NCBI GenBank assembly: GCA_027214385.1
Contig: JAPVXR010000003.1
Span: 186,001 to 250,000 of the forward strand
Reading direction: 5' to 3'
From: Cryomorphaceae bacterium 1068
Lineage (GTDB): Bacteria; Bacteroidota; Bacteroidia; Flavobacteriales_D; Cryomorphaceae
Length of the DNA: 64,000 nt
The notes under the pieces are model-generated. The model ran no database searches. It was not told the origin of the DNA and saw only the letters and a program-made list of their open reading frames with translations. The stretch's first letter is position 1, and each line of letters starts with the position of its first letter. This document shows positions 1-64,000 of this stretch, piece by piece. The position numbers and the translations under genes were made by a program.

Positions 1-293
1 ATCGCCTTTTCCAGTTTTTCAATTTCTTTCTTGTTCAGTAAGAGTTTTCTATCGCGAGTAGGGGATATCGGATTGTTGTAGCTCGCCGGTTCGTAAGGAG
101 AAATGTGCATGGACTTGATCCATAGCTCATGCTTCCGCAGAAAACAGTAGGCTTCAGAAATACTGGCTTTACCCGCACGAACGCTTTTTATTTCGGGACC
201 CGTGAGTTGAATTCCTGCATCGTACTTGTCGATAAGCTCGTACTCGTAGCTCGCTTTTTTATTTTTAATGTTTACTTCTTTGGGTGAAGCCAT
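1..293 (-). CDS. smpB: SsrA-binding protein SmpB, partial (N-terminal part)
   Basis: SmpB binds tmRNA and delivers it to stalled ribosomes for trans-translation. Reading leftward from the ATG at 293 gives [19 protein letters not shown], then a stretch with [27 protein letters not shown] and [18 protein letters not shown]. These are the conserved N-terminal beta-barrel motifs of SmpB, in the right order. About 97 codons are present and the frame runs off the left edge, so the basic C-terminal tail is missing from this window. The superoxide dismutase gene lies upstream on the same strand but is separated by a terminator, so smpB is probably transcribed on its own. No frameshift is seen. Confidence 0.93.
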
Positions 294-313
294 GCTGCAA
301 ATTTAAGCCAAAT

Positions 314-349
314 AAAAAAGCCGCCCTCCCAATAGAGAGGACGACTTTT
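314..349 (-). terminator. Rho-independent terminator of the superoxide dismutase gene
   Basis: On the minus strand a 13-bp stem (AAAAGUCGUCCUC paired with GAGGGCGGCUUUU, with three G-U pairs) is followed by a run of U, 17 bases after the sod stop codon. It separates sod from smpB. Confidence 0.8.
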
Positions 350-365
350 CGTTTGCGGTATTTTA

Positions 366-977
366 TTATCCTTTGAGTGCTTCGTAGTTTTCGGCTACTT
401 GCTTCCAGTTGATTACATTCCAAAAAGCTGAAATATAGTCAGGTCGTCTGTTTTGGTAATTCAGGTAATAGGCGTGCTCCCAAACGTCAAGTCCGAGAAT
501 AGGCGTACCCTTCTTGTCCGTTACAGGCATCAAGTTGTTGTCTTGATTTGGAGTGTGCGTCACGTGAAGCTTTCCGTCTTCACCAAAGATTACCCATGCC
601 CAGCCGGAACCAAACTGCGTGGCAGCAGCATTGTTAAAAGACTCTTTAAGTTTATCCATTCCACCGAGGTCAGTGTCTATTGCACTGGCCAATGATCCTG
701 TCGGATTTCCTCCGCCATCAGGGCTCATAACTTTCCAGAAAAGGGAATGGTTATAAAATCCCCCTCCGTTATTTCTGATTCCCGCACCTAGCTTGTCGGC
801 ATGGGCCAATAATTCCTCAATGGTTTTGTTTGCGTGTTCAGTACCTTCAATAGCTGCATTCAATTTTGAAGTATATCCGGCATGGTGTTTATCGTGGTGG
901 ATTTCCATAGTGCGTGCATCAATGTGCGGTTCGAGTGCATCAAAAGCGTATGGTAAATCAGGTAATTGAAATGACAT
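366..977 (-). CDS. sodA: Superoxide dismutase, Fe/Mn family
   Basis: This 203-aa protein dismutates superoxide to peroxide and oxygen. It has the full Fe/Mn SOD layout: helical hairpin (residues 1-90) and alpha/beta C-terminal domain. The four metal ligands are visible as H27 (MEIHHDKHH), H77 (YNHSLFW), D164 and H168 (DVWEHAYY). [19 protein letters not shown] and TPNQD resemble manganese rather than strict iron enzymes, but a cambialistic enzyme cannot be excluded, so the symbol is tentative. There is no signal peptide, so it acts in the cytoplasm. The gene stands alone, with a TACTTTTG promoter element upstream and a hairpin terminator downstream. Confidence 0.93.
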
Positions 978-1011
978 GTGTTGTATTTTTTTAGGTTTGT
1001 AATTGAACAGT

Positions 1012-1019
1012 CAAAAGTA
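1012..1019 (-). promoter_or_regulatory. Bacteroidota -7 element of the superoxide dismutase gene
   Basis: The minus strand reads TACTTTTG, a full match to the TAnnTTTG element of the Bacteroidota primary sigma factor. It would give a 5' leader of about 28 nt. No clear TTG -33 box was found at 17-23 nt. Confidence 0.5.
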
Positions 1020-1165
1020 GAATTAGTTCCTGGAAAGACCTCATTTTTCGGATAGAGTGTGCTTATTGAGCGATAGACTCAATTCCATGGATTGACTATC
1101 AAAGCATGAATTGCATTGAATTTTGACTAAGAGTAATTAGAATGAAATCAGATAGCTCTCTGAAG

Positions 1166-1195
1166 TTGAATATGAGAATTTACAGCGTACTTTTG
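1166..1195 (+). promoter_or_regulatory. Promoter of pyrD, nearly leaderless
   Basis: TTG at 1166-1168 and TACTTTTG at 1188-1195 are 19 nt apart, the usual Bacteroidota spacing. The start codon follows five bases after the -7 element, so transcription would begin at or next to the A of ATG and leave no room for a ribosome binding site. Confidence 0.7.
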
Positions 1196-1200
1196 CCGCG

Positions 1201-2244
1201 ATGTACAAATCTATTCTTCGAAAGACTCTTTTTAAACTGAGTGCCGAGCAGGCGCACAATTTTTCATTCGGATTTCTGAAAGTCATCTTTCAATTGCCGA
1301 TGGTGAAAAGCCTGTTTTACGGGGCTTTCAATGTCAATCACCCATCGCTGGAGCGCGAAGTGTTCGGAATTAAATTCAAAAACCCTGTGGGGCTGGCAGC
1401 TGGTTTCGACAAGAATGCCAAGCTCTTCAATGAGTTTTCTTTCATGGGATTCGGTTTTGTGGAAATCGGTACGGTTACCCCAAAACCTCAGGCAGGAAAT
1501 CCAAAACCAAGGCTCTTCCGATTGCCGGAAGATCAAGGATTGATCAATCGAATGGGCTTCAACAATGATGGGGTAAAAAAGATTGTCCGTCGACTTAAAA
1601 CCCGCTACAGCACTGTGATCATTGGCGGTAATATAGGGAAGAACAAAGTCACTCCAAACGAAAATGCTTTAGACGATTACCTGTTCCTCCTCAATGAATT
1701 GTATGATGTGGTAGATTACTTTACGGTAAATGTCTCCTCACCAAATACGCCTGGCTTGAGGGAGCTCCAAGAAAAGGAGCCACTCACCAAGCTTTTAAGA
1801 GCGCTCAAAGAAGAAGCTGCTGCAAAGCCTGTCAATAAGCCCATCTTGCTCAAGATTGCTCCCGATCTTACCGATTCGCAACTCGACGATATTGTTGAGA
1901 TTGTATCCGAAACCAAAGTAGATGGAATCATCGCTACCAACACAACTATCGACCGATCTGGATTGAAAACATCCGAAATGGAAGTAGAAGAAATCGGAGC
2001 TGGCGGACTGAGCGGTAAACCCTTAACCAATCGTTCTACCGAAGTAATTCGCTACATTCACCAAAAGTCAAATGGTTCCATTCCAATCGTTGGCGTCGGG
2101 GGGATTCACACCGCCGAAGACGCGCTTGAGAAGCTTGCAGCCGGAGCTTCATTGGTGCAGCTCTACACTGGCTTTGTTTACGAAGGTCCCGGGCTGGTGA
2201 AAAAAATCAACCAAAAAATTATCGAAGATGCTCGAACTCATTGA
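1201..2244 (+). CDS. pyrD: Dihydroorotate dehydrogenase (quinone), class 2
   Basis: PyrD oxidises dihydroorotate to orotate in pyrimidine synthesis, passing electrons through FMN to membrane quinone. The 347-aa length and the hydrophobic N-terminal helical extension (residues 1-35) fit the membrane-associated class 2 enzyme. Conserved blocks are [46 protein letters not shown] and [17 protein letters not shown]180 in the last block is the expected catalytic serine of class 2 (class 1 uses cysteine). GVGGI near the C-terminus is the FMN phosphate site. Its end overlaps the start of the HMG-CoA lyase gene by 17 bases, so the two are co-transcribed from the promoter just upstream. Confidence 0.97.
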
Positions 2245-3079
2245 ATGTCCGCGTGATGCGATGCAGGGCATCAAGGAATTTATTCCGACTCATAAGAAGA
2301 TTGAATACATCAATCTGCTGATTGAGGCGGGTTTTCATACCATCGATTTTGGCTCATTCGTGAGTCCCAAGGCGATACCCCAAATGGCAGATACGGCCGA
2401 GGTGCTGAAAGGGCTAAAGCTCAACGATAAAACAAAACTCTTGGCCATCATCGCCAATAAGCGAGGAGCACAGGACGCTTCTCAATTTGACGAGATTACC
2501 TATTTAGGTTACCCGTTCTCTGTCTCTGAAGAGTTTCAGAAGAGAAATACTAATGCGACGCTAGAGGAGTCTGTGGCCAGAGTTGGAGAGATCAAGGCCA
2601 TTGCTGATAGGGCCAATAAAGAAATGGTGGTTTACTTATCCATGGCCTTTGGAAACCCTTATGGTGAAGAGTGGAACCCTGATAATGTGATCAGATGGGC
2701 GGAGCGCCTTCACCGCGAATTCGGAATTGAAATTTTAGCCTTGAGCGATACCATCGGGACTTCTAGTCGAGGGAGCATTGATCGCTTGTTTAATGCCTTG
2801 ATCCCTGAGTTGCCCGACGTTAATTTCGGAGCTCATTTACACACTACTCCTGAAACTTGGCGCGAGAAAGTCGATGCTGCCTATCAGGCAGGTTGCCGTC
2901 GATTTGACGGGGCTTTAAAAGGCTACGGCGGATGCCCGATGGCTAAAGATGACTTAACCGGAAATATGCCGATGGAGAAGATGCTGAGTTATTTTGATGA
3001 AAGAGAAGTAACAACGGGGGTAAATCAAGCGAAGGTCGATCAGGCTCTTCTCGCGGCAGCTGATGTGTTTCCTCTTTAG
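2228..3079 (+). CDS. mvaB: Hydroxymethylglutaryl-CoA lyase
   Basis: This 283-aa TIM-barrel enzyme of the DRE-TIM family cleaves HMG-CoA to acetyl-CoA and acetoacetate, the last step of leucine breakdown. Visible motifs are the metal-binding start ECPRDAMQG, the block [33 protein letters not shown] in the barrel, GAHLHTTPE with metal-binding histidines, and the C-terminal catalytic-loop block [19 protein letters not shown] with the conserved cysteine. The ATG lies inside the 3' end of pyrD, which suggests translational coupling. The pairing with pyrD is not a pathway link I recognise. Homocitrate synthase-like relatives are less likely given the GGCPMA motif. Confidence 0.92.
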
Positions 3080-3105
3080 ATCATTGAGCGGATTTAAAAA
3101 GACAC

Positions 3106-4377
3106 TTAGCTTAGCTCAATCAGCGTAATCTCAGGAGGCATTCCCACTCTTCCGGGGAAACCGATGTAACCGAAGCCGCGGTTCACATACAGGTGCTGCT
3201 TTCCTTCGGTGTAGAGTCCGCCCCAACGCGGATATCGGTACTTTACAGGACTCCATTTGATCCAGCCTGGGATTTCTACACCAAACTGCATTCCATGAGT
3301 ATGTCCTGCCAGTGCCAAGTCAATCTTCGTCTTGTTCATCACCTCGGCATCCCAATGAGACGGGTCATGAGACATTAAGATTTGAAAACGATCGGGGTTC
3401 GTGCCGTCCATCGCTTTGGAGAGATCGCCGTATTTACTAAAACCACCAAGGCCCCAATTTTCCATCCCGATAATTTCGATAGCTTCTCCTTCAGCAGAAC
3501 GAAACTCCGTCCATTCATTGGTTAACAGTTTAAACCCCATTTTTCCGTGATAGTCCGCGAGCTTTTCGAGGTTGGCTTTCTTGGCTGCATCGCTTTCCCA
3601 CTGAACATAGTCACCGTAATCGTGGTTTCCAAAGACGCTAAACTTTCCGTGTTTGGCTTTAAGTCCGCCCAGCACTTCTTCCCAACCCGCTACTTCATCG
3701 GCGTAGTTATTCACCATATCACCGGTGAAAAGGATGAGATCGGGCTCCAGAGCGTTTACCATGTCGACTCCGTGCTGCACGGCATCGTAATTATTGAAGA
3801 AGCTACCTATGTGGATGTCTGAGATGTGTACAATCTTAAATCCTCGGAACGACTCAGGGAGGTGATCGAAAGAGAGACTTACCTTTTCGGTGCGAAAGCG
3901 ATAGCGGCCTCGACCGATACCGTAGAGAATGCTGAAAAATGGAATAGCAGCTGCTACCCATCCGATGCGCGTAATAAATTGCCATCTGCTGATTCCTGAA
4001 GTGGAGGATATGGCTGTTTCAGTCGGTTCGAAGGTTCGCACGAAATAAGCCGTAATACGTCGGAAAATATGGATAATATCGTCAGTGAGATGGAAAATAG
4101 CGGCCACCATCTTAGGGATGAAAATCAACATCAATACGCCAAAACCCATGAAGAACAGGTAGTAGTCCATTTTGGCTTGAGCTTCCCTGTAGGTTAAAAT
4201 GGCATAGATCAATATGCCATAGGCTGTTACTGAGGAAACCCAATAGGCCATTTGAGCGCTATTTCTCCAGACGGCTTTCGTCCAGCCTGATGAAATTAGC
4301 CTTAGCGACTTAAAGGCGTATAGATCAATTACCAATAGAATGGCAATGAAGAAGATCAGAGGTAAGTAGTTTTTCAT
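3106..4377 (-). CDS. Membrane-anchored calcineurin-like metallophosphoesterase
   Basis: A 423-aa protein whose N-terminal third has four hydrophobic segments (about residues 5-25, 42-62, 70-98 and 130-152). The phosphoesterase domain follows, with the five metal-binding blocks in order: DIHIGSF, GDMVNN, GNHDYGDY, MSHDPSHW and GHTHGMQFG. The family hydrolyses phosphate or pyrophosphate esters; this YkuE-like branch often acts on lipid or envelope substrates, but the substrate cannot be told from sequence. The gene lies 52 bases after the anti-sigma gene on the same strand, and a TAACTTTG element over that gene's stop codon may give it its own promoter. A second, Tat-type member occurs at 60,733. 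Confidence 0.9.
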   Translation of the reverse strand: MKNYLPLIFFIAILLVIDLYAFKSLRLISSGWTKAVWRNSAQMAYWVSSVTAYGILIYAILTYREAQAKMDYYLFFMGFGVLMLIFIPKMVAAIFHLTDDIIHIFRRITAYFVRTFEPTETAISSTSGISRWQFITRIGWVAAAIPFFSILYGIGRGRYRFRTEKVSLSFDHLPESFRGFKIVHISDIHIGSFFNNYDAVQHGVDMVNALEPDLILFTGDMVNNYADEVAGWEEVLGGLKAKHGKFSVFGNHDYGDYVQWESDAAKKANLEKLADYHGKMGFKLLTNEWTEFRSAEGEAIEIIGMENWGLGGFSKYGDLSKAMDGTNPDRFQILMSHDPSHWDAEVMNKTKIDLALAGHTHGMQFGVEIPGWIKWSPVKYRYPRWGGLYTEGKQHLYVNRGFGYIGFPGRVGMPPEITLIELS

Positions 4378-4423
4378 GGTCTAAGTTCGAGAGTATTAAC
4401 TCGGATCTTTTCGGATTGTTTCG

Positions 4424-4431
4424 CAAAGTTA
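4424..4431 (-). promoter_or_regulatory. Possible -7 element for the metallophosphoesterase gene
   Basis: The minus strand reads TAACTTTG (TAnnTTTG consensus) across the stop codon of the anti-sigma gene, about 47 bases before the metallophosphoesterase ATG. No matching -33 TTG was seen. Confidence 0.35.
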
Positions 4432-5313
4432 ATAGGCCACATAAGCTTTTTTATCAGAGCCACCAATACTTTCTAGTGTAATGCCTTCGAAAGAGGTGTC
4501 CTGATCGGTCAAACCATGAGTCATACTGGTTTTTGCCGAGCGAGCAGCTACAACGTTCATATTCGGAGTGGCATAATCTTGGTTCCTAACGATGGAAGAG
4601 TCCACTATCTTGGAGTCCTTTGAAATTTCAGGGAGAGGCGGCTCATGGGTTGTTTTCTTTGACGCACCATCTTGAGCTAAGGTCGGCATGGGTTGTTTAT
4701 CTTCTTCAGGAGCACTATAATTTTCAGCTGATTCATTAGGAAAATCCATCTCGATCTCCTCCTCGGTGTCTTCTAGTTCAATGTCATCAATTTTGACAAC
4801 TATCATTTCATCAGATACTTCAGATGATTCAGTTGAAGTAATGGTTGGTGCTTCTGGTGTTTCTGTTTGAGGTTCAATTTTCTCTTCTGGTTCTTCATTT
4901 TCAATTACAATATCATCTGCCTTTTTGGTTTCATGCTGACTTTCTTTTTTCTGTTCTGTGCTGTCCTTCCTCTCCGCGTTTTCGGCAATGGGCTCTCTCT
5001 CCAAATTTCCCGAAGGCCAGAATACAAACGCGCCAACAACCAGAATGGCCACAGCTGCCGCGTACTTCCACCATATTATTCCGCGCTTCTCGTCTTTCTC
5101 GTCAAACGCGGCCATCACGGATGCCTTTATCTCTGCAGGAGGAATGAGATCATCCGAAAGTGCTTTTTCTGCGGCCAAATTGGCCTCCCGCATTTTCTCA
5201 TAAAGTTCTGCTGAACCTAAAGAGCCAAGAACCAATGCCCTCTCTTCTTCAGTGAGTTCCGCGAAGGACTTCGAGCTAATCAGGTCGTATATCTTTTCTT
5301 CGTTTTCGTTCAT
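4429..5313 (-). CDS. Probable anti-sigma factor, single-pass membrane protein
   Basis: A 294-aa protein with an N-terminal cytoplasmic helical domain (LTEEERALVLGSLG; residues 1-75), one transmembrane segment after the basic KRG (WWKYAAAVAILVVGAFVFW), and a long, highly acidic, low-complexity periplasmic part rich in E, D, T and P. The layout is that of RskA/FecR-like anti-sigma factors, which hold an ECF sigma factor at the membrane until a signal arrives. No HXXXCXXC zinc motif is present. The ATG overlaps the sigma stop codon as TGATG, a strong sign of coupled translation; a GTG three bases upstream is a possible alternative start. The role is inferred from context and topology. Confidence 0.72.
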   Translation of the reverse strand: MNENEEKIYDLISSKSFAELTEEERALVLGSLGSAELYEKMREANLAAEKALSDDLIPPAEIKASVMAAFDEKDEKRGIIWWKYAAAVAILVVGAFVFWPSGNLEREPIAENAERKDSTEQKKESQHETKKADDIVIENEEPEEKIEPQTETPEAPTITSTESSEVSDEMIVVKIDDIELEDTEEEIEMDFPNESAENYSAPEEDKQPMPTLAQDGASKKTTHEPPLPEISKDSKIVDSSIVRNQDYATPNMNVVAARSAKTSMTHGLTDQDTSFEGITLESIGGSDKKAYVAY

Positions 5314-5873
5314 CACTTCGGATTAAATGAAACCAATTGGGTGGAAAGTTTTTTGAGAGTGTAGAACAGCTTCGATTTTACCGTTCCCTCGGCAACCCCT
5401 GTAGTTTCCGCGATTTCTTTGATGCTTAGTTGGTGCTTAAACCGCAAAATAAAAATGCTTTTCCGTTCAGCGTCAAACTTTTCCAATTCCTCAGACAATG
5501 CGGTTTTGAATGCCTTGCGATCGATGTTTTCCATCTTCTGCGGCTCAGCCATTTCAGACTCTATTTTCAATTCGGTATTTGCCCTTTTTTTCACTTCTTC
5601 ACTTCGGTAAATGTTCTTGCACATGTTATTGGCAATGCTGAAGACCCATGTTTTAAAAGCTCGTCTTCCATCGTATTGATGGCCTTTTTCTACAAGCTTC
5701 ATAAAGAGCTCTTGAGTTTGGTCTTTGGCTCGTTCTTCGTCTTGATAGAGCATCTTTAAAAAGTAATTGTACAGCCTGCCGGCGTAGCGATCATAAATCC
5801 CTTCGAAGGCACGACGATCTCCTTTCGCCGCACGAATCATTAAATCTTCATCCGTCAGTTCGCCGTTGCTCAT
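5313..5873 (-). CDS. RNA polymerase sigma factor, ECF subfamily
   Basis: This 186-aa protein redirects RNA polymerase to a stress or envelope regulon. Sigma region 2 spans about residues 24-95 (FEGIYDRYAGRLYNYFLK, DQTQELFMKLV, FKTWVFSIANNMCKNIYR). Region 4 spans about 125-180 (LRFKHQLSIKEIAETTGV followed by AEGTVKSKLFYTLKKL, a helix-turn-helix). It sits between a secreted protein gene that ends four bases upstream and a putative anti-sigma gene that starts inside its stop codon, so the three form one operon. I see no extracytoplasmic sensor, so the signal is unknown. Confidence 0.9.
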   Translation of the reverse strand: MSNGELTDEDLMIRAAKGDRRAFEGIYDRYAGRLYNYFLKMLYQDEERAKDQTQELFMKLVEKGHQYDGRRAFKTWVFSIANNMCKNIYRSEEVKKRANTELKIESEMAEPQKMENIDRKAFKTALSEELEKFDAERKSIFILRFKHQLSIKEIAETTGVAEGTVKSKLFYTLKKLSTQLVSFNPK

Positions 5874-5876
5874 AGG

Positions 5877-6806
5877 CTACATGCCTTCTTTATCGATGTA
5901 TTTTTTCAGTTGTTCTGCTTCTGTTATTATTCCCGCTTCCGCCAATGCCTTTTGCAAGTAGCCATAGCTGCTAACCAAGCCTTGGTCGGCAGGAGTTTGA
6001 GATACTGAGCCTTGTAAAATCCGAATGGCGGTTTGTTTCATCAGATTACTACCGGCAGGGCTCTCGAAAGCAAATCCGATACCGACCACTTTGAGTCTCG
6101 CTGAAAAAGGAGAGATTACGTTTTTCTCCAAAGTAGGGGCGAACCACAATCTCCCGAAAGCAGAAGCCTCTTCTGACAATCCGCATTTTTGAACGAATTT
6201 GTTTGCCACCATCATATCGGGACTAATGTTCTTGATCTGTTGAGCATAACGTACGGCTAGCAGATCTTGCATTCCGTTGGTCATAATAGATTCAAGCCCA
6301 TCGGAGCTCTTAACGGCCAATTCTCCCCACGTCTTTAATACATCTGAAAACATTCCTTCTCGGAGCATGGCGTCGATGTACGTTTTTTCCATTTTTGTCT
6401 CCTCAAGCGCAAAGGCCGCCATGAACTGATAGGGTAGAAGTACCTTGATTTCAGCGGGGTGAGAAATCAGGTTCTGTAAATTCTCCTTTATACAACCCGA
6501 TTCGAGAAATTGAACCAAGGCATTGGCTTCATGATCCGGATACTTTGATTCAATCAGGTCTTTGATTTCTTTTTGAAGATCTGATAATTCGGGAAAGTAA
6601 TGTGAAGGTTTCTTTGCCCTAATCCTCTTGTATTCAGCATGAAAAACAAGGAGCAATTCGCCTGCAGTCATATCTTCCAGATTATCTGAGACTTCTTTGT
6701 CAATCATCGGGTACTCCTTAAAGCGCTCCAATTCAAAAGGAATGGCGGCGTTTTGGCCTACAGCCAACGATGAAATAAATAAAAGCGCTAACAATACTGA
6801 CTTCAT
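5877..6806 (-). CDS. Secreted protein of unknown function, first gene of the sigma operon
   Basis: I do not recognise this family. From the ATG at 6806 the protein is 309 aa and begins with a clear signal peptide (MKSVLLALLFISSLAVGQ, cleavage near Q18). An in-frame start 14 codons earlier would put polar residues in front of the signal and is less likely. The mature part is mostly helical, with alternating acidic and basic segments and no obvious repeat. It ends four bases before the ECF sigma gene, so it belongs to the sigma/anti-sigma operon and might be a periplasmic partner or target of that system; this is inference from position only. Confidence 0.7.
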   Translation of the reverse strand: MKSVLLALLFISSLAVGQNAAIPFELERFKEYPMIDKEVSDNLEDMTAGELLLVFHAEYKRIRAKKPSHYFPELSDLQKEIKDLIESKYPDHEANALVQFLESGCIKENLQNLISHPAEIKVLLPYQFMAAFALEETKMEKTYIDAMLREGMFSDVLKTWGELAVKSSDGLESIMTNGMQDLLAVRYAQQIKNISPDMMVANKFVQKCGLSEEASAFGRLWFAPTLEKNVISPFSARLKVVGIGFAFESPAGSNLMKQTAIRILQGSVSQTPADQGLVSSYGYLQKALAEAGIITEAEQLKKYIDKEGM

Positions 6807-6938
6807 GGTTTTTAATTTACTGTACACGCAAAAGTCCAATGCGTTCAAAATGAGTTTTCGAAGTTAAGAAAGTCAGGTATTAGTTTGATTAATGCCGAAA
6901 TCAGTAAAGAGATAAACAATACTCTGAAATCTCATCGT

Positions 6939-6946
6939 TACCTTTG
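6939..6946 (+). promoter_or_regulatory. -7 element before the DUF493 gene
   Basis: TACCTTTG matches TAnnTTTG and ends six bases before the ATG at 6953, so the transcript would be leaderless or nearly so. No TTG lies at the usual upstream distance. Confidence 0.45.
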
Positions 6947-6952
6947 CCGTCA

Positions 6953-7228
6953 ATGGACAATTCAAAACTCGTAAAGCTTAAAATTGCACTCGATCAAGTC
7001 CACGACTGGCCGAGCATGTATCTTTTTAAATTCATCGTTCCCAGTGACAACCAGAGAGTGGCTCAAGTAGAAGCCCTGTTTAATGCTGAAACGGCCGAGA
7101 TTAGATTGAGGCAATCCAAAAATGGGAACTACACCAGCGTGACAGCTCGTGAGGTGATGACAAGCGCCGAAGAGGTGATCAATTGCTACAAGAAGGCCTA
7201 CAATATTGAGGGCTTAATAGCTCTATAG
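6953..7228 (+). CDS. DUF493 (YbeD-like) family protein
   Basis: A 91-aa cytoplasmic protein of the YbeD/DUF493 ferredoxin-like fold. Family signs are WPSMYLFKFIVP near the start, then a valine-rich strand, SKNGNYTSVTAREVMTSAEE and a final helix with YKKAYNIEGLIAL. The biochemical role is unknown; homologues often lie next to lipoate or envelope genes. The ATG at 6953 is chosen over an in-frame TTG at 6944 because the latter lies inside the promoter element. It is followed after four bases by a small membrane-anchored protein gene. Confidence 0.82.
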   Translation: MDNSKLVKLKIALDQVHDWPSMYLFKFIVPSDNQRVAQVEALFNAETAEIRLRQSKNGNYTSVTAREVMTSAEEVINCYKKAYNIEGLIAL

Positions 7229-7232
7229 AATT

Positions 7233-7607
7233 ATGGAGACACTTCAACGATTTTTACTCGTATCCGCCATTGTGCTGTTCGTAATCGTTTTCTACAAATG
7301 GCTAATGAAGTACCTCAGAAGAAAGGACATCAATGATCCTTTTCCGTATGTATTTCCCCTTGAACACGAAGTTTTATCAGGAGAGGAGTTGCTAAAGTTC
7401 GATATGCCCTATGCCTCTCAGGTGAGAGCTGAAGTGTACAGCGAATCTGATGAACGACTTCTCATAGCGTTTGATCAGGAAATTCAGCAAGGCATCCATA
7501 TCATGGCTTTTGATGTTTCATCGTTACCATCGGGTTCATACGAGCTTAAAGTCACCTTTCCGAATCAAACGGTTCGCAGACCGATTAGAGTCTCTAATGT
7601 CAATTAA
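7233..7607 (+). CDS. Small membrane-anchored protein of unknown function
   Basis: I do not recognise the family. The 124-aa protein has one N-terminal transmembrane helix (FLLVSAIVLFVIVFYKWLM, residues 7-25), a basic stop-transfer sequence (KYLRRKD), and a globular domain of about 85 residues ending in a beta-rich part (FDVSSLPSGSYELKVTFP). That ending resembles the beta-sandwich style of secretion-associated domains such as the T9SS tail, but it lacks the usual NP start and does not look like a real sorting signal. It follows DUF493 after four bases and is probably co-transcribed with it. Confidence 0.6.
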   Translation: METLQRFLLVSAIVLFVIVFYKWLMKYLRRKDINDPFPYVFPLEHEVLSGEELLKFDMPYASQVRAEVYSESDERLLIAFDQEIQQGIHIMAFDVSSLPSGSYELKVTFPNQTVRRPIRVSNVN

Positions 7608-7676
7608 ATCGTGGAGATCTCATAGTTTCTTTCGGCTACCATTCCTTTTGTTAACTTATTCGCCAAAACTGTATTT

Positions 7677-8528
7677 ATGCTCGATTTGATTGGTGTTAAA
7701 TTCGCCGATTACGCCCTGTTTATCTTTATAGTACTGCTCGTTTCGTTTCTAGTCCACAGGATTTTACGGGCAATATTATCACGTTACTTAAACGAATCGT
7801 CGAGGCAAATGAGAAACGACCCAACCCACTACGTTTTTCTGAAAAATGCCTTGCGTTTTCTGATTGTTTTAACGGCTCTCATCGTCATTTTATATACTAT
7901 TCCTGAGTTGAAAGAGTTGGGCTTGTCGCTCTTTGCAGGAGCTGGAATAGTCGCTGCCATTATCGGTTTTGCTTCGCAAGCCGCTTTTTCAAATATTGTA
8001 TCAGGTGTCTTCTTGGTGGTGTTCAAACCTTTTCGGGTAGGCGATGTGGTCACGGTAAAAAATGACATGTTGGGCATCGTAGAAGACATTACATTGAGGC
8101 ACACCATAATTAAAGACTTTGAGAACAAACGATATGTCATTCCAAATTCCATGATCGACTCGGAAGTAATTCACAATTCGGCCATCATGGAAGAGGAAAT
8201 CGGCAACTTCCTTTACATCCACGCCAATTTTGATGCAGACTTAGATCAGGTAATCCGGTTGATCAGGGAGGAGGCAGAGAAACACCCTGTTCTGACTGAT
8301 CCAAGAACTGATGAGCAGAAAAAAGCGGGAGAACCAAAAATTGATGTGCGCGTGCTAGGCTGGCGAGATTATTACTTCGAATTAAGGGCACAGGTTTGGA
8401 GCAAAGATCACATTAGTGGATTCGAGTTAAAAACTGATCTTTACAAGTCGATATCCGAACGCTTTCGCAGAGAAGGCATTGAAATCCCTGTTCCTGCGCA
8501 GAACATCAAGTTGAAAAACAATGGCTAG
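7677..8528 (+). CDS. Small-conductance mechanosensitive channel, MscS family
   Basis: A 283-aa protein that opens under membrane tension to release solutes during hypo-osmotic shock. Three hydrophobic segments cover residues 5-30, 58-80 and 84-120. The last is the pore helix, with the small-residue pattern LFAGAGIVAAIIGFASQAAF, followed by the beta domain IVSGVFLVVFKPFRVGDVV and the mixed C-terminal domain. Length matches the minimal MscS form. The stop overlaps the corA-like start (ATGGCTAG), so the two genes are coupled. The upstream start is the only good ATG; the spacing to any promoter is unclear. Confidence 0.9.
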   Translation: MLDLIGVKFADYALFIFIVLLVSFLVHRILRAILSRYLNESSRQMRNDPTHYVFLKNALRFLIVLTALIVILYTIPELKELGLSLFAGAGIVAAIIGFASQAAFSNIVSGVFLVVFKPFRVGDVVTVKNDMLGIVEDITLRHTIIKDFENKRYVIPNSMIDSEVIHNSAIMEEEIGNFLYIHANFDADLDQVIRLIREEAEKHPVLTDPRTDEQKKAGEPKIDVRVLGWRDYYFELRAQVWSKDHISGFELKTDLYKSISERFRREGIEIPVPAQNIKLKNNG

Positions 8529-9585
8529 ATTCCTTAAACACGAAGCAAAGAAGATAGGCACAGCGCCCGGTTCTCTGATTTTCGTGGGAAATAAAAGGTC
8601 TGATGTAGTATCAATCCATGCTATTCGCTACAATGCGGAGAGTTACGAGTCATTTCCTGATGCAAAGCTCGAGGAAATAGGTGGTATAGTGCAGGAGGGT
8701 AGTTTAACTTGGATTGACGTTTTCGGTCTTCACGATCCCGACGTGATTCAAGCCTTTGGAGATAAATTCAACATGCATCCGCTCCTTCAGGAGGATGTGC
8801 TCAACACTGAGCAACGCCCCAAATATGAGGAGTATTCGGAGCACAACACCTTCATTTTAAAGATGCTATCGGTTGATCGTGATCACTCGGCAGTGCTCAC
8901 CGAGCAGGTCTCCATCGTCGCCGGAAAAAATTACCTCCTTTGCTTTCAAGAGGTAAAAGGTGATGTATTCGAAAGCATTCGGCAGAGAATTCTAAATCAA
9001 ACCACGAAAATCAGGGAGCGAGATAGTGACTACCTCGCTTTTGCCATGCTCGATGCCATTGTGGATAACTACATTGTTAGTATTGAGTACTTTGGTAATG
9101 AGATTGAAAACTTAGAGGCCGAAATGCTGGTAAGGATAGAACCTGAAATACTACCGAGGATAAATACATATAAGAGAGAAATCAGCTCCCTTCGTCGAAT
9201 CGTCAGGCCTGTTTTAGAGATTGTTTTTCAATACGAAAAGAGCGAGTCACCTCATCTCGACTCTAAGACGATTCCTTTTATAAAAGACTTACAAGACCAC
9301 GTGGTTCAAGCCACTGAAGCCATTGAGATTTATAAGGAATTGCTCAATGACGAACTCTCGTTCTACCATACCTCTATGAGCAATCGATTGAACGATACCA
9401 TGCGCGTTCTCACCGTTTTCTCGGTTATTTTTATCCCGCTGAGTTTTTTGTCAGGCGTTTATGGCACCAACTTTAAGTACTTTCCCGAGCTGGAATATAA
9501 ATATTCCTATCCGATTTTTTGGACTTTACTCATTTCAATAGCATGTCTCATGCTTTATTTCTTTTACCGTAAAAAATGGCTTTAA
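8521..9585 (+). CDS. CorA-like divalent cation channel with a GTN signature
   Basis: A 354-aa protein of the CorA Mg2+/Co2+ channel family: a large cytoplasmic alpha/beta domain (residues 1-290) and two transmembrane helices at the C-terminus (VLTVFSVIFIPLSFLSGVYG and FWTLLISIACLMLYFFY). The loop after the first helix normally carries the invariant GMN selectivity motif. Here it reads YGTNF (G315-T316-N317), a substitution at the methionine. Other changes at this position are known in CorA relatives such as ZntB (GIN), so ion preference may differ. It overlaps the MscS gene by eight bases and is followed closely by a secreted peptidase gene. Confidence 0.88.
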   Translation: MARFLKHEAKKIGTAPGSLIFVGNKRSDVVSIHAIRYNAESYESFPDAKLEEIGGIVQEGSLTWIDVFGLHDPDVIQAFGDKFNMHPLLQEDVLNTEQRPKYEEYSEHNTFILKMLSVDRDHSAVLTEQVSIVAGKNYLLCFQEVKGDVFESIRQRILNQTTKIRERDSDYLAFAMLDAIVDNYIVSIEYFGNEIENLEAEMLVRIEPEILPRINTYKREISSLRRIVRPVLEIVFQYEKSESPHLDSKTIPFIKDLQDHVVQATEAIEIYKELLNDELSFYHTSMSNRLNDTMRVLTVFSVIFIPLSFLSGVYGTNFKYFPELEYKYSYPIFWTLLISIACLMLYFFYRKKWL

Positions 9586-9587
9586 CC

Positions 9588-11489
9588 ATGAAAAAGACTT
9601 CAATCCTTATTTTCTTCCTTTTGCCCTTCGCAGTGGCGGCCCAAGTCATGACACCCGAAAAACTATGGGAACTCGGAAGGGTAGGTGCCAAAGGCATTAC
9701 CGAAGACGGGAAGTACCTCGTCTACTCCGTTACCATTCCCGATGTGGCGGGCAATACTTTCAACAAAGAAACCTACGCTGTTGATATCAAAACAGGCGAA
9801 ATGGCAGACCTTAAAAATCCTGCTTCTCTTCTTGTAGATTCTAAGCTTTCGCCAGATGGCAAATACGTATTGATGGACGAAAGAGTTCAAGTGAGAGATG
9901 TGCGGTCTTCCGATATCTATCCTCAGCTAGAGAAGAGTGACGCTATGATTTACGATGATCTCCACATCCGTCATTGGGATGCTTGGGATTATGGAGACTA
10001 CAACCATGTAATCATCAAAAACGTCGAGACAGGAGACAAAACGGATTTGCTCGAAGGAATGCCTTACCATACACCCACTGTTCCCTTCGGAGGACCGGAA
10101 GATTATACGTGGAATGCCGATGGAAGTGCAGTAGTTTATGTCTGCAAGAAATTGTTTGGAACGGAGTACGTAAATAGCACGAACACCGATCTTTATCAAT
10201 ACGATTTGGCTTCAGCCGAAACAACCAATCTCACCGAAAGCAATAAGGGGTACGATACGAGTCCTGTCTTTTCAAGAGACGGTAGACTGGCTTATCTGTC
10301 AATGGAGAGAGACGGGTACGAAGCCGATAAGAACGACATAAAAGTGCTTTACGATGGAACACCAATTAATCTTACTGAGTATTGGGATGGGACCGTAAGA
10401 GAGTTTGTTTGGAGCGATGATTCCAAAGAGATATACTTCACGGCTGCTACAGGAGGAACAGTTCAGTTGTTTCGCTTAACCGTTCCTGCAAAAGTGGAAG
10501 GCAAAACTGCCGTAACTCAGATTACCGAAGGTCAGTTTGACGTGTCGGGTATCGTCGGACAAGTGGGCAAAGAGTTGATTTGTGGACGAAACGACATGAA
10601 TCACGCCCGTGAGTACTATGCAATTAACCTAAAGAAAGGAACAATGCGCCCCTTGACGAAAGTCAATACAGAAACTTATGCGAGCATGAAACTGCCTAAA
10701 GTGGAAAAGCGCATGGTAGCGACCACCGACGGAAAGGAAATGACGACTTGGGTGATTTTTCCACCCGATTTTGATCCCGCAAAAAAATACCCAACACTGC
10801 TTTACACGCAAGGCGGGCCGCAATCAGCATTGAGTCAGTTTTACAGCTTCCGCTGGAATTTTCAAATCATGGCGTCGCAGGGCTACATCGTAGTAGCGCC
10901 AAACCGTCGCGGAATGCCCGGGCACGGCGTGGAGTGGAACGAAGCCATCTCCAAAGACTGGGGTGGTCAAGTGATGGACGACTACTTATCGGCTATCGAT
11001 GATGTAGCCAAAGAATCCTATGTAGACAAAGCTCGTTTGGGTTGCGTAGGAGCGAGCTACGGCGGTTATTCGGCATTCTTCCTGGCAGGAATTCACGAGG
11101 GCCGATTTAAGTCTTTCATTGCTCATGATGGGGTTTTCAACCTCGAAAGTATGTACGGAACCACCGAAGAACTTTTCTTTGTGAACTGGGATGCAGGCGG
11201 CCCATATTGGGAAAAAGAAAATGCAGCTGCACAAAAAACCTACGAGGAATTTAATCCGGTCAATTTTGTCGACAATTGGGATACGCCCATCCTGATTATC
11301 CAAGGTGGAAAGGACTATAGAGTACCTATCGGACAAGGCCTTGAGGCCTTTACAGCGGCTCAGCAGCAAGGAATCAAAAGCCGTTTGCTTTACCTTCCGG
11401 AAGAAAACCACTGGGTGCTTTCCCCTCAAAACGGAATCGTTTGGCAAAGCGAATTCTTTCGATGGTTAGACGAAACATTGAAGCAATAA
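9588..11489 (+). CDS. Secreted S9 family peptidase (prolyl oligopeptidase/DPP-like)
   Basis: From the ATG at 9588 the protein is 633 aa with a signal peptide (MKKTSILIFFLLPFAVAAQ), so it is exported. The middle is a WD40-like beta-propeller (about residues 20-380); the C-terminal third is an alpha/beta hydrolase. The catalytic triad is readable: S490 in GASYGGYSA, D576 in GGKDYRVP and H608 in EENHW. Such enzymes cleave dipeptides or oligopeptides, often after proline or alanine. An in-frame ATG four codons earlier overlaps the CorA stop and is less likely. It is the third gene of the MscS-CorA-peptidase run and is followed by a glycosyltransferase after 12 bases. Confidence 0.92.
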   Translation: MKKTSILIFFLLPFAVAAQVMTPEKLWELGRVGAKGITEDGKYLVYSVTIPDVAGNTFNKETYAVDIKTGEMADLKNPASLLVDSKLSPDGKYVLMDERVQVRDVRSSDIYPQLEKSDAMIYDDLHIRHWDAWDYGDYNHVIIKNVETGDKTDLLEGMPYHTPTVPFGGPEDYTWNADGSAVVYVCKKLFGTEYVNSTNTDLYQYDLASAETTNLTESNKGYDTSPVFSRDGRLAYLSMERDGYEADKNDIKVLYDGTPINLTEYWDGTVREFVWSDDSKEIYFTAATGGTVQLFRLTVPAKVEGKTAVTQITEGQFDVSGIVGQVGKELICGRNDMNHAREYYAINLKKGTMRPLTKVNTETYASMKLPKVEKRMVATTDGKEMTTWVIFPPDFDPAKKYPTLLYTQGGPQSALSQFYSFRWNFQIMASQGYIVVAPNRRGMPGHGVEWNEAISKDWGGQVMDDYLSAIDDVAKESYVDKARLGCVGASYGGYSAFFLAGIHEGRFKSFIAHDGVFNLESMYGTTEELFFVNWDAGGPYWEKENAAAQKTYEEFNPVNFVDNWDTPILIIQGGKDYRVPIGQGLEAFTAAQQQGIKSRLLYLPEENHWVLSPQNGIVWQSEFFRWLDETLKQ

Positions 11490-11501
11490 CTAAAACAAAA
11501 T

Positions 11502-12260
11502 ATGACTCCGATCTCAGCGGTAATCATAACATTCAACGAGGAAAAGAACATTGGCCGATGCCTTGATAGCTTGGAAGGAGTGGCAGAAGACATTGTCGTA
11601 GTCGATAGTTTCTCGACCGATAAAACCGAGGCCATTTGCAGAGAGAAGGGTGTAAGATTCGTTCAGCACCCGTTTGGCGGATATATCGAGCAGAAGAATT
11701 ATGCTCTGACGAAATCGAAGTATGACCATGTACTTTCTATGGACGCCGATGAGGCTTTGTCACCTGAATTAAGGGAATCAGTTCTGCAGGCGAAAACCAA
11801 TTTCATAGCAACGGGTTACGAGATGAACCGCCTCACAAACTACTGCGGGAAGTGGATTCGACATACTGGATGGTATCCCGATAAGAAGTTGCGTCTCTTT
11901 GATAAACGAAAAGCACGTTGGGCTGGACGTAACCCACATGATCGCTGCGAGTTGGACCAAGGAAGCATGAGAGCGCACTTAAACGGTGACCTTTTGCATT
12001 ACTCCTTTTATACAATCGATCAGCACTTAGACACCATCAATAAGTTTTCGTCCATAAAGGCGCAAGTCATGTATGAGCGAGGCAAGAAAGCCCATTGGTA
12101 CAACTTCATTGTAAATCCCGCATTCCGTTTCTTTCGCGATATGGTGATCAAAGGTGGATTTCGCGACGGATTTTACGGATACGTTATCGCGAGAAATTCC
12201 GCACACTCAGTCTTTTTGAAATACGCTAAGCTTAAAGACCTCTACCGAACCAAGGGTTGA
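11502..12260 (+). CDS. Family 2 glycosyltransferase, WaaE/KdtX-like
   Basis: A 252-aa GT-A glycosyltransferase. The nucleotide-sugar domain opens with ISAVIITFNEEKNIGRCLDS, continues with DIVVVDSFSTDKT, and has the metal-binding MDADEAL (DxD) near residue 78. The second half holds a conserved WYPDKKLRLFDK and NPHDR block and a basic, aromatic C-terminus that probably contacts the membrane. This arrangement is typical of the WaaE/KdtX group that adds a hexose to the inner core of lipopolysaccharide. Acceptor and donor are not shown by the sequence. It starts 12 bases after the peptidase stop. Confidence 0.85.
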   Translation: MTPISAVIITFNEEKNIGRCLDSLEGVAEDIVVVDSFSTDKTEAICREKGVRFVQHPFGGYIEQKNYALTKSKYDHVLSMDADEALSPELRESVLQAKTNFIATGYEMNRLTNYCGKWIRHTGWYPDKKLRLFDKRKARWAGRNPHDRCELDQGSMRAHLNGDLLHYSFYTIDQHLDTINKFSSIKAQVMYERGKKAHWYNFIVNPAFRFFRDMVIKGGFRDGFYGYVIARNSAHSVFLKYAKLKDLYRTKG

Positions 12261-12330
12261 CTTTTGTCAGGTTTTAGTTGAGTCACAATTCCTACATTTA
12301 GGTAGTACTAAACCACCTAAAACTAGTATC

Positions 12331-12849
12331 ATGGAAAAAGGATCCACCATAGTCAACCTAAGAGACTTATTTACAGAGCAACTCCGCGATCGATTCGATG
12401 CTGCCAAGCAACAAGATCAATTCTTACCGAAGCTGATTAACCGTATCACGGATCATGAACTCAAGAATATCATTTCTACCATTGTGCTCAATAATCGTGA
12501 GCACCTCAAAGAGCTCCCTGAGATTTTTGATGCGATAGAACGCAGTGCCGAAGGTGAAACCTGTGAGGGGACTCAGGCACTGATCCATGAAGCCATGGAG
12601 GTCATAAGCCGCTCCGTTGACGAAGAAATTATCGACGTGGGAATAGCCGTGGCAGTGCAGCACATCAAGCACCATGACATTTCCGGATACCGTACTTGTC
12701 GAACCTATGCTTTGGAGTTGGGTATGCCACATATCGCTGAGACATTGGACCAAATGCACGGTGATGCGCAAGGAAGTGATGAAGCGCTGAACAAGATTCT
12801 CATTGAAAGTCTTGGCGAAAAAGCCGTGCATCCGATTACTGAGTATTAA
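12331..12849 (+). CDS. Ferritin-like DUF892 (YciF/YciE) protein
   Basis: A 172-aa all-helical protein. LRDLFTEQLRDRFDAAKQQ at the start, LKNIISTIVLNNREHLKEL in the second helix, and a third-fourth helix pair with VGIAVAVQHIKHHDISGYRT are the blocks of the DUF892 ferritin-like family. Acidic and histidine residues (E, H, E in HLKEL, QHIKHH) could hold a di-iron centre. Homologues are stress-induced proteins of unclear reaction. The gene stands alone, with a 288-base gap downstream before the MFS transporter. Confidence 0.82.
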   Translation: MEKGSTIVNLRDLFTEQLRDRFDAAKQQDQFLPKLINRITDHELKNIISTIVLNNREHLKELPEIFDAIERSAEGETCEGTQALIHEAMEVISRSVDEEIIDVGIAVAVQHIKHHDISGYRTCRTYALELGMPHIAETLDQMHGDAQGSDEALNKILIESLGEKAVHPITEY

Positions 12850-13137
12850 TTCTTAAGGTGTTAGCCGTTTTTCATGAGATGAGTTACTCCTGGCGGGGCA
12901 TTTCTCCTTGGGGAATACGCCTAATTCAAAGGGAGCTATTATGGTGAAAGAGTCTTTTATTGAACTATTATAAATTAAGACTGCTATCAATTGTCTAGAG
13001 GATTAACATTAAGTGATTTGTAGAAAAACTACTTTTGCCGCCTGACCCTTACAAGGGTTTCTGCAAACAATTCACTAGGAATTGACTTTTAAGTCATCTC
13101 ACATTCCGAATTGTAGCTTTTTTAATTCTTTATCAGG

Positions 13138-14361
13138 TTGGCGCGCAAAGGTTCACAAGCATCATTGGTTTTTATCTTCATTACCATCTTGATTGATGTG
13201 ATCGGTGTGGGGGTGATCATTCCTGTCTTGCCATCTCTCCTCACAGAGTTGTCAGGTGAGGGACTTAGCGAAGCCTCACGAATAGGAGGGTGGCTGCTCG
13301 GCGCTTACGCTTTGATGCAATTCTTTTTCGCACCTGTTTTGGGAGCGTTGAGCGATCGCTACGGCCGTCGCCCCATCATTTTGATTGCGCTGCTCGGGTT
13401 GGGAATCGACTATATCTTTCATGCATGGGCACCTACCATCACTTGGTTATTCGTAGGTCGTTTGCTGGCAGGAGTTACAGGGGCTAGTTTTACGGTTGCC
13501 ACGGCTTACATCGCTGATATCAGCACCCCCGAGAAAAAAGCACAGAACTTTGGTTTGGTTGGGGCGGCATTTGGGTTGGGCTTTATTCTAGGCCCCGTTA
13601 TAGGTGGAGTTACAGCGGAGTATGGTGTTCGTGTTCCCTTCTTGGTAGCAGCAGGTCTCAGCTTGGTAAATTTCCTCTACGGCTTCTTTGTTTTGCCAGA
13701 GTCATTGCCTCCCGAAAAGCGCATCACCGAGATCAATTGGCGCAAAGCCAATCCTTTCTCAACCTTCAAAAACTTCAAAGCATTTCCTGCGCTCATTGGG
13801 TTTATGATTCCTTTTTTCCTAATCTATATAGCGGGTCATTCGGTGCAATCGACTTGGACCTTTTACACCATGTACCGATTCGATTGGGACGAAGCTACTG
13901 TTGGTTACTCTTTGGCAGTGGTGGGAATAATTGTCGCCATTGTTCAAGGAGGATTGGTAAAACATGTTGTAAGAGCCATAGGAGAAAAGCTTACCGTCAT
14001 CATCGGTATGTCACTTTGGTCTTTGGGCTTAATTCTCTTTGCTTCCGCCAATCGCGAATGGATGATGTTTGCTTATATCTTGCCGTATTGTTTGGGTGGT
14101 GTGGCAGGACCTACTTTGCAGGGAATCATGTCTAATTTGGTGCCTGACACCATGCAAGGCCGCCTCCAAGGAATTCTCACAAGTATCATGAGCTTGACTT
14201 CCATTCTCGGTCCGCCATTGATGACCTACACCTTTTACATCTTCACGGGAGAGAATGCGATAGCCGATTTTCCAGGAGCACCATTCGCTGTTGGAGCATT
14301 ACTGATGATTGCTTCATTGGTTTTGGTTTTCAGACCGCTTAGGAAAGCATTAGTAAAGTAA
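13138..14361 (+). CDS. MFS transporter, TetA-like drug exporter family
   Basis: A 407-aa protein with about 12 membrane segments. FIFITILIDVIGVGVIIPVL opens helix 1 as in the TetA/DHA1 branch, and LGALSDRYGRRPIIL is motif A between helices 2 and 3. GFILGPVIGG is motif C of antiporters, pointing to proton-coupled export. The reading frame has no ATG that would keep helix 1; translation must begin at the TTG at 13138, preceded by a weak AGG, and an in-frame stop lies five codons upstream. It lies just before an arsR cluster that has no ArsB or Acr3 pump, so a role with that cluster is possible but unproven. Confidence 0.88.
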   Translation: MARKGSQASLVFIFITILIDVIGVGVIIPVLPSLLTELSGEGLSEASRIGGWLLGAYALMQFFFAPVLGALSDRYGRRPIILIALLGLGIDYIFHAWAPTITWLFVGRLLAGVTGASFTVATAYIADISTPEKKAQNFGLVGAAFGLGFILGPVIGGVTAEYGVRVPFLVAAGLSLVNFLYGFFVLPESLPPEKRITEINWRKANPFSTFKNFKAFPALIGFMIPFFLIYIAGHSVQSTWTFYTMYRFDWDEATVGYSLAVVGIIVAIVQGGLVKHVVRAIGEKLTVIIGMSLWSLGLILFASANREWMMFAYILPYCLGGVAGPTLQGIMSNLVPDTMQGRLQGILTSIMSLTSILGPPLMTYTFYIFTGENAIADFPGAPFAVGALLMIASLVLVFRPLRKALVK

Positions 14362-14437
14362 GTGGAACAGCAGAATACGAAACAAAGCCTCTAATCTTCT
14401 CAAAAGTTTTTTTAAAATATGTAGTATTCGATTCTAA

Positions 14438-14459
14438 TTCATCGTAATATTGCAATGAA
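14438..14459 (+). promoter_or_regulatory. Probable ArsR operator (inverted repeat)
   Basis: TTCATCGTAAT is followed directly by ATTGCAATGAA, an 11+11 inverted repeat with nine matching pairs. It ends 14 bases before the arsR ATG, where an autoregulatory ArsR site is expected. Confidence 0.6.
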
Positions 14460-14473
14460 CAAATAAAGATAAT

Positions 14474-14803
14474 ATGGGTCTCGCCAAAACAGAGATGTTT
14501 TCCGAAGTACAAAATGAGGTTGCCTTATTTGCAAAGGCATTTGGACATCCCGCCAGAGTGGCCATTCTCGAGCACCTTTTTAAAATCAACACTTGTGTTT
14601 GTGGCGATTTGGTTAATGAGATAGGGCTCGCACAACCCACCATTTCACAGCACCTCAAGGAACTGAAAAGCCTTGGGTTGATTAAAGGAAATGTTGAAGG
14701 CACAAGTGTTTGCTACTGCATCGATAACGAGAAATGGACCGCCATGAAAGGAGTGATGCTTCGGTTTTTGGATCAAGACATAATAAATGAATCTTGCTGC
14801 TAA
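14474..14803 (+). CDS. ArsR/SmtB family transcriptional repressor
   Basis: A 109-aa winged-helix repressor. The DNA-binding helices read LVNEIGLAQPTISQHLKELKS, with the wing LGLIKGNVEGTSVCYCI. NTCVCGDL at the start of the recognition region is the alpha-3 metal/metalloid-binding CXC motif, and the protein ends in Cys-Cys. Such proteins leave DNA when they bind arsenite, antimonite or soft metals. It heads a cluster with a DUF6428 protein and a phosphatase-like protein, and an inverted repeat just upstream suggests autoregulation. Confidence 0.92.
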   Translation: MGLAKTEMFSEVQNEVALFAKAFGHPARVAILEHLFKINTCVCGDLVNEIGLAQPTISQHLKELKSLGLIKGNVEGTSVCYCIDNEKWTAMKGVMLRFLDQDIINESCC

Positions 14804-14833
14804 GACGGCTTTAATCGAACTAAAAAAAAGAAA

Positions 14834-15286
14834 ATGAAATTATCACAAGTTAAATCTGCCCTGAATCAATTGGATAAAATCGCATTCCAACTACCCAATG
14901 GCGAGTTGGTGCCTTCGCACTTCCACGTAACGGAAGTGGGGAAAATCACCAAGCACTTTATCGACTGTGGTGGAACGGTGAGAAACGAGGAAGTCGTAAA
15001 CTTCCAGCTTTGGAATGCCAACGACTATGACCACCGTTTGCACCCCGAAAAGTTGCTGAAGATCATCGAACTCTCGCAAGATAAGCTGGCCATAGGCGAT
15101 CTCGATATCGAGGTAGAATACCAAGCAGAGACCATCGGCAAATTCGGTTTAGATTTTGACGGAACCAACTTTCTACTCACCACCAAGCAGACCGATTGCC
15201 TGGCAAAGGACAATTGTGGTATTCCTGAAGAGAAAATGATGGTAACAGAGTCCAATGATTGTGTTCCCGGCGGCGGATGCTGCTAA
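14834..15286 (+). CDS. DUF6428 family protein of the ars cluster
   Basis: A 150-aa cytoplasmic protein. HFHVTEVGKITKHFIDCGGT and VNFQLWNANDYDHRLHPEKL are conserved blocks of a family that in Bacteroidota recurs between arsR and an ArsC-like phosphatase; I recognise it as DUF6428 from that pattern. The C-terminal part carries six cysteines (CLAKDNCGIP and CVPGGGCC), which could bind arsenite or a metal. It follows arsR after 30 bases and precedes the phosphatase by 26. Function is unknown; a metalloid chaperone or sensor is a guess. Confidence 0.75.
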   Translation: MKLSQVKSALNQLDKIAFQLPNGELVPSHFHVTEVGKITKHFIDCGGTVRNEEVVNFQLWNANDYDHRLHPEKLLKIIELSQDKLAIGDLDIEVEYQAETIGKFGLDFDGTNFLLTTKQTDCLAKDNCGIPEEKMMVTESNDCVPGGGCC

Positions 15287-15312
15287 ATCATTTAACCATT
15301 ATTCCCATTGGT

Positions 15313-15945
15313 ATGGCTTTGTATCCACAAATTGAAGAAACGGTATCGAAGATTGATTTGGCGACAGTACCTCTCGAGCGTAGAAAAATCTTGCAGCCTC
15401 TTGTGTATTACATTCGAGAGCAGGTGATCAAAGGCCTATCTGCACGCCTCAACTTCATCTGTACCCATAACTCTCGCAGAAGTCATCTTTCGCAGATTTG
15501 GGCGCAAGCCATAGCTTATCGCTGCGGTTTTGGAAATGTGTTTTCTTATTCAGGAGGAACGGAAAGCACGGCGCTTTACCCAATGGTAGCGGAGACATTG
15601 CGTAAACAGGGTTTTCAGATAGAAACCATTTCCGAAAGTCAGAATCCCATCTATGCCATGAAGTATTCGAGAAATGAGCCACCTGTTATTGGCTTTTCAA
15701 AAAAATGGGATCACGATTTCAATCCGCAATCAGAGTTTGCTGCAATACTCACCTGCTCCCAAGCTGATGAAGCTTGTCCCTTTATTGCAGGTGCCGAGGT
15801 GCGCATTCCCGTGACATATGAAGACCCGAAGCGCTATGACGACAAACCGCAGCAAGCAGAAAAGTACGCCGAAAGGAGTCTTCAAATCGCTACTGAGATG
15901 AAATACGTGTTTGAAAATGTACGTAAAGAACTTCGTGTTCAGTGA
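15313..15945 (+). CDS. Low-molecular-weight phosphatase/arsenate reductase-like protein
   Basis: A 210-aa protein of the low-molecular-weight tyrosine phosphatase superfamily, the fold shared by thioredoxin-type arsenate reductases. The P-loop CTHNSRRSH has C50 and R56 in the CX5R spacing. QADEACPFIAGAEVRIPVTYEDP near the end contains the general-acid loop; D and P of YEDP are present. With arsR and DUF6428 it likely makes an arsenic-response cluster, but protein or small-molecule phosphatase activity is also possible. The ATG at 15313 is preferred to an in-frame start inside the DUF6428 gene because the extra residues are unlike the family. Confidence 0.8.
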   Translation: MALYPQIEETVSKIDLATVPLERRKILQPLVYYIREQVIKGLSARLNFICTHNSRRSHLSQIWAQAIAYRCGFGNVFSYSGGTESTALYPMVAETLRKQGFQIETISESQNPIYAMKYSRNEPPVIGFSKKWDHDFNPQSEFAAILTCSQADEACPFIAGAEVRIPVTYEDPKRYDDKPQQAEKYAERSLQIATEMKYVFENVRKELRVQ

Positions 15946-16143
15946 GCTAGAGTTCTTTTGTTTAAGGTCTTTAGACACACCTTTGTCAAATAACAACACC
16001 TCTTAGTCTCGCGATTGCTCAAAAAAACATTGACAAATGGAGGGCATTGCGAGTCGGTGATCAACTGAAATCATGTCTTAAATAAGTGCTTGTTGAAAGT
16101 CACATCTCAAAATTTCTTACTCTTAGATTAAACTTCTCTGTCT

Positions 16144-16151
16144 TACTTTTG
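16144..16151 (+). promoter_or_regulatory. -7 element before the TonB-dependent receptor gene
   Basis: TACTTTTG fits TAnnTTTG and lies 37 bases before the ATG at 16189. The -33 region has only TCTTAG, so the -33 box is weak. Confidence 0.4.
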
Positions 16152-16188
16152 TCTTATCTCTTTAATCTGCCAAGAAGCGTCATCCGAT

Positions 16189-18555
16189 ATGCGTTTAATA
16201 AGAGTTCTTCTTCTTTTATCAGCCCTTTTTTCGGGCTTGGGTCTTTATGCCCAGGATCTTACTGTGCAAGGTACGGTAGTAGATGGGGACAACAATGAGC
16301 CCATTCCTTTTGCCACTGTGGCATTGCTGCAATCGCCATCCAATGAAATCTTATCCGGAACGACTACCGATGTAGAGGGTAAGTTTGAATTGAAAGCGGC
16401 CTCATCCAATGTCAAAATCCAAATCACCTTTATTGGGTATGAGGATAGAATAATTGATGCTCCTGCTGTAGCAGGCGGAAAATTGGACTTCGGAATGATC
16501 ACCATTGAATCATCGGCCACAGGCCTAGATGAAGTAGAGATTGTAGCCGAAAAGTCCCAGATGGAATTCAAACTTGACAAGCGCGTATTCAACGTGGGCC
16601 AAGACATTAGTTCTACAGGGATGGGTGCAATGGAATTGCTTGATAATGTTCCATCAGTGAATGTAGACATTGAAGGGCAGGTGAGCTTAAGGGGGAACTC
16701 GGGTGTTCAAATTCTGATAAATGGAAAGCCTTCGGTTCTTGCCGATCCCGAAGGAAATGCACTGGGATCCATCACTGCCGATATGATTGAGCAGGTGGAG
16801 GTCATTACCAATCCCGGGGCTAAGTACGAGGCTGAGGGAACAGCGGGTATCATCAACATTATTTTGAAGAAAGACGAGAAGAAAGGGCTAAATGGCTCCA
16901 TCTCGGCCAATACCGGTATTCCCGATAACCACAGCCTTGGCGGAAGTATGAATCTCAGAACTGAGAATTTCAACTTCTTCACTCAGTTTGGTGCGGGCTA
17001 TCGTTCATTACCGCGTTTCCGCGAAAGCGAGAACCTTGATCTTACTACAGGAAATCTTCTAAAATCCGATGGAACGGAATACCGCAACGAGGCGTTCTAC
17101 AATATTACCCTAGGGACCGATTACTATCTGTCTGAGCGCGATGTCATTACCCTTTCGGGAAGTTTTGCCTTTGAGGATGAAGACCAGCCCAGCGAAACGG
17201 AATTCTCCTTTTTTGGCGAAAACGGCCTGCTTGAGTCCAAATGGTTGAGGGAAGAAACCACCGAAGCCGACAATCCGAAATACCAATACGATTTCAACTA
17301 CAAGAGAGAATTTGCCGATTCGGAAGACCATACCCTGCAGTTTAGTTCTTTGGGAAACTTTTTTGGGAAGGAGAGTTTCTCCTCTTTTGAGAATACTTCT
17401 CTGCTGGATGCAGAGGTAGAACCGAATCAAAAGACACAGACCGACTTCTTCGAGCGACGGTTTCTTTTCAAGCTTGACTATGCCAAGCCCATCAAAGAAC
17501 GTTGGAGCTTGGAAGCGGGAACGCTTTATGAAATTAAAAACGTAGGAAACGACTTTGCCGTGTTCAATGAGGTCGATGGCGAGTTTATTCCTGATTCCAG
17601 CTTTACCAATAATTTTGAATACAATCAGAAAGTATTGGGAGTCTATGGAACTCTGGGCTACGAAGCCAATGGTTGGGGCGTAAAAGGGGGACTTCGCGTG
17701 GAAAATACGGATTTGCAAACATTCCTCACCAATACCGATGAGCGCAATGTGCAAAACTTCACCGATTTATTTCCGTCCTTGCACGCCTCGTATAAGTGGA
17801 GCGAAAAGTTCTCGTTGCAAACGGGGTATTCGCGCAGAATCTACCGACCGAGACTTTGGGACTTGAATCCCTTCTTCAATATTCGAAACAACTTCAATAT
17901 TCGTCAGGGAAATCCTGAGCTCTTGCCGGAGTATTCGGATTCGTATGAAATCACAGGAATTTTGCTTTTGGGTACGGTGTCTTTCAATTCTAGTATTTAC
18001 TACCTGTACACCACCGAGAAGATCGAACGGGTGACTTTTTCGGAAGACAACCGAAACATCACCAAGCCGCTTAACATTGGCACGCAAGACAAAGTAGGGT
18101 TGGAGCTAAACGGAAAGTACAGTGCAGTAGATTGGCTCACTTTGAACTGGGATTTCAACTGGGGATACTTCAATCGAGATGGTGAATTTGAAGGGCAGAG
18201 CTTCGACTTTGCCGACGATCAGTGGACAACGGAGGTGACGGCCAAGTTCAAATTCACCAATGATATCGACTTTGAGGTAACGGGAAATTACCAATCAGGA
18301 TTTGAAACCATCCAGGGATCCCAATCGGGATTTGCTTTTGCCAATATGGGCTTGCGCAAGAAATTCCTCAATGGAAAGATCGTAGCTAATTTTGCGATCC
18401 GAGACATTTTTTCCTCACGTATTCGCGAAACTTTTACGCGCCAAGCCGACTTTACCGCATACGACTTTTCGCAGCGCGGCACTTTCTACACCTTGGGCAT
18501 CAGCTATGGTTTCGGAAAAGGAGAGGCGATGACCTACTCGGGCAGAAGGCGATAA
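16189..18555 (+). CDS. TonB-dependent outer membrane receptor, OMP_b-brl family
   Basis: A 788-aa outer membrane protein. It has a signal peptide (residues 1-21), a carboxypeptidase-regulatory-like beta-sandwich (about 25-110: GTVVDGDNNEPIPFATVALL, FIGYED), a plug domain (about 120-220: VPSVNVDIEGQVSLRGNSGV, LINGKPSVL, IEQVEVITNPGAKYEAEGTA, IINIILKK) and a long barrel ending in SYGFGKGEAMTYSGRRR. This is the outer membrane beta-barrel type common in Bacteroidota, taking up siderophores, peptides or other ligands with TonB energy. No SusD partner is adjacent, so it is not a polysaccharide-locus pair, and the substrate is unknown. Confidence 0.9.
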   Translation: MRLIRVLLLLSALFSGLGLYAQDLTVQGTVVDGDNNEPIPFATVALLQSPSNEILSGTTTDVEGKFELKAASSNVKIQITFIGYEDRIIDAPAVAGGKLDFGMITIESSATGLDEVEIVAEKSQMEFKLDKRVFNVGQDISSTGMGAMELLDNVPSVNVDIEGQVSLRGNSGVQILINGKPSVLADPEGNALGSITADMIEQVEVITNPGAKYEAEGTAGIINIILKKDEKKGLNGSISANTGIPDNHSLGGSMNLRTENFNFFTQFGAGYRSLPRFRESENLDLTTGNLLKSDGTEYRNEAFYNITLGTDYYLSERDVITLSGSFAFEDEDQPSETEFSFFGENGLLESKWLREETTEADNPKYQYDFNYKREFADSEDHTLQFSSLGNFFGKESFSSFENTSLLDAEVEPNQKTQTDFFERRFLFKLDYAKPIKERWSLEAGTLYEIKNVGNDFAVFNEVDGEFIPDSSFTNNFEYNQKVLGVYGTLGYEANGWGVKGGLRVENTDLQTFLTNTDERNVQNFTDLFPSLHASYKWSEKFSLQTGYSRRIYRPRLWDLNPFFNIRNNFNIRQGNPELLPEYSDSYEITGILLLGTVSFNSSIYYLYTTEKIERVTFSEDNRNITKPLNIGTQDKVGLELNGKYSAVDWLTLNWDFNWGYFNRDGEFEGQSFDFADDQWTTEVTAKFKFTNDIDFEVTGNYQSGFETIQGSQSGFAFANMGLRKKFLNGKIVANFAIRDIFSSRIRETFTRQADFTAYDFSQRGTFYTLGISYGFGKGEAMTYSGRRR

Positions 18556-18606
18556 TTTTGTGCACCGGGCATTGCGATCTGTAGAAATCATTTTAGCTTA
18601 GTCGGC

Positions 18607-18864
18607 ATGGCACGAGTCAATCGGAAAGGAGATAAAATCTCTGACGAGAAAAGGCAAGAATTGATCGATGAGATCGTCTCGTTCTTTACTAACGAGCGTG
18701 ACGAAAAAATCGGAGTCCTAGCCGCCGAACAAATCCTCAATTTCTTTTTGGACAAGGCAGGAGCTGATATATACAACAAAGGTGTTTATGATGCTAAGGC
18801 TGCCATAGAGCGTCAACAAGAAGAATTGTATTATGATCTGGATGATCTGCTGGATTTGAACTGA
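18607..18864 (+). CDS. DUF2164 family protein
   Basis: An 85-aa cytoplasmic, mostly helical, acidic protein. LIDEIVSFFTNERDEKIGVL, AAEQILNFFLDKAGADIYNK and GVYDAKAAIERQQEEL match the DUF2164 pattern (iG.l.A..ll.F, then iYN.gv.dA). Function is unknown. It lies 51 bases after the TonB receptor and 125 before an outer-membrane protein gene, and could be read through from the receptor. Confidence 0.8.
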   Translation: MARVNRKGDKISDEKRQELIDEIVSFFTNERDEKIGVLAAEQILNFFLDKAGADIYNKGVYDAKAAIERQQEELYYDLDDLLDLN

Positions 18865-18989
18865 TTAAAGTATTCACAATTCCCCATTGACGAGCAAGTC
18901 AAAATTCTTATTTTGTTTTCCTAATCAAACTTCCAATTGGATTGAGTCTTTTCACTACCCGCTAAGGGCCGATCGACAAAACGATTCCT

Positions 18990-20210
18990 ATGAAAAAGGC
19001 GATTCTGTTATTGTTATGTTCTCTTGGACTGTCAAGTATTTCGTTTGGCCAAGAAGATCGGGATACCTCGGCGTTTATTCAAGAATTCAAATTTATTCCG
19101 CTCCCTGTTTTAGCTGCCAATCCTGCCGTAGGATTTATGTATGGCGTAGCACCTTCGGGTAGCTGGATGATGGGCCCCACAGAAATGACACATCGTTCTT
19201 CTTTTGTGGGCTCGGTAGTCTACACGACCATGAATCAGCTGCTCATTACCATGAAATCCAATGTTTTTACCAAAGATGATAAATGGAATCTTTTGGGTGA
19301 CTGGCGCTATTTCATTACTTCACAACCAACCTTTGGCCTAGGGACGGGGCCTCAGACTTCCAAGCTGGTTTCTCAAGGGATAGAGTACGATGATGGCAAT
19401 TTTACAAACGGAATTGACGAAGCCCAAATGATGGAGTTCAACTATTTTCGGTTTCATCAGTCGGCGCTGAAGCGAATCGAAGACACACGCTTTTTTGTGG
19501 GGGTCGGTTATCATTTGGATATCCACTCCAAGATTGAAGACCCCTTGTTGGATCTGGATTCAGTCCCACCGACCATTACCTCTCACTACGGCCATTCAAT
19601 AGTTGAAGGATTTAATCCCGAAGAGTACACTGCTTCAGGTGTTTCGATCAATGCGCTCTACGACAGTCGAGACAATGCCATCAATCCATATTCAGGGAGG
19701 TATGCCTTCGCAAACTTGCGCATCAATCCTGAGTTTTTAGGGAGCTCCCAATCGTCGTCTATGCTCTGGTTGGAATACCGCGATTATTTTAATCTTGATG
19801 AAAACAGACCGCGGCATTTGATTGGTTTCTGGGCTTATGGAAACTTCGTTACCTCAGGTAGTGTTCCTTATCTGGATTTGCCTGCAGTCGGTTGGGATCA
19901 ATTTGGAAGATCCGGAAGAGCCTATCCACAAGGAAGGTTTAGAGGAGAAGACATCCTCTATTCAGAAGTAGAGTACCGATTCCCTCTGCAAAAAGAAAAA
20001 GAGACTTTTGGTGGGGTAGTCTTTGCCAATGGAACCACAGCTTCCAATCGAAATGGGAATATTGACTTGTTCGAGTATGTAGACCCCGGAGTGGGGCTGG
20101 GGCTGCGAATCATGTTGGACAAAAACGCACGCACCAATTTAACGCTAGATTATGCCTGGGGCGCCTACGGAGCTCAAGGGTTTTACTTGAACGTAAATGA
20201 GACTTTTTAG
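18990..20210 (+). CDS. Outer membrane beta-barrel protein, BamA/TamA-type surface antigen barrel
   Basis: A 406-aa protein with a signal peptide (MKKAILLLLCSLGLSSISFG). The rest alternates short amphipathic strands: FMYGVAPSGSWMMG, SSFVGSVVYTT, WNLLGDWRYF, then GVSINALYDSRDNAINPYSG (a barrel hairpin typical of the Omp85 C-terminal domain), LIGFWAYGNFV, GRFRGEDILYSEVEYRFP and a final strand ending in aromatic F. No POTRA repeats are present, so it is a barrel-only member rather than BamA itself. It may insert or transport a lipid or protein, but no substrate can be named. The downstream amidohydrolase starts 19 bases later. Confidence 0.8.
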   Translation: MKKAILLLLCSLGLSSISFGQEDRDTSAFIQEFKFIPLPVLAANPAVGFMYGVAPSGSWMMGPTEMTHRSSFVGSVVYTTMNQLLITMKSNVFTKDDKWNLLGDWRYFITSQPTFGLGTGPQTSKLVSQGIEYDDGNFTNGIDEAQMMEFNYFRFHQSALKRIEDTRFFVGVGYHLDIHSKIEDPLLDLDSVPPTITSHYGHSIVEGFNPEEYTASGVSINALYDSRDNAINPYSGRYAFANLRINPEFLGSSQSSSMLWLEYRDYFNLDENRPRHLIGFWAYGNFVTSGSVPYLDLPAVGWDQFGRSGRAYPQGRFRGEDILYSEVEYRFPLQKEKETFGGVVFANGTTASNRNGNIDLFEYVDPGVGLGLRIMLDKNARTNLTLDYAWGAYGAQGFYLNVNETF

Positions 20211-20229
20211 AATACAAATTTCAGCAGAT

Positions 20230-21981
20230 ATGTTACAAAATAGTTCTAGATCCATATTATTTCTGTTTTTGATTCTGGTCGCATGCACCGATCAGAAACC
20301 TCAAACTCTGGACAAAAACATCGATGAACCCTCAACCCTTTACCACAATGGAGACATTATCACCATGGTTGGAGATCAGGCGGAATACGTAGAGGCCGTT
20401 GTCGAGCAAGAAGGAAACATTGTTTTTGTGGGCACTCTGAGCGAGGCACAAAAGAATTATGGAATAGCTAACAAAGTTGACCTCAATGGTGCCACCATGT
20501 TGCCTGCCTTTCTTGATGGACACGGCCATGTCTACTTCACTGGTGTCGTTTCTTTATTTGCCAATTTACTGCCACCTCCCGATGGACCCGGCGCCGACTT
20601 CAATAGTATTGTGCAAACAATGACTGAATTTAATAGCAGCGAAGATGGACAATGGGCCTCAGAAAAGTTCAAGTGGATTATCGGCAATGGATACGATGAT
20701 TCTCAACTTACGGAGAAAGATCACCCTAAGTCAACGGACTTGGATAAGATAAGCACAGAGCTGCCCGTGCTCATCATGCATCAGTCAGGCCATTTGGGTT
20801 CGATCAATAGCAAAGGATTGGAATTAATGGGTTGGACAGCTGCTGAAACACCAAATCCTGAAGAAGGGAAACTCCGCAGAAATGCTGATGGTACACCAAA
20901 CGGAGTGCTCGAAGAAAACGCTTTCTTCACGGTTCTATTTGCGGTATTAAACAAATTGGATCCTGAAGTAGAAGCCAAGGCCATTAAACTCGGCCAAGAG
21001 CAATATGCCCAAAACGGCTATTTAACTGCCCAAGAGGGAAGGTCTACTCCCGAGCAGGTAAAGTCTTTGGAGAGAGCTGCTGCCAATGGAGATCTCTATA
21101 TCGACATTGTATCCTATCCGGATATGAGAATGGAGGGAGCTTACGATCTGCTTTCTAACGGCGGACACGACGATGATCACAGCTATTCAAACAATTTTAG
21201 GGTAGGGGGAGTAAAACTCACACTCGATGGTTCTCCTCAAGGAAAAACTGCCTGGCTATCTAAACACTACCACGTGCCTCCCGCAGGCGAAGATCCCGAT
21301 TACCATGGTTATCCGATTATGAGCGATTCCATGGCAAATCAATATGTGGAAGATGCCTTTAAGAATCAATGGCAAATCCTCTGTCACACGAATGGAGATG
21401 CGGCCATACAGCAATACCTGAATGCCATCGAAAAGGCTCAAGCTCAATATGCCTATCCCGATCATAGAACGGTTATCATTCACGGACAAACCATTCGCGA
21501 AGATCAAATCGAAAGAGCCGCATCGATGGGCGTGGACGCCTCACTCTTTCCCATGCATACCTTCTACTGGGGCGATTGGCATGTGGAGTCAGTACTCGGT
21601 CACCCTCGGGCCGATTATATTTCTCCCTGTCGCGATGCCTTAAACGCGGGCTTAAACATCACTTCTCATCACGATGCTCCCGTTACCTTTCCGAAATCGA
21701 TGCGGGTTCTGGACGCTACAGTCAATCGCACAACCCGCAGCGGAAAAGTGCTGGGCCCCGATCAAAAACTGACTCCTTACGAGGGTTTGAAGACACTTAC
21801 CGATTGGGCGGCTTACCAATATTTCGAGGAAGAAACCAAAGGGACTCTTGAGGTTGGGAAATATGCCGATTTTGTGATTCTGGAAAGAAACCCGATAAAA
21901 ATTGATCCGATAGAAATCAATCAGATCACGGTATTAAAGTCCATACGCAGGGGAGAGGTGGTCTTCGAGAAAGGTAATTGA
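20230..21981 (+). CDS. Lipoprotein amidohydrolase, YtcJ-like
   Basis: From the ATG at 20230 the protein is 583 aa with a lipoprotein signal (LFLFLILVAC, lipobox cysteine at residue 20). The amidohydrolase domain shows the first metal motif as DGHGHVYFTG (HxH), later GGVKLTLDGSPQGKTAWL, HTNGDAAIQQYL, ITSHHDAPV and the C-terminal GTLEVGKYADFVILERNPI. This is the exoenzyme-regulatory/YtcJ branch, which hydrolyses amide or ester bonds in unknown substrates. An in-frame start at 20197 overlaps the barrel gene and would bury the lipoprotein signal. The gene probably forms an operon with the preceding barrel gene. Confidence 0.87.
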   Translation: MLQNSSRSILFLFLILVACTDQKPQTLDKNIDEPSTLYHNGDIITMVGDQAEYVEAVVEQEGNIVFVGTLSEAQKNYGIANKVDLNGATMLPAFLDGHGHVYFTGVVSLFANLLPPPDGPGADFNSIVQTMTEFNSSEDGQWASEKFKWIIGNGYDDSQLTEKDHPKSTDLDKISTELPVLIMHQSGHLGSINSKGLELMGWTAAETPNPEEGKLRRNADGTPNGVLEENAFFTVLFAVLNKLDPEVEAKAIKLGQEQYAQNGYLTAQEGRSTPEQVKSLERAAANGDLYIDIVSYPDMRMEGAYDLLSNGGHDDDHSYSNNFRVGGVKLTLDGSPQGKTAWLSKHYHVPPAGEDPDYHGYPIMSDSMANQYVEDAFKNQWQILCHTNGDAAIQQYLNAIEKAQAQYAYPDHRTVIIHGQTIREDQIERAASMGVDASLFPMHTFYWGDWHVESVLGHPRADYISPCRDALNAGLNITSHHDAPVTFPKSMRVLDATVNRTTRSGKVLGPDQKLTPYEGLKTLTDWAAYQYFEEETKGTLEVGKYADFVILERNPIKIDPIEINQITVLKSIRRGEVVFEKGN

Positions 21982-22185
21982 AAGGACTGATTTTTCTTTA
22001 ACGCAGAACAGCTTGGTGAGTACGTCTTAAAGTGACTTCAGAAAAAGGATAGTCAATGACCTTTCGGGTAGGAAGAAATAAAAACTGATAGCACTTCATT
22101 CGCGCTTGACCATCGCGATCTCAGTTATGTAGGAATTTACGGAAAGCCCCACTAGCTTTAACCAGAATGTTGGCAACTATTTAAA

Positions 22186-22575
22186 ATGAAAAATATAGCG
22201 ACAATTATACTCTTTGCGTTGGCTTTATCCTCAAATGGACAATCAACTACTAAACTCTCAGGTAGAAATGAACAAATAGATTCATTATACAAAGACGGCT
22301 TTAAAGGTTATCAAAGAGACTTTAGGAATCAGATTTATTACCCTTCAGAAATAAAACCAGAAGGAATTGTCGGACGCATTTATATTGAGGCGGTTATTGA
22401 CACTGTGGGACAAATTTCAGATTTCAAAATAATGCGTGGAATAGATCACCGCCTTGACAGTATAGTTAGTGAGAAATTCAAAAATACTGAAGGAAAGTGG
22501 CGAATCCTCGTGAATGGACAAGATGAGAAAACTCCATACATAATTCAGGATTACATTCATTTTGAGCTTAGATAA
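22186..22575 (+). CDS. Secreted TonB C-terminal-domain-like protein
   Basis: A 129-aa protein with a signal peptide (MKNIATIILFALALSSNG). The rest is a single TonB C-terminal-like domain: YYPSEIKPEGIVGRIYIEAV, IDTVGQISDFKIMRGIDHRL and an IQDYIHFELR end. There is no transmembrane anchor or proline-rich linker, so it is not a full energy transducer; such free-standing domains are common in Bacteroidota. It is the first gene of the AT-richer region and is flanked by an inverted match (22,156-22,174 against 22,592-22,609). Confidence 0.78.
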   Translation: MKNIATIILFALALSSNGQSTTKLSGRNEQIDSLYKDGFKGYQRDFRNQIYYPSEIKPEGIVGRIYIEAVIDTVGQISDFKIMRGIDHRLDSIVSEKFKNTEGKWRILVNGQDEKTPYIIQDYIHFELR

Positions 22576-22729
22576 AAAGAGATAAACATTGGCCAACATT
22601 CGGTGAAAGGCATAATTCCCTCTAGTCGCATACCACAACTTAGTAAGCAGCGCTAGTAGCAATTAGACATCAATGGGCTCCGAAACCGCCATAAGCAATA
22701 TGCAAACCGAAGGCAATTCTAAAAAGACA

Positions 22730-23134
22730 ATGAGGAAACCGGCAATGTTGCTTCTCACGGCATTACTACTAATAAGTTGCACGGAGGTGAACACAACAGA
22801 CCCGTTGGATTCATACAAGTATTGGGCAGGGGCTAAACCACCCGATGACCTGAAAATAGTGAATGGACAATATTGGCAATCGGCGCATTGGACAAAGGAA
22901 TACGTCCTCTATCTCAAACTAGAACCGACTGACGAATGGTGGGATGCGTTTCTAAATCAAAACTTAATATCTCCTGACACAGATGAATGGACAAAACCCG
23001 GCGACGCTCCAACGTGGTTCAGGCCGTCCGATCACTCTATACGGTATGGCGGTGGTGAGGACTTTGACCAAGGCTCTCGATATTTTCGAGACACCTTGAC
23101 CGGCGAGTGCTATATATACGAGATACAACTATGA
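22730..23134 (+). CDS. Putative lipoprotein of unknown function
   Basis: From the ATG at 22730 the protein is 134 aa with a lipoprotein signal (MLLLTALLLISC). The mature part is rich in W, P and D (YWAGAKPPDDLKIVNGQYWQ, DAPTWFRPSDHSIRYGGGED) and ends in RDTLTGECYIYEIQL. I do not recognise a family. An in-frame start 19 codons upstream would read through a sequence resembling the right half of the cassette junctions seen further on, so the later ATG is preferred. No operon partner is evident. Confidence 0.6.
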   Translation: MRKPAMLLLTALLLISCTEVNTTDPLDSYKYWAGAKPPDDLKIVNGQYWQSAHWTKEYVLYLKLEPTDEWWDAFLNQNLISPDTDEWTKPGDAPTWFRPSDHSIRYGGGEDFDQGSRYFRDTLTGECYIYEIQL

Positions 23135-23196
23135 CAAAAATTAAGAACTACCCATAATAAACTATTTGATTGCGTGCTACCACATTGTTACAGAGC

Positions 23197-23709
23197 ATGA
23201 AAAGGAGACATCTTTACACTTTTGTTGTTGCGCTTATATTGCAGGCTGTTTGCGTTGGGCAGGACACGTTGTTTCTCGATAAAGGTTTTTACGAAGAGTT
23301 GTCAATCTCAATCGGATACGACTACAGTTTTGCTGAGCCTAATTCGCGCAACTATCATCTCATTGAGGCGCGAATTCAAAAACAGAGATATGGCGGTCAC
23401 CATGGGCATTTCGGTAACCTGAGTGCAGGACTCATGGTCGGAATAAACACGGACAAGTTTTTGGTTAGCCCGGTAGTAGGGGGACAGTTCTCTTACGGTC
23501 CTTTTTTTACAGGAATTGATATGGCCTATTTCACTGATTTCGAAGAAGGGACATTTAGAATCATTCCGATGATAGGCTTTGGCTCATACAGGTTCCGAAT
23601 TTCCATAAACCCACATATCCGCATCACAAATAGGGATTATGAGCCGATCGACCGTGGAAACTTAACCTTTTCGATGAGGCTGTTTACAATTAAAAAAGAA
23701 AAAGAATAA
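23197..23709 (+). CDS. Small secreted beta-barrel-like protein of unknown family
   Basis: From the ATG at 23197 the protein is 170 aa, with a signal peptide (LYTFVVALILQAVCVGQ). The mature part alternates glycine- and aromatic-rich strands (LSISIGYDYSF, FGNLSAGLMVGINTDKF, VSPVVGGQFSYGPFFTGIDM, RIIPMIGFGSYRFRISI), as in small outer-membrane barrels of about eight strands. No specific family is recognised. The ATG is preferred over one nine codons upstream because the added residues would weaken the signal peptide. Confidence 0.6.
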   Translation: MKRRHLYTFVVALILQAVCVGQDTLFLDKGFYEELSISIGYDYSFAEPNSRNYHLIEARIQKQRYGGHHGHFGNLSAGLMVGINTDKFLVSPVVGGQFSYGPFFTGIDMAYFTDFEEGTFRIIPMIGFGSYRFRISINPHIRITNRDYEPIDRGNLTFSMRLFTIKKEKE

Positions 23710-23731
23710 ATGCATAATTCAATCAGGTAAG

Positions 23732-24211
23732 ATGAACAAGGAAAGAACATTGTTAATTCTTTGGATAATTTTTGGGTTTGTGTTTATCCAAGCGGTGGAC
23801 TCATTGCTGTATCTCGCTATACATCTGGTTTATTTCGCAACCTTATCCATTGGGATGTCATATTCAATTTTGAATTTCCTGTTACCCGCTGTCACTGTAT
23901 CTTTCTATCTGCTAGCAATTGTATTGCTTCTGAAAAAATTTAAAATAGACTCCTCCGTGAGTGGCATTCTGTTGACTGAATTTCCTAAACGGTTATTCAT
24001 AACCTTATTGATTGCAGGGGTTGTATTAAATCCAATAACGAATAGATTAAGCGGTCTGTTCGGCGAATTTGGCCCTGTTCGATTAACTGGAAGCGCTTCC
24101 GAGCTTTTAGAGTTTTACGGATGGATGCACATGTGGATTGGTGTAGCCAGATGGGGCTCTTTGATAATTCTTGGACTTATCTACTTGAATAAGTATCAAT
24201 TAAGAGATTAA
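23732..24211 (+). CDS. Membrane protein of unknown function, about four helices
   Basis: A 159-aa integral membrane protein. Hydrophobic segments lie at about residues 6-30, 35-62, 85-105 and 130-152. There are few charged residues in the helices and no recognisable catalytic motif. I do not recognise the family. It starts 22 bases after the small barrel-like gene and may be co-transcribed with it. Codon use is AT-rich like its neighbours. Confidence 0.6.
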   Translation: MNKERTLLILWIIFGFVFIQAVDSLLYLAIHLVYFATLSIGMSYSILNFLLPAVTVSFYLLAIVLLLKKFKIDSSVSGILLTEFPKRLFITLLIAGVVLNPITNRLSGLFGEFGPVRLTGSASELLEFYGWMHMWIGVARWGSLIILGLIYLNKYQLRD

Positions 24212-24378
24212 ACCAATCACAACAGTGCATAAGAATACATCGTTTCTTACCTTCTGCTATCACAGCATGGCCTATACGTTGGCCCCTCCTCGAAAAATCC
24301 TACATTTAAAGCAATTCAATTTACTAACCATGTTCTCTCGGGACGTGGTTGAGGTAAGACCAGCTAACCCAAGTACCC

Positions 24379-26448
24379 ATGAGAACATCAGTACTCGTAC
24401 TTCTCCTTATTTGCTTCGGATCGACGCTGGATGCCCAAACCAATCTTGATTCGCTCTACTCTGTTTGGCAGGATAAGAACCAAGCTGAGCCTGATCGGCT
24501 CCATGCCTTTCATGAATATATCCGAAACAAATACCTCAACTCAGATCCCGATTCGGCATTTTATTTAGCGGGTCTTCAATATGAGTTTGCCCACAGCGCA
24601 GATCTTCAAATGCAAAAAGGTGAGGCATTGCTTCTACAAGCACGTGCGCTCAACCTCAAGGGCGAGTACACCCAAGCTTCTGAATATTTCGATAGAAGCA
24701 TGGAGCTGTTTACAGAAATCGGAGCAAAAGATCAGTTGGCAAAAAGCTTTATTGATAAGGCAAGTCTCTATATCGACTTAGGGAAGTATGATTCTGCATA
24801 CGCTTATTTCGATATGTCTATAGCAACGTATCAAGAGCTGAATGATAGTTCGGGCGTGGCAACTGTCTTGCTCCGAAAAGCCTATACCGCTGAAATTTCG
24901 GCACGGTATACTGAGGCCATGGAATATGCCTTTGAAGCGTTGAGAATATCAGAAAAGCTCAAAGACTCGGTAGGAATTGCCGATGCTTATGTAAAGCTGT
25001 CCGCCATTCTGTACCAACAAAAGAACTATGAAGGCTCCATAGAATATGGGATGAAGGCCTTGGAGTTTTTAAAACAAACCAACGATCGGGAAAGTGTGGC
25101 TGATGCTTACCTCGAGATCGGATATAGCTATTTGATACTGGGCGATCTCGACACCGCACTGACGTATATGAATCGCACCCTAGATATCCGAACGGCCATC
25201 GGAAGTTCGCCATTAAGCATCGGCAGTGCCATAAATGGCAGAGGCAATGTGTACAAGCACATGGGAGACTACGACAATGCGCTGGCAGATTACATGAGAT
25301 GTCTGGAGATATCGAAAGCACAGGGCTCCGAACTCGGCATTATGGCACCGACCGCAAACATTGGCCATGTGTATATTTTGATGGAAGAATACGAAAAGTC
25401 ATTGCCCTATCTATTCACGGCCGTAGAGATGATGGAAGCCTCGGACAACAGGTTGAACATCGTTGAGAACTACATGCACATATCCAAGGCCTACGAGGAA
25501 TTGGGGCAGTTTGAGAAATCACTGAAGTGGTACCGCAAGTACAATACTACCAAGGATAGCATATTTACGACACAGAAGGATCACACACTCTCAGAACTCA
25601 GAACCCAATACGAGACCGAGAAGAAAGAAGAGCAAATCGCCAGCTTGGAGAAAAAGGCTGAACTCGAGATGCAGGCTCATCAGAGAGATCGGCTTATTAA
25701 AATTCTCTTGGTTGTGCTGGCGGTGCTGCTGGTAGCCTTTGCTTTTGGACTGTGGAATCGACTGGCGTTCATGCGAAATTCTCGTGGTATCATCCAAAAA
25801 GAGCGTGATCGAAGTGAAACCTTGCTTCTCAACATCCTCCCGAAGGAAGTGGCTGAGGAGCTCAAAGAAAAAGGGGAAGCCGAAGCACAGTTGATTGACC
25901 ACGCGACGGTGCTGTTCAGCGACTTCAAGGGCTTTACGGCCATAAGCGAAAAGCTCAGCCCGAAAGAATTGGTGAGAGATCTTAATGATTGTTTTTCGGC
26001 TTTTGATGCGATCATGGACAAGTATGGCATCGAGAAGATTAAAACCATCGGAGACTCATACATGGCTGCGGGAGGCTTGCCATTGCCCGATGCACTCCAC
26101 GCCGAAAACGTGGTGCGAGCAGCCTTTGAAATGCGCGACTTCATAAGGGCAGGAAAGGCAAAGAAGATCGAAGCCAAACAACCGTACTTTGAAATCAGAA
26201 TAGGTATTCATACAGGACCTGTGGTAGCTGGGATCGTAGGCGTTAAGAAATTCCAGTACGATATATGGGGAGATACCGTGAATACTGCCAGCCGAATGGA
26301 AAGCTCGGGCGAAGTGGGTAAAGTAAACATCAGCCAGTCAACCTATGAAATACTGAAGAATGACTCCCGATTTGAGTTTGAAAGTCGTGGTAAAATTAAG
26401 GTGAAAGGAAAGGGAGAAATCGATATGTACTTTGTCTCGAAAGTTTAA
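24379..26448 (+). CDS. TPR-sensor adenylate cyclase (class III)
   Basis: A 689-aa protein with a signal peptide (residues 1-20), a periplasmic array of tetratricopeptide repeats (about 65-400, e.g. GEYTQASEYFDRSMELFTEI and GDYDNALADYMRCLEISKAQ), a coiled-coil segment, one membrane helix (IKILLVVLAVLLVAFAFGLW) and a C-terminal cyclase domain. Metal ligands D515 (LFSDFKGFT) and D559 (IGDSYMAAGG), adenine-selecting K555 and D628 (DIWGDTVN), and the NTASRME transition-state block are all present. It should make cAMP in response to a periplasmic signal. It is complete and looks chromosomal. It is not next to a CAP12-type TIR gene, so a Pycsar pairing is unlikely. Confidence 0.9.
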   Translation: MRTSVLVLLLICFGSTLDAQTNLDSLYSVWQDKNQAEPDRLHAFHEYIRNKYLNSDPDSAFYLAGLQYEFAHSADLQMQKGEALLLQARALNLKGEYTQASEYFDRSMELFTEIGAKDQLAKSFIDKASLYIDLGKYDSAYAYFDMSIATYQELNDSSGVATVLLRKAYTAEISARYTEAMEYAFEALRISEKLKDSVGIADAYVKLSAILYQQKNYEGSIEYGMKALEFLKQTNDRESVADAYLEIGYSYLILGDLDTALTYMNRTLDIRTAIGSSPLSIGSAINGRGNVYKHMGDYDNALADYMRCLEISKAQGSELGIMAPTANIGHVYILMEEYEKSLPYLFTAVEMMEASDNRLNIVENYMHISKAYEELGQFEKSLKWYRKYNTTKDSIFTTQKDHTLSELRTQYETEKKEEQIASLEKKAELEMQAHQRDRLIKILLVVLAVLLVAFAFGLWNRLAFMRNSRGIIQKERDRSETLLLNILPKEVAEELKEKGEAEAQLIDHATVLFSDFKGFTAISEKLSPKELVRDLNDCFSAFDAIMDKYGIEKIKTIGDSYMAAGGLPLPDALHAENVVRAAFEMRDFIRAGKAKKIEAKQPYFEIRIGIHTGPVVAGIVGVKKFQYDIWGDTVNTASRMESSGEVGKVNISQSTYEILKNDSRFEFESRGKIKVKGKGEIDMYFVSKV

Positions 26449-26494
26449 GTACTAAAAAATGAGAATAATTAGCTAATCAACTAAACTGACAATT

Positions 26495-26671
26495 ATGAAA
26501 ACCATGACCTGCAAACAATTAGGGGGAGCATGTAACCAAGAATTCCATGCAGAAACTTTTGACGCCATAGCAGAACAGAGTAAAAAACATGGAATGAAAA
26601 TGTTTCAAGAACAAGATGAAGCTCATAAGCTGAATAACACACACGCGAGTGCGTGTTATCCGCAGATTTAG
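26495..26671 (+). pseudogene. Truncated small Cys-containing protein (DUF1059-like), cut by the 87-bp repeat
   Basis: The frame encodes 58 residues starting MKTMTCKQLGGACNQEFHAE. The first 44 residues (TMTCKQLGGACNQEFHAETF, KHGMKMFQEQDEAH) match a small stress-type protein that I associate with the DUF1059 family. The normal continuation after DEAH should be a helix of about 25 more residues. Instead the frame enters the 87-bp repeat at position 26627 and ends in KLNNTHASACYPQI, which is repeat-encoded. The 3' part of the gene is not found beside the second repeat copy at 31,883. This is a clean mark of insertion or deletion at the repeat edge. It is too short to be flagged by a 60-codon cut-off. 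Confidence 0.75.
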
Positions 26672-26713
26672 GGAATATTAGTGCACTAGTGCTTGTTATT
26701 TGATTGTTGTGTG
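26627..26713 (+). repeat. 87-bp perfect direct repeat, left copy
   Basis: It is identical base for base to 31,883-31,969. It contains an internal hairpin (ATAACACACAC paired with GTGCGTGTTAT), then GTGCACTAGTGC, and ends in GTTGTGTG. That ending is the same as the right core of the attC-like sites at 30,651 to 37,020. The left edge interrupts a small gene. Confidence 0.95.
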
Positions 26714-26733
26714 CAATATGTACGAGCCATCCG

Positions 26734-26763
26734 TTGAAGTATATAACAAATTAGGTATTTTAG
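26734..26763 (+). promoter_or_regulatory. Probable promoter at the head of the CECPNPPGG operon
   Basis: TTG at 26734 and TATTTTAG at 26756 are exactly 19 nt apart, close to TTG-N19-TAnnTTTG. The ATG at 26767 follows three bases later. It begins 20 bases after the 87-bp repeat. Confidence 0.5.
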
Positions 26764-26766
26764 AAT

Positions 26767-27123
26767 ATGTCAAATAATGTATGTGAATGTCCTAATCCTC
26801 CTGGTGGCACAGTAATTTGTGAACCCGACCAGCTTGCAATTTGTCATGTTAAAGACGGGAAGGCTATTCAAAGATGTCTTGACCCAGTTGATTCAATGAA
26901 TCCATACGTGATTATTAATTGGACTCTCAATCGAATTTTGGATAGAGAATTCAAACCCAGAAGTAAAAGGACTATTAAGAAATACATCAAAAGACTTGAA
27001 GCTGGTAACTTGACTACTATTGGTGGAACGAAAGTCTCATTCTCTTTACCAAAAACAGTTCAAAAAGCTTTAAATCAAATAAAAAATGATCGGTCAAACC
27101 CAGATAAACCTTATCTCGAATAA
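26767..27123 (+). CDS. CECPNPPGG-motif protein, first paralogue
   Basis: I do not recognise a named family. The 118-aa protein begins with a compact Cys-rich module: C6, C8, C18, C26 and C37 in CECPNPPGG, ICEPDQLAICHVKDGKAIQR and CLDPV. This resembles a zinc-binding knuckle. The rest is a basic, helical C-terminal part (PRSKRTIKKYIKRLEAGN) and FSLPKTVQKALNQIKN. A second copy with the same cysteine spacing lies at 27,668. A membrane protein gene lies between them with a two-base gap and a four-base overlap, so the three form one operon. A structural or sensory partner of the membrane protein is a guess. Confidence 0.75.
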   Translation: MSNNVCECPNPPGGTVICEPDQLAICHVKDGKAIQRCLDPVDSMNPYVIINWTLNRILDREFKPRSKRTIKKYIKRLEAGNLTTIGGTKVSFSLPKTVQKALNQIKNDRSNPDKPYLE

Positions 27124-27125
27124 CT

Positions 27126-27671
27126 ATGACAGCAACTTTATGGATAGGACTTGGCTTCCTTATTACTCTTGTAATCTTTCTGATGTTAGCATTTTTTTTT
27201 AAGAATGAAATCAGTCGACAACAGTACGCAATACTGAAATTTCTTATTGCTTTAAGCGCTGGATTTTCTGGTGGATTTTTAGCAGGGACAGCAATATTTA
27301 GCCTTGATGGAACACTAGCGAATGGGTTCAAATTTGCAATTTCTGGAACAAGTGGAGTTGCTTTATTTTTCACTGTTTGGTTCTATTTCCCTGAATACAC
27401 ACAAACCATTAGAAATGCATTTAACTACTCGGTTGGTGAAAATCAATTATTTGGCTCAACTATCAGCACAATTGCAAAATCAGTAAATGGTTTTGCTGAA
27501 TTCACTGGATTTAGTGAAGAAGATTTACAGCTTCCCCTTGAGAGTAGGCAAGTTAATGGCAAGTCTGCACTGGAAGGCATTAAAAAACTTAAGTATCTAA
27601 ATCCATCAATCCCACCGTACTCAGTAACTCAACTAGAGGATCTTTATAAAATCGAAAAAACGGAACAATGA
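27126..27671 (+). CDS. Two-helix membrane protein between the CECPNPPGG paralogues
   Basis: A 181-aa protein. A first transmembrane helix covers residues 5-26 (GLGFLITLVIFLMLAFFF). A glycine-rich hydrophobic hairpin follows at about 38-62 and 72-92 (FLIALSAGFSGGFLAGTAIF, GTSGVALFFTVWFYF). The C-terminal 90 residues are soluble (NAFNYSVGENQLFGSTISTI, SEEDLQLPLESRQ). I recognise no family. Its stop overlaps the ATG of the second CECPNPPGG gene (ATGA). A pore- or anchor-forming partner for the Cys-rich proteins is possible but unproven. Confidence 0.65.
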   Translation: MTATLWIGLGFLITLVIFLMLAFFFKNEISRQQYAILKFLIALSAGFSGGFLAGTAIFSLDGTLANGFKFAISGTSGVALFFTVWFYFPEYTQTIRNAFNYSVGENQLFGSTISTIAKSVNGFAEFTGFSEEDLQLPLESRQVNGKSALEGIKKLKYLNPSIPPYSVTQLEDLYKIEKTEQ

Positions 27672-28033
27672 ATAACGTATGTGAATGCCCTAACCCACCT
27701 GGTGGAAAAGTCGTATGTGAACCACACCAAATGGCTGTATGTATTGTTGAAAATGGTCAACAGATTCAAAGATGTCTAGACCCAGTTACAACATACGACT
27801 CTGTTTCACTTGTAAGTTGGGCTTTGGAAGAGATTACAGGAGAGTTTAAGAAGGCACTTGAAATATCAAGTCAGGACTTACTGACTCTCGTCAAGGGAGA
27901 ATACCACACCCAAGAAAAATCTGTAAAATTTCATTTACCCGAATCTGTGAGTAGTGCTGTTTTAGAAATGATTAAGGAAAACGGAAACCTTGGCTCTGGG
28001 TTTAATCAAGGTGGAAATATACTGATAACATAA
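27668..28033 (+). CDS. CECPNPPGG-motif protein, second paralogue
   Basis: A 121-aa paralogue of the protein at 26,767. The Cys module is the same (C5, C7, C17, C25, C36; CECPNPPGG, CEPHQMAVCIVENGQQIQRC, LDPV). The C-terminal part differs in length but keeps the final FHLPESVSSAVLEMIKENG helix, the counterpart of FSLPKTVQKALNQIKN. The duplication within one operon suggests two diverged subunits or two specificities. The start ATG overlaps the stop of the membrane protein gene. No function is known to me. Confidence 0.75.
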   Translation: MNNVCECPNPPGGKVVCEPHQMAVCIVENGQQIQRCLDPVTTYDSVSLVSWALEEITGEFKKALEISSQDLLTLVKGEYHTQEKSVKFHLPESVSSAVLEMIKENGNLGSGFNQGGNILIT

Positions 28034-28177
28034 AACCCACTAATTAGGAGATAATCTCAATGAGAAATCTAACCGATAAGCAAATTCTAGTGAGATAAAT
28101 AACATTTAATTCAATTTAAAAGGGAGTGCTCGCTAAATTTATGAAGAGGTTAGAGCAATAAATAAAAAGCAAGAATT

Positions 28178-29422
28178 ATGAATAACATTTTTACTACACC
28201 TGGAAACGCTGATAATCTGAGTAAGGAACTACTTCAGAAATGGAATCAAGTAATTAAGAATAACTACGACAGCCTAATTAGAAGTTATCCATCCGAATAC
28301 TTTGAATTTGCTCCTGCCGATATTAATAATGCATCAACAGTTTCAATTAAATGGTTTGGCGACCCAGCAGAACCTGCGTTTTGTTTAAGTAAAGATATTG
28401 CTCAAAAACTTTCAGATTGGGGTATAAAAGGAAGACACAATACTCATAATGAATATTGTGAGTATTCAATAATCTACGGATTCGATTCACTCGGTAAAAA
28501 GCGTCCAAAAAGGATTCAAGTTACAACTGAACTAAGAGAATATTGGGTAACATTAGCAATGCACTCACCCAATAAATTAGCTGAAATAGCGAGCCAAGTT
28601 TTGAATCGTGAAGTTTCGTTTTTAGAACTTTACGGAATCACTGACCCAACTTCGTTAAGTTTAAGGGAACGTGAAGTTAAATTTTCAAGAATTGTAGCAG
28701 GTCATGGCAATGATAGGTCTTTAGCGGATATAGGTGTACCCAGTCAACCAGAAGGTGATATTAATCGAGAAAACGCACTATTTATGACTCATCCTATAAA
28801 TGGTCTTGATGATTTAATCTACATTGTACTTTTTGGAGCACAACCATACGCGATACAAAAAGACGGGAGTATTATTCCTGCAGACAAGGAATCAATATTC
28901 AAACAGTTCAACGTTACTCAGCTAGCTTGTCGACATGCTGACCCCGCAGCAGCAATGGGTGCACATGGTGCAGCTTTCAATGGTCAAAAGGTTGCGTTTA
29001 CTAAAAACCTAGGTATGTATATTCATTCTTTTGCAAGTAACAGATATTTGTATAATGACAATGAAATTCCGTCTGCGTGGATAAAATTTAGTAGAGGTGA
29101 AGAAGGTATGTATCAGAGGTTAGAATTTGGGCCATCTGACAATGAGGATATCTTTCTAGACGATATAATATTAGCAGAAGGTGGTAATGATGTACCTGTT
29201 ACTGGTGGATATCAGATTGTTAAAAATGTTGAAGTTGGACCTTATGTTCATATCGGAGAACCAAAACCAATGTCAGATTCAGATTACGTTTTAATTAATG
29301 AAAACCTTGATGGAATTAATTGTTCTGAAGCCAACATATGCAACCTTATGCAACGCCTGTATTCAGAGTATTCCAACTCAAAAAATAAGATAGACAATAG
29401 ATTAAATCGACAAATTGTCTAA
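28178..29422 (+). CDS. 414-aa protein of unknown family, coupled to a DyP-type peroxidase
   Basis: I do not recognise the family. The protein is soluble, with no signal peptide or membrane helix. Notable segments are IKWFGDPAEPAFCLSKDIAQ, RIQVTTELREYWVTLAMHSP, ENALFMTHPINGLDDLIYIV, CRHADPAAAMGAHGAAFNGQ and RLEFGPSDNEDIFLDDI. Several of these have paired His, Asp and Arg that could form an active site. The stop codon overlaps the ATG of the peroxidase gene as TAATG, so the two are translated together and probably work in one reaction or complex. The 144-base gap upstream contains no inverted repeat; this pair could be read from the CECPNPPGG operon or separately. Confidence 0.6.
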   Translation: MNNIFTTPGNADNLSKELLQKWNQVIKNNYDSLIRSYPSEYFEFAPADINNASTVSIKWFGDPAEPAFCLSKDIAQKLSDWGIKGRHNTHNEYCEYSIIYGFDSLGKKRPKRIQVTTELREYWVTLAMHSPNKLAEIASQVLNREVSFLELYGITDPTSLSLREREVKFSRIVAGHGNDRSLADIGVPSQPEGDINRENALFMTHPINGLDDLIYIVLFGAQPYAIQKDGSIIPADKESIFKQFNVTQLACRHADPAAAMGAHGAAFNGQKVAFTKNLGMYIHSFASNRYLYNDNEIPSAWIKFSRGEEGMYQRLEFGPSDNEDIFLDDIILAEGGNDVPVTGGYQIVKNVEVGPYVHIGEPKPMSDSDYVLINENLDGINCSEANICNLMQRLYSEYSNSKNKIDNRLNRQIV

Positions 29423-30666
29423 TGTTACAGGAAGGAATATATTATCAAAAAGGGACAACACCAGGTAAACATCTGTCCCTAATATTTCTCCGTTTAAACA
29501 AGGATAAAAGTACAGAAAATATTCGTCAAGATATAGAAGGACTTTGGAAGATTTGCCATGAATTAAAAAAAGGTCGAATTAAGGACTTACCTGGCGTAGA
29601 CTTACCAATAGAAAGCCTATCCATTTTAATCGGCTATGGTAAAAATATTTTCTCAATAGATGGTTTGAACAAAACTATCCCTTCTGATTTGAACCAATTT
29701 GGAAGTTTTCGCAAACCAAAAGCAAATGGAGGTGGTAAATTATTGATAGGGTCAGGTCTATCATATTCTAATAAAGTATACAAAAATGTTGCAACGGAAG
29801 ACATTGTCTTGCAATTTATAGGTGATACAGAGTTGTCTGTCAGCAGACCTGTAGTAGAAATTTGGAAGTTTATTTCTGATACAGATAATGATATTGAATT
29901 ATCTAAATTCTATAAAGGGTTTCAAAGAGAAGACCATCGTAGTTGGATTGATTTTCATGATGGAATCTCTAATATGAAAAGTGGAGATGAAAGATTCGAT
30001 GCTATTTCAATTAAACCTTCTACTGGCCTGGACAATTGGACAGAGCTTGGAACTTATTTAACTTTTATAAGGCTATCAGTAAATTTAAAGGAATGGAGAT
30101 ACCTGTCATTAAAAGAACAAGAAATTGCAGTTGGAAGGATGAAACTTACAGGTTGTCCAGTAGAGAAAATTAAAGATAGTGTAGCGTTCCCAAGCTTAGG
30201 GTGTCCGTTCACTGGTACAAATTCAATAACTGATAAAATTAATGGTAAGTATGTTAACAAATCCTTTTTTGAGCCACCTGTAACCGTTGATTTAGAAACA
30301 AGGTTAAGCCATGTACAAAGAGCTAATCAGCATCGTTCACCTTCATCCAGTCGCGACTCTCTCAGAGTATTCAGACAGGGGTATGAGTTTTTAGAACATA
30401 TTGATGAATATCCTGGGTTTTCGGCTGGATTGAATTTCATTTCATTTCAAGATACCCCTGAAAGAATCCAACGAATGTTGACCCAACCCACTTGGCTTGG
30501 CAATACAAATTTTGGAGGAAAAGAAGATGACGAAAACCCCAAATTAGATTCGCTTTTAGAAGTGTTAGCTTCAGGTATATATTTTGTTCCTCCTGTTAAT
30601 GAAAATGAATCATTTCCTGGAGAAATAATTTTTAAACAAATTGAAACTGCACACAACAATGTATAA
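29422..30666 (+). CDS. DyP-type peroxidase-like protein
   Basis: A 414-aa protein. It shows blocks of dye-decolorizing haem peroxidases in order: WIDFHDGISNMKSGDERFDA (D180-G-I-S, the distal Asp region), GTYLTFIRLSVNLKEWRYLS, QEIAVGRMKLTG, SHVQRANQH (proximal haem histidine H297), LRVFRQGYEFLE and GLNFISFQDTPERIQRMLTQ. The distal GFxDG motif is altered to DFHDG, so activity may differ. The family reduces peroxides with varied donors and is sometimes an encapsulin cargo; no encapsulin gene is in the window. The stop codon lies inside the attC-like element at 30,651, as is common for cassette genes. It is translationally coupled to the unknown gene upstream. Confidence 0.75.
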   Translation: MLQEGIYYQKGTTPGKHLSLIFLRLNKDKSTENIRQDIEGLWKICHELKKGRIKDLPGVDLPIESLSILIGYGKNIFSIDGLNKTIPSDLNQFGSFRKPKANGGGKLLIGSGLSYSNKVYKNVATEDIVLQFIGDTELSVSRPVVEIWKFISDTDNDIELSKFYKGFQREDHRSWIDFHDGISNMKSGDERFDAISIKPSTGLDNWTELGTYLTFIRLSVNLKEWRYLSLKEQEIAVGRMKLTGCPVEKIKDSVAFPSLGCPFTGTNSITDKINGKYVNKSFFEPPVTVDLETRLSHVQRANQHRSPSSSRDSLRVFRQGYEFLEHIDEYPGFSAGLNFISFQDTPERIQRMLTQPTWLGNTNFGGKEDDENPKLDSLLEVLASGIYFVPPVNENESFPGEIIFKQIETAHNNV

Positions 30667-30703
30667 GCGGCAATAAAACGACCGCTTATACGGAACGTTG
30701 TGG
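30651..30703 (+). repeat. attC-like inverted repeat, 53 bp
   Basis: Left core ACACAAC, spacer AAT, stem GTATAAGCGG, an 11-base loop, stem CCGCTTATAC, spacer GGAAC, right core GTTGTGG. The ten stem pairs are perfect. The spacers are 3 and 5 nt, the same asymmetry as in the sites at 32,695, 35,902 and 36,961. The upstream gene's stop codon lies within it and the next gene starts 12 bases after it. Confidence 0.7.
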
Positions 30704-30714
30704 TGCATAAAGAA

Positions 30715-31113
30715 ATGAGACTGATAATACTCTTTACACTAATTCTGCTTTGCGCTTGCTCTCCTCTGACTGAGCAAGAAAAATTGGAACGTCTTTTAGA
30801 ATCTGATCACTTGAAAATTCAGAGAAATTTCTACGGCGGTCTTGCGGGATATGGAGAAGACGTTTTTTATTTTGAACTAAGTGATAATAGAACGGAATTT
30901 TTGATTCAGCCAGATTCTACAACAGCCGCACAATCATTAGTCAGAAGTTTCATCAGGCATGCTTATAACACGAATGACACGGCTAAAATCATGTCTAAAT
31001 CTTGTCTTGGAATAGACCATGAATACATTTTGAGTACAGGTAGTGCGAGTCTGACAGTGCGGCCAGATGAAAAATGTGATTCAATTTTTGAGCTAATTTA
31101 TGGGGAAAGATAA
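30715..31113 (+). CDS. Putative lipoprotein of unknown function
   Basis: From the ATG at 30715 the protein is 132 aa with a lipoprotein signal (LIILFTLILLCAC, cysteine at the lipobox). The mature part is short, acidic and mixed (NFYGGLAGYGEDVFYFELSD, TEFLIQPDSTTAAQSLVRSF, CLGIDHEYIL). No family is recognised. It begins 12 bases after the attC-like site, as expected for the first gene of a cassette. In-frame GTG codons upstream lie inside the inverted repeat and are less likely starts. Confidence 0.6.
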   Translation: MRLIILFTLILLCACSPLTEQEKLERLLESDHLKIQRNFYGGLAGYGEDVFYFELSDNRTEFLIQPDSTTAAQSLVRSFIRHAYNTNDTAKIMSKSCLGIDHEYILSTGSASLTVRPDEKCDSIFELIYGER

Positions 31114-31212
31114 AAGATGATACCCAAACAACACTAACATACAATGAATGTGCTGATAGAAGCAATTTTGACCAAACTTGTATGGACTATTTAAAAAATT
31201 GAATTGAATAAT

Positions 31213-31458
31213 ATGGGAACTAAATTTGAAGACAAGCAAATTTCGAGTGAGGACGGTTTCTGGACCATGTTCTATTTCCTGAAAGAACACTATGATTTAT
31301 CAGGTGGTGCATTTGAATTGTCAGATATTTTAAGCGCATGCGAACCTGTCAAAAGGTTAAATCCTGCATTGGTAATACCTGCCGACAGTTCAATGGTTCA
31401 TTATTGGAACGAAGCTTTAGATAAGTACAGGAAAAATGGAAAGCCTGATTTTAAATAA
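31213..31458 (+). CDS. Small acidic protein of unknown function
   Basis: An 81-aa protein without signal or membrane segment. The sequence is EDGFWTMFYFLKEHYDLSGG, FELSDILSACEPV, then a C-terminal MVHYWNEALDKYRKNGKP. No family is recognised; size and charge would fit an immunity- or inhibitor-type protein, but that is a guess. The ATG at 31213 is preferred to the TTG three codons earlier. The 100 bases before it contain no strong inverted repeat, so it may share a cassette with the lipoprotein gene. Confidence 0.5.
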   Translation: MGTKFEDKQISSEDGFWTMFYFLKEHYDLSGGAFELSDILSACEPVKRLNPALVIPADSSMVHYWNEALDKYRKNGKPDFK

Positions 31459-31882
31459 AGAAGAAATACGACACCACAACAATACCCGCTCCGCCGAGTC
31501 TGTGACCCAGCGGTATTTATTCTAGTTCCGCAGGGATGCAGACACAGCGAAGCAGTTGACTTACCCTTTTACAAAAAGCGACCTAGCCCATTACAGAATG
31601 CAACATACTTTTATGCAACGGGCAGCCTAAGGATATACATCCATTAAGCCATGATCCTATAGCATGTACCCCGATTGATAGTGCAAGTGTCCTAAGCTGA
31701 TTTGTTGTGTGAACGTACGATCAACACTTGACTAATGAAACGAAAGGTTGGGAGAAGGACACCCAAATAGGGAAACCCGCAACCATTAGGGGGGTAAAAA
31801 CCTGAAAAAGTACAGGGTTTTTCCTGTGGGGTAGGCGGGGAAGGTTTGGTAACTTTGGGATTGAACAAGTAGGTGCCTCCGG
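31459..31882 (+). other. Non-coding stretch between the small protein gene and the right 87-bp repeat
   Basis: No convincing gene was seen. At 31474-31480 lies CCACAAC followed by AAT, like the left half of the attC-like sites, but no matching right half is near. The palindrome at 31,483 follows directly. Near 31,800 there is an inverted repeat (AAAACCTG and CAGGGTTTT). A minus-strand frame across 31,692-31,985 has proline-rich, non-protein-like composition. Confidence 0.5.
31483..31515 (+). repeat. GC-rich imperfect palindrome, related to 37,040-37,073
   Basis: It begins TACCCGCTCCGCCGAGTC, continues TGTGACCCAGCGGTA, and matches 37,040-37,073 at most positions with one indel. The two look like copies of a REP-type element, possibly remnants of a RAYT- or IS200-like family; no transposase gene is intact nearby. 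Confidence 0.6.
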
Positions 31883-31969
31883 AAGCTGAATAACACACAC
31901 GCGAGTGCGTGTTATCCGCAGATTTAGGGAATATTAGTGCACTAGTGCTTGTTATTTGATTGTTGTGTG
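31883..31969 (+). repeat. 87-bp perfect direct repeat, right copy
   Basis: It is identical to 26,627-26,713 and in the same orientation, 5,256 bases away. It ends in GTTGTGTG, then diverges (TAATTAAAAG against CAATATG). The TIR gene starts 22 bases later. Confidence 0.95.
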
Positions 31970-31991
31970 TAATTAAAAGAACCACATAGAA

Positions 31992-32684
31992 ATGACAATA
32001 GAAGAATTAAAAAAGCTCCTTTCTGAAAAAGGTTACGCTATAAACACAGAGAAAGAAATTCCATACGGGCGACAATTAAAATTGACCAACGGTGCGACCG
32101 TGACTTGTTTTGATAAAGGTAAAATTCAAGTTCAAGGTAAGGCGGCAATAAAATCGGAAATTGAATCCGTAATAGGACTATCAAATCCAAAAGCAGAAGT
32201 TAAGATTACCGCTGAACCACAAGGAAAAAAATCCAATGAGGTATTTGTAGTCTACGGACACGATAAAGAAGCGAGAGACCAATTAGAAGCAATGTTGAGA
32301 CGTTGGGGACTTGAGCCGCTAATTCTTGACCAACTACCTTCAGAAGGACAGACTATAATTGAAAAGTTAGAAAACTACACAGAACGCGGTGAATTCGGAA
32401 TAGTATTAGCAACACCAGATGATGAAGGTTTTAGAAAAGAACATCCTGACGAAAAAGCTTTCAGAGCGAGACAAAATGTAGTACTCGAAATGGGAATGCT
32501 CTTATCAAAATTAGGTAGGGACAGAGTTGCTATTCTCTTGAAAAGTCAAACCGAAATGGAAAGACCATCTGACATACAAGGATTGATTTACATTTCTTTT
32601 AAAGATAATGTTGCGGAAGCAGGACTTACTTTGGCTAAAGAAATGGCGACCAAAGGATATAAAATTGACATACAGAAAATTTAA
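31992..32684 (+). CDS. TIR-domain effector with an N-terminal TBP-like domain (CAP12-type TIR)
   Basis: A 230-aa protein. Residues 84-215 form a TIR domain of the CAP12/Pycsar-effector type (PF10137-like): VFVVYGHDKEARDQLEAMLR, LGLEP-type strand, RARQNVVLEMGMLLSKLGRD with conserved E166, and RVAILLKSQTEMERPSDIQG. Proteins of this group cleave NAD+ when triggered by phage infection. Residues 1-70 (GRQLKLTNGATVTCFDKGKI, QVQGKAAIKSEIES) resemble the TBP-like N-terminal domain of RNase HIII, a likely nucleic-acid or nucleotide-sensing part. No CD-NTase or cyclase is adjacent, so the trigger is unknown. It sits between the 87-bp repeat and an attC-like site as a one-gene cassette. Confidence 0.82.
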   Translation: MTIEELKKLLSEKGYAINTEKEIPYGRQLKLTNGATVTCFDKGKIQVQGKAAIKSEIESVIGLSNPKAEVKITAEPQGKKSNEVFVVYGHDKEARDQLEAMLRRWGLEPLILDQLPSEGQTIIEKLENYTERGEFGIVLATPDDEGFRKEHPDEKAFRARQNVVLEMGMLLSKLGRDRVAILLKSQTEMERPSDIQGLIYISFKDNVAEAGLTLAKEMATKGYKIDIQKI

Positions 32685-32694
32685 AAAAAACTAC

Positions 32695-32823
32695 ACACAA
32701 CAACGCATATAGCCTATGGCGGGTGAACGGCCACAGCAAGGTTTTCGCTCTGTTGCCAGCTTTGGTTTCGGTGCACAGGAAAGTGCTTCTAAACCGCCAC
32801 AAGCCATATGCAAACCGTTGTGC
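32695..32823 (+). repeat. attC-like inverted repeat, 129 bp
   Basis: Left core ACACAAC, spacer AAC, stem GCATATAGCCTATGGCGG, a long loop, stem CCGCCACAAGCCATATGC, spacer AAACC, right core GTTGTGC. The first stem bases pair almost fully with the last. The spacers are 3 and 5 nt, the same pattern as in the neighbouring sites. It separates the TIR gene from the GIY-YIG operon. Confidence 0.72.
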
Positions 32824-32836
32824 TTAATCTAATCAA

Positions 32837-33289
32837 GTGACCGAGATTAAAATATTTTTTGATGAAGGACAAAAATTTGAACCTCGCAACATCAAACCCT
32901 TAGTTGGGATTGCTGGCCTTTACTTCATATTCAATAATGAGATTAAGGTTCATTACCCCTTCGATAAATCAAGGTTGATATATATAGGGATGAGTGAGAA
33001 AAAGACAAATAGCATTGGTAAACGCCTACAGGGACATTTGGAAGGCACATCTGGTAATGAAGGAATTGTTAGTTATGGTAAGGTCAATAGCCTATACTTC
33101 ACTTATATCAATTTTGAGATGCTTAAAAGAATGTGGCCGTTGAGTATTGAGAACTTGGAGAGTTACTTCATCCTAGACTTTGTTAAACGTTATGGTGTAT
33201 ATCCGATTTGCAACAACAAATCTGGCCATCACATTCTACAAAGTGATTTAAACAGTGTCCTTACAGTAGATTGGAAATACTTTGAATAA
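32837..33289 (+). CDS. GIY-YIG-fold nuclease
   Basis: A 150-aa protein with GIY-YIG nuclease landmarks: G27-L-Y29-F-I (GIY strand), L47-I-Y49-I50-G51 (YIG strand), R63 in GKRLQGHL, E108 in NLESYFIL and N126-N127 in PICNNKSG. These are the five catalytic positions in the usual order. Translation starts at GTG (32837), 13 bases after the attC-like site, with no ATG available. It overlaps the next gene by one base (TAATG), and that gene overlaps the ATPase gene, so the three are a tightly coupled operon. The nuclease is the likely effector and the ATPase the sensor. Confidence 0.78.
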   Translation: MTEIKIFFDEGQKFEPRNIKPLVGIAGLYFIFNNEIKVHYPFDKSRLIYIGMSEKKTNSIGKRLQGHLEGTSGNEGIVSYGKVNSLYFTYINFEMLKRMWPLSIENLESYFILDFVKRYGVYPICNNKSGHHILQSDLNSVLTVDWKYFE

Positions 33290-33483
33290 TGAACACTCAA
33301 ATTAAAAGCGGAAAAGAAATTTTGGATGAGTTTTTCGAGGACTTAAAGGCGGACGAGGAACTCAATCAAGAAACATCTGAAACAATCATCAACTTATACG
33401 AAACTGGGAAGCTTACTGACCGTAATTTAACCAATGCTCTTGCCGAGCTAAGGGAGAAGAAAGAAAATGGTAAAACTAAATAA
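33289..33483 (+). CDS. Small acidic linker protein of the GIY-YIG/ATPase operon
   Basis: A 64-aa protein (SGKEILDEFFEDLKADEELN, ETIINLYETGKLTDRNLTNA, ALAELREKKENGKTK). It is entirely helical in appearance and strongly acidic at the start. No family is recognised. Its ATG uses the A of the upstream TAA, and its end overlaps the ATPase start by 17 bases, so translation of all three is coupled and stoichiometry may be fixed. It could be an adaptor between nuclease and ATPase, like the middle subunit of Lamassu-type systems, but it is much shorter than those. Confidence 0.7.
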   Translation: MNTQIKSGKEILDEFFEDLKADEELNQETSETIINLYETGKLTDRNLTNALAELREKKENGKTK

Positions 33484-35893
33484 CATAGGCGTTAAAGGAC
33501 TGCGTGGTGTTCGCAATGACCTTTCAATTTATTTAAACGGAAAGTCGGCCTTGCTATATGGTGATAATGGTTCTGGAAAGAGTTCTCTGTCGGACGTCCT
33601 CGATTGGTTCTTCTACGACCGTATAGATCACTTAGCGGGAGAAGAAATTGGGCGTAAGGGATACGAAGCACTGCGAAATATTTTCTTAAATGAAGAGGAA
33701 CCTGGCACACTAGAATTGAAATTTAGTAAATATCAATTAGATAGCGCAAAGACTATTGAGTTGAAGAACGGGAGCCTAAAATCCACTTTATCGAATGATT
33801 CAGATGAGTTTGCAACGTATCTCAGAAATTCCCATGAAGAAAATCTCACACTTCGATATAAGGAGTTGGTGACATTTGTACTTTCTTCAAAAACTGACAA
33901 ACTGCGCGCATTGTCAGAGATAATTGGGTATTCAAAAGTAACTGACACAAGAGATGCACTAAGAGGTGTTTACAATAGATTATCTAAGGAGATAAAAACA
34001 AAAGGGTTTGACAATTTGATAAATCATCAGCAAAGTCAAATCATCGAGCAGTTTGGACAAAATGTAACAACGGCAGAACAGTTCATCGGAGTTGTAAATG
34101 AAATAGTCGAACCTTTTAATCTTGGTATTGAAATCAAGGTATTGAAAGACATTAACGAAGTACTTAAGAAAATTAAAAAGCCAGACGATAGTAAGGTGGT
34201 TAAGCAGGAAGCCTTTCTACTAAAAATTGAAGAAAGCCTAGTGAATCTTCCTACTAATCTCGAAGAAGTAGAAACTCAGTATAATGATTACAAATCCAAG
34301 TTCGATGCAATCGTTTCTGACATCGACAAATTGCGGAAGCTAACTATTGAACAACTTCTGACTACTGGTAAGGAATTAGTATCTAAAGAGAGCTATATCG
34401 AAAACATCTGTCCGCTCTGTGAGCAGGATAAAGATAAAGAAGCTCTGCTCAATGAAATTGAAGCGAGGATAGCCGAGCTGGAAGAAATTAAAAAAGAGAC
34501 AAAGGAGCTAAATGATGCAAATACATCATTCCAACAACAGATAAGAAATACCTTAAGACCATTACAATCTTTATTGGACGACAAACTCATCGGGGAAACA
34601 GGAAATTCCGCCCTCAAATCTAACATTGAGACACTTATCAAGGCAATTAATAAGTACCAAGGGTCAGTGAAAGTCAAGGTGGGCAGTGAAAGCAAACTCG
34701 AGAGCGAAGCTGACTTGATAGTGCGAAGGAAACCTATTGACACCTTATCAAGTGATTGCAAAGCTCAGTTAGAAGAAATAAAGAAATCGAGAAAAAAAGA
34801 CCCTAAGTGGGAAGCTTATGGGAAAATTTATACCGCATCCCGTGCATTCGCTCAAATCCTTCGTTTGCGAAAAGAGAAAAATGCCTACGAAAAACAGCGT
34901 GATACCTTGGAAGTAGTTTATCGCAGATTTCTGAACAAGCAGAAGGAAGCATTGGATGCCTTTTTAGACAACTTTTCTGAAAAAATAGATGAGATATATC
35001 AATTCCTGAATCCAGGTGAAAAGGTTGAGAATATTAAGCTGATTCCCCTCGAAAAGAACAACGAGCTTTCGGGTATTACTATTCAATTTGATTTTCTCGA
35101 TAATAAAGATGTTACTCCACCCCACAAGTTTTTAAGTGAATCGCATATAAACTGCTTGGGGCTAGCATTTTTTCTTACTTCAGTAGAGGCCTTTAACAAA
35201 GAAAATAAGTTCATGATACTGGATGATGTTATTTCCAGTTTCGATGCAAATCATAGGAAAAGATTTGCGGATCTTCTCATTGAAAAGTATGGTGACTACC
35301 AAATTATTCTACTAACCCACGAAAAGACGTGGTTCGATATAGTCAAGAACCTAGTACGTAACAAGAACTGGGAAGTAAAGACAATCAAGCACAATGAGGT
35401 CAAAGGAACCTATATGGACGAATCTCCGCAGTCACTCAGGGAGAGAATAGAAAAGAAAATATCCGACCGTGATGAATACGGACTGGGAAATGATACTAGA
35501 AAATACTTAGAACATCTCCTTAAGCATATTGCTTTTAACTTAGAAGTTAAGGTATCTTACAGGTTTAATGACGTCAATGAAGACCGCATGGCGTTTGAAA
35601 TGTTAACAGAACTCACAGGGACTATCGCCAAGCGGAAATGTACCGAGTTGCAGACAGAACCAGTTATTGGTAGGTTGTTAGGCTCATTGTTCATCGGCAA
35701 TAAGGATTCACATGACAGCACCACAGACCCATCTTTTGGGGATATGAAGGCTTTTTGGCAAGATGTGCTTGACTTCGAGAAGTTGTTTAATTGTAATGTA
35801 TGTAGTTCACCTGTTTCACTTCGATATTATGATGAAGGAGCTAAACAAGTAAGTTGCAAAAAGGGTGAGCTCACTTATAATTGGAAGAAATAA
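33467..35893 (+). CDS. SMC/Rad50-like ABC ATPase with a zinc hook
   Basis: An 808-aa protein. Walker A is YGDNGSGKSS (G32-S39). A coiled-coil arm follows to about residue 310, a hook CPLC (C315, C318), and a returning coiled coil to about 520. The ABC signature region FLSESHINCLGLAFFL, Walker B FMILDDVISSFDANH and the H-loop ILLTHEKTWF complete the head by about residue 640. The last 170 residues form an extra helical domain (LGNDTRKYLEHLLKHIAFNL, FIGNKDSHDS) and a C-terminal Cys cluster (CNVCSSP, VSCKK). Such ATPases sense DNA ends or foreign DNA in RloC, Lamassu and related systems. It is the third gene of the coupled operon and is bounded downstream by an attC-like site. Confidence 0.88.
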   Translation: MVKLNNIGVKGLRGVRNDLSIYLNGKSALLYGDNGSGKSSLSDVLDWFFYDRIDHLAGEEIGRKGYEALRNIFLNEEEPGTLELKFSKYQLDSAKTIELKNGSLKSTLSNDSDEFATYLRNSHEENLTLRYKELVTFVLSSKTDKLRALSEIIGYSKVTDTRDALRGVYNRLSKEIKTKGFDNLINHQQSQIIEQFGQNVTTAEQFIGVVNEIVEPFNLGIEIKVLKDINEVLKKIKKPDDSKVVKQEAFLLKIEESLVNLPTNLEEVETQYNDYKSKFDAIVSDIDKLRKLTIEQLLTTGKELVSKESYIENICPLCEQDKDKEALLNEIEARIAELEEIKKETKELNDANTSFQQQIRNTLRPLQSLLDDKLIGETGNSALKSNIETLIKAINKYQGSVKVKVGSESKLESEADLIVRRKPIDTLSSDCKAQLEEIKKSRKKDPKWEAYGKIYTASRAFAQILRLRKEKNAYEKQRDTLEVVYRRFLNKQKEALDAFLDNFSEKIDEIYQFLNPGEKVENIKLIPLEKNNELSGITIQFDFLDNKDVTPPHKFLSESHINCLGLAFFLTSVEAFNKENKFMILDDVISSFDANHRKRFADLLIEKYGDYQIILLTHEKTWFDIVKNLVRNKNWEVKTIKHNEVKGTYMDESPQSLRERIEKKISDRDEYGLGNDTRKYLEHLLKHIAFNLEVKVSYRFNDVNEDRMAFEMLTELTGTIAKRKCTELQTEPVIGRLLGSLFIGNKDSHDSTTDPSFGDMKAFWQDVLDFEKLFNCNVCSSPVSLRYYDEGAKQVSCKKGELTYNWKK

Positions 35894-35901
35894 AAGACTA
35901 T

Positions 35902-35964
35902 GCACAACAAAACCGAAGCAATAGCGCCCTGCTTGACGCTACTGCTAATATACAACCGTTGTGG
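35902..35964 (+). repeat. attC-like inverted repeat, 63 bp
   Basis: Left core GCACAAC, spacer AAA, stem with AGCAATAGCG, loop CCCTGCTTGA, stem with CGCTACTGCT, spacer CAACC, right core GTTGTGG. The stem has one mismatch (AATAG/AGTAG) and is weaker near the cores. It separates the SMC operon from the HEPN-like gene. Confidence 0.65.
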
Positions 35965-35986
35965 GCAATTAGAAAAAATGAATTGA

Positions 35987-36952
35987 ATGAATACATATCT
36001 CTCTGACTCTGGAAAGTTTTTTAAATTGGTTTCAATCGGAATCCAAAAGAATTTGGATGATTTTCAAGTAATTCAGTTGACTTTAAATTTTGCTTTGGGT
36101 TTAGAAAGATTATTGAAGGGTATTTTATATGACATCAATCCAATTTATATATTAATTGAACCAGATTTCAAACATTCTTTGCAATGCCTTTACGAAGAAA
36201 AAATCATTGCGGAAAGTAAAACATCAAAGGAACTAGCAGCCAACCCAAATGAAGATGTAATAACGTTCCGCAATAGCCTGTTAAGAGCTCAACACATTTC
36301 AAAAGTTTGTTATGACAATAAAAATCTCCTATTCAATATTTCGAATGCCAGAGATATAATTGTGCACCACGAACTCAATCGACTAGATATTAACTCTTTG
36401 AAAGAAATTCTTCAGAGAGATTTTTATCCTTTCTTAAAGGAGATTTCAACTGAATTATCTATAAAAAAGGGACATTTCTTTGATGGTTCACACATTAAAC
36501 TTTCAAAACTATCAAGCACTTTACAAACTGATTTAGAAAAGAAATTAAAACTCATCCTTGAGGCACAACAAGAAACCTGGTTATCATTAAAAGGAAACGA
36601 TGGGTTCATATCTGACAAAGAAGAAGTTACTAAAAACATCTTGAGTACTTCATTCAAAGAAACAACAAAATGTCCTTCTTGCGAAAACAGTGCAGTTATC
36701 TATTTAAAACCTATTAAAGAATATAACCCTTTTGAGAAAGATGAGATTATAATTGGATTCGAGGTTAAAAAACTAAAATGTCAATTTTGTAAACTTGAAA
36801 TATCCGATTCTGTGATTTTAGACCATTTGGAAATAAGAGACAAAAAAATTCACAGAAAAAATAATTGTGCACGCTGTGATAAAGAATTGGAATTAGATAA
36901 CGCTAATGGAGTTTGTTCGGAATGTGATGAATACTATGGAACAGAAAATTGA
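35987..36952 (+). CDS. HEPN-like protein with C-terminal zinc ribbons
   Basis: A 321-aa protein. The first 160 residues are helical. ALGLERLLKGILY and NARDIIVHHEL with R122-x4-H127 fit the RX4-6H motif of HEPN domains, many of which are RNases in toxin and abortive-infection systems. The C-terminal part has four Cys pairs (C229-P-S-C232, C265-Q-F-C268, C294-A-R-C297, C310-S-E-C313), enough for two zinc ribbons. I recognise no named family for the whole protein. It fills the cassette between two attC-like sites alone, with its start 22 bases after one and its stop eight before the next. Toxin action is inferred from the HEPN motif only. Confidence 0.65.
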   Translation: MNTYLSDSGKFFKLVSIGIQKNLDDFQVIQLTLNFALGLERLLKGILYDINPIYILIEPDFKHSLQCLYEEKIIAESKTSKELAANPNEDVITFRNSLLRAQHISKVCYDNKNLLFNISNARDIIVHHELNRLDINSLKEILQRDFYPFLKEISTELSIKKGHFFDGSHIKLSKLSSTLQTDLEKKLKLILEAQQETWLSLKGNDGFISDKEEVTKNILSTSFKETTKCPSCENSAVIYLKPIKEYNPFEKDEIIIGFEVKKLKCQFCKLEISDSVILDHLEIRDKKIHRKNNCARCDKELELDNANGVCSECDEYYGTEN

Positions 36953-36960
36953 ATAACTAA

Positions 36961-37020
36961 GCACAACATCGCCTATACGCAATGCCCTTCGGGACACTGA
37001 GCATAGCCATGGCGTTGTAC
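36961..37020 (+). repeat. attC-like inverted repeat, 60 bp
   Basis: Left core GCACAAC, spacer ATC, stem GCCTATACGCAATGCCC, loop TTCG, stem GGGACACTGAGCATAGCC, spacer ATGGC, right core GTTGTAC. It has the same 3/5-nt spacer asymmetry as the other sites. It is the last site of the array; no further matching site was seen downstream. Confidence 0.65.
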
Positions 37021-37039
37021 TTAATTATAGGATTTGACC

Positions 37040-37073
37040 TACCCTGCTCCGCTGGGTTTGTAACCCTGCGGTA
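37040..37073 (+). repeat. GC-rich imperfect palindrome, related to 31,483-31,515
   Basis: It begins TACCCTGCTCCGCTGGG and ends TAACCCTGCGGTA. It follows the final attC-like site by 20 bases, much as the other copy follows a CACAAC half-site. It is probably a REP-type remnant. Confidence 0.55.
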
Positions 37074-37310
37074 GTCCACTACCAAAACATTCCTGTCGAG
37101 ATCCCACTTCATCCAATCGGCTTTGGTCATCCTCAAAAATAAGAAAATCCGCTGCGTAGGGTATACCACCCTGCACTAATCTACCCGCCATTATCGTGGT
37201 CACCAACTTTCTACTAGCTATTGAGGCGGCATCGGCATGCACCGAGGCATTTTCGATATCAGTTGCGGCAATTTCAGTACTTATCGTCCCGTCAGTGACA
37301 TCAATAGCCG
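37074..37310 (+). other. Non-coding stretch after the array
   Basis: I see no gene I can support. Overlapping frames on both strands exist but share the same bases, lack a plausible start context, and resemble no family. It may be decayed mobile-element sequence, given the palindrome on its left and the tandem repeat on its right. Confidence 0.35.
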
Positions 37311-37415
37311 CGATCTCGGTACCAAAAAATTAAATCTCGGTACCGAGAAACCAAATCATGGTATCAAAAAAGCAAATCTTGGTATCAAAAAAGTAAATCT
37401 TGGTACCAGAAAACA
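37311..37415 (+). repeat. Five tandem copies of a 21-bp repeat
   Basis: Units begin at 37311, 37332, 37353, 37374 and 37395. The core is AAATCTTGGTATCAAAAAAG with variants (CTCGGTACC, CATGGTATC, CTTGGTACC). The period is exactly 21, so a frame across it repeats seven residues (NLGIKKV, NLGTRKQ), but the frame's start is unconvincing. Confidence 0.8.
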
Positions 37416-37636
37416 GTTGCAGGAATCAAAAAAAATGAAGTGTGAGACAATTTTCTTTATTTTTTTAACCTTCTCGACCTACTGATTATCTGCACTTTAA
37501 AAGCTCAAGTAAACTAATTTCTGTATTTTTCTTGATTTTTTTGCAACCTTTTTTTTCGGCTTTTGGTAGAAATTATTGTCACGTGAGAAGGACATAACAT
37601 GAAAGAATTTTATAAACCCTCCAAATTAATAACGCT

Positions 37637-38260
37637 ATGAAAAGGAGACTAAAGATGGGCCTGACAGGCCTCAATTCAAGTCAACTGGTTGATAAAGCCG
37701 AGTTGATCATGGTAAACATGAATGGAAACGCGAGTTTCCCCACTCCCGAGCCCGATCTGGCCGATGTACTGGCCGCGTCGAATGTACTCAAAGAGTGGAA
37801 CGAGAAATCGGCCTTTGGCGATAGACGCGCCATCAGCCGACGCGACCAGGCAGCAGATCAGCTGCGCGAGTTGCTCAAAGAACTATCCGCTTATGTAAGC
37901 TTCACCGCCAAGGGCGATAAGGACGTTATCCTAAGCTCGGGCTTCGAAGTGCAAAAACTACCCGAACCATCCGGAAACCTTTCACAACCCATTGACCTGA
38001 TAGCCAAACGCAGCGATAAGGCAGGTGAGATCAATCTGGATTGGAAAGTAGTGCCGTATGCCAAGGCTTACCAAGTAGAATACACGAGTGATGACCCCGC
38101 CAATCCCGCAGCCGTATGGACACCGGGAGTGGTTACCTCGCAAAGTCGCGCCTTGGTTACCGATTTGAATATGGGTACTCAATACCGCTTCCGCGTAAAG
38201 GCCATAAACGGTCAAAAGCAAAGTGCCTACAGCGATGTAGCACTTATAATGGCCGCGTAG
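37637..38260 (+). CDS. Fibronectin type III domain protein of unknown function
   Basis: A 207-aa protein without signal peptide. Residues 1-95 are helical (GLTGLNSSQLVDKAELIMVN, RRDQAADQLRELLKELSAYV) and residues 115-205 form one fibronectin type III sandwich (GEINLDWKVVPYAKAYQVEY, LNMGTQYRFRVKAINGQKQS). This two-part layout recurs in Bacteroidota as short cytoplasmic or cell-surface proteins whose role is not known. Either ATG at 37637 or the one six codons later could start translation. A rho-independent terminator follows 57 bases after the stop. Base composition is that of the core genome, so the accessory region ends before this gene. Confidence 0.78.
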   Translation: MKRRLKMGLTGLNSSQLVDKAELIMVNMNGNASFPTPEPDLADVLAASNVLKEWNEKSAFGDRRAISRRDQAADQLRELLKELSAYVSFTAKGDKDVILSSGFEVQKLPEPSGNLSQPIDLIAKRSDKAGEINLDWKVVPYAKAYQVEYTSDDPANPAAVWTPGVVTSQSRALVTDLNMGTQYRFRVKAINGQKQSAYSDVALIMAA

Positions 38261-38316
38261 TGAGACGCGTGTGCCACTGATGATGAGCTATGAAACAGGA
38301 AAGCCATCTGAAAACG

Positions 38317-38348
38317 AAAAAACCCTTGCCGTATTGGTGAGGGTTTTT
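38317..38348 (+). terminator. Rho-independent terminator after the fibronectin III gene
   Basis: AAAAAACCCT pairs with AGGGTTTTTT around a 12- to 13-base loop, ending in a run of T. Confidence 0.75.
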
Positions 38349-38548
38349 TTTGTGCAAAAGCGTGTATTCGCCCTGTATTCTAGAGTAAAACCAAATCGGT
38401 TTTCCAACAAGATTTAACCTGATGTCTGCAGGTTTCTACCAAGGTAGTTCCTCGGTTGACAACATCAAAAAGCGGTGGCGCCATTTGTTCTGCACAATAT
38501 TCATCCCCCCCAAACTACCCTCCACTTTATTACTTTTAGCGCAATCAA

Positions 38549-39394
38549 ATGGAGAACGGCCAAGACATTGTACCAACCACCTGCTTAAACTGCGGCGCTT
38601 CCATAGAAGGAAACTTCTGCAGCAACTGTGGGCAGAGCATGCGCGATAATTCCGATCGTTCGGTTGGTCGGCTATTTGGCGAGTTTTTCAGTAGCATCTT
38701 CTTTTTAGACAACCGCCTTTTGATCAGTCTCTGGTATTCTTTTGCCAAGCCAGGACAGATGACCGTAGAGTTTTTGGCGGGAAAACGCAAGAAGTTTATC
38801 TCGCCTATCAGTTTGTTCCTGCTGTTCAACTTGGTGTATTTCTTGGTCAATCCACTATCAGATTACTCGTTGTCGTTGTATGATCAGATTTATTCACAAC
38901 CCTACAGCGAATGGACGAAAGAATGGGCCATTGCCAAAATCCAGAATGAAGGTCTGGACGGGAATACCTATGCAGTATCTTATCAAAAGATGAGCGACAC
39001 CATTTCCAAGTCCATCCTGATTATCAATGTTCCCTTGGTTGCATTTTTTGTTTACTTGGTGGCCTTTAAGAAGCGTCGGTTTTATTACGATAGCCTGATT
39101 TTTACCTTCCACTTTTTCTCTCTGTTTCTATTCAGTTTGGTGCTGCTTGATTGGGTTTACGACCTGTTTGATCTTTTCCCGGAAGACGTCAGTACCTTCC
39201 TTTACTCCGTTTTGCCCAGTACATTCTTTATACTCGTGATCCCGCTGATTTACGCCACGCTTAGCATCAAACGATTTATGGCCATTCGCTGGTACTGGTC
39301 CATACCCGCTGGCTTTGGCGTGATGCTCTCCATTCTGTTGGTGAATTTATTCTACCGATTTATCATCTATGGGCTCACCTTATGGGCGACTTAA
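38549..39394 (+). CDS. DUF3667 zinc-ribbon membrane protein
   Basis: A 281-aa protein. An N-terminal zinc ribbon (CLNCGASIEG and FCSNCGQ) is followed by the DUF3667 block (SIFFLDNRLLISLWYSFAKP, FLAGKRKKFISPISLFLLFN) and about five membrane segments. Function is unknown; DUF3667 proteins are widespread in Bacteroidota and often occur as paralogues. A second member lies at 58,068. The gene is single, with a 142-base gap to the next one. Confidence 0.85.
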   Translation: MENGQDIVPTTCLNCGASIEGNFCSNCGQSMRDNSDRSVGRLFGEFFSSIFFLDNRLLISLWYSFAKPGQMTVEFLAGKRKKFISPISLFLLFNLVYFLVNPLSDYSLSLYDQIYSQPYSEWTKEWAIAKIQNEGLDGNTYAVSYQKMSDTISKSILIINVPLVAFFVYLVAFKKRRFYYDSLIFTFHFFSLFLFSLVLLDWVYDLFDLFPEDVSTFLYSVLPSTFFILVIPLIYATLSIKRFMAIRWYWSIPAGFGVMLSILLVNLFYRFIIYGLTLWAT

Positions 39395-39536
39395 GCCCAG
39401 CGCAGCGGATTATTTAGATATTTGGGGGATTGCAGCAATGTGGTGATTGTCAAGAAAGGCATTTCTAATAACTGAATAGCTTGCACAGCTGTGCGTGTTT
39501 TAAATATAGAGTCTTCATCGAACCAAACATGAATCA

Positions 39537-40268
39537 ATGATTAAAGTATTCAGACAAATCAGGCAGCAACTATTCATGGAAGGAAAAACAGGTAAATATT
39601 TGAAATATGCTATTGGAGAAATTATTCTTGTAGTTATCGGGATATTGATTGCACTGCAGATTAACAACTGGAACAATGGCAGAGTAGAAAAAAAGTCAGA
39701 TTATCAATCAATCAGAGCATTAATATCTGATCTAAAGGCGAAGGATGAAGAAATCATTTCTGATTTTGAATATGGAAAATCCTTGATTAGCCAAACCGAT
39801 ATCATAATTGATCATTGGGCTAAGTATAAAAGTATTGATACGCTGAATCTAAAACGCTCAATTTTTATCCTTAGTGGTGATGGAGCGTTTTTCATTGAAA
39901 AATCACCCGCACTAGAGAGTTTAACAAACTCTGACCTATGGGAGCGATTGCCCGATAGTTTGTTAAAACAAGTGGATGATGTTTACAGAGGTAATTTCAC
40001 CGGACTGAAAGCAGCTTATGAGAAAATAACGGAATATTCCACTCAATTTAAGTTTGATTTTCTCATACCAAACGGGCTTGCCGACAGTAGCTTGAGCACG
40101 GAGGAAATCCATTTGCTAATAAAAGATAACAGCATAGAGTATATTTCTTACTTAGAGGTTTATAGAGATGGGATACTTCGCCTAAATAGTCGATTCAAAC
40201 AGGCCTCGGAAGGAATTGATCTCTTGATTGATGATTTGAATGTCTATCAACACGAACTAAAAGAATAA
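39537..40268 (+). CDS. DUF6090 family membrane-anchored protein
   Basis: A 243-aa protein with an N-terminal basic segment (MIKVFRQIRQQLFMEGKTGK), a single membrane helix (YAIGEIILVVIGILIALQIN) and a helical extracytoplasmic part. The conserved sequence through NNWNNGRVEKK is the DUF6090 signature, a very common single-pass family in flavobacteria whose function is unknown. It looks complete. The gap downstream (to 40,440) contains CCTGCCGGCAGG, a short perfect palindrome. Confidence 0.85.
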   Translation: MIKVFRQIRQQLFMEGKTGKYLKYAIGEIILVVIGILIALQINNWNNGRVEKKSDYQSIRALISDLKAKDEEIISDFEYGKSLISQTDIIIDHWAKYKSIDTLNLKRSIFILSGDGAFFIEKSPALESLTNSDLWERLPDSLLKQVDDVYRGNFTGLKAAYEKITEYSTQFKFDFLIPNGLADSSLSTEEIHLLIKDNSIEYISYLEVYRDGILRLNSRFKQASEGIDLLIDDLNVYQHELKE

Positions 40269-40439
40269 CGAAAGAAAAAGACCGTAGAGAAAGTCACCTG
40301 CTCCTTTGAGTTTATCTTTGGTGAGTTCGCCTGCCTGCCGGCAGGTTCTTTCGTAGCGTAGAGAACACTTGGCCTGATGCCACGAGATAATAAAAGGGAC
40401 ATATCACCCTAATTAAAAAGCTCGAAATAAAGAGATAAC

Positions 40440-41180
40440 ATGAAAGAACTAAACACCATGGTAGTAGGAGCGAGCGGCGCAACCGGTACAAGGTTAGTAG
40501 AAGAATTGCTCAACCGCAATCAGCATGTCAAGGTGATCGTGCGGTCTCCTGAAAAGCTTCCGGATACGGTAAAGAATCACGAGGGCTTGACCATCATCCG
40601 TGCAAGTATTCTTGAACTATCGGATGCAGAGATGCAACAACATGTCTCAGGATGCGGCGCAGTAGCTTCTTGCCTTGGGCACAACATAACCTTAAAGGGA
40701 ATTTTTGGCAAACCGCGCCGACTTGTCACGGAGGCTACTCAGCGGTTGTGTGCTGCTATCAAGGCCAGTCCATCCGAAGTCCCGACCAAATACGTCCTGA
40801 TGAATACGGTGGCCAACCGCAATCGAGATCTCCATGAATCTGTTCCATTTGCCCAAAAGTGTTTGATCGGATTTCTGAGAATTGTGCTTCCTCCGCAAGT
40901 GGACAATGAAAAAGCAGCAGAACACCTAAGAACGGTGATTGGTCAAAACGATAAAGCCATCGAATGGGTTGCCGTTCGCCCATCATCATTGATTGATGCC
41001 GACAAGGCATCTGAAATAGAAGTGTATCCCTCGCCGACCAGAAGTATCGTTGACGATGGCGAAGTCAGTCGAATCAACGTGGGCCACTTTATGGCCGACC
41101 TTATTACAGATGCGGATACTTGGAACAAGTGGAAAGGACAGATGCCTGTGATCTATAACAAAGGAACGGCCTATCCATAA
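40440..41180 (+). CDS. NAD(P)-binding Rossmann-fold oxidoreductase, atypical SDR
   Basis: A 246-aa protein. TMVVGASGATGTRLVEELLN is the glycine-rich dinucleotide-binding start of the atypical SDR (NmrA/SDR_a5-like) group, followed by VKVIVRSPEKLP and VASCLGHN. WVAVRPSSLID supplies a later conserved block. No YxxxK catalytic pair is obvious, as is usual for this group. Substrate and pathway are unknown. It lies alone, followed by a long non-coding stretch. Confidence 0.83.
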   Translation: MKELNTMVVGASGATGTRLVEELLNRNQHVKVIVRSPEKLPDTVKNHEGLTIIRASILELSDAEMQQHVSGCGAVASCLGHNITLKGIFGKPRRLVTEATQRLCAAIKASPSEVPTKYVLMNTVANRNRDLHESVPFAQKCLIGFLRIVLPPQVDNEKAAEHLRTVIGQNDKAIEWVAVRPSSLIDADKASEIEVYPSPTRSIVDDGEVSRINVGHFMADLITDADTWNKWKGQMPVIYNKGTAYP

Positions 41181-41197
41181 TGCACTGGTGGGATGTT

Positions 41198-41221
41198 TCC
41201 ACCTTCGTCAATTCCAATAAA
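41198..41221 (+). repeat. 24-bp imperfect direct repeat, left copy
   Basis: It matches 41,901-41,924 at 22 of 24 positions (TCCACCTTCGTCAATTCCAA against TCCACCCTCGTCAATTCCAA, then one more change). Confidence 0.6.
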
Positions 41222-41708
41222 TAATTTTAATCAACATTTCTGGAGTTACTCCTTACACACAGTTATGCGCTAGCTGAGATTGTTCTTTCCTTGCTAAGTT
41301 TGAAGTGAGAACACACGAAATTTTATCCACCCTCGACTTCTCCTCCGCAAGCTCCGTCAAATCCACTCCCTCACGCATGAGGCAGACAGGTCCAAAGGGA
41401 GACAAGCACCGCGTACCTATTTTTAATCTAATTTCTATCTTAATCCAGATTTTAACTATACCAAAAATCACGTTGGGCACCTGTCCTCCTTTGGAGTCTG
41501 ACGACCCACACAAATGCAAAAAAGCCTTTCGCCTTTTCTATCATTTTATTCTTTGACTTGAGTTTCCGAATCCAGACCAGTTAAAAGTATTAAGGCACAG
41601 CGAAATGAGGCTTTTTATTGATGTAATATTGATTCACTGCCTCGATCTAACAGTGCGCAGGCCCGAACCGAAAAGCGGGCAGAAGCATTTTTCGGTTCTG
41701 ATTTTTTG

Positions 41709-41734
41709 TTCCTTTTGTATCAAGACAAAAGGAA
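41709..41734 (+). repeat. Perfect 10-bp hairpin
   Basis: TTCCTTTTGT, six-base loop ATCAAG, ACAAAAGGAA. There is no run of T after the stem, so it is more likely a dispersed intergenic repeat than a terminator. Confidence 0.6.
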
Positions 41735-41900
41735 GACAAAAGGTCAATTTAATGAGCAAACTGAATATTTGCTAAAATCTGGGCTATTACCCTCTTCGGA
41801 GAGCTAATCGAAGCGCTCTCACGCAGCGCAGCAAGTGACTCAGGTGGGCTTTTTTGAGGCACGAAAAAAAGGTCGGAGGTGGACTGATCACACTAATTCA

Positions 41901-41924
41901 TCCACCCTCGTCAATTCCAATGAA
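41901..41924 (+). repeat. 24-bp imperfect direct repeat, right copy
   Basis: Partner of 41,198-41,221, 703 bases downstream in the same orientation. Confidence 0.6.
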
Positions 41925-42021
41925 AGACTAGAATCTTCTTTCGCCTCAGCCGAATGGTTTTTGCGCGGTGCTACCTTCTCACCCCCAATTTTCTCGTTAC
42001 CTTGCGGGCAAAATTTCCATC

Positions 42022-44187
42022 ATGATATTTCGTTCAAGACCCATACCCTTATTTTTCCTTTCACTAAGCATCATGGCCATGGCTAGCTGTACGCAAGAAC
42101 CGACTACATCAAACGAAGAAACCACCGAAACAACAGTCGACAATATTCTCCTCAAAGAATGGACGGGACCTTACGGAGGTGTTCCAGCATTTGACCAAAT
42201 GAATGTAGCGGATGTTAAGCCCGCGATGCTGAAAGGAATGGAAATGAACTTGGAAGATATCGAGGCCATTGCCAATAATCCTGAGCCTCCCACCTTTGAG
42301 AATACCATTGTGGCGATGGAAAGAGCGGGAGAGGAGCTCAACCTCGCTTCCACCTACTACGGAATCTGGAGCAGCAATATGTCCAGCCCTGAGTTTCGGG
42401 AAATTCAATCTGAGTTAGCACCGCTATTCTCGGAGTTTCGTTCAAAGATTTCGCAAAACGAAAAGCTTTTTCAGCGCATCAAAGCTGTTTATGATGCTTC
42501 GCAAACTACGCCACTGCCCGCCGATCAGCAACGGGTGGTCGACTTGACTTACAAGCAGTTTGAAATGAACGGTGCAGAGCTTGATGAAGCCAAGAAAGAA
42601 CGCTATGCGGAGATCAACAAAGAGCTATCGAGCTTGTACACCAAGTTCTCCAACAATGTATTGCACGACGAGGAAAACTACGTGACTTACCTGACCGAAG
42701 ATCAATTGGGTGGATTGTCTGATGGATTTGTCAAATCGGCTGCCAGAATTGCCACCGACAAAGGACAAGAAGGGAAGTACGCCATTACCAACACACGTTC
42801 GTCGATGGATCCTTTTCTTACCTATTCTACCGAGCGCGGATTGCGCAGACAGGTATGGGAAAACTACTACTCCCGCGGGGACAATGGAGATGAATACGAC
42901 AACAATGCCCTGATTGCCGAGATGCTCAAGTTGCGCAGAGAGCGCGTAGAACTCTTGGGTTACGAAAACTACGCCGAGTGGCGCCTCCAAGACCGTATGG
43001 CCAAAACTCCTGAAAACGCCATGGGACTGATGGAAGCCGTTTGGCCCGCCGCCATTGCGCGCGTAGCAGAAGAGGTAGCCGATATGCAAGCCGTAGCCGA
43101 TCAGAATGGCGCCGACATCACCATCGAACCTTGGGACTACCGCTATTACGCGGAAAAAGTTCGTCAGGAGAAATACGACCTCGATTCGGACGAGGTGAAG
43201 AAATACCTTCAGTTGGATAACCTGACGGAAGCCATGCACTACGTGGCGGGCAGACTGTTCAATTATTCATTTACACCCGTTCCCGAAGGTACGGTTCCCG
43301 TTTTCCACGAAGACGTTAAAGTGTGGGAAGTAAACGACAAGACCACCGGAGAGAATGTAGGACTTTGGTACCTTGACCCATATGCCCGTGAAGGAAAACG
43401 ATCAGGAGCTTGGGCTACCACGTACCGCAGCTATTCCAATTTTGACGGAGAGAAGAATGTACTCGCCTCCAATAACTCCAATTTTGTAAAGCCCGCTCCG
43501 GGCGAAGCGCTCTTGGTATCGTGGGATGATGCCACTACCTTCTTCCACGAGTTTGGCCACGCGTTGCACTTCTTTTCTGCCAATGTAAAGTACCCTACAC
43601 TTAACGGCGGAGTGCGCGACTACACTGAGTTCCAGTCGCAGCTGCTAGAGCGCTGGCTAGCCACTGACGAAGTCATCGACAATTACTTGGTTAGCAGCGA
43701 AACAGGCGAACCGATGCCAGCCGAGCTAGTCGCGAAAATCAAGAAAGCATCGACATTCAATCAAGGGTTCTCAACAACTGAGTACTTGGCTTCCGCCTTG
43801 ATGGATATGAAACTTCACCTGGCTGATCCCGAGAATATCGATATCGACAAGTTTGAACGCGAAACGCTTGCAGACCTCAACATGCCATCTGAATTGCCGA
43901 TGCGTCACCGCACACCGCAGTTTGGTCACGTATTCTCAGGTGAGGGCTATGCCACCGCTTACTATGGATACATGTGGGCCGATGTGCTTACTTCCGATGC
44001 AGTAGAAGCATTTGCCGAAGCACCGGGAGGATTTTACGACGAGGAACTAGCCGACAAAATGGTGAAGTATCTCTTCGCTCCTCGGAATGCCATGGATCCT
44101 GCAGAAGCATACCGCTTGTTCAGAGGCCGCGATGCCAAGATCGATGCATTGATGCGCGACCGAGGATTTCCTGTACCGGCAGAATAG
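42022..44187 (+). CDS. M3 family metallopeptidase (dipeptidyl carboxypeptidase-like), lipoprotein
   Basis: From the ATG at 42022 the protein is 721 aa, with a lipoprotein signal (FFLSLSIMAMASC). The zinc site is TTFFHEFGHALHFF (H509, E510, H513), with the third ligand in DYTEFQSQLLERW. The N-terminal helical half and the C-terminal RHRTPQFGHVFSGEGYATAY block are those of peptidyl-dipeptidase Dcp. The enzyme removes dipeptides from peptide C-termini in the periplasm. An in-frame start 18 codons earlier would place the signal away from the N-terminus. It follows a long non-coding stretch and precedes a short RDD-type gene. Confidence 0.93.
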   Translation: MIFRSRPIPLFFLSLSIMAMASCTQEPTTSNEETTETTVDNILLKEWTGPYGGVPAFDQMNVADVKPAMLKGMEMNLEDIEAIANNPEPPTFENTIVAMERAGEELNLASTYYGIWSSNMSSPEFREIQSELAPLFSEFRSKISQNEKLFQRIKAVYDASQTTPLPADQQRVVDLTYKQFEMNGAELDEAKKERYAEINKELSSLYTKFSNNVLHDEENYVTYLTEDQLGGLSDGFVKSAARIATDKGQEGKYAITNTRSSMDPFLTYSTERGLRRQVWENYYSRGDNGDEYDNNALIAEMLKLRRERVELLGYENYAEWRLQDRMAKTPENAMGLMEAVWPAAIARVAEEVADMQAVADQNGADITIEPWDYRYYAEKVRQEKYDLDSDEVKKYLQLDNLTEAMHYVAGRLFNYSFTPVPEGTVPVFHEDVKVWEVNDKTTGENVGLWYLDPYAREGKRSGAWATTYRSYSNFDGEKNVLASNNSNFVKPAPGEALLVSWDDATTFFHEFGHALHFFSANVKYPTLNGGVRDYTEFQSQLLERWLATDEVIDNYLVSSETGEPMPAELVAKIKKASTFNQGFSTTEYLASALMDMKLHLADPENIDIDKFERETLADLNMPSELPMRHRTPQFGHVFSGEGYATAYYGYMWADVLTSDAVEAFAEAPGGFYDEELADKMVKYLFAPRNAMDPAEAYRLFRGRDAKIDALMRDRGFPVPAE

Positions 44188-44194
44188 GTAAGAC

Positions 44195-44551
44195 TTGACG
44201 CAGGCAGATAAGCCATATCGGGTTATCAATCTGATGGTTGACACGTTTATTGTTGTAGTGATAACGTCAATTTATGATTTTGTTACAAGCAATGTCTACG
44301 AGGTGTTGTCCTATTTCTTCTTTTCGTTTTTCTACTACTACATCCTCGAGTTGAAGTATCAAAAGACAATTGGCAAAATGATGACCAACACGAAGGTTGT
44401 AGATCTGGATGGAGAGCCACCGAAGTCTAAGAATATTGCGGTTAGATCTCTTTGTAGATTTTTCCATTTCGATGTGCTCTCTTATTGGGTTGGGGCCTAC
44501 GGCATGCACGATGGCTACTCCAGAACAATGACAATAGTAGATAAAGACTAA
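44195..44551 (+). CDS. RDD family membrane protein
   Basis: A 118-aa membrane protein. KPYRVINLMVDTFIVVVITS is the RDD start, with R and D in the first helix. Two more hydrophobic stretches and the cytoplasmic block QKTIGKMMTNTKVVDLDGEP complete the family pattern. The start is a TTG at 44195, seven bases after the peptidase stop; the first ATG would remove part of helix 1. The role of RDD proteins is varied and not shown here. It is short for the family, but no frameshift is visible. Confidence 0.7.
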   Translation: MTQADKPYRVINLMVDTFIVVVITSIYDFVTSNVYEVLSYFFFSFFYYYILELKYQKTIGKMMTNTKVVDLDGEPPKSKNIAVRSLCRFFHFDVLSYWVGAYGMHDGYSRTMTIVDKD

Positions 44552-44838
44552 ATCCTTTCGGCCATACTTTTCCCTGCTTGTATGGATTTTCAGTAGTACT
44601 AAAGACAAACTACTGATCATTACGGACTACGCAATACAAACCTCACACCTACATCAATCACATCTTCACTACATCATTTCTTTAAAACCCTTTTTCTATG
44701 GGGTTAATGTCCATTGGACAATAACTATTTTATTTAGCTTCGTCCCTGACTAAAATTGGTCATGACTATTCCTTTATTGAGAAGACGGTCTTAAATCTAT
44801 CAACACGTTTCTATCCCATCACTTTTTAGCTTGTCATC

Positions 44839-46575
44839 ATGAAAAAAATCGCCCTCATTCTTGGCCTCTTCACATCTTCCTTTGTTTTTTCACAAAGCCT
44901 ACCCTTCGATTTTGAAGGAGACATTACGACTTCTGACTTTGTTGACTTCGATGGAGGTGTAGCCACTGTTTTGGCCAATCCATCTGCCACGGGAATCAAT
45001 ACGAGCGCTACGGTAGCTCAAATCGTAAGAGACGGAGGCGACATTTTTGGCGGAAGCAAAATTATCTTGGACGATAACCTGGACTTTTCAGTGAATACAG
45101 TTCTTTCCATGAAGGTCTACACGACTGCTCCTGTTGGAACGATCGTTAAATTCAAGCTAGAAAGCGCCAACGGTTTTGCCGAAGTAGATATGCCTACTAC
45201 GGTTTCGGGCGAGTGGGAAACCATCGAATGGGTTTTCGCGGGAACGCCCAACACCTTAAACGAAGTAGTATTCATGTTTGACTTCGGAAATGTAGGTGAT
45301 GGTTCGGAAGCGTCAACGTTCTACTTTGACGATGTGGAGCAAATCGCAGGACCTCCGGCACCGATACCGGCTACTTTGCCCATCGATTTTGAAGGAGATG
45401 TGGTAAGCAGCGATTTTCTGAATTACGCGGGCGCCGTTGCAGCAGTTATCCCAAATCCTGAAGTAGGAGGAATCAACACGAGTAATACAGTTTGCGAAGT
45501 GGTAAAAGATGGCGGTCAGTTCTGGGCGGGTAGTAAGCTACTACTTGCCGATAACCTTGATCTCTCAACCTCTTGGGTAATGTCCATGAAGGTCTTTACC
45601 AGCGCTCCCGTTGGTACGCGCATCAAAATGGAACTGCAAGGTCCCGAAGGATTGTACAATCTGGATTACCTCACCACCGTGTCCGGTGAATGGGAAATAG
45701 CCACTTGGAATTTTGACGGGCAGACTTTGCCGTTCAACGAGATAAACCTCAGTTTTGATTTTGGAAATGTAGGTGATGGCTCAGCCACTTCGACATTCCT
45801 ATTTGACGATTGGGAGCTGGTTGTAGGACCCGCTATTCCCGATCCGGTGGCCACTACCTTTCCCGTAGATTTTGAAGAGAGCGTCGTTACTTCCGACTTT
45901 ACCAATGAGTTTGGTGCCGTAACGGATGTTATCGCCAATCCGTTTGTAACCGATGAAAACCCCAGCGCTACCGTGGGTCGTTTCGTAAGAAGCGGAGGAG
46001 CACCATGGGCACAGAGCCGACTTAACCTAACCGGCTTTATTGACTTTTCTACCTTGACTTCTATTTCCATGAAAGTCTACACTGACGCACCGGTAGGAAC
46101 TTTGCTGAAGTTCAAAGTACAGGCTCCCAACAACGAATTTGCCAATGAGCGCGATGTTTTCACAACTGTTTCAGGCGAATGGGCGACCTACTACTGGGAC
46201 TTCGCCGGAGATCCACCTGTTTACAATGTGCTCACCTTGATGCTGGGATACAGCACGCCCAACGATGCTTCGCCAACTGCTACTTTTTACTTCGATGATA
46301 TCCAGCAATCAGGTCCGAATAGCTTATTTGAATTCTCCAAGCTCGATGGAGTGCGCAGCTACCCGAATCCTGCTAAGAATCAGGTAACGATCTCTTCAGA
46401 TAGCGAGCAGATCAACACCATCATCCTATTTGATATTCAAGGAAGAGAAGTTTTGGCGTTGCAGCCAAACAATCAGAATGTATCGATGGATGTGTCTGCT
46501 CTGCCAAGCGGACTATACGTCGCGCAGATATCCACTGTCAGTAAGGTGGGTGCGCTAAAGCTGATGGTCGAGTAG
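44839..46575 (+). CDS. Type IX-secreted protein with three tandem carbohydrate-binding-like repeats
   Basis: A 578-aa protein. The signal peptide (MKKIALILGLFTSSFVFSQS) is followed by three repeats of about 165 residues, each starting (L/F)P(F/I/V)DFE and containing SMKV(Y/F)T(T/S/D)APVGT, TTVSGEW and a closing FYFDD. The C-terminal 75 residues (VRSYPNPAKNQVTISS, LFDIQGREVL, LPSGLYVAQI) are a type A T9SS sorting domain. The protein is exported and attached to the surface. The repeats look like beta-sandwich carbohydrate-binding modules; no enzyme domain is present. Two long intergenic regions flank the gene. Confidence 0.85.
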   Translation: MKKIALILGLFTSSFVFSQSLPFDFEGDITTSDFVDFDGGVATVLANPSATGINTSATVAQIVRDGGDIFGGSKIILDDNLDFSVNTVLSMKVYTTAPVGTIVKFKLESANGFAEVDMPTTVSGEWETIEWVFAGTPNTLNEVVFMFDFGNVGDGSEASTFYFDDVEQIAGPPAPIPATLPIDFEGDVVSSDFLNYAGAVAAVIPNPEVGGINTSNTVCEVVKDGGQFWAGSKLLLADNLDLSTSWVMSMKVFTSAPVGTRIKMELQGPEGLYNLDYLTTVSGEWEIATWNFDGQTLPFNEINLSFDFGNVGDGSATSTFLFDDWELVVGPAIPDPVATTFPVDFEESVVTSDFTNEFGAVTDVIANPFVTDENPSATVGRFVRSGGAPWAQSRLNLTGFIDFSTLTSISMKVYTDAPVGTLLKFKVQAPNNEFANERDVFTTVSGEWATYYWDFAGDPPVYNVLTLMLGYSTPNDASPTATFYFDDIQQSGPNSLFEFSKLDGVRSYPNPAKNQVTISSDSEQINTIILFDIQGREVLALQPNNQNVSMDVSALPSGLYVAQISTVSKVGALKLMVE

Positions 46576-46698
46576 TTCCCGAAGAGAGAACTCTATTGAT
46601 CCATTAGTTCAGGTTTAAGGAGAACATTGGTTTCTCGGAGGTCACCGCGATAAATTGTATTTTCGCAGTTCTCTAAAAAACCTAGCCTCAACGTTACT

Positions 46699-47154
46699 AT
46701 GAGTTTGATAAGCTTAAGCCCCCTTGCTGTTTCAGATCCTGAAAAAGGTCTGAAGACAGCATACGATCGTTTTGTGGAAGTTCTCAGCGCTATCGAAAAC
46801 AAGGATCTGAAGCCGGAGACAATCGATGAGATCAACAAGAATACCGCATTGGTAAATGAGGTAGAAGATTCGAAGAAGCTGAAATCACAACTGCAAAAGA
46901 AACGCTACAATATCCTTCAGGTACTGGAAAAGAAGGAAAAGCTGGTTGCCAAGAATCACTACCGCAATTTATGGATGGCACTCGGGATGGTCATTTTCGG
47001 TCTTCCTATTGGCATGGCCATCGCAGGAGGAGCAGGTAATATGGGAATGTTTGCAATTGGCCTGCCCATAGGAATACCATTTGGAATGGCGGTTGGAACT
47101 CAGAAGGACAAGAAGGCTGCCGAAGAAGGCAGGCAATTGGCAATCGAAGCCTAG
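46699..47154 (+). CDS. Membrane protein with an N-terminal coiled coil, unknown function
   Basis: A 151-aa protein. Residues 1-85 are helical and charged (LKTAYDRFVEVLSAIENKDL, EDSKKLKSQLQKKRYNILQV), probably a coiled coil. Two hydrophobic segments follow with glycine-rich repeats (LGMVIFGLPIGMAIAGGAGN and FAIGLPIGIPFGMAVGT). The repeated GLPIG pattern suggests a hairpin in the membrane. No family is recognised. It ends 35 bases before the dehydratase gene, which has its own promoter element. Confidence 0.65.
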   Translation: MSLISLSPLAVSDPEKGLKTAYDRFVEVLSAIENKDLKPETIDEINKNTALVNEVEDSKKLKSQLQKKRYNILQVLEKKEKLVAKNHYRNLWMALGMVIFGLPIGMAIAGGAGNMGMFAIGLPIGIPFGMAVGTQKDKKAAEEGRQLAIEA

Positions 47155-47177
47155 GGCAAAAGCAGCTCCTCATTTTA

Positions 47178-47185
47178 TAGCTTTG
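47178..47185 (+). promoter_or_regulatory. -7 element before the threonine dehydratase-like gene
   Basis: TAGCTTTG matches TAnnTTTG and ends four bases before the ATG, so the transcript would be leaderless. No TTG was found at the expected distance. Confidence 0.45.
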
Positions 47186-47189
47186 CCTT

Positions 47190-48134
47190 ATGAACCGCAA
47201 TCGACTACTCGCTGCTCACGATAGAATTCGTCCCTTTATTCATCATACACCCGTGCTCACTTCTACACTGATCAACGAGTTGGTTGGGGCCGAAGTTTTC
47301 TTCAAATGCGAGAACTTCCAAAAGATGGGTGCCTTTAAAATGCGCGGAGCCACAAATGCCGTTTTACAGCTTACCGATGAGCAGCGAAGCAGGGGAGTGG
47401 TGACCCATTCATCGGGAAATCACGGTCAAGCGCTGGCCTTGGCCGCAAGAAGTATTGGTGTAAAAGCCTACATCGTAATGCCTGCGAATGCGCCGCAGGT
47501 GAAGAAGGATGCCGTAAGCGGATACGGCGGAATCATCACCGAATGCGAAGCTACATTGGAAGCGCGTGAAGCGGCTGCCGCTAAAATCACCAGCGAGAAG
47601 GGGGCCACCTTCATCCATCCTTCCAATGATTTGGAAGTAATTATTGGTCAAGGTACCTCGGCCAAAGAATTGTTAGAGGAATACCCTCAGCTTAACGCGA
47701 TTTTCGCCCCGATAGGTGGAGGCGGACTGATAGCAGGCACAGCATTGGCCGCTGAGTTCTTCGGTACTGATTGTAAAGTATACGGTGGCGAGCCCATGGA
47801 GGCCGATGATGCCTTCCGTTCGCTTCAAAGCGGAAAAATTGAAACCAACGAAACGGCCAATACCATTGCCGACGGATTGAGAACGAATCTGGGAGATCAA
47901 AACTTTCCCATTATTCAGAAAGGAGTAGAGCGTATCATTCGGGTATCCGAAGTCGAAATCGTGGATGCCATGCGCCTCATTTGGACAAGATTGAAAATAG
48001 TCTGCGAGCCTTCCTGCGCCGTTCCACTGGCTGCCTTGATCAAAGAAAAGGAGCAATTCCAACATCAGAAAATTGGTATTATCATCACGGGAGGAAACGT
48101 TGACTTGAATCAATTACCTTTCGGTATTAATTAA
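47190..48134 (+). CDS. PLP-dependent threonine/serine dehydratase
   Basis: A 314-aa fold-type II PLP enzyme. The cofactor lysine K50 lies in MGAFKMRGA, the substrate loop is VVTHSSGNHGQALALAARS, and GGGGLIAGTALA binds the phosphate. There is no ACT domain, so it is the catabolic threonine/serine ammonia-lyase or serine racemase type rather than IlvA. The sequence does not distinguish deamination from racemisation. It is followed after 13 bases by a VIT-type transporter gene. Confidence 0.88.
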   Translation: MNRNRLLAAHDRIRPFIHHTPVLTSTLINELVGAEVFFKCENFQKMGAFKMRGATNAVLQLTDEQRSRGVVTHSSGNHGQALALAARSIGVKAYIVMPANAPQVKKDAVSGYGGIITECEATLEAREAAAAKITSEKGATFIHPSNDLEVIIGQGTSAKELLEEYPQLNAIFAPIGGGGLIAGTALAAEFFGTDCKVYGGEPMEADDAFRSLQSGKIETNETANTIADGLRTNLGDQNFPIIQKGVERIIRVSEVEIVDAMRLIWTRLKIVCEPSCAVPLAALIKEKEQFQHQKIGIIITGGNVDLNQLPFGIN

Positions 48135-48147
48135 GCTTTAGCTTCAA

Positions 48148-48861
48148 ATGAAGAACCCCGAAGAAGAATTAGAAGCCCACATTGAGAACCACTACATCCA
48201 CAAGAGCAATTGGCTTAGAGCCGCTGTACTTGGGGCGAATGATGGGATTCTCTCAACTGCTTCCATCGCGATAGGTGTGGCAGCAGCTAGTGACGGGAGG
48301 GAACCGATTGTTCTAGCAAGTTTGGCGGGATTGGTGGCCGGGGCTCTTTCCATGGCAGCAGGCGAGTATGTATCAGTCAGCTCTCAAACAGATGTGGAGG
48401 ATGCCGACATTGAAAGAGAGCGCCAAGAGCTCAGGGATACGCCTGAATTGGAACTGCAAAGACTCACACATATCTACGAAACAAGAGGACTCAAGAAAGA
48501 AACCGCCCTGCTCGTAGCCAAAGAACTCACCGAACACGATGCGCTCGGCGCCCACGTTCGCGATGAATTGGGTATCAATGAAATGAACAAGGCAAACCCC
48601 ATACAAGCGGCCTTTTCATCGGGATCGGCATTTACCGTTGGAGGAGCTCTGCCATTTTTGGTAGCCCTTTTTTTTCCACTTCAATTCATGGTGTATACCC
48701 TCTATGGTTCGGCTTTGTTCTTTCTGATCTTGTTGGGGAGTTTTTCCGCTAAGGCTGGAGGTTCCCGCATTTCTACGGCTGTTATGAGAATCACCTTCTG
48801 GGGTACTATCGCCATGGGACTCACCGCACTCGTGGGTTATTTGTTTGGCGTAAGTGTGTAG
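48148..48861 (+). CDS. VIT1/CCC1 family iron/manganese transporter
   Basis: A 237-aa membrane protein. WLRAAVLGANDGILSTASIA is the conserved helix 1 start of the VIT/CCC1 family, followed by SLAGLVAGALSMAAGEYVSV in helix 2 with the metal-binding G-E-Y. A charged cytoplasmic segment (ERERQELRDTPELELQRLTH) holds the metal-binding helical domain, and three C-terminal helices follow. It exports Fe2+ or Mn2+ from the cytoplasm. It probably shares a transcript with the dehydratase upstream. Confidence 0.9.
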   Translation: MKNPEEELEAHIENHYIHKSNWLRAAVLGANDGILSTASIAIGVAAASDGREPIVLASLAGLVAGALSMAAGEYVSVSSQTDVEDADIERERQELRDTPELELQRLTHIYETRGLKKETALLVAKELTEHDALGAHVRDELGINEMNKANPIQAAFSSGSAFTVGGALPFLVALFFPLQFMVYTLYGSALFFLILLGSFSAKAGGSRISTAVMRITFWGTIAMGLTALVGYLFGVSV

Positions 48862-48906
48862 GGAAAAGGATTCCATTTACTTTGCAATTCGATAGCGACT
48901 ACCCGT

Positions 48907-48914
48907 ATATTTAT
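48907..48914 (+). promoter_or_regulatory. -7-like element before the cyclase/TPR/AraC gene
   Basis: TATATTTA lies seven bases from the ATG, with TTTG at 48,881-48,884 as a possible -33 box at 22 nt. The last base differs from the consensus G. Confidence 0.35.
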
Positions 48915-48920
48915 CGCTCA

Positions 48921-51236
48921 ATGAAAAAGTCTCGAAAGCTCACCGCCATCATGTTCACCGATATCGTAGGGTATACAGCCTTGATGCAGGCGGATGAAGA
49001 GCGAGCCGTGGAAGTGAGGGCTCGACATCGAGAAGTATTCAATCAGAGCCACAGCGATTTTAATGGTGACATTCTACAGTACTACGGCGATGGCACCTTA
49101 AGTGTATTCAGCAGCGCAGTAGATGCGGTAGCCTGTGCCATTAAAATTCAAAAAAGCCTGAGAGACAGATCACCAAAGGTCGATCTGCGAATTGGAATTC
49201 ACCTCGGAGATGTGGTTCATTCAGATCAGGAAGTTTATGGGGACGGCGTGAATTTGGCCTCTCGTATTGAAAACATCGCAACTGCCGGATCGATTTTGGT
49301 ATCGGGAAGACTCAACGAGGAACTGCAGAATCAAAAGGACATTAGTACCCAATCAATAGGAGTATACCAGTTCAAAAATATCGTGAATCCTGTTGAAGTC
49401 TTCGCTATCAGTAACGAGGGTATTGTCTTGCCATCTTTTTCAACCGATGAAGGCAGGAAAGACAAGTCTATAGCCGTTCTTCCCTTTGTAAATATGAGTT
49501 CCGATAAGGAAAATGCTTATTTCAGTGATGGGATTTCCGAAGAGATTATCAATGCCTTGGCGAAGATCGATGGACTGAAGGTGACTTCACGTACTTCTTC
49601 TTTTTTCTTCAAAGACAAGAACTTACCCATCAAAGAAATCGGTCGTCAGCTGGGTGTGGCGAGTATTTTGGAAGGTAGTGTGCGCCTTTCGGGAACTAAG
49701 TTGAGAATCACCGCGCAGCTCATTCAAGTGGAAGATGATTTCCATTTCTGGTCAGAAACCTGGGATAGAAGCATGGAAGACCTCTTCGATATTCAGGACG
49801 AAATAAGCCTCTTAATAGCTGAAAAAATCAGGGAGCAATTCGGTCACCTGGTTATCAAAGACCACTTGGTAGAGAAGGAAACGGAAAGCGTTACGGCCTA
49901 CGATTGTTTTCTACGTGCCAGATATTTGGAAAACAAGTGGAACCCCGTTGATATGCAAGCCGCCATCAAACTCTACAGAAAAGCGTTGGAGGTAGATCCG
50001 AATTATGCCGATGCATTCTTGGGGCTAGCCAATAGCTATGGGTTCTTGGGCACAACAGGTGTCCTCTCATATGAAGAGGGTTGGCAGAAAACAGCAGAGT
50101 ACACACAGCAAGCGCTGCACTTGAACGGCAACCTTTCGGGAATTCACTATCAATTGTCTAATCTCGCTTTTTTCATAGAGTCAGATTTTGAGAAGTCACT
50201 CTCAGAGATGAATAAAGCCGTCGAGCTGAACCCCAACAATGCCACTGCTCGGGAATTCTTGTCTTTCCTTTTGATTCTTAAAGGAGATAAGGAGGGTGCT
50301 TTCGATGAAGTCGAGCAGGCGGTCGGGATCAATCCACTTTCCGATGAGACGCGTTTTTTCAAAGCCTACTTGCATTACATGATTGAGGAGTACGAAGTTG
50401 CCTTAGGCATACTCAATGGTATTCTCGAAAAGAATCCCAAGAATATTCCCGCCACTTCCATTAAATCGCAAGTCCTCCTCGCTCAAGGCAAAGTAGTAGA
50501 GTTCTTTTCATTTCTCGATAAAGTGCCGGACAATACCATGCCTGATGGCGAAAAGCTTGGGCTTATAACGCTTGGTCATATCTTGGGTGGACATCAGGAA
50601 GAGAGTACGCGACATTTAGAATCCCTTCACGCCCTGGCACAAAAGCCTGAAGGGTTTGCCGGTGATTCACTTTTGTTTTTTGTTTATGCCATTCAAGGCG
50701 ATAACGACAAAGCATTTGAATGGGTAGAACAGGCCCTTGAGAAAAAATCCTCCTTACTGCTGTTGCGTTATACCGATCCTCTGGCTAAAAATTTCAGGAA
50801 CGATAAGCGATACAATATCTTGCACGAAAAGATTTATGGTACTGCCGAAACCGAAAAAGTCAAAACCATTAATTCTGCCGGAGTAGATCGAGACTTAGCG
50901 GACCAAATAGAACAGAAGCTTTCTCATCTCATCCGTGAAGAGAAGATATACCTTGATCCTGATCTATCACTGAGGAAGCTAGCCGAAAGGCTGCAAGTGC
51001 ATTCCAATCAGCTTTCATGGGTGCTCAACCAAAAAATGGGAAGTAACTACAACGAGTTTATCAACTCGCTCCGTTTGGAAGCATTCAAAGAAATAGCTGC
51101 AAACAAGGAGAATAGTCATCTCACCATCGAAGGCTTGGCCTACGAGAGTGGGTTCAATTCAAAGACCGTATTCAATACCTTCTTTAAAAAGCACATGGGC
51201 TTAACGCCAAGAGGCTACCTCAAATCGCTTCAATAG
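48921..51236 (+). CDS. Fusion of class III cyclase domain, FlgO/TolB-like domain, TPRs and AraC-type HTH
   Basis: A 771-aa cytoplasmic protein with no signal or membrane helix. The order is: class III cyclase domain (1-170; metal ligands D14 in MFTDIVGYT and D57 in YYGDG, N111 and R115 in GVNLASR); a FlgO/TolB-type domain (about 185-310; IAVLPFVNMSSDKENAYFSD); TPRs (about 325-620; YRKALEVDPNYADAFLGLAN); and an AraC HTH (about 660-770; LSLRKLAERLQVHSNQLSWV, FNTFFKKHMGLTPRGYL). The substrate-selecting positions are Q53 and E104 instead of Lys and Asp, so cAMP synthesis is uncertain. The gene starts at the ATG at 48921, not at upstream TTG codons. Confidence 0.9.
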   Translation: MKKSRKLTAIMFTDIVGYTALMQADEERAVEVRARHREVFNQSHSDFNGDILQYYGDGTLSVFSSAVDAVACAIKIQKSLRDRSPKVDLRIGIHLGDVVHSDQEVYGDGVNLASRIENIATAGSILVSGRLNEELQNQKDISTQSIGVYQFKNIVNPVEVFAISNEGIVLPSFSTDEGRKDKSIAVLPFVNMSSDKENAYFSDGISEEIINALAKIDGLKVTSRTSSFFFKDKNLPIKEIGRQLGVASILEGSVRLSGTKLRITAQLIQVEDDFHFWSETWDRSMEDLFDIQDEISLLIAEKIREQFGHLVIKDHLVEKETESVTAYDCFLRARYLENKWNPVDMQAAIKLYRKALEVDPNYADAFLGLANSYGFLGTTGVLSYEEGWQKTAEYTQQALHLNGNLSGIHYQLSNLAFFIESDFEKSLSEMNKAVELNPNNATAREFLSFLLILKGDKEGAFDEVEQAVGINPLSDETRFFKAYLHYMIEEYEVALGILNGILEKNPKNIPATSIKSQVLLAQGKVVEFFSFLDKVPDNTMPDGEKLGLITLGHILGGHQEESTRHLESLHALAQKPEGFAGDSLLFFVYAIQGDNDKAFEWVEQALEKKSSLLLLRYTDPLAKNFRNDKRYNILHEKIYGTAETEKVKTINSAGVDRDLADQIEQKLSHLIREEKIYLDPDLSLRKLAERLQVHSNQLSWVLNQKMGSNYNEFINSLRLEAFKEIAANKENSHLTIEGLAYESGFNSKTVFNTFFKKHMGLTPRGYLKSLQ

Positions 51237-51306
51237 ATTTCAGTACCCCATCGATTTAGTTTGTTCGGATTTGCAAAAGTGAACCTCCTCGGACAAATTC
51301 CGAACG

Positions 51307-51334
51307 TTGGCGCGCTTTTGCTGAGATAGTTTTG
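51307..51334 (+). promoter_or_regulatory. Promoter of the zinc-free alcohol dehydrogenase-type gene
   Basis: TTG at 51307-51309 and TAGTTTTG at 51327-51334 are 17 nt apart and match the Bacteroidota consensus. The ATG at 51362 is 27 bases downstream. Confidence 0.6.
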
Positions 51335-51361
51335 CTTCACAAACCAACAAATACTAATCTC

Positions 51362-52333
51362 ATGAAAGCATTTGAATACGAAAATTACGGATCTCCTGAA
51401 GTTCTTAAGATGATCGACGTCGAAATACCAAAACCTAAGAAAGATGAAGTTTTGGTAAAGATGAAAGCTTCGACAGTTACTGCCACTGAAGTGACTTTCC
51501 GAAAAGGTGAGCCCTATTTCACCAGACTTTTTACGGGGCTGAGAAGTCCTAAATTAAAGAGGCTAGGAGAGATGGTAGCTGGTATAGTTGAGGAGGTAGG
51601 GCCCGATCACAAAGAATTTAAGAAAGGAGATTCCGTATTTGGAATAGCAGGCCCTGACTTCGGTGCCAATGGCGAATATGCTTTAATTGGAAAAAAGGGA
51701 GTTCTCGCGCACAAGCCAAGCAGTATGACATTCGATGAGGCAGTCGCAGCTGTAGATGGATTTATGACTGCGCTACCGTTTCTTCGGGATACCGGTGAAA
51801 TTCAAAAAGGACAATCGATATTGATCAATGGGGCATCAGGTAGCGTTGGATCCGCTGCTGTTCAAATCGCAAAATTCTTCGGTGCGCAAGTAACCGGAGT
51901 CTGTAGCGGAAGAAACCGAGCGATAGTGATGGGGCTAGGAGCTGATCACGTCATTGATTACACGACGAATGACTTTACCAAAACAGACGAGACCTATGAT
52001 ATCATTTTCGATACCGTGGGAAACCTCAACTTCGGCAGGACAAAGTCAAACCTAAATGAGAATGGTGTATTCCTCGAAGCGGCTGTTGGGGTGAAAACGT
52101 TTGGTTCCGTTCTCAGGACTGCTTTCGGAGGAGGAAAGAAGGCTAGAGTTGCGGCAACGGGTCTTAGGAATCCAAAAGATAAAAAGAAGGATTTGCTACT
52201 TCTAAAACAACTCTTGGAGCTGGGGCGTTTCGTTCCTTACATAGATCGTTCATATCACTTCAAAGATTTATCATCAGCTCATGAGTATGTCGATTCAGGT
52301 CGAAAAAGGGGAAATGTCGTTTTGATGTATTAA
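51362..52333 (+). CDS. NAD(P)-dependent alcohol dehydrogenase/quinone oxidoreductase-like
   Basis: A 323-aa medium-chain dehydrogenase. The N-terminal catalytic domain begins MKAFEYENYGSPEVLKMIDV and continues AGIVEEVGPDHKEFKKGDSV. The NADP-binding motif is LINGASGSVGSAAVQIAKFF (AxxGxxG). The zinc-coordinating cysteines of classical alcohol dehydrogenases are absent, placing it with the quinone-oxidoreductase/enoyl-reductase branch. The last third (ELGRFVPYIDRSYHFKDLSS) is typical. Substrate unknown. The upstream TTG codon in frame is rejected in favour of the ATG. Confidence 0.87.
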   Translation: MKAFEYENYGSPEVLKMIDVEIPKPKKDEVLVKMKASTVTATEVTFRKGEPYFTRLFTGLRSPKLKRLGEMVAGIVEEVGPDHKEFKKGDSVFGIAGPDFGANGEYALIGKKGVLAHKPSSMTFDEAVAAVDGFMTALPFLRDTGEIQKGQSILINGASGSVGSAAVQIAKFFGAQVTGVCSGRNRAIVMGLGADHVIDYTTNDFTKTDETYDIIFDTVGNLNFGRTKSNLNENGVFLEAAVGVKTFGSVLRTAFGGGKKARVAATGLRNPKDKKKDLLLLKQLLELGRFVPYIDRSYHFKDLSSAHEYVDSGRKRGNVVLMY

Positions 52334-52393
52334 AGAAGTATTAATTGAACCAATTCTAAAGTGTGCGGGGTGATAAGCTCAAGCGAAATTGTA

Positions 52394-52401
52394 TAGCTTT
52401 G
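52394..52401 (+). promoter_or_regulatory. -7 element before the gliding-type surface protein gene
   Basis: TAGCTTTG fits TAnnTTTG and ends nine bases before the ATG at 52411. Confidence 0.4.
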
Positions 52402-52410
52402 TATAAGTGT

Positions 52411-55065
52411 ATGTTTGACACCTTGAAATACGTTTTTTCACTTGTGGCAGTAATGCTCTTGTCCTTTGTTTCCCTCGGGCAGGGTTACAACTTAGTTGGA
52501 AATAGCACTCAGGCTGCCGGCGATTGTTTTATTCTGACTCAACCAACTCCTTGGCAGAACGGAGCTATTTGGTATGATGAGGCGATAAACATAACTGAGC
52601 CTTTCAATTTGCAATTTACGGCGAGCTTTGGAACATTAGACGCGGCTGGAGCTGACGGAATGGTTTTCGTAATGCAGCAAGTCGGGAATGACGTTATCGG
52701 TGTGCCTGGCGGTGGAATGGGATTTGAGGGTTTTTCACCTTCTTTGGGAGTAGAGTTTGACTCTTTTCAAAACGTCGGTTTTGGAGATCCTGTCTTCGAT
52801 CATATGGCCATATCTACCAATGGTAATCCCAATCACAATCTTCCCGGAAATCTCGCAGGGCCTGTTCCTATTTCTCCAACTAGTGGCAATGTGGAGGATG
52901 GACAGGAATACATTATTGACATTTCTTGGGAACCTTCCTTAAATCAGTTTACTGTTTCTGTCAATTGTGAGATTCGCCTACAAGTAAATATAAGTCTTCA
53001 ATTTGCTGTGTTTCCAGGTAATCCAGAAGTATTTTGGGGCTTTACAGGTGCGACGGGTGGGGAGTTCAACGAACAACGAATTTGCCTTGATCCCTTCATT
53101 TTGGGTTTGCCCGAGACTTTTGAAGGTTGTGTGAATGAACCCGTTCAATTGGAAGCTCCGCCTGCTGGTTTTGGAACAGTTTCATGGGAGCCTGCAGAGT
53201 TTTTGGACGATCCGACTTCATTTAGCCCTATCGCCACTGTGGATGAGGATACTGAGTTTACGCTGACATTTGAAGACCTCTGCGGAAATGTTCAGACTCA
53301 GGAAACGATGGTTGTCGTGAGCGATCCATCGATTGATCTGGGCGCTGATATTTCAGGGTGCGAAGGAGATGAAATTATCATTACTGCAATGGGAGACTTC
53401 GATGATATAAGTTGGTCTGACGATAGTAATGAGAATACGCTCGACATTAATGATTCAGGCACTTATTGGGCCGATGTGGTGTTAGGTGTTTGCCAAGCGT
53501 CAGATACCGTAGAGGTCGAGATCAATTCTTCTCCTACTTATGTCGAAGAAACGAATATCGAACTATGTGAAGGGGAGGAGTATGTCTTTGAAATAGCTCC
53601 AGGCTCTTCAGATATCGAATGGTTTGATGGTGCCGATGACGAAACTCGATCTTTTGATCAAGCCGGTACCTATCCCTTCGTTTTGTCTCAAGGGGGCTGT
53701 TCCGCTGATTACGAGTTGGAAATTGAGGTAACGGATCTTTCAGGCTTTAATCTCGGCCCTGACATAACTGAGTGCCAGGGAGGCAATGTAATTCTCACTG
53801 CATCGGGAACAGCTTTCGAAGATATTGTTTGGTCTGACAATAGTCAATCGAATAATTTAGCTGTGACTGAAACAGGAACTTACTGGGCAGATGTCTTCAC
53901 GGGTAATTGCGAAGCGTCTGATACTGTCGAAGTATTGTTTAATGCCACACCTGTTTTTAATGGTGAAACCGACGCTGATATTTGTGAGGGCGAAGAATTC
54001 ACATTTGACTTGGGAGCAGCCAATTATGACATTCTTTGGTTTGATGGCGCAGAAGACGAAACTCGGGTTTTTGATCAAACCGGAGTTTATCCATTTGAAT
54101 TGATTGATGGCGAGTGTACTACCGATTTTCAAGTAGAAGTTGATGTGACCCTCATTCCAGAGTTTGAATTGGGTCCTGATTTAAACATCTGCGAAGAAAC
54201 TTCGGTGGTGGTCATTGCGGATGCTCCTGATGCAGAGATCACTTGGAGTGATGGCAGTTCGGGAACTAATATTTCCGTTAGTGAAGCGGGCATCTATTGG
54301 GCTTTGGCCAATAACAACGGATGTACTTTCTCAGATACGCTGCTGGTGACCACTTCGCCTGTTCCGAGCTTGGAGCTGTCAGGCATTGAGAGTCTGTGCC
54401 CCGGAGAAGAAGGACTACTGACTGCTGTCAGTAATGCACCAATCGTTTGGTCAACAGGGGATTCAGAAGCAGAAATAGTCGTTACCCAGCCTGGACTTTA
54501 TTCGGTCCTTGCAAGTAATGAAGATGAGTGTAGCACACAAAAAACGATTTTCATTTCAGGATTGAGTTTGCCGAGAATTGATCCCATCGAGGATTTACTA
54601 AGGTGTCAAGAAGAGGAGTTTATTTTGGTAAGTGCCGAATCGAGCGACGATATCAATCTTGAATGGAGCGATGGGTCATCAGGTGGCACGGCTAGAATCA
54701 AAGAGTTGGGAACAATCACGGTCGAATTGACTAACGAATGCGGAACTACCTCACGATCGTTCCAAGTAGGGGAAGAGGAGTGCTTTGACCTCTTCTTTTT
54801 GCCGAATGCCTTTACTCCAGATGGCGACGGTTTGAATGATTTGTACAAACCTGTGATAGACAATTTCCTGACTTATGAACTGCTGATTTATAACCGAAAC
54901 GGAGAATTGGTTTTTGAATCTAACGATCCTAATGAAGGTTGGAACGGAAGCTTTCAAAATAATGAGTTTTACTGCCCGGCAGGTGTTTATGCCGTTCGCT
55001 ACTCTATCGATTTTGGTGAGAATGTCTTGAAAGAGGGGTTTGCCACTGTGGTGCTAGTCAGATAA
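52411..55065 (+). CDS. Surface protein with L-type lectin domain, Ig-like repeats and gliding-motility C-terminal domain
   Basis: From the ATG at 52411 the protein is 884 aa with a signal peptide (YVFSLVAVMLLSFVSLGQ). An L-type (legume-lectin-like) domain spans about residues 25-235 (DGMVFVMQQVGNDVIG, SLGVEFDSFQN). Several Ig-like units follow with recurring ITWSDGSSGT, GTYWADV and CEGEE(F/Y)(T/V)F patterns, two of which are near duplicates (about 385-460 and 525-595). The C-terminal 90 residues (FLPNAFTPDGDGLNDLYKPV, LIYNRNGELVFESND, GWNGSF) form the CHU_C/type B T9SS signal. It is probably an adhesin. An in-frame GTG 16 codons upstream is a weaker start. Confidence 0.88.
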   Translation: MFDTLKYVFSLVAVMLLSFVSLGQGYNLVGNSTQAAGDCFILTQPTPWQNGAIWYDEAINITEPFNLQFTASFGTLDAAGADGMVFVMQQVGNDVIGVPGGGMGFEGFSPSLGVEFDSFQNVGFGDPVFDHMAISTNGNPNHNLPGNLAGPVPISPTSGNVEDGQEYIIDISWEPSLNQFTVSVNCEIRLQVNISLQFAVFPGNPEVFWGFTGATGGEFNEQRICLDPFILGLPETFEGCVNEPVQLEAPPAGFGTVSWEPAEFLDDPTSFSPIATVDEDTEFTLTFEDLCGNVQTQETMVVVSDPSIDLGADISGCEGDEIIITAMGDFDDISWSDDSNENTLDINDSGTYWADVVLGVCQASDTVEVEINSSPTYVEETNIELCEGEEYVFEIAPGSSDIEWFDGADDETRSFDQAGTYPFVLSQGGCSADYELEIEVTDLSGFNLGPDITECQGGNVILTASGTAFEDIVWSDNSQSNNLAVTETGTYWADVFTGNCEASDTVEVLFNATPVFNGETDADICEGEEFTFDLGAANYDILWFDGAEDETRVFDQTGVYPFELIDGECTTDFQVEVDVTLIPEFELGPDLNICEETSVVVIADAPDAEITWSDGSSGTNISVSEAGIYWALANNNGCTFSDTLLVTTSPVPSLELSGIESLCPGEEGLLTAVSNAPIVWSTGDSEAEIVVTQPGLYSVLASNEDECSTQKTIFISGLSLPRIDPIEDLLRCQEEEFILVSAESSDDINLEWSDGSSGGTARIKELGTITVELTNECGTTSRSFQVGEEECFDLFFLPNAFTPDGDGLNDLYKPVIDNFLTYELLIYNRNGELVFESNDPNEGWNGSFQNNEFYCPAGVYAVRYSIDFGENVLKEGFATVVLVR

Positions 55066-55128
55066 GCCACTTCATCAATTTGCATTATTTGGGAATGAAT
55101 AATTTAGTTAGATCGGATTATTCAATTT

Positions 55129-55145
55129 ACTTTGTATTTCAAAGT
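55129..55145 (+). promoter_or_regulatory. Palindromic operator ACTTTG-N5-CAAAGT, first copy
   Basis: ACTTTG, TATTT, CAAAGT, a perfect inverted repeat ending nine bases before the ATG at 55154. The same palindrome lies before the CreD gene (56,071), and a winged-helix regulator is encoded between them. Confidence 0.65.
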
Positions 55146-55153
55146 ACTTTTAA

Positions 55154-55768
55154 ATGAAGGAATCCTATCTACAAGATCTCAAAGACATCAAGGAGATCAT
55201 GAACCGATCATCACGGTTTATTTCCCTTAGCGGCTTGTCGGGCATATCAGCTGGAATTTTCGCACTAATCGGAGCGTACTGGGCATACGTTACCGTGTAT
55301 GATGGTCAAGACTACATGGGTTATCGTGTTGCCTTGCTGTCTTGGAATGTGATTTTTCAACTGCTAATCATTGCTCTTGTCACCATCACTCTTGGAATTG
55401 GTTCAGGAATTTACTTTACCACTCGAGAATCTAAAAAGCGGAACGAGAAAATATGGGATGCTCAAACAAAACGACTTCTAATAAATTTCGCCATCCCGAT
55501 GATAACGGGTGGGATACTTTGCTTGATTTTACTGGTAAAAGGATACGTCGGAGTGATTGCACCGCTCACGCTGATTTTTTACGGTTTGGCACTAGTGAAT
55601 GCCAGTAAATACACCTTGCCTGAAGTTAGAAGTCTCGGTATGCTTGAAGTTATTTTAGGGCTATTTGCTACCTATTTTATTGGCTATGGACTCCTTTTCT
55701 GGGCTATTGGATTCGGGGCACTTCATATAATTTATGGTGTATCAATGCACTTGAAATACAAGTCGTGA
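55154..55768 (+). CDS. Membrane protein of the CreD operon, unknown function
   Basis: A 204-aa integral membrane protein with about five or six hydrophobic segments (residues 20-45, 58-88, 108-128, 130-146, 157-175 and 180-195). It begins with an acidic helical stretch (SYLQDLKDIKEIMNRSSRFI). There is no catalytic motif. Its stop overlaps the GTG start of the winged-helix regulator (GTGA), so both are translated together. In flavobacteria, proteins like this recur before a winged-helix regulator and CreD, which supports a shared envelope-stress role. An operator palindrome lies at its promoter. Confidence 0.75.
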   Translation: MKESYLQDLKDIKEIMNRSSRFISLSGLSGISAGIFALIGAYWAYVTVYDGQDYMGYRVALLSWNVIFQLLIIALVTITLGIGSGIYFTTRESKKRNEKIWDAQTKRLLINFAIPMITGGILCLILLVKGYVGVIAPLTLIFYGLALVNASKYTLPEVRSLGMLEVILGLFATYFIGYGLLFWAIGFGALHIIYGVSMHLKYKS

Positions 55769-56055
55769 AAAGCATCTTAAATAAATTGGATAAGGCATTT
55801 GAGAACAAGGTAAGACTTGGGATCATGTCGGCTTTGATGGTCAATGATCACTTGGACTTTAACGCACTTAAGGACTTATTAGGCGTTACTGATGGGAATC
55901 TAGCCAGTCACCTAAAGTCGCTCGAAAAAAGTGGCTACACCGAGTTTAGAAAAGACTTTCTCGGGCGCAAGCCCAATACTAAATACATGGTTACTAAAAA
56001 AGGTGAAGTGGCCTTTAAACAGCATATAGCAGCAATAGAACAACTCCTGAAATAA
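55765..56055 (+). CDS. Winged-helix transcriptional regulator of the CreD operon
   Basis: A 96-aa DNA-binding protein with one winged helix. LDFNALKDLLGVTDGNLASH and LKSLEKSGYTEFRKDFLGRK are the helix-turn-helix and wing of the ArsR/PadR-like HTH_27 group found beside CreD in Bacteroidota. There is no ligand-binding domain. The GTG start overlaps the previous stop by four bases. Two identical half-site palindromes, one before its operon and one before creD, are natural targets for a dimer of this protein. It probably represses both promoters. Confidence 0.85.
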   Translation: MKSILNKLDKAFENKVRLGIMSALMVNDHLDFNALKDLLGVTDGNLASHLKSLEKSGYTEFRKDFLGRKPNTKYMVTKKGEVAFKQHIAAIEQLLK

Positions 56056-56070
56056 TTTTTTTATTCATTC

Positions 56071-56087
56071 ACTTTGAAATACAAAGT
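56071..56087 (+). promoter_or_regulatory. Palindromic operator ACTTTG-N5-CAAAGT, second copy
   Basis: ACTTTG, AAATA, CAAAGT. It is followed by the same TACTTTTAAAT as the first copy and lies 20 bases before the CreD ATG. Confidence 0.65.
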
Positions 56088-56107
56088 ACTTTTAAATCTG
56101 AAATCCA

Positions 56108-57463
56108 ATGACAACTGAAAACACGAACAACAACAACACCAACATCGACAGAGTAGGAAACATGATTAAAGGGTCAATAACCGTGAAACTAATTGTGGTC
56201 ACCGTATTGATGCTACTTCTTTTGATTCCAACATCGATGGTCAAATCCATAATTCAGGAAAGAGAGCGATTAAATCAAACCGCAACGAATGAAGTAAGTG
56301 CGATATGGGCAAAGCAGCAAAGGGTAGAGGGGCCCGTGCTCACCATTCCATTGATCTACGCGCAAAAAATAGGCAAGGATACGGCGGAGACAACTAAGTA
56401 CTGGCATATTCTCCCCGAAGAGTTAAGGATAAACGGAGATGTAAGTCCTGAAACATTGAAGCGAGGTATTTATGAAGTTGTTGTCTATAAATCGGCACTT
56501 GAACTATCAGGAAGATTTGATTTAGGCAGTAAGCCTGATCCCAATCATCTAAAGGAGATACAATACGATAAAGCCTTTCTTACGGTAGGAATAAATGATT
56601 TGCGAGGAGTTAAAAACGACATAAAGGTAAACTGGAATGGGCGTAAGCTCGACACAGATCCAGGTTCTAAAGTGTCGGAGATGACAAATTCCGGTATCAC
56701 TGTTTATTTACCCGAGATAAACAAAGAGGAGCAGAAGTCGTACGATTTTGACTTTGATTTGGCGCTTCAAGGCAGTGGCAACCTATCTTTTGTTCCGCTT
56801 GGAAGCAGGACTGAAGTTCAAGTCAGTTCTCCATGGTCAGCTCCTTCGTTTCAAGGAAGTTTCCTACCCACCACTCGAGAAGTGACTGATGACGGTTTTG
56901 AGGCATCATGGACAGTTCTGGAGCTCAATCGAAATTTCCCTCAATCGTGGATAGGATCAGGAAACTTCGGGCTTTTCAATGAATCCGCTTTTGGGGTCGA
57001 TTTTATTCTCCCTTTGGACGACTATCAGAAATCGTTTAGATCGGCCAAATATGCTGTGTTGGTTATCTCGCTTACATTCCTTCTCTTCTTCCTCGTGGAG
57101 GTCACTAATAAGCAACGAATTCACCCATTTCAATATGCTCTGGTAGGTTTAGCCTTGTGTCTGTTTTATGTTCTCCTCGTTTCTATTTCCGAGCATATTG
57201 ATTTCAATCTGGCCTATGGAATTTCAACCATCGGCATTGTAGGGATGATCTCACTTTACTCCATTAGTGTTTTCAAAAAGATAAAACTTTCTGCTGTCTT
57301 GTTCACCATCTTAACGGCTCTCTATGGCTTCTTATTCGTGACATTACAATTGTCTGACTACGCTTTGCTCTTGGGAAGCATCGGACTTAGTGTAATCTTA
57401 GGATTAACGATGTACTTCACCAGGAATATTAATTGGTACCAAAGGACAGTAGCGACCAAATAA
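56108..57463 (+). CDS. creD: Cell envelope integrity protein, CreD family
   Basis: A 451-aa inner membrane protein. It has an N-terminal transmembrane helix (KLIVVTVLMLLLLIPTSMV), a long periplasmic beta-rich domain (residues 50-310; IQERERLNQTATNEVSAIWA, WIGSGNFGLFNESAFGVDFI) and six C-terminal helices starting FLLFFLVEVTNKQRIHPFQY. The last blocks are strongly conserved in CreD (inner membrane protein of the CreBC regulon). Its job is envelope integrity, possibly resistance to colicins or beta-lactams; the mechanism is unknown. A palindrome 20 bases upstream and the adjacent winged-helix gene point to local control. A small membrane protein gene follows after 13 bases. Confidence 0.92.
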   Translation: MTTENTNNNNTNIDRVGNMIKGSITVKLIVVTVLMLLLLIPTSMVKSIIQERERLNQTATNEVSAIWAKQQRVEGPVLTIPLIYAQKIGKDTAETTKYWHILPEELRINGDVSPETLKRGIYEVVVYKSALELSGRFDLGSKPDPNHLKEIQYDKAFLTVGINDLRGVKNDIKVNWNGRKLDTDPGSKVSEMTNSGITVYLPEINKEEQKSYDFDFDLALQGSGNLSFVPLGSRTEVQVSSPWSAPSFQGSFLPTTREVTDDGFEASWTVLELNRNFPQSWIGSGNFGLFNESAFGVDFILPLDDYQKSFRSAKYAVLVISLTFLLFFLVEVTNKQRIHPFQYALVGLALCLFYVLLVSISEHIDFNLAYGISTIGIVGMISLYSISVFKKIKLSAVLFTILTALYGFLFVTLQLSDYALLLGSIGLSVILGLTMYFTRNINWYQRTVATK

Positions 57464-57476
57464 AGAATTGAGAACC

Positions 57477-57839
57477 ATGATTCAAGGAAATTTTGAAAGA
57501 AATATGCGGTATTGGAGATGGTATCGTACACTTACCTTTAAGAATGTATTGGGCTTAGCCTTTCTGCTGGAAGGACTGGGAGTTCTTCTTCTACCGCTCT
57601 CAATTACATCTTGCCTTACCGAGCAATATCTATTGTCTTACATAGGATTTTCAGTATTGGTGGTACTCTATGTTGCCATCGTCTTGGCGATAATAGACAA
57701 GTTAACATTCTCATTGAAGCTATTATTTGCAATTCCGATAGTATTGGTAGCATTGGTTTATATTGCCTTATCTACTTTTATTCTTTCGATTGAAGTGTTG
57801 CCCGAGTTATTTAACTACCCAAGCTCCCTCCGTTTCTAG
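57477..57839 (+). CDS. Small membrane protein downstream of creD
   Basis: From the ATG at 57477 the protein is 120 aa with three hydrophobic segments (about residues 22-42, 55-75 and 80-105) and a basic aromatic N-terminus (FERNMRYWRWYRTLTFKN). No family is recognised. It follows creD after 13 bases and precedes a strong terminator, so it is the last gene of the operon. The in-frame TTG at 57468 is less likely as a start. Confidence 0.65.
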   Translation: MIQGNFERNMRYWRWYRTLTFKNVLGLAFLLEGLGVLLLPLSITSCLTEQYLLSYIGFSVLVVLYVAIVLAIIDKLTFSLKLLFAIPIVLVALVYIALSTFILSIEVLPELFNYPSSLRF

Positions 57840-57863
57840 ATCTTAGAATCTTAAAGTGAAAGC

Positions 57864-57897
57864 AAGCCCTGAAGAACATCTCTTCAGGGCTTTTTTT
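57864..57897 (+). terminator. Rho-independent terminator of the CreD operon
   Basis: AAGCCCTGAAGA, loop ACATC, TCTTCAGGGCTT: a perfect 12-bp stem followed by a run of T. Confidence 0.9.
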
Positions 57898-58067
57898 CCA
57901 CCTCATTGATTATTCTAGCCTGAAATTCGGTTATTTTTTGAAATTAAACAGAAATGTATTATCGATTATTTGCTTATCTACTTGATTGTCATTTAAATTG
58001 TCTGGAATAACACGTTAAACAGAGTACAAGAGCAAAAATCCTCGCCAAAATTTCATCCGATCCAAGA

Positions 58068-58853
58068 ATGAATTGTAAAAACTGTCAAACCTCACTCGAA
58101 GAATCTGATGACTACTGCAGCCACTGCGGTGGCCGAGTTATTAGAAATCGCTTGACGCTGAAAAGTCTCTTTCACCATATCAACGAGACATTTTTCAATT
58201 TCGACAATAAGTTGCTACGTACATTCTTAGGTCTATTCACAAAGCCCGAAGATGTGATAGTAGGATACATCGACGGCACGCGCAAAAAGTATGTTGATGT
58301 CGTGGCATACTTTGCTTTGGCAATAACGCTTTCAGGACTTCAATTATTCGTATTGTCACGGCTGGATATTGACATGTCAAGCGCATGGGATACCAGCACA
58401 GAAGTTGGAAAGCAGCAGCAAGCATTTACAGAAGCCATTTACAAGTATACTTCTGATTATCAATCCTTGGTAATGATGATGTATATTCCATTCTATGCTT
58501 TACTCGCAAAGTTGATATTTCGGAAATACAAGAAGTTCAATTACACTGAGCTCCTAGTCGTTTTTCTCTACACCCAAGCTCATATTTCGATAGCCTCAGT
58601 GCTTTTACTTCCCTTAATCGGCTTAATTGATTTTATTTCGTTCACCGGCTATGGAATGTTGGTTTTGTTGTTTCAGTTTGGATATTTCGTTTATGCACTC
58701 AAGCGAGTCTATGGGCTAACGGTGATGCAGATTTTCTTGAGAACGTTGCTTTTTTTACTCATCATGCTTCTGCTATTTGTCGTTGCCACAGTTATTATGG
58801 CAGCTGTAATGTACCAAATGGGTATGTTCGATAAGCTTAAGGATACTGCCTAG
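58068..58853 (+). CDS. DUF3667 zinc-ribbon membrane protein, second member
   Basis: A 261-aa protein. The zinc ribbon is CKNCQTSLEESDDYCSHCGG, and the DUF3667 block is NETFFNFDNKLLRTFLGLFT followed by GYIDGTRKKYVDVVAYFALA, with five membrane segments. It has the same architecture as the protein at 38,549 but differs widely in sequence, so it is not a recent duplication. Function is unknown. It stands alone, downstream of the CreD terminator. Confidence 0.83.
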   Translation: MNCKNCQTSLEESDDYCSHCGGRVIRNRLTLKSLFHHINETFFNFDNKLLRTFLGLFTKPEDVIVGYIDGTRKKYVDVVAYFALAITLSGLQLFVLSRLDIDMSSAWDTSTEVGKQQQAFTEAIYKYTSDYQSLVMMMYIPFYALLAKLIFRKYKKFNYTELLVVFLYTQAHISIASVLLLPLIGLIDFISFTGYGMLVLLFQFGYFVYALKRVYGLTVMQIFLRTLLFLLIMLLLFVVATVIMAAVMYQMGMFDKLKDTA

Positions 58854-58893
58854 CCTCTGTAGCTCATCGAACAAAGATTTTAATCCAAAATAT

Positions 58894-59340
58894 TTAGCAA
58901 CCTCCCTCAAGAATCAACTCATGGCGAGGAAGTCGATAGGCTCTGTCAACGGTCATAATCAGCAACACGTCGCCATAATCGAACTTTCCCTGCAGTTCCT
59001 CCAAATCAATTTCGTGATACACTTTCTCCGAAAGCATCCAGACGGTATTGGTGTCGTAATCTTTTAGTCCAATCATAAAACCCAGTGCTTTGCCCTCGAT
59101 CGGTTTATTGGTTTTACGGTCTACGGCATTTACTGTCACCTTACCTCTGAGTTGTAAGACCTTCAACGGGTTCTTTTTTGATTCACCATCCCACAATGGC
59201 ACTCCTTCAAAAAGTATGGCCGCGTAATTAGTGTAGAGTACTTCAGCCTTTGGCGGGATAAAATCCGTCCAAGAGTTTTGTGCTTTCGCCTGAAGGCAGA
59301 GACATAAAAGTGAGAAGATGACGATTTTAGAAGCAGTCAT
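58894..59340 (-). CDS. Secreted protein of unknown function
   Basis: A 148-aa protein on the minus strand with a signal peptide (IVIFSLLCLCLQAKAQ). The mature part has a mixed fold (FIPPKAEVLYTNYAAILFEG, LQLRGKVTVNAVDRKTNKPI, DYGDVLLIMTVDRAYRLPRH). No family is recognised. The stretch KPIEGKALGFMIGL resembles carboxypeptidase-regulatory-like sandwiches in its loop and could be part of one. It is the only minus-strand gene between 6,848 and 61,630. No operon partner. Confidence 0.6.
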   Translation of the reverse strand: MTASKIVIFSLLCLCLQAKAQNSWTDFIPPKAEVLYTNYAAILFEGVPLWDGESKKNPLKVLQLRGKVTVNAVDRKTNKPIEGKALGFMIGLKDYDTNTVWMLSEKVYHEIDLEELQGKFDYGDVLLIMTVDRAYRLPRHELILEGGC

Positions 59341-59566
59341 TTTGTTTCGCGTTTTATCGTTAACTGCAACGAATTTGACGATTTCATTCCGTACTGACTA
59401 GAATAGATGGTAAAACCATGTAAACGAATTGTAAAAGCTCGAATACTGATATAAATCAGGTGATTCCATTAGATGAAAAATCACTTTTCACTTATCTTTC
59501 CACCTGAGAAAACAATAATCCAAATCTCAAATTCAATATCAACTCCAACCTAATCAATTGAACAAT

Positions 59567-59986
59567 ATGAATTTTAAAACCGAAGTCAATCCCGGAGAAG
59601 TAAAAGTCTTTTTTAATGAACCCGCCGCAGGTAAAATTTCATTTACCGAATTAGGTCTTAAGGATGAAGACCTAAATTTTGATGGTGGTTTTGCGCGAAT
59701 TGTTTTTGATTTTGAAAACATCGGTGAGCATCATTACTACCAAGTTCCCACGGTGGAACTTTCATATTCTCAAGAAACACGAGGAACACATTGGCAATGC
59801 GATTTCAACAAGACAACTGTTTTGGATAAGAATGACAACCGTGGCCGTTCTAGCGTAATCATGCTCGATCGAACAAAATTGGCAGAGTTGGAGCATCATC
59901 ATAAAAATGCCATGGTCATTCACGCTGAGTTTACCGATAAGGTGCAAGTATTGGCTGCCGATTCCAGCGTAAACTTCTTCAACTAA
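59567..59986 (+). CDS. Cytoplasmic protein of unknown function
   Basis: From the ATG at 59567 the protein is 139 aa, soluble and acidic, without signal peptide. Predicted strands (VKVFFNEPAAGKISFTELGL, GGFARIVFDFENIGEHHYYQ, VPTVELSYSQETRGTHWQCD) and histidine-rich ELEHHHKNAMVIHAEF suggest a beta-sandwich. No family is recognised. The TTG in frame three codons upstream is less likely. It stands alone. Confidence 0.6.
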   Translation: MNFKTEVNPGEVKVFFNEPAAGKISFTELGLKDEDLNFDGGFARIVFDFENIGEHHYYQVPTVELSYSQETRGTHWQCDFNKTTVLDKNDNRGRSSVIMLDRTKLAELEHHHKNAMVIHAEFTDKVQVLAADSSVNFFN

Positions 59987-60037
59987 AACAATTTAGCACT
60001 TTGAAGTTTTTCTTTATTTGCAAGAGATTTTTTGAAA

Positions 60038-60648
60038 ATGAGAAAACTTCTGGCTATTTCCCTTACCATTATCGGTTGGTCTACCTTCTTCATTAGACTT
60101 GTACTTCGCTTGCAAACGGAAGAAGTAGAGCCGATCGAATCATTCATACAATACTTCAGCTATTTTACGATTCTGACCAATTTACTGGTCACCATCTACT
60201 TTACCAATGAGCTTGTAAAAGGGAAAGGCATCGGGCTATTTAAGCAGCAGTCGACCATTTTTTCGCTGACAGTATTTATTTTGATCGTAGGAGTGGTTTA
60301 TCATATTGCCTTGAAGCCAATATGGAATCCTAAAGGTTTCACAATGGTTCTCAGCGAAATCCACCATACGATTGTGCCGCTGGGCACACTTATCTATTGG
60401 CTCTTTTTCAAAGCACAATACCGTGTCGATTTAAGTCAATGCTGCTCTGGCTGATCTATCCTTTGGTCTACATCTCCTTTGTGATCTGGCGAGGAGGTCT
60501 TTCAGGGTTTTATCCCTATCCGTTCCTAAACGTTGGTGAACTAGGCTTCAATCAGGTTTTGATCAACTCAGCAGGATTGCTCGGAGTGATGGTAGCAGGG
60601 ATGGGTGTTATTTGGTTGCTGGGGAAAGGCATCACCAAGATGAGTTAG
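60038..60648 (+). pseudogene. Pr6Pr family membrane protein, interrupted by a frameshift
   Basis: The first frame (60,038-60,454) encodes four membrane segments of the Pr6Pr-type family (SLTIIGWSTFFIRLVLRL, YFSYFTILTNLLVTIYFTNE, HHTIVPLGTLIYWLFF) and then stops prematurely after RVDLSQCCSG. The second frame (60,397-60,648) continues the family with MLLWLIYPLVYISFVIWRGG and FYPYPFLNVGELGFNQVLIN. The join is in the sequence CGATTTAAGTCAATG near 60,431. One extra A there would restore RVDLKSMLLWL in one frame, giving a full protein of about 203 residues. Either a real mutation or a sequencing error in the A run is possible. Confidence 0.8.
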
Positions 60649-60732
60649 TTTCGATTCTCTCTATTAACAGAATTTGGTTTCACCCATTGCAACTTGAGTT
60701 GAAGCTCGGCGTTCATTTTTTAAATCGGAAAG

Positions 60733-61575
60733 ATGAACAGGAGGAAATTTCTCAAAAGATCGGCAATAGGAGCAGTAGGAGTGGGCTTCCTCGGCGGAAT
60801 GTACACATGGCAAGTCGAGCCGTTTTGGCTGGAGTTTGTGAAGGTGAGGATGCCGATAACCAATTTACCCGATCAGCTAGTCGGTAAAACACTGCTTCAG
60901 ATTAGTGACATTCACGTGGGCAATCGATTCGATTACAACTACCTCATAGATTCATTTAAGAAAGCACAAGCCATGAGTCCCGATTATGTGGTGTACACAG
61001 GCGATTATGTGAGCTATGAAAACGAAGAGCAGTTTACTCAGTTGAAAACTGTGATGGAACATGCAGTTCGTGGAAGTACTGGCACCTTTGGTGTTCTGGG
61101 AAATCACGATTACGGAGAGAAGTGGTCGGAGCAACCCGTGGCAAACGAAATCACTGCCATAATGGAAGGAGCGGGTGTTGAAATCTTGAGCAATGATCAA
61201 GCGAAAGTGGGTGGACTTAACATCATTGGATTCGATGACTACTGGTCGCTCAATTTCGCGCCATACGAAGTGATGAACCAATACGACTCTTCAAAAGCGA
61301 ATATTGTCTTGTGTCACAATCCCGACGTATGCGATCTGGATGTTTGGAAAGATCATCAAGGCTGGATTTTGTCAGGACATACCCACGGCGGTCAATGCAA
61401 ACCACCATTTCTCGATCCACCCATAATTCCTGTAAGAAATGATCGCTACACTGCTGGTGAAATTGACTTGCACGATGGGCGCAGACTTTATATCAATCGC
61501 GCGCTGGGTCATTTGCGGCAAGTACGTTTTAATGTAAGGCCAGAGATTACCATATTTGAACTTCAACAGGCTTAA
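60733..61575 (+). CDS. Tat-exported metallophosphoesterase
   Basis: A 280-aa calcineurin-like phosphoesterase with a twin-arginine signal (MNRRKFLKRSAIGAVGVGFL). Metal-binding blocks are DIHVGNRF, GDYVSYEN, GNHDYGEKW, LCHNPDVCDL and GHTHGGQCKPPF. The arrangement is that of YkuE/YaeI-type enzymes that act outside the cytoplasmic membrane. It is smaller than the membrane-anchored member at 3,106 and lacks its N-terminal helices. It sits 84 bases after the frameshifted Pr6Pr gene. The substrate, probably a lipid phosphate or pyrophosphate, is not given by the sequence. Confidence 0.9.
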   Translation: MNRRKFLKRSAIGAVGVGFLGGMYTWQVEPFWLEFVKVRMPITNLPDQLVGKTLLQISDIHVGNRFDYNYLIDSFKKAQAMSPDYVVYTGDYVSYENEEQFTQLKTVMEHAVRGSTGTFGVLGNHDYGEKWSEQPVANEITAIMEGAGVEILSNDQAKVGGLNIIGFDDYWSLNFAPYEVMNQYDSSKANIVLCHNPDVCDLDVWKDHQGWILSGHTHGGQCKPPFLDPPIIPVRNDRYTAGEIDLHDGRRLYINRALGHLRQVRFNVRPEITIFELQQA

Positions 61576-61629
61576 GAAGACTTTTTCCGAGAGAGATTTA
61601 GCTGGCACCATCGAAGATTGGGCGAAAAC

Positions 61630-62946
61630 TTATTCATCTTTCGATGAATTTTCTAGGGCTGTGTCTTTTCTACTTTTGTTGATCTTATGAATTACAAATT
61701 CTAAGACAGTACTTAACAGGATCATAATTGCAACCCCTATAAGGAGGCGAGAACGCTCAGCTTCGTCGGCAGAGTAGAAGAAGAGTAGTACTATTCCCAT
61801 GTTTAGCAATACAGCCGCAAGAAGAGGAACTGTTTTAGCCTCGGTCGTTTTTCGAATACGGAAATGACCAATATGGATGGCAGTAGTGACGATTAGGTTG
61901 GCGATACTTCCAAGAATGGCAATAGTCGTTAGATCCACAAAAAGAGCCAGAGCAATAGTGAGAACAGCAATGATCACCAATCCGTCGGTTCCTTGCTTCC
62001 AGATTCGCTTTACGAAGGTTTTGGTCAAATCGCCATAGGCTGATTCATCTTCCGACATACGGAGCAATGCAAAGATATTGGCATTGATTGCGCTAGAGGT
62101 GGAGAGGAGGGCAGTGATAGCCATAATTGAAAATCCTATCTTACCGAAGGCGGGTAAGGCTGCTTGTGCCAGGGCCGTTTCTTTAGAAACCATGACCTCG
62201 TCGGGAGTCATATTTCCAAATACAACTAAGGCTAAACCAACATAGAGTACTGTGGTGAAACCAATTGCCAATAAAATAGCCTTCATCAAATCCTTCTTCG
62301 GATTGGCCATGTCTCCCGCTGTGGTAGTGATTACCGCGAATCCCGTAAAAGCAAAATAAGTGATGGCAAGGCTCCCGAAAATACTCTGTGAGCCTGGATA
62401 AGTGGCAGGTGCGAAGCTATACCAATCGGCATAAGTGAGCCCGGCGATCATAAACACGGTGAGGATAATTACTTTGATTACGACGATGATCCCTTCTGCT
62501 TTACTTACCACACTGCTTCCTATAAAGTTTAGGAATATGAAAATGCAGATTACCCCGACGGTTAATGCATCAGCTGCGTAGACGCTCCCTTCCAGATGGA
62601 AAACAGAAACCGCATAATTCCCAAAGGTTTTGGCTACCATCGCTAATCCGATCAACATGGAAACCATAAACAGCATGGAGGCCGTAGCCGACTTTGAATT
62701 GTTTCCCAAACCTCTGTGTAAGTATTCAATGATACCTCCCGAACTGGGAAAACGAGCACCAATCTTGCCATAAGAATAGCCCGAAAGAAGGGCGATAACC
62801 CCAGCGATTAAAAACGATAGGTAAGTGGCCGAACCCGCCATTGCACCTGCTTCGCCTAGCAGTGTAAAAATTCCTGCGCCTATCATTGAGCCTACACCCA
62901 GAGCTGCAGCAGAGAAAACGCTTATTCTATTTTTTGGATTGGACAT
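61630..62946 (-). CDS. APC superfamily amino acid permease
   Basis: A 438-aa protein with about 12 membrane helices. AAALGVGSMIGAGIFTLLGE is the conserved broken helix 1 of APC transporters, followed by SFLIAGVIALLSGYSYGKIG, FVGSSVVSK-type helix 4-5 and ALAITYFAFTGFAVITTTAG (helix 6). It takes up an amino acid with a cation; the substrate cannot be read. The gene is on the minus strand, as is the TolC-like gene to its right. Confidence 0.87.
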   Translation of the reverse strand: MSNPKNRISVFSAAALGVGSMIGAGIFTLLGEAGAMAGSATYLSFLIAGVIALLSGYSYGKIGARFPSSGGIIEYLHRGLGNNSKSATASMLFMVSMLIGLAMVAKTFGNYAVSVFHLEGSVYAADALTVGVICIFIFLNFIGSSVVSKAEGIIVVIKVIILTVFMIAGLTYADWYSFAPATYPGSQSIFGSLAITYFAFTGFAVITTTAGDMANPKKDLMKAILLAIGFTTVLYVGLALVVFGNMTPDEVMVSKETALAQAALPAFGKIGFSIMAITALLSTSSAINANIFALLRMSEDESAYGDLTKTFVKRIWKQGTDGLVIIAVLTIALALFVDLTTIAILGSIANLIVTTAIHIGHFRIRKTTEAKTVPLLAAVLLNMGIVLLFFYSADEAERSRLLIGVAIMILLSTVLEFVIHKINKSRKDTALENSSKDE

Positions 62947-63045
62947 AGTAGTATTTGCGTTATCCTAAGACATCATACGATGTGAGCTGAATTGTAGAAT
63001 CCATTTTTTTGGATGAATGCAATGCTGACGTCAATTTCGAAAATC

Positions 63046-64000
63046 TCATTCGTTAAGACCTAGCAGTGCTTTTAATTCAAATTGCTTGATAATAATATTG
63101 GCCTTGGCGCGAGTAAGAGTGGTAAGACTTTCGAGGTTTTTCTTTTGAACTTCAGAGTAGTCATTGTAAGCCAATAATCCATTTTTAAACGCATCCGTTT
63201 TTATGCGTAGTTCTTCCTGGCGAAAGTCGTAGGCACGATTTGCAGTATTCAGAAGATTAAGAGAATTTCTTAATTCTAAAACTTTCGTTTGGATATCAAT
63301 TTCGGCTGATTGCTTTGACTGCTCAAGCTGCAGGCCAGCCTGCTTGAGCTGAATATCGGCCTGTTTTACATCCATTTGTTGTTTACCCCACTGAAGAATA
63401 GGCCAGCTCAAGGTTGCTCCAACGAAAACATTGTTTCTCGGAACGATGGGTAAATTCTCCAAGTAGAATCCTTGGGCTGTAAAAGTCAAATCAGGGATAA
63501 GCTGGTTCTTGTAGTAGCTCACACCACTCTGCGCCAGTCTCTCGGTAAGCTGGGCATTTTTAAACTGATAATTATTGAGCACCAAACTGTCATCAGCAGC
63601 TAGAAACAAGAGGTTCTGAATAGCAACGGTATCAATTGGAATATCCGTAGCTGACCATATGGAGTCGCTTTTGAAACTAAGTATTTGATTGAGCTTCATA
63701 AGGTAAGTCGCTCGATCAATCTTGGCCTGTTCTATTTGCGTTTTCTTATCCAATAAGTCTGCAGTAAGCCCTAGTTCATAGAGCTTTAAAACTTCACCTT
63801 CTTTAATGGCACTTTCTGCTTGCCTCAGTTGTTCTGAGACCAAATCAGACTGAGCCGTCATGTTCTCAATTTTCATGGATTCAATGACCATCCCTGCGTA
63901 TAGCTTGGCGACGGCTTCTTTGATCTTACTCGAAACCTCGTTGTATTGATTTTCGAGAATTGACTTTTCGTCTTCTTTTACATCTGACGCAGCATTGACT
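63046..64000 (-). CDS. TolC family outer membrane efflux protein, partial (C-terminal part)
   Basis: The frame is open from the right edge to the stop at 63,046, about 317 codons. Beyond the first in-frame ATG at 63,891 it continues (AASDVKEDEKSILENQYNEV, SSKIKEAVAKLYAGM) without a stop, so the true start lies outside the window. Long helices with TolC-type heptads alternate with short barrel strands: KLYELGLTADLLDKKTQIEQ, IPDLTFTAQGFYL, GATLSWPILQWGKQQMDVKQ and TKVLELRNSLNLLNTANRAY. It forms the outer membrane channel of a tripartite efflux or secretion pump; partner genes should lie further to either side. Confidence 0.85.
   Translation of the reverse strand, partial: VNAASDVKEDEKSILENQYNEVSSKIKEAVAKLYAGMVIESMKIENMTAQSDLVSEQLRQAESAIKEGEVLKLYELGLTADLLDKKTQIEQAKIDRATYLMKLNQILSFKSDSIWSATDIPIDTVAIQNLLFLAADDSLVLNNYQFKNAQLTERLAQSGVSYYKNQLIPDLTFTAQGFYLENLPIVPRNNVFVGATLSWPILQWGKQQMDVKQADIQLKQAGLQLEQSKQSAEIDIQTKVLELRNSLNLLNTANRAYDFRQEELRIKTDAFKNGLLAYNDYSEVQKKNLESLTTLTRAKANIIIKQFELKALLGLNE

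What the first reader, a model, noticed from the sequence alone, without database searches (positions are those of the whole stretch)
26627..31969. Perfect 87-bp direct repeats bracket 5.2 kb and truncate a small gene at the left edge
Seen: identical 87-bp copies at 26,627 and 31,883. The left copy interrupts a gene after residue 44 and supplies its stop. Both copies end exactly at GTTGTGTG, the core seen at the neighbouring attC-like sites, and diverge right after. Perfect identity suggests recent duplication or ongoing recombination. Inference: the segment entered or moved by recombination at these repeats and could be lost by recombination between them.
Basis: partly seen in the sequence, partly recalled or inferred. 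Interest (0 to 1): 0.7.

Follow-up and report, generated by a model that had tools for sequence, protein, structure and literature searches.

The report
Twin landing sites for gene cassettes
The two identical 87-base repeats look like two of about fifteen landing sites, scattered through this genome, where an enzyme related to but different from known integron enzymes would plug in circular gene cassettes, some of them resembling phage-defence genes.

Summary
The repeats are real: 87 identical bases at 26,627 and 31,883. The left copy cuts a DUF1059 gene after residue 44. They are not a private pair: a site model, checked by eye, gives 15 sites in the genome, one directly behind a 374-aa tyrosine recombinase on another contig. 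Each is a hairpin followed by GTT. The 13 bases from that GTT recur, reverse-complemented, at the end of the first cassette, as expected if the cassette was once a circle joined at G|TT: 12 of 15 own sites stand at 20/300 shuffles or fewer, 10 of 19 relatives match 11/13 or better, with a fixed mismatch (A to G at base 11 in 24 of 27 chosen pairs). So the repeats read as attI-like sites of an integron-like system. The 5.2 kb between them holds a 4-kb cassette, a small cassette and the leader of the second site. Unlike classical integrons, the integrase lacks the IntI-specific insert, the attI-like site is a hairpin, and one integrase seems to serve many platforms. Recombination is inferred, not shown. 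How the perfect duplication arose (circle insertion or homologous recombination) is open.

The parts
24379..26448 (+). left neighbour: TPR / adenylate-guanylate cyclase protein, 689 aa
   Evidence: Pfam PF00211 and TPR families
26495..26671 (+). DUF1059 gene truncated after residue 44 (stop supplied by the repeat)
26624..26717 (+). attI-like site A (87-bp repeat 26627-26713); inferred crossover after G26706
   Evidence: the site model itself matches 26623-26678 only
26707..30697 (+). cassette 1, 4.0 kb, ORFs of 118, 181, 121, 414 aa (no family match) and 414 aa (Dyp-type peroxidase C-terminal domain)
   Evidence: start GTTGTGTGCAATA vs box at 30645, 11/13
30645..30703 (+). attC-like site B, end of cassette 1
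30698..31525 (+). cassette 2 (137-aa lipoprotein-like by eye, and 84-aa ORF); right end provisional
   Evidence: box at 31468-31480 pairs with its own start over GTTGTGGTG (read by eye, no control)
31468..31531 (+). attC-like site D, degenerate right box
   Evidence: read by eye
31526..31879 (+). non-coding leader of platform F; promoter-like TAACTTTG at 31850-31857; possible site remnant 31691-31711
31880..31973 (+). attI-like site F (87-bp repeat 31883-31969); inferred crossover after G31962
31963..32817 (+). cassette 3: TIR protein 31992-32684, candidate defence family PDC-S35
   Evidence: PADLOC PDC-S35 E 2e-102; self-match 12/13
32689..32823 (+). attC-like site G
32818..35958 (+). cassette 4: 150 aa (GIY-YIG match below cut-off), 64 aa, SMC/RecF-like 808 aa (LmuB-like)
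   Evidence: start pairs with the box at 35896 (11/13) and with that at 36955 (11/13)
35896..35964 (+). attC-like site H
35959..37014 (+). cassette 5: 321-aa protein without family match; its own start does not pair with the box at its end beyond GTTGTG
36955..37020 (+). attC-like site I, right end of the array

Best explanation
The 87-bp repeats are two attI-like insertion sites of an integron-like system. Shown by sequence: each is a hairpin with a GTT a few bases behind it; they belong to a family of 15 sites in the genome; the member on contig C16 lies directly behind a 374-aa tyrosine recombinase gene; the closest relatives of that recombinase have an equivalent site at the same place; and first cassettes mostly carry, at their far end, a box complementary to their own first ten bases. 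Inferred: the 374-aa enzyme recombines a folded single strand of circular cassettes (attC-like sites) with the attI-like sites, crossing over between G and TT, so that cassettes stack behind whichever platform they enter. In the window, platform A sits in a broken DUF1059 gene and holds cassettes 1 and 2; platform F, with its own leader, follows and holds cassettes 3 to 5. Because A and F are identical, the 5.2 kb between them should be excisable in one piece, leaving one site.
For: 15 sites by covariance model plus inspection. Site family next to the integrase. In the 14 recombinase loci matched nearly end to end at 46% identity or more, a hairpin followed by GTT starts within 84 bases of the stop codon in 13 (miss: L098); 11 of the 13 were long enough for a test, and at most 2 of 20 shuffles did as well. 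Cassette start versus terminal box: 12 of 15 own sites at 20/300 shuffled starts or fewer (A 16, F 2, C16 0); relatives 10 of 19 at 11/13 or better against 10 of 342 mismatched pairs. Base 11 is A in the start and G in the box in 24 of 27 pairs, though pairs were picked for overall match. Dispersed sites with self-match in two other genomes: G002 2 of 6 at 4/300 or better and a third at 32/300; G009 both extra sites, 8/200 and 1/200. XerD- and XerC-like proteins are encoded separately (the second is below the XerC cut-off).
Against: No recombination, circle or empty site was seen; no reads were at hand. Three own sites have no significant self-match: C13:8317 100/300, C29 65/300, C13:14235 287/300. 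In the crossed control, C29 and C13:8317 match another site's array better (11) than their own (10), and C7 ties (11). The site next to the G009 integrase (66/200), three of six G002 sites and the G010 site fail too. Model R1 was built from 5 of the 15 sites, which match by construction; A and F score 34 and 33 bits against 55 to 76 for those five, and for A the match covers the left hairpin only. G001, in the same genus, has a 36%-identical recombinase but no match to the model. Folding of site A is not exceptional (z -0.8 and -1.4) and the five-site alignment shows no covariation. Cassette 5 fails the self-match.
Confidence: 0.82

Rival explanations
1. The perfect duplication arose by ordinary homologous recombination or segmental duplication between two platforms, not by the integrase; only the cassettes within are moved by the integrase. 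(A rival for the duplication step only; it can hold together with the best explanation.)
For: The next closest copy, C21:40535, is only 78 percent identical to A, so A and F share a recent origin of some kind. The last dozen bases of the F leader weakly resemble those before C21, and A abuts DUF1059 at a CAT shared by both sides, which looks like a short-homology joint.
Against: Both copies are attI-like sites, and a segment between two equal sites is what site-specific integration of a circle would leave.
Confidence: 0.45
2. The repeats are a REP-like or terminator-like hairpin family with no role in recombination.
For: Palindromic and dispersed; C3:67495 is a hairpin of the same sort without GTT tail; own-genome alignment shows no covariation.
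Against: Position behind the recombinase in 13 of the 14 closest loci and the start/box pairing with a fixed mismatch.
Confidence: 0.06
3. A classical integron with a normal IntI encoded in an unassembled part of the genome.
For: Draft genome of 59 contigs; the layout is that of an integron.
Against: Completeness given as 100; no match over the integron integrase cut-off; the ten aligned relatives of the recombinase also lack the insert.
Confidence: 0.05
4. Assembly artefact: the repeat pair is a mis-join.
For: Two other sites lie at contig ends (C21, C29), so the assembly does break at this family.
Against: Both flanks of the two copies differ and the right flank of each fits the cassette pairing rule.
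Confidence: 0.04

Closest known systems
Integrons (IntI, attI, attC; classical)
   Same: Integrase followed by a fixed insertion site, cassettes ending in foldable sites, crossover inferred between G and TT, promoter-like box before part of the platforms.
   Different: Integrase lacks the IntI-specific insert and scores below the integron integrase cut-off; attI-like site is a hairpin; many platforms per genome without an integrase; end boxes of ten bases specific to each cassette with a fixed mismatch; GTTGTGT at A and F does not fit the classical GTTRRRY core (core recalled).
CALIN (clusters of attC sites lacking an integrase; PMC9024848, passages read)
   Same: Cassette arrays away from the integrase.
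   Different: Each array here starts with an attI-like site, partly with a promoter-like box.
attI1-aadB-attI1 arrangements in class 1 integrons (PMC12901181, abstract and outline read)
   Same: A unit flanked by two equal attI sites; the abstract reports an excision frequency above 97 percent for units with equal sites on both sides.
   Different: Class 1 integrase; single resistance cassette.
XerA-type tyrosine recombinases (NF040815; structures 5hxy, 4a8e)
   Same: Best sequence matches of the catalytic part.
   Different: Extra N-terminal part of about 100 residues, divergent partner gene, adjoining hairpin site; XerD- and XerC-like proteins exist separately.

Membership tests
Integron (classical) | IntI with the additional domain (I2 helix region) | tested here: not met
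   Between profile positions 179 and 240 of TIGR02249 the protein has about 18 residues; 184.5 bits against cut-off 265. That the I2 region lies there is recalled.
Integron (classical) | attI adjacent to the integrase gene | tested here: met
   Site behind the stop in C16 and in 13 of the 14 closest loci, own included; position only, activity untested
Integron (classical) | Cassettes that were circles joined at G|TT, ending in an attC with paired outer boxes | tested here: met
   Self-match tests: 12 of 15 own sites, 10 of 19 relatives; failures listed under evidence against
Integron (classical) | Core RYYYAAC / GTTRRRY (recalled) | tested here: not met
   A and F read GTTGTGT; C16 GTTGGGC fits
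Integron (classical) | Cassette promoter Pc before attI | tested here: inconclusive
   TANNYTTG within 160 bp upstream of 10 of 15 sites, 0.08 expected each from the window; none at 6 G002 sites and the G010 site; none at A
Integron (classical) | Integrase-dependent recombination | not testable with these tools
   needs bench work
XerC/XerD dimer resolution | Recombinase over the XerC or XerD cut-off | tested here: not met
   184 bits against 335 and 330; separate XerD and XerC-like proteins

The most novel reading that the evidence does not exclude
Bacteroidota carry a separate class of integron: a XerA-like integrase without the I2 insert, with a divergent zinc-finger-like partner, uses hairpin attI sites and folded cassette ends marked by a fixed mismatch at base 11, and one integrase serves many dispersed attI platforms, making cassette capture a genome-wide rather than a single-locus process.
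Probability: 0.6. Interest if true: 0.9.

Novelty: new variant of a known kind. Interest (0 to 1): 0.8.

Why it matters
PMC7790495 (passages read, abstract among them) presents the I2 helix as the innovation that let integron integrases recombine single-stranded attC sites. A natural system with attC-like folded cassette ends and no I2 makes that claim directly testable. Many attI-like platforms under one integrase would also change how cassette expression and array size are thought about. Integrons as such are reported from Bacteroidota (PMC8618304, PMC9668308, PMC2426708; passages read), but IntegronFinder 2 (PMC9024848, passages read) names only a Salinibacter with a complete one, so searches that require IntI may have missed this system.

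Tried and rejected
An attC scan by outer-box pairing plus folding was too noisy to use by itself (many hits in coding DNA on both strands; output cut); only the four sites that also fit the array were kept. In one search six exact ten-base start/box pairs were seen in 26501-37700 (100 shuffles: mean 1.6, maximum 5), but only three of the six fall on attC-like sites. C3:67495 was dropped as a site because it has no GTT tail. The simple idea that the 87 bp is an attC failed: it has no CACAAC-type left box. DUF1059: 0 of 40 genomes, 16 of 395 in the phylum, own included in both, so no syntenic intact gene. For the cyclase, homologues were listed but synteny was not examined. Structure model: mean pLDDT 81, pTM 0.53; Foldseek gave XerA, IntI4 and other recombinases, of little weight. 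Rfam: no match in 20000-42000. Literature: nine searches listed no paper that I recognised, from titles and abstract starts, as describing this system; bioRxiv and most subscription journals are not held.

Selections and slips. The first look had 455 candidates of which 150 were scored, so 15 may be too few. In one search, 12 of the 47 more distant loci L130-L176 also gave some hairpin plus GTT. The 25 loci were picked by eye from the 105; 19 had 700 bases or more downstream; the start of L102 was picked at a wrong GTT and L051 had too little downstream DNA, and both stayed in the 19. In one search the start of C7 was picked wrongly (79/300) and redone (18/300). For C21:40535 the best match lies 6.3 kb away; its first-cassette match (11/13) stands at 20/300 over the whole stretch and 15/300 within 4.5 kb, and was used. 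The 27 pairs are all 15 own sites, the 10 relatives that passed 11/13, and 2 of the 3 G009 sites; the G002 pairs are not among them. Bases 1-3 agree by construction.
Full report
Observation. The 87-bp repeats are exactly as described, with only these two perfect copies in the genome. The left copy ends a DUF1059 gene: homology with a 76-residue relative stops at base 26626, residue 44. The missing 32 residues have no match better than E 0.42 in 200 kb of own sequence. DUF1059 matched in 0 of 40 genomes and 16 of 395 of the phylum, own genome included in both, so no intact syntenic gene or empty site could be compared. The 87-mer matches in none of the 59 other genomes.

The repeat is one of a family. 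Weaker copies on other contigs showed a common core, CCATAAGCTGAATAAC, hairpin, GTTATACAATTGTT. One lies directly behind a 374-aa tyrosine recombinase on contig C16 and is followed by three ORFs and an attC-like site. A covariance model built from five of the sites was run on the genome (150 of 455 candidates scored); after reading each match I count 15 sites, with C3:67495 dropped for lack of a GTT tail. Short forms are about 50 bp; in longer forms the hairpin is extended, in A, F and C21:40535 by about 42 bp. Thirteen of 15 begin CCAT; A has TCAT, F has CCGG. A and F are weaker matches to the model (34 and 33 bits) than the five it was built from (55 to 76).

They are insertion sites. If cassettes enter as circles at G|TT, the bases right of the G belong to the cassette and must pair with the box at that cassette's far end, not with what now follows it. 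For the eight sites known at the time, the 13 bases from GTT recur as reverse complement at the end of the first cassette with 10 to 12 of 13 matches. A: GTTGTGTGCAATA with GTTGTGTGCAGTT, 3,939 bases on, at attC B. F: GTTGTGTGTAATT with GTTGTGTGTAGTT, 727 bases on, at attC G. In the crossed control, starts tried on other sites' arrays gave mostly 8 to 10, but 11 for some (C29 and C13:8317 do no better at home). Against 300 shuffled starts each, 12 of 15 sites stand at 20/300 or fewer (A 16, F 2, C16 0); C13:8317 (100), C29 (65) and C13:14235 (287) do not. Among relatives, 10 of 19 tested loci have 11/13 or better, against 10 of 342 mismatched combinations. Across 27 chosen pairs, bases 4 to 6 always agree, base 12 agrees in 26, but base 11 is A in the start and G in the box in 24. 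Choosing pairs by overall match works against such a mismatch, so I take it as a real feature of the folded site.

The recombinase. It carries the Phage_integrase and SAM-like domains, scores 226 bits for XerA_Arch (cut-off 220) and 184.5 for integron integrase (cut-off 265). Against the integron integrase profile it has about 18 residues where the profile has 60 positions (180 to 239), the stretch in which, from recall, the IntI additional domain lies; the ten aligned relatives have no insert either. XerD- and XerC-like proteins are encoded elsewhere. Homologues at E 1e-40 or better are in 40 of 60 genomes, own included. In the 14 loci matched nearly end to end at 46 percent identity or more (own, L052-L058, L097-L102, among them Winogradskyella ursingii and Seonamhaeicola aphaedonensis), 13 have a hairpin plus GTT starting within 84 bases of the stop, and 13 have a divergent gene homologous to the own 117-aa partner, whose zinc-finger-like cysteines I judge by eye; over all 106 loci the partner was found in 20.

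Many platforms. Of the five genes with a Phage_integrase match in the genome, only the C16 one lies near any of the 15 sites. Ten of 15 sites have a TANNYTTG box (the Bacteroidetes -7 motif, recalled) within 160 bp upstream, at constant places in two leader types: -62 to -65 in five sites, -41 or -42 in three; 0.08 would be expected per site. Site F has one at -29, site A none. G002, of the same family, has six model matches, one behind a C-terminal remnant of the integrase; two have a self-match at 4/300 or better, a third at 32/300, three none, and none has that promoter box. G009, a one-contig genome of another family, has two extra sites, both with the self-match and the A to G mismatch (8/200, 1/200), while its integrase-side site has none (66/200). 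The single G010 site fails. Of 12 genomes searched with the model, own included, 5 had a match; G001, same genus, had none.

Reading of the window. DUF1059' and attI-like A; cassette 1 (4.0 kb, five ORFs, the last with a Dyp-type peroxidase domain); cassette 2 (its pairing read by eye); a non-coding leader; attI-like F; cassette 3 (TIR, PDC-S35); cassette 4 (sub-threshold GIY-YIG match and SMC/RecF-like, resembling LmuB); cassette 5. Two platforms therefore stand in tandem. Their identity, against 78 percent for the next copy, means recent shared origin. Insertion of a circle carrying one site, or homologous recombination, would both give it; I cannot decide. A abuts DUF1059 at CAT, which is both the end of the conserved DEAH and part of the site consensus, so the joint may be a short-homology event. 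Units between two equal attI sites are known from class 1 integrons (PMC12901181, abstract and outline read: above 97 percent excision).

What is known. PMC2426708 selected intI by the additional domain and lists the Bacteroidetes/Chlorobi group among its holders; PMC8618304 and PMC9668308 list Bacteroidota among phyla with integrons; PMC9024848 names one complete integron in Bacteroidetes, in a Salinibacter; PMC7790495 calls acquisition of I2 the step to single-strand recombination (passages read in all five). In nine literature searches I saw no title or abstract start that describes the present system. It works like an integron; it fails one defining test of the family (the IntI domain), so I file it as a variant and not as a member of the classical kind.

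Noticed in passing
L043:5516-5869 (minus strand): Divergent gene of about 117 aa with zinc-finger-like cysteines (by eye) next to the integrase; homologues in 13 of the 14 closest loci, own included, with inverted repeats such as AACGTTTATAAACGTT in the own gap.
   Followed up: partly
window 26767-27123 and 27668-28033: Two related small cysteine-containing proteins (118 and 121 aa; 117-bp DNA repeat of 75 percent) within one cassette, no family match.
   Followed up: no
window 37640-38260; L043:3785-4405; L044 and L047: Proteins of about 206 aa that look alike by eye recur beside several cassette arrays; no NCBIfam match for the window copy.
   Followed up: no
window 31691-31711: CCTAAGCTGATTTGTTGTGTG looks like a site remnant without its hairpin, inside the leader of platform F.
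   Followed up: no
C21 and C29 contig ends (L044, L045): Two sites with a 95 percent identical 200-bp leader both lie within 260 bp of contig ends; the family breaks assemblies.
   Followed up: partly
L215 (G002:C8): In a genome of the same family only residues 260-374 of the integrase were found beside the site within the 10.5 kb fetched, so this platform may have lost its enzyme.
   Followed up: no
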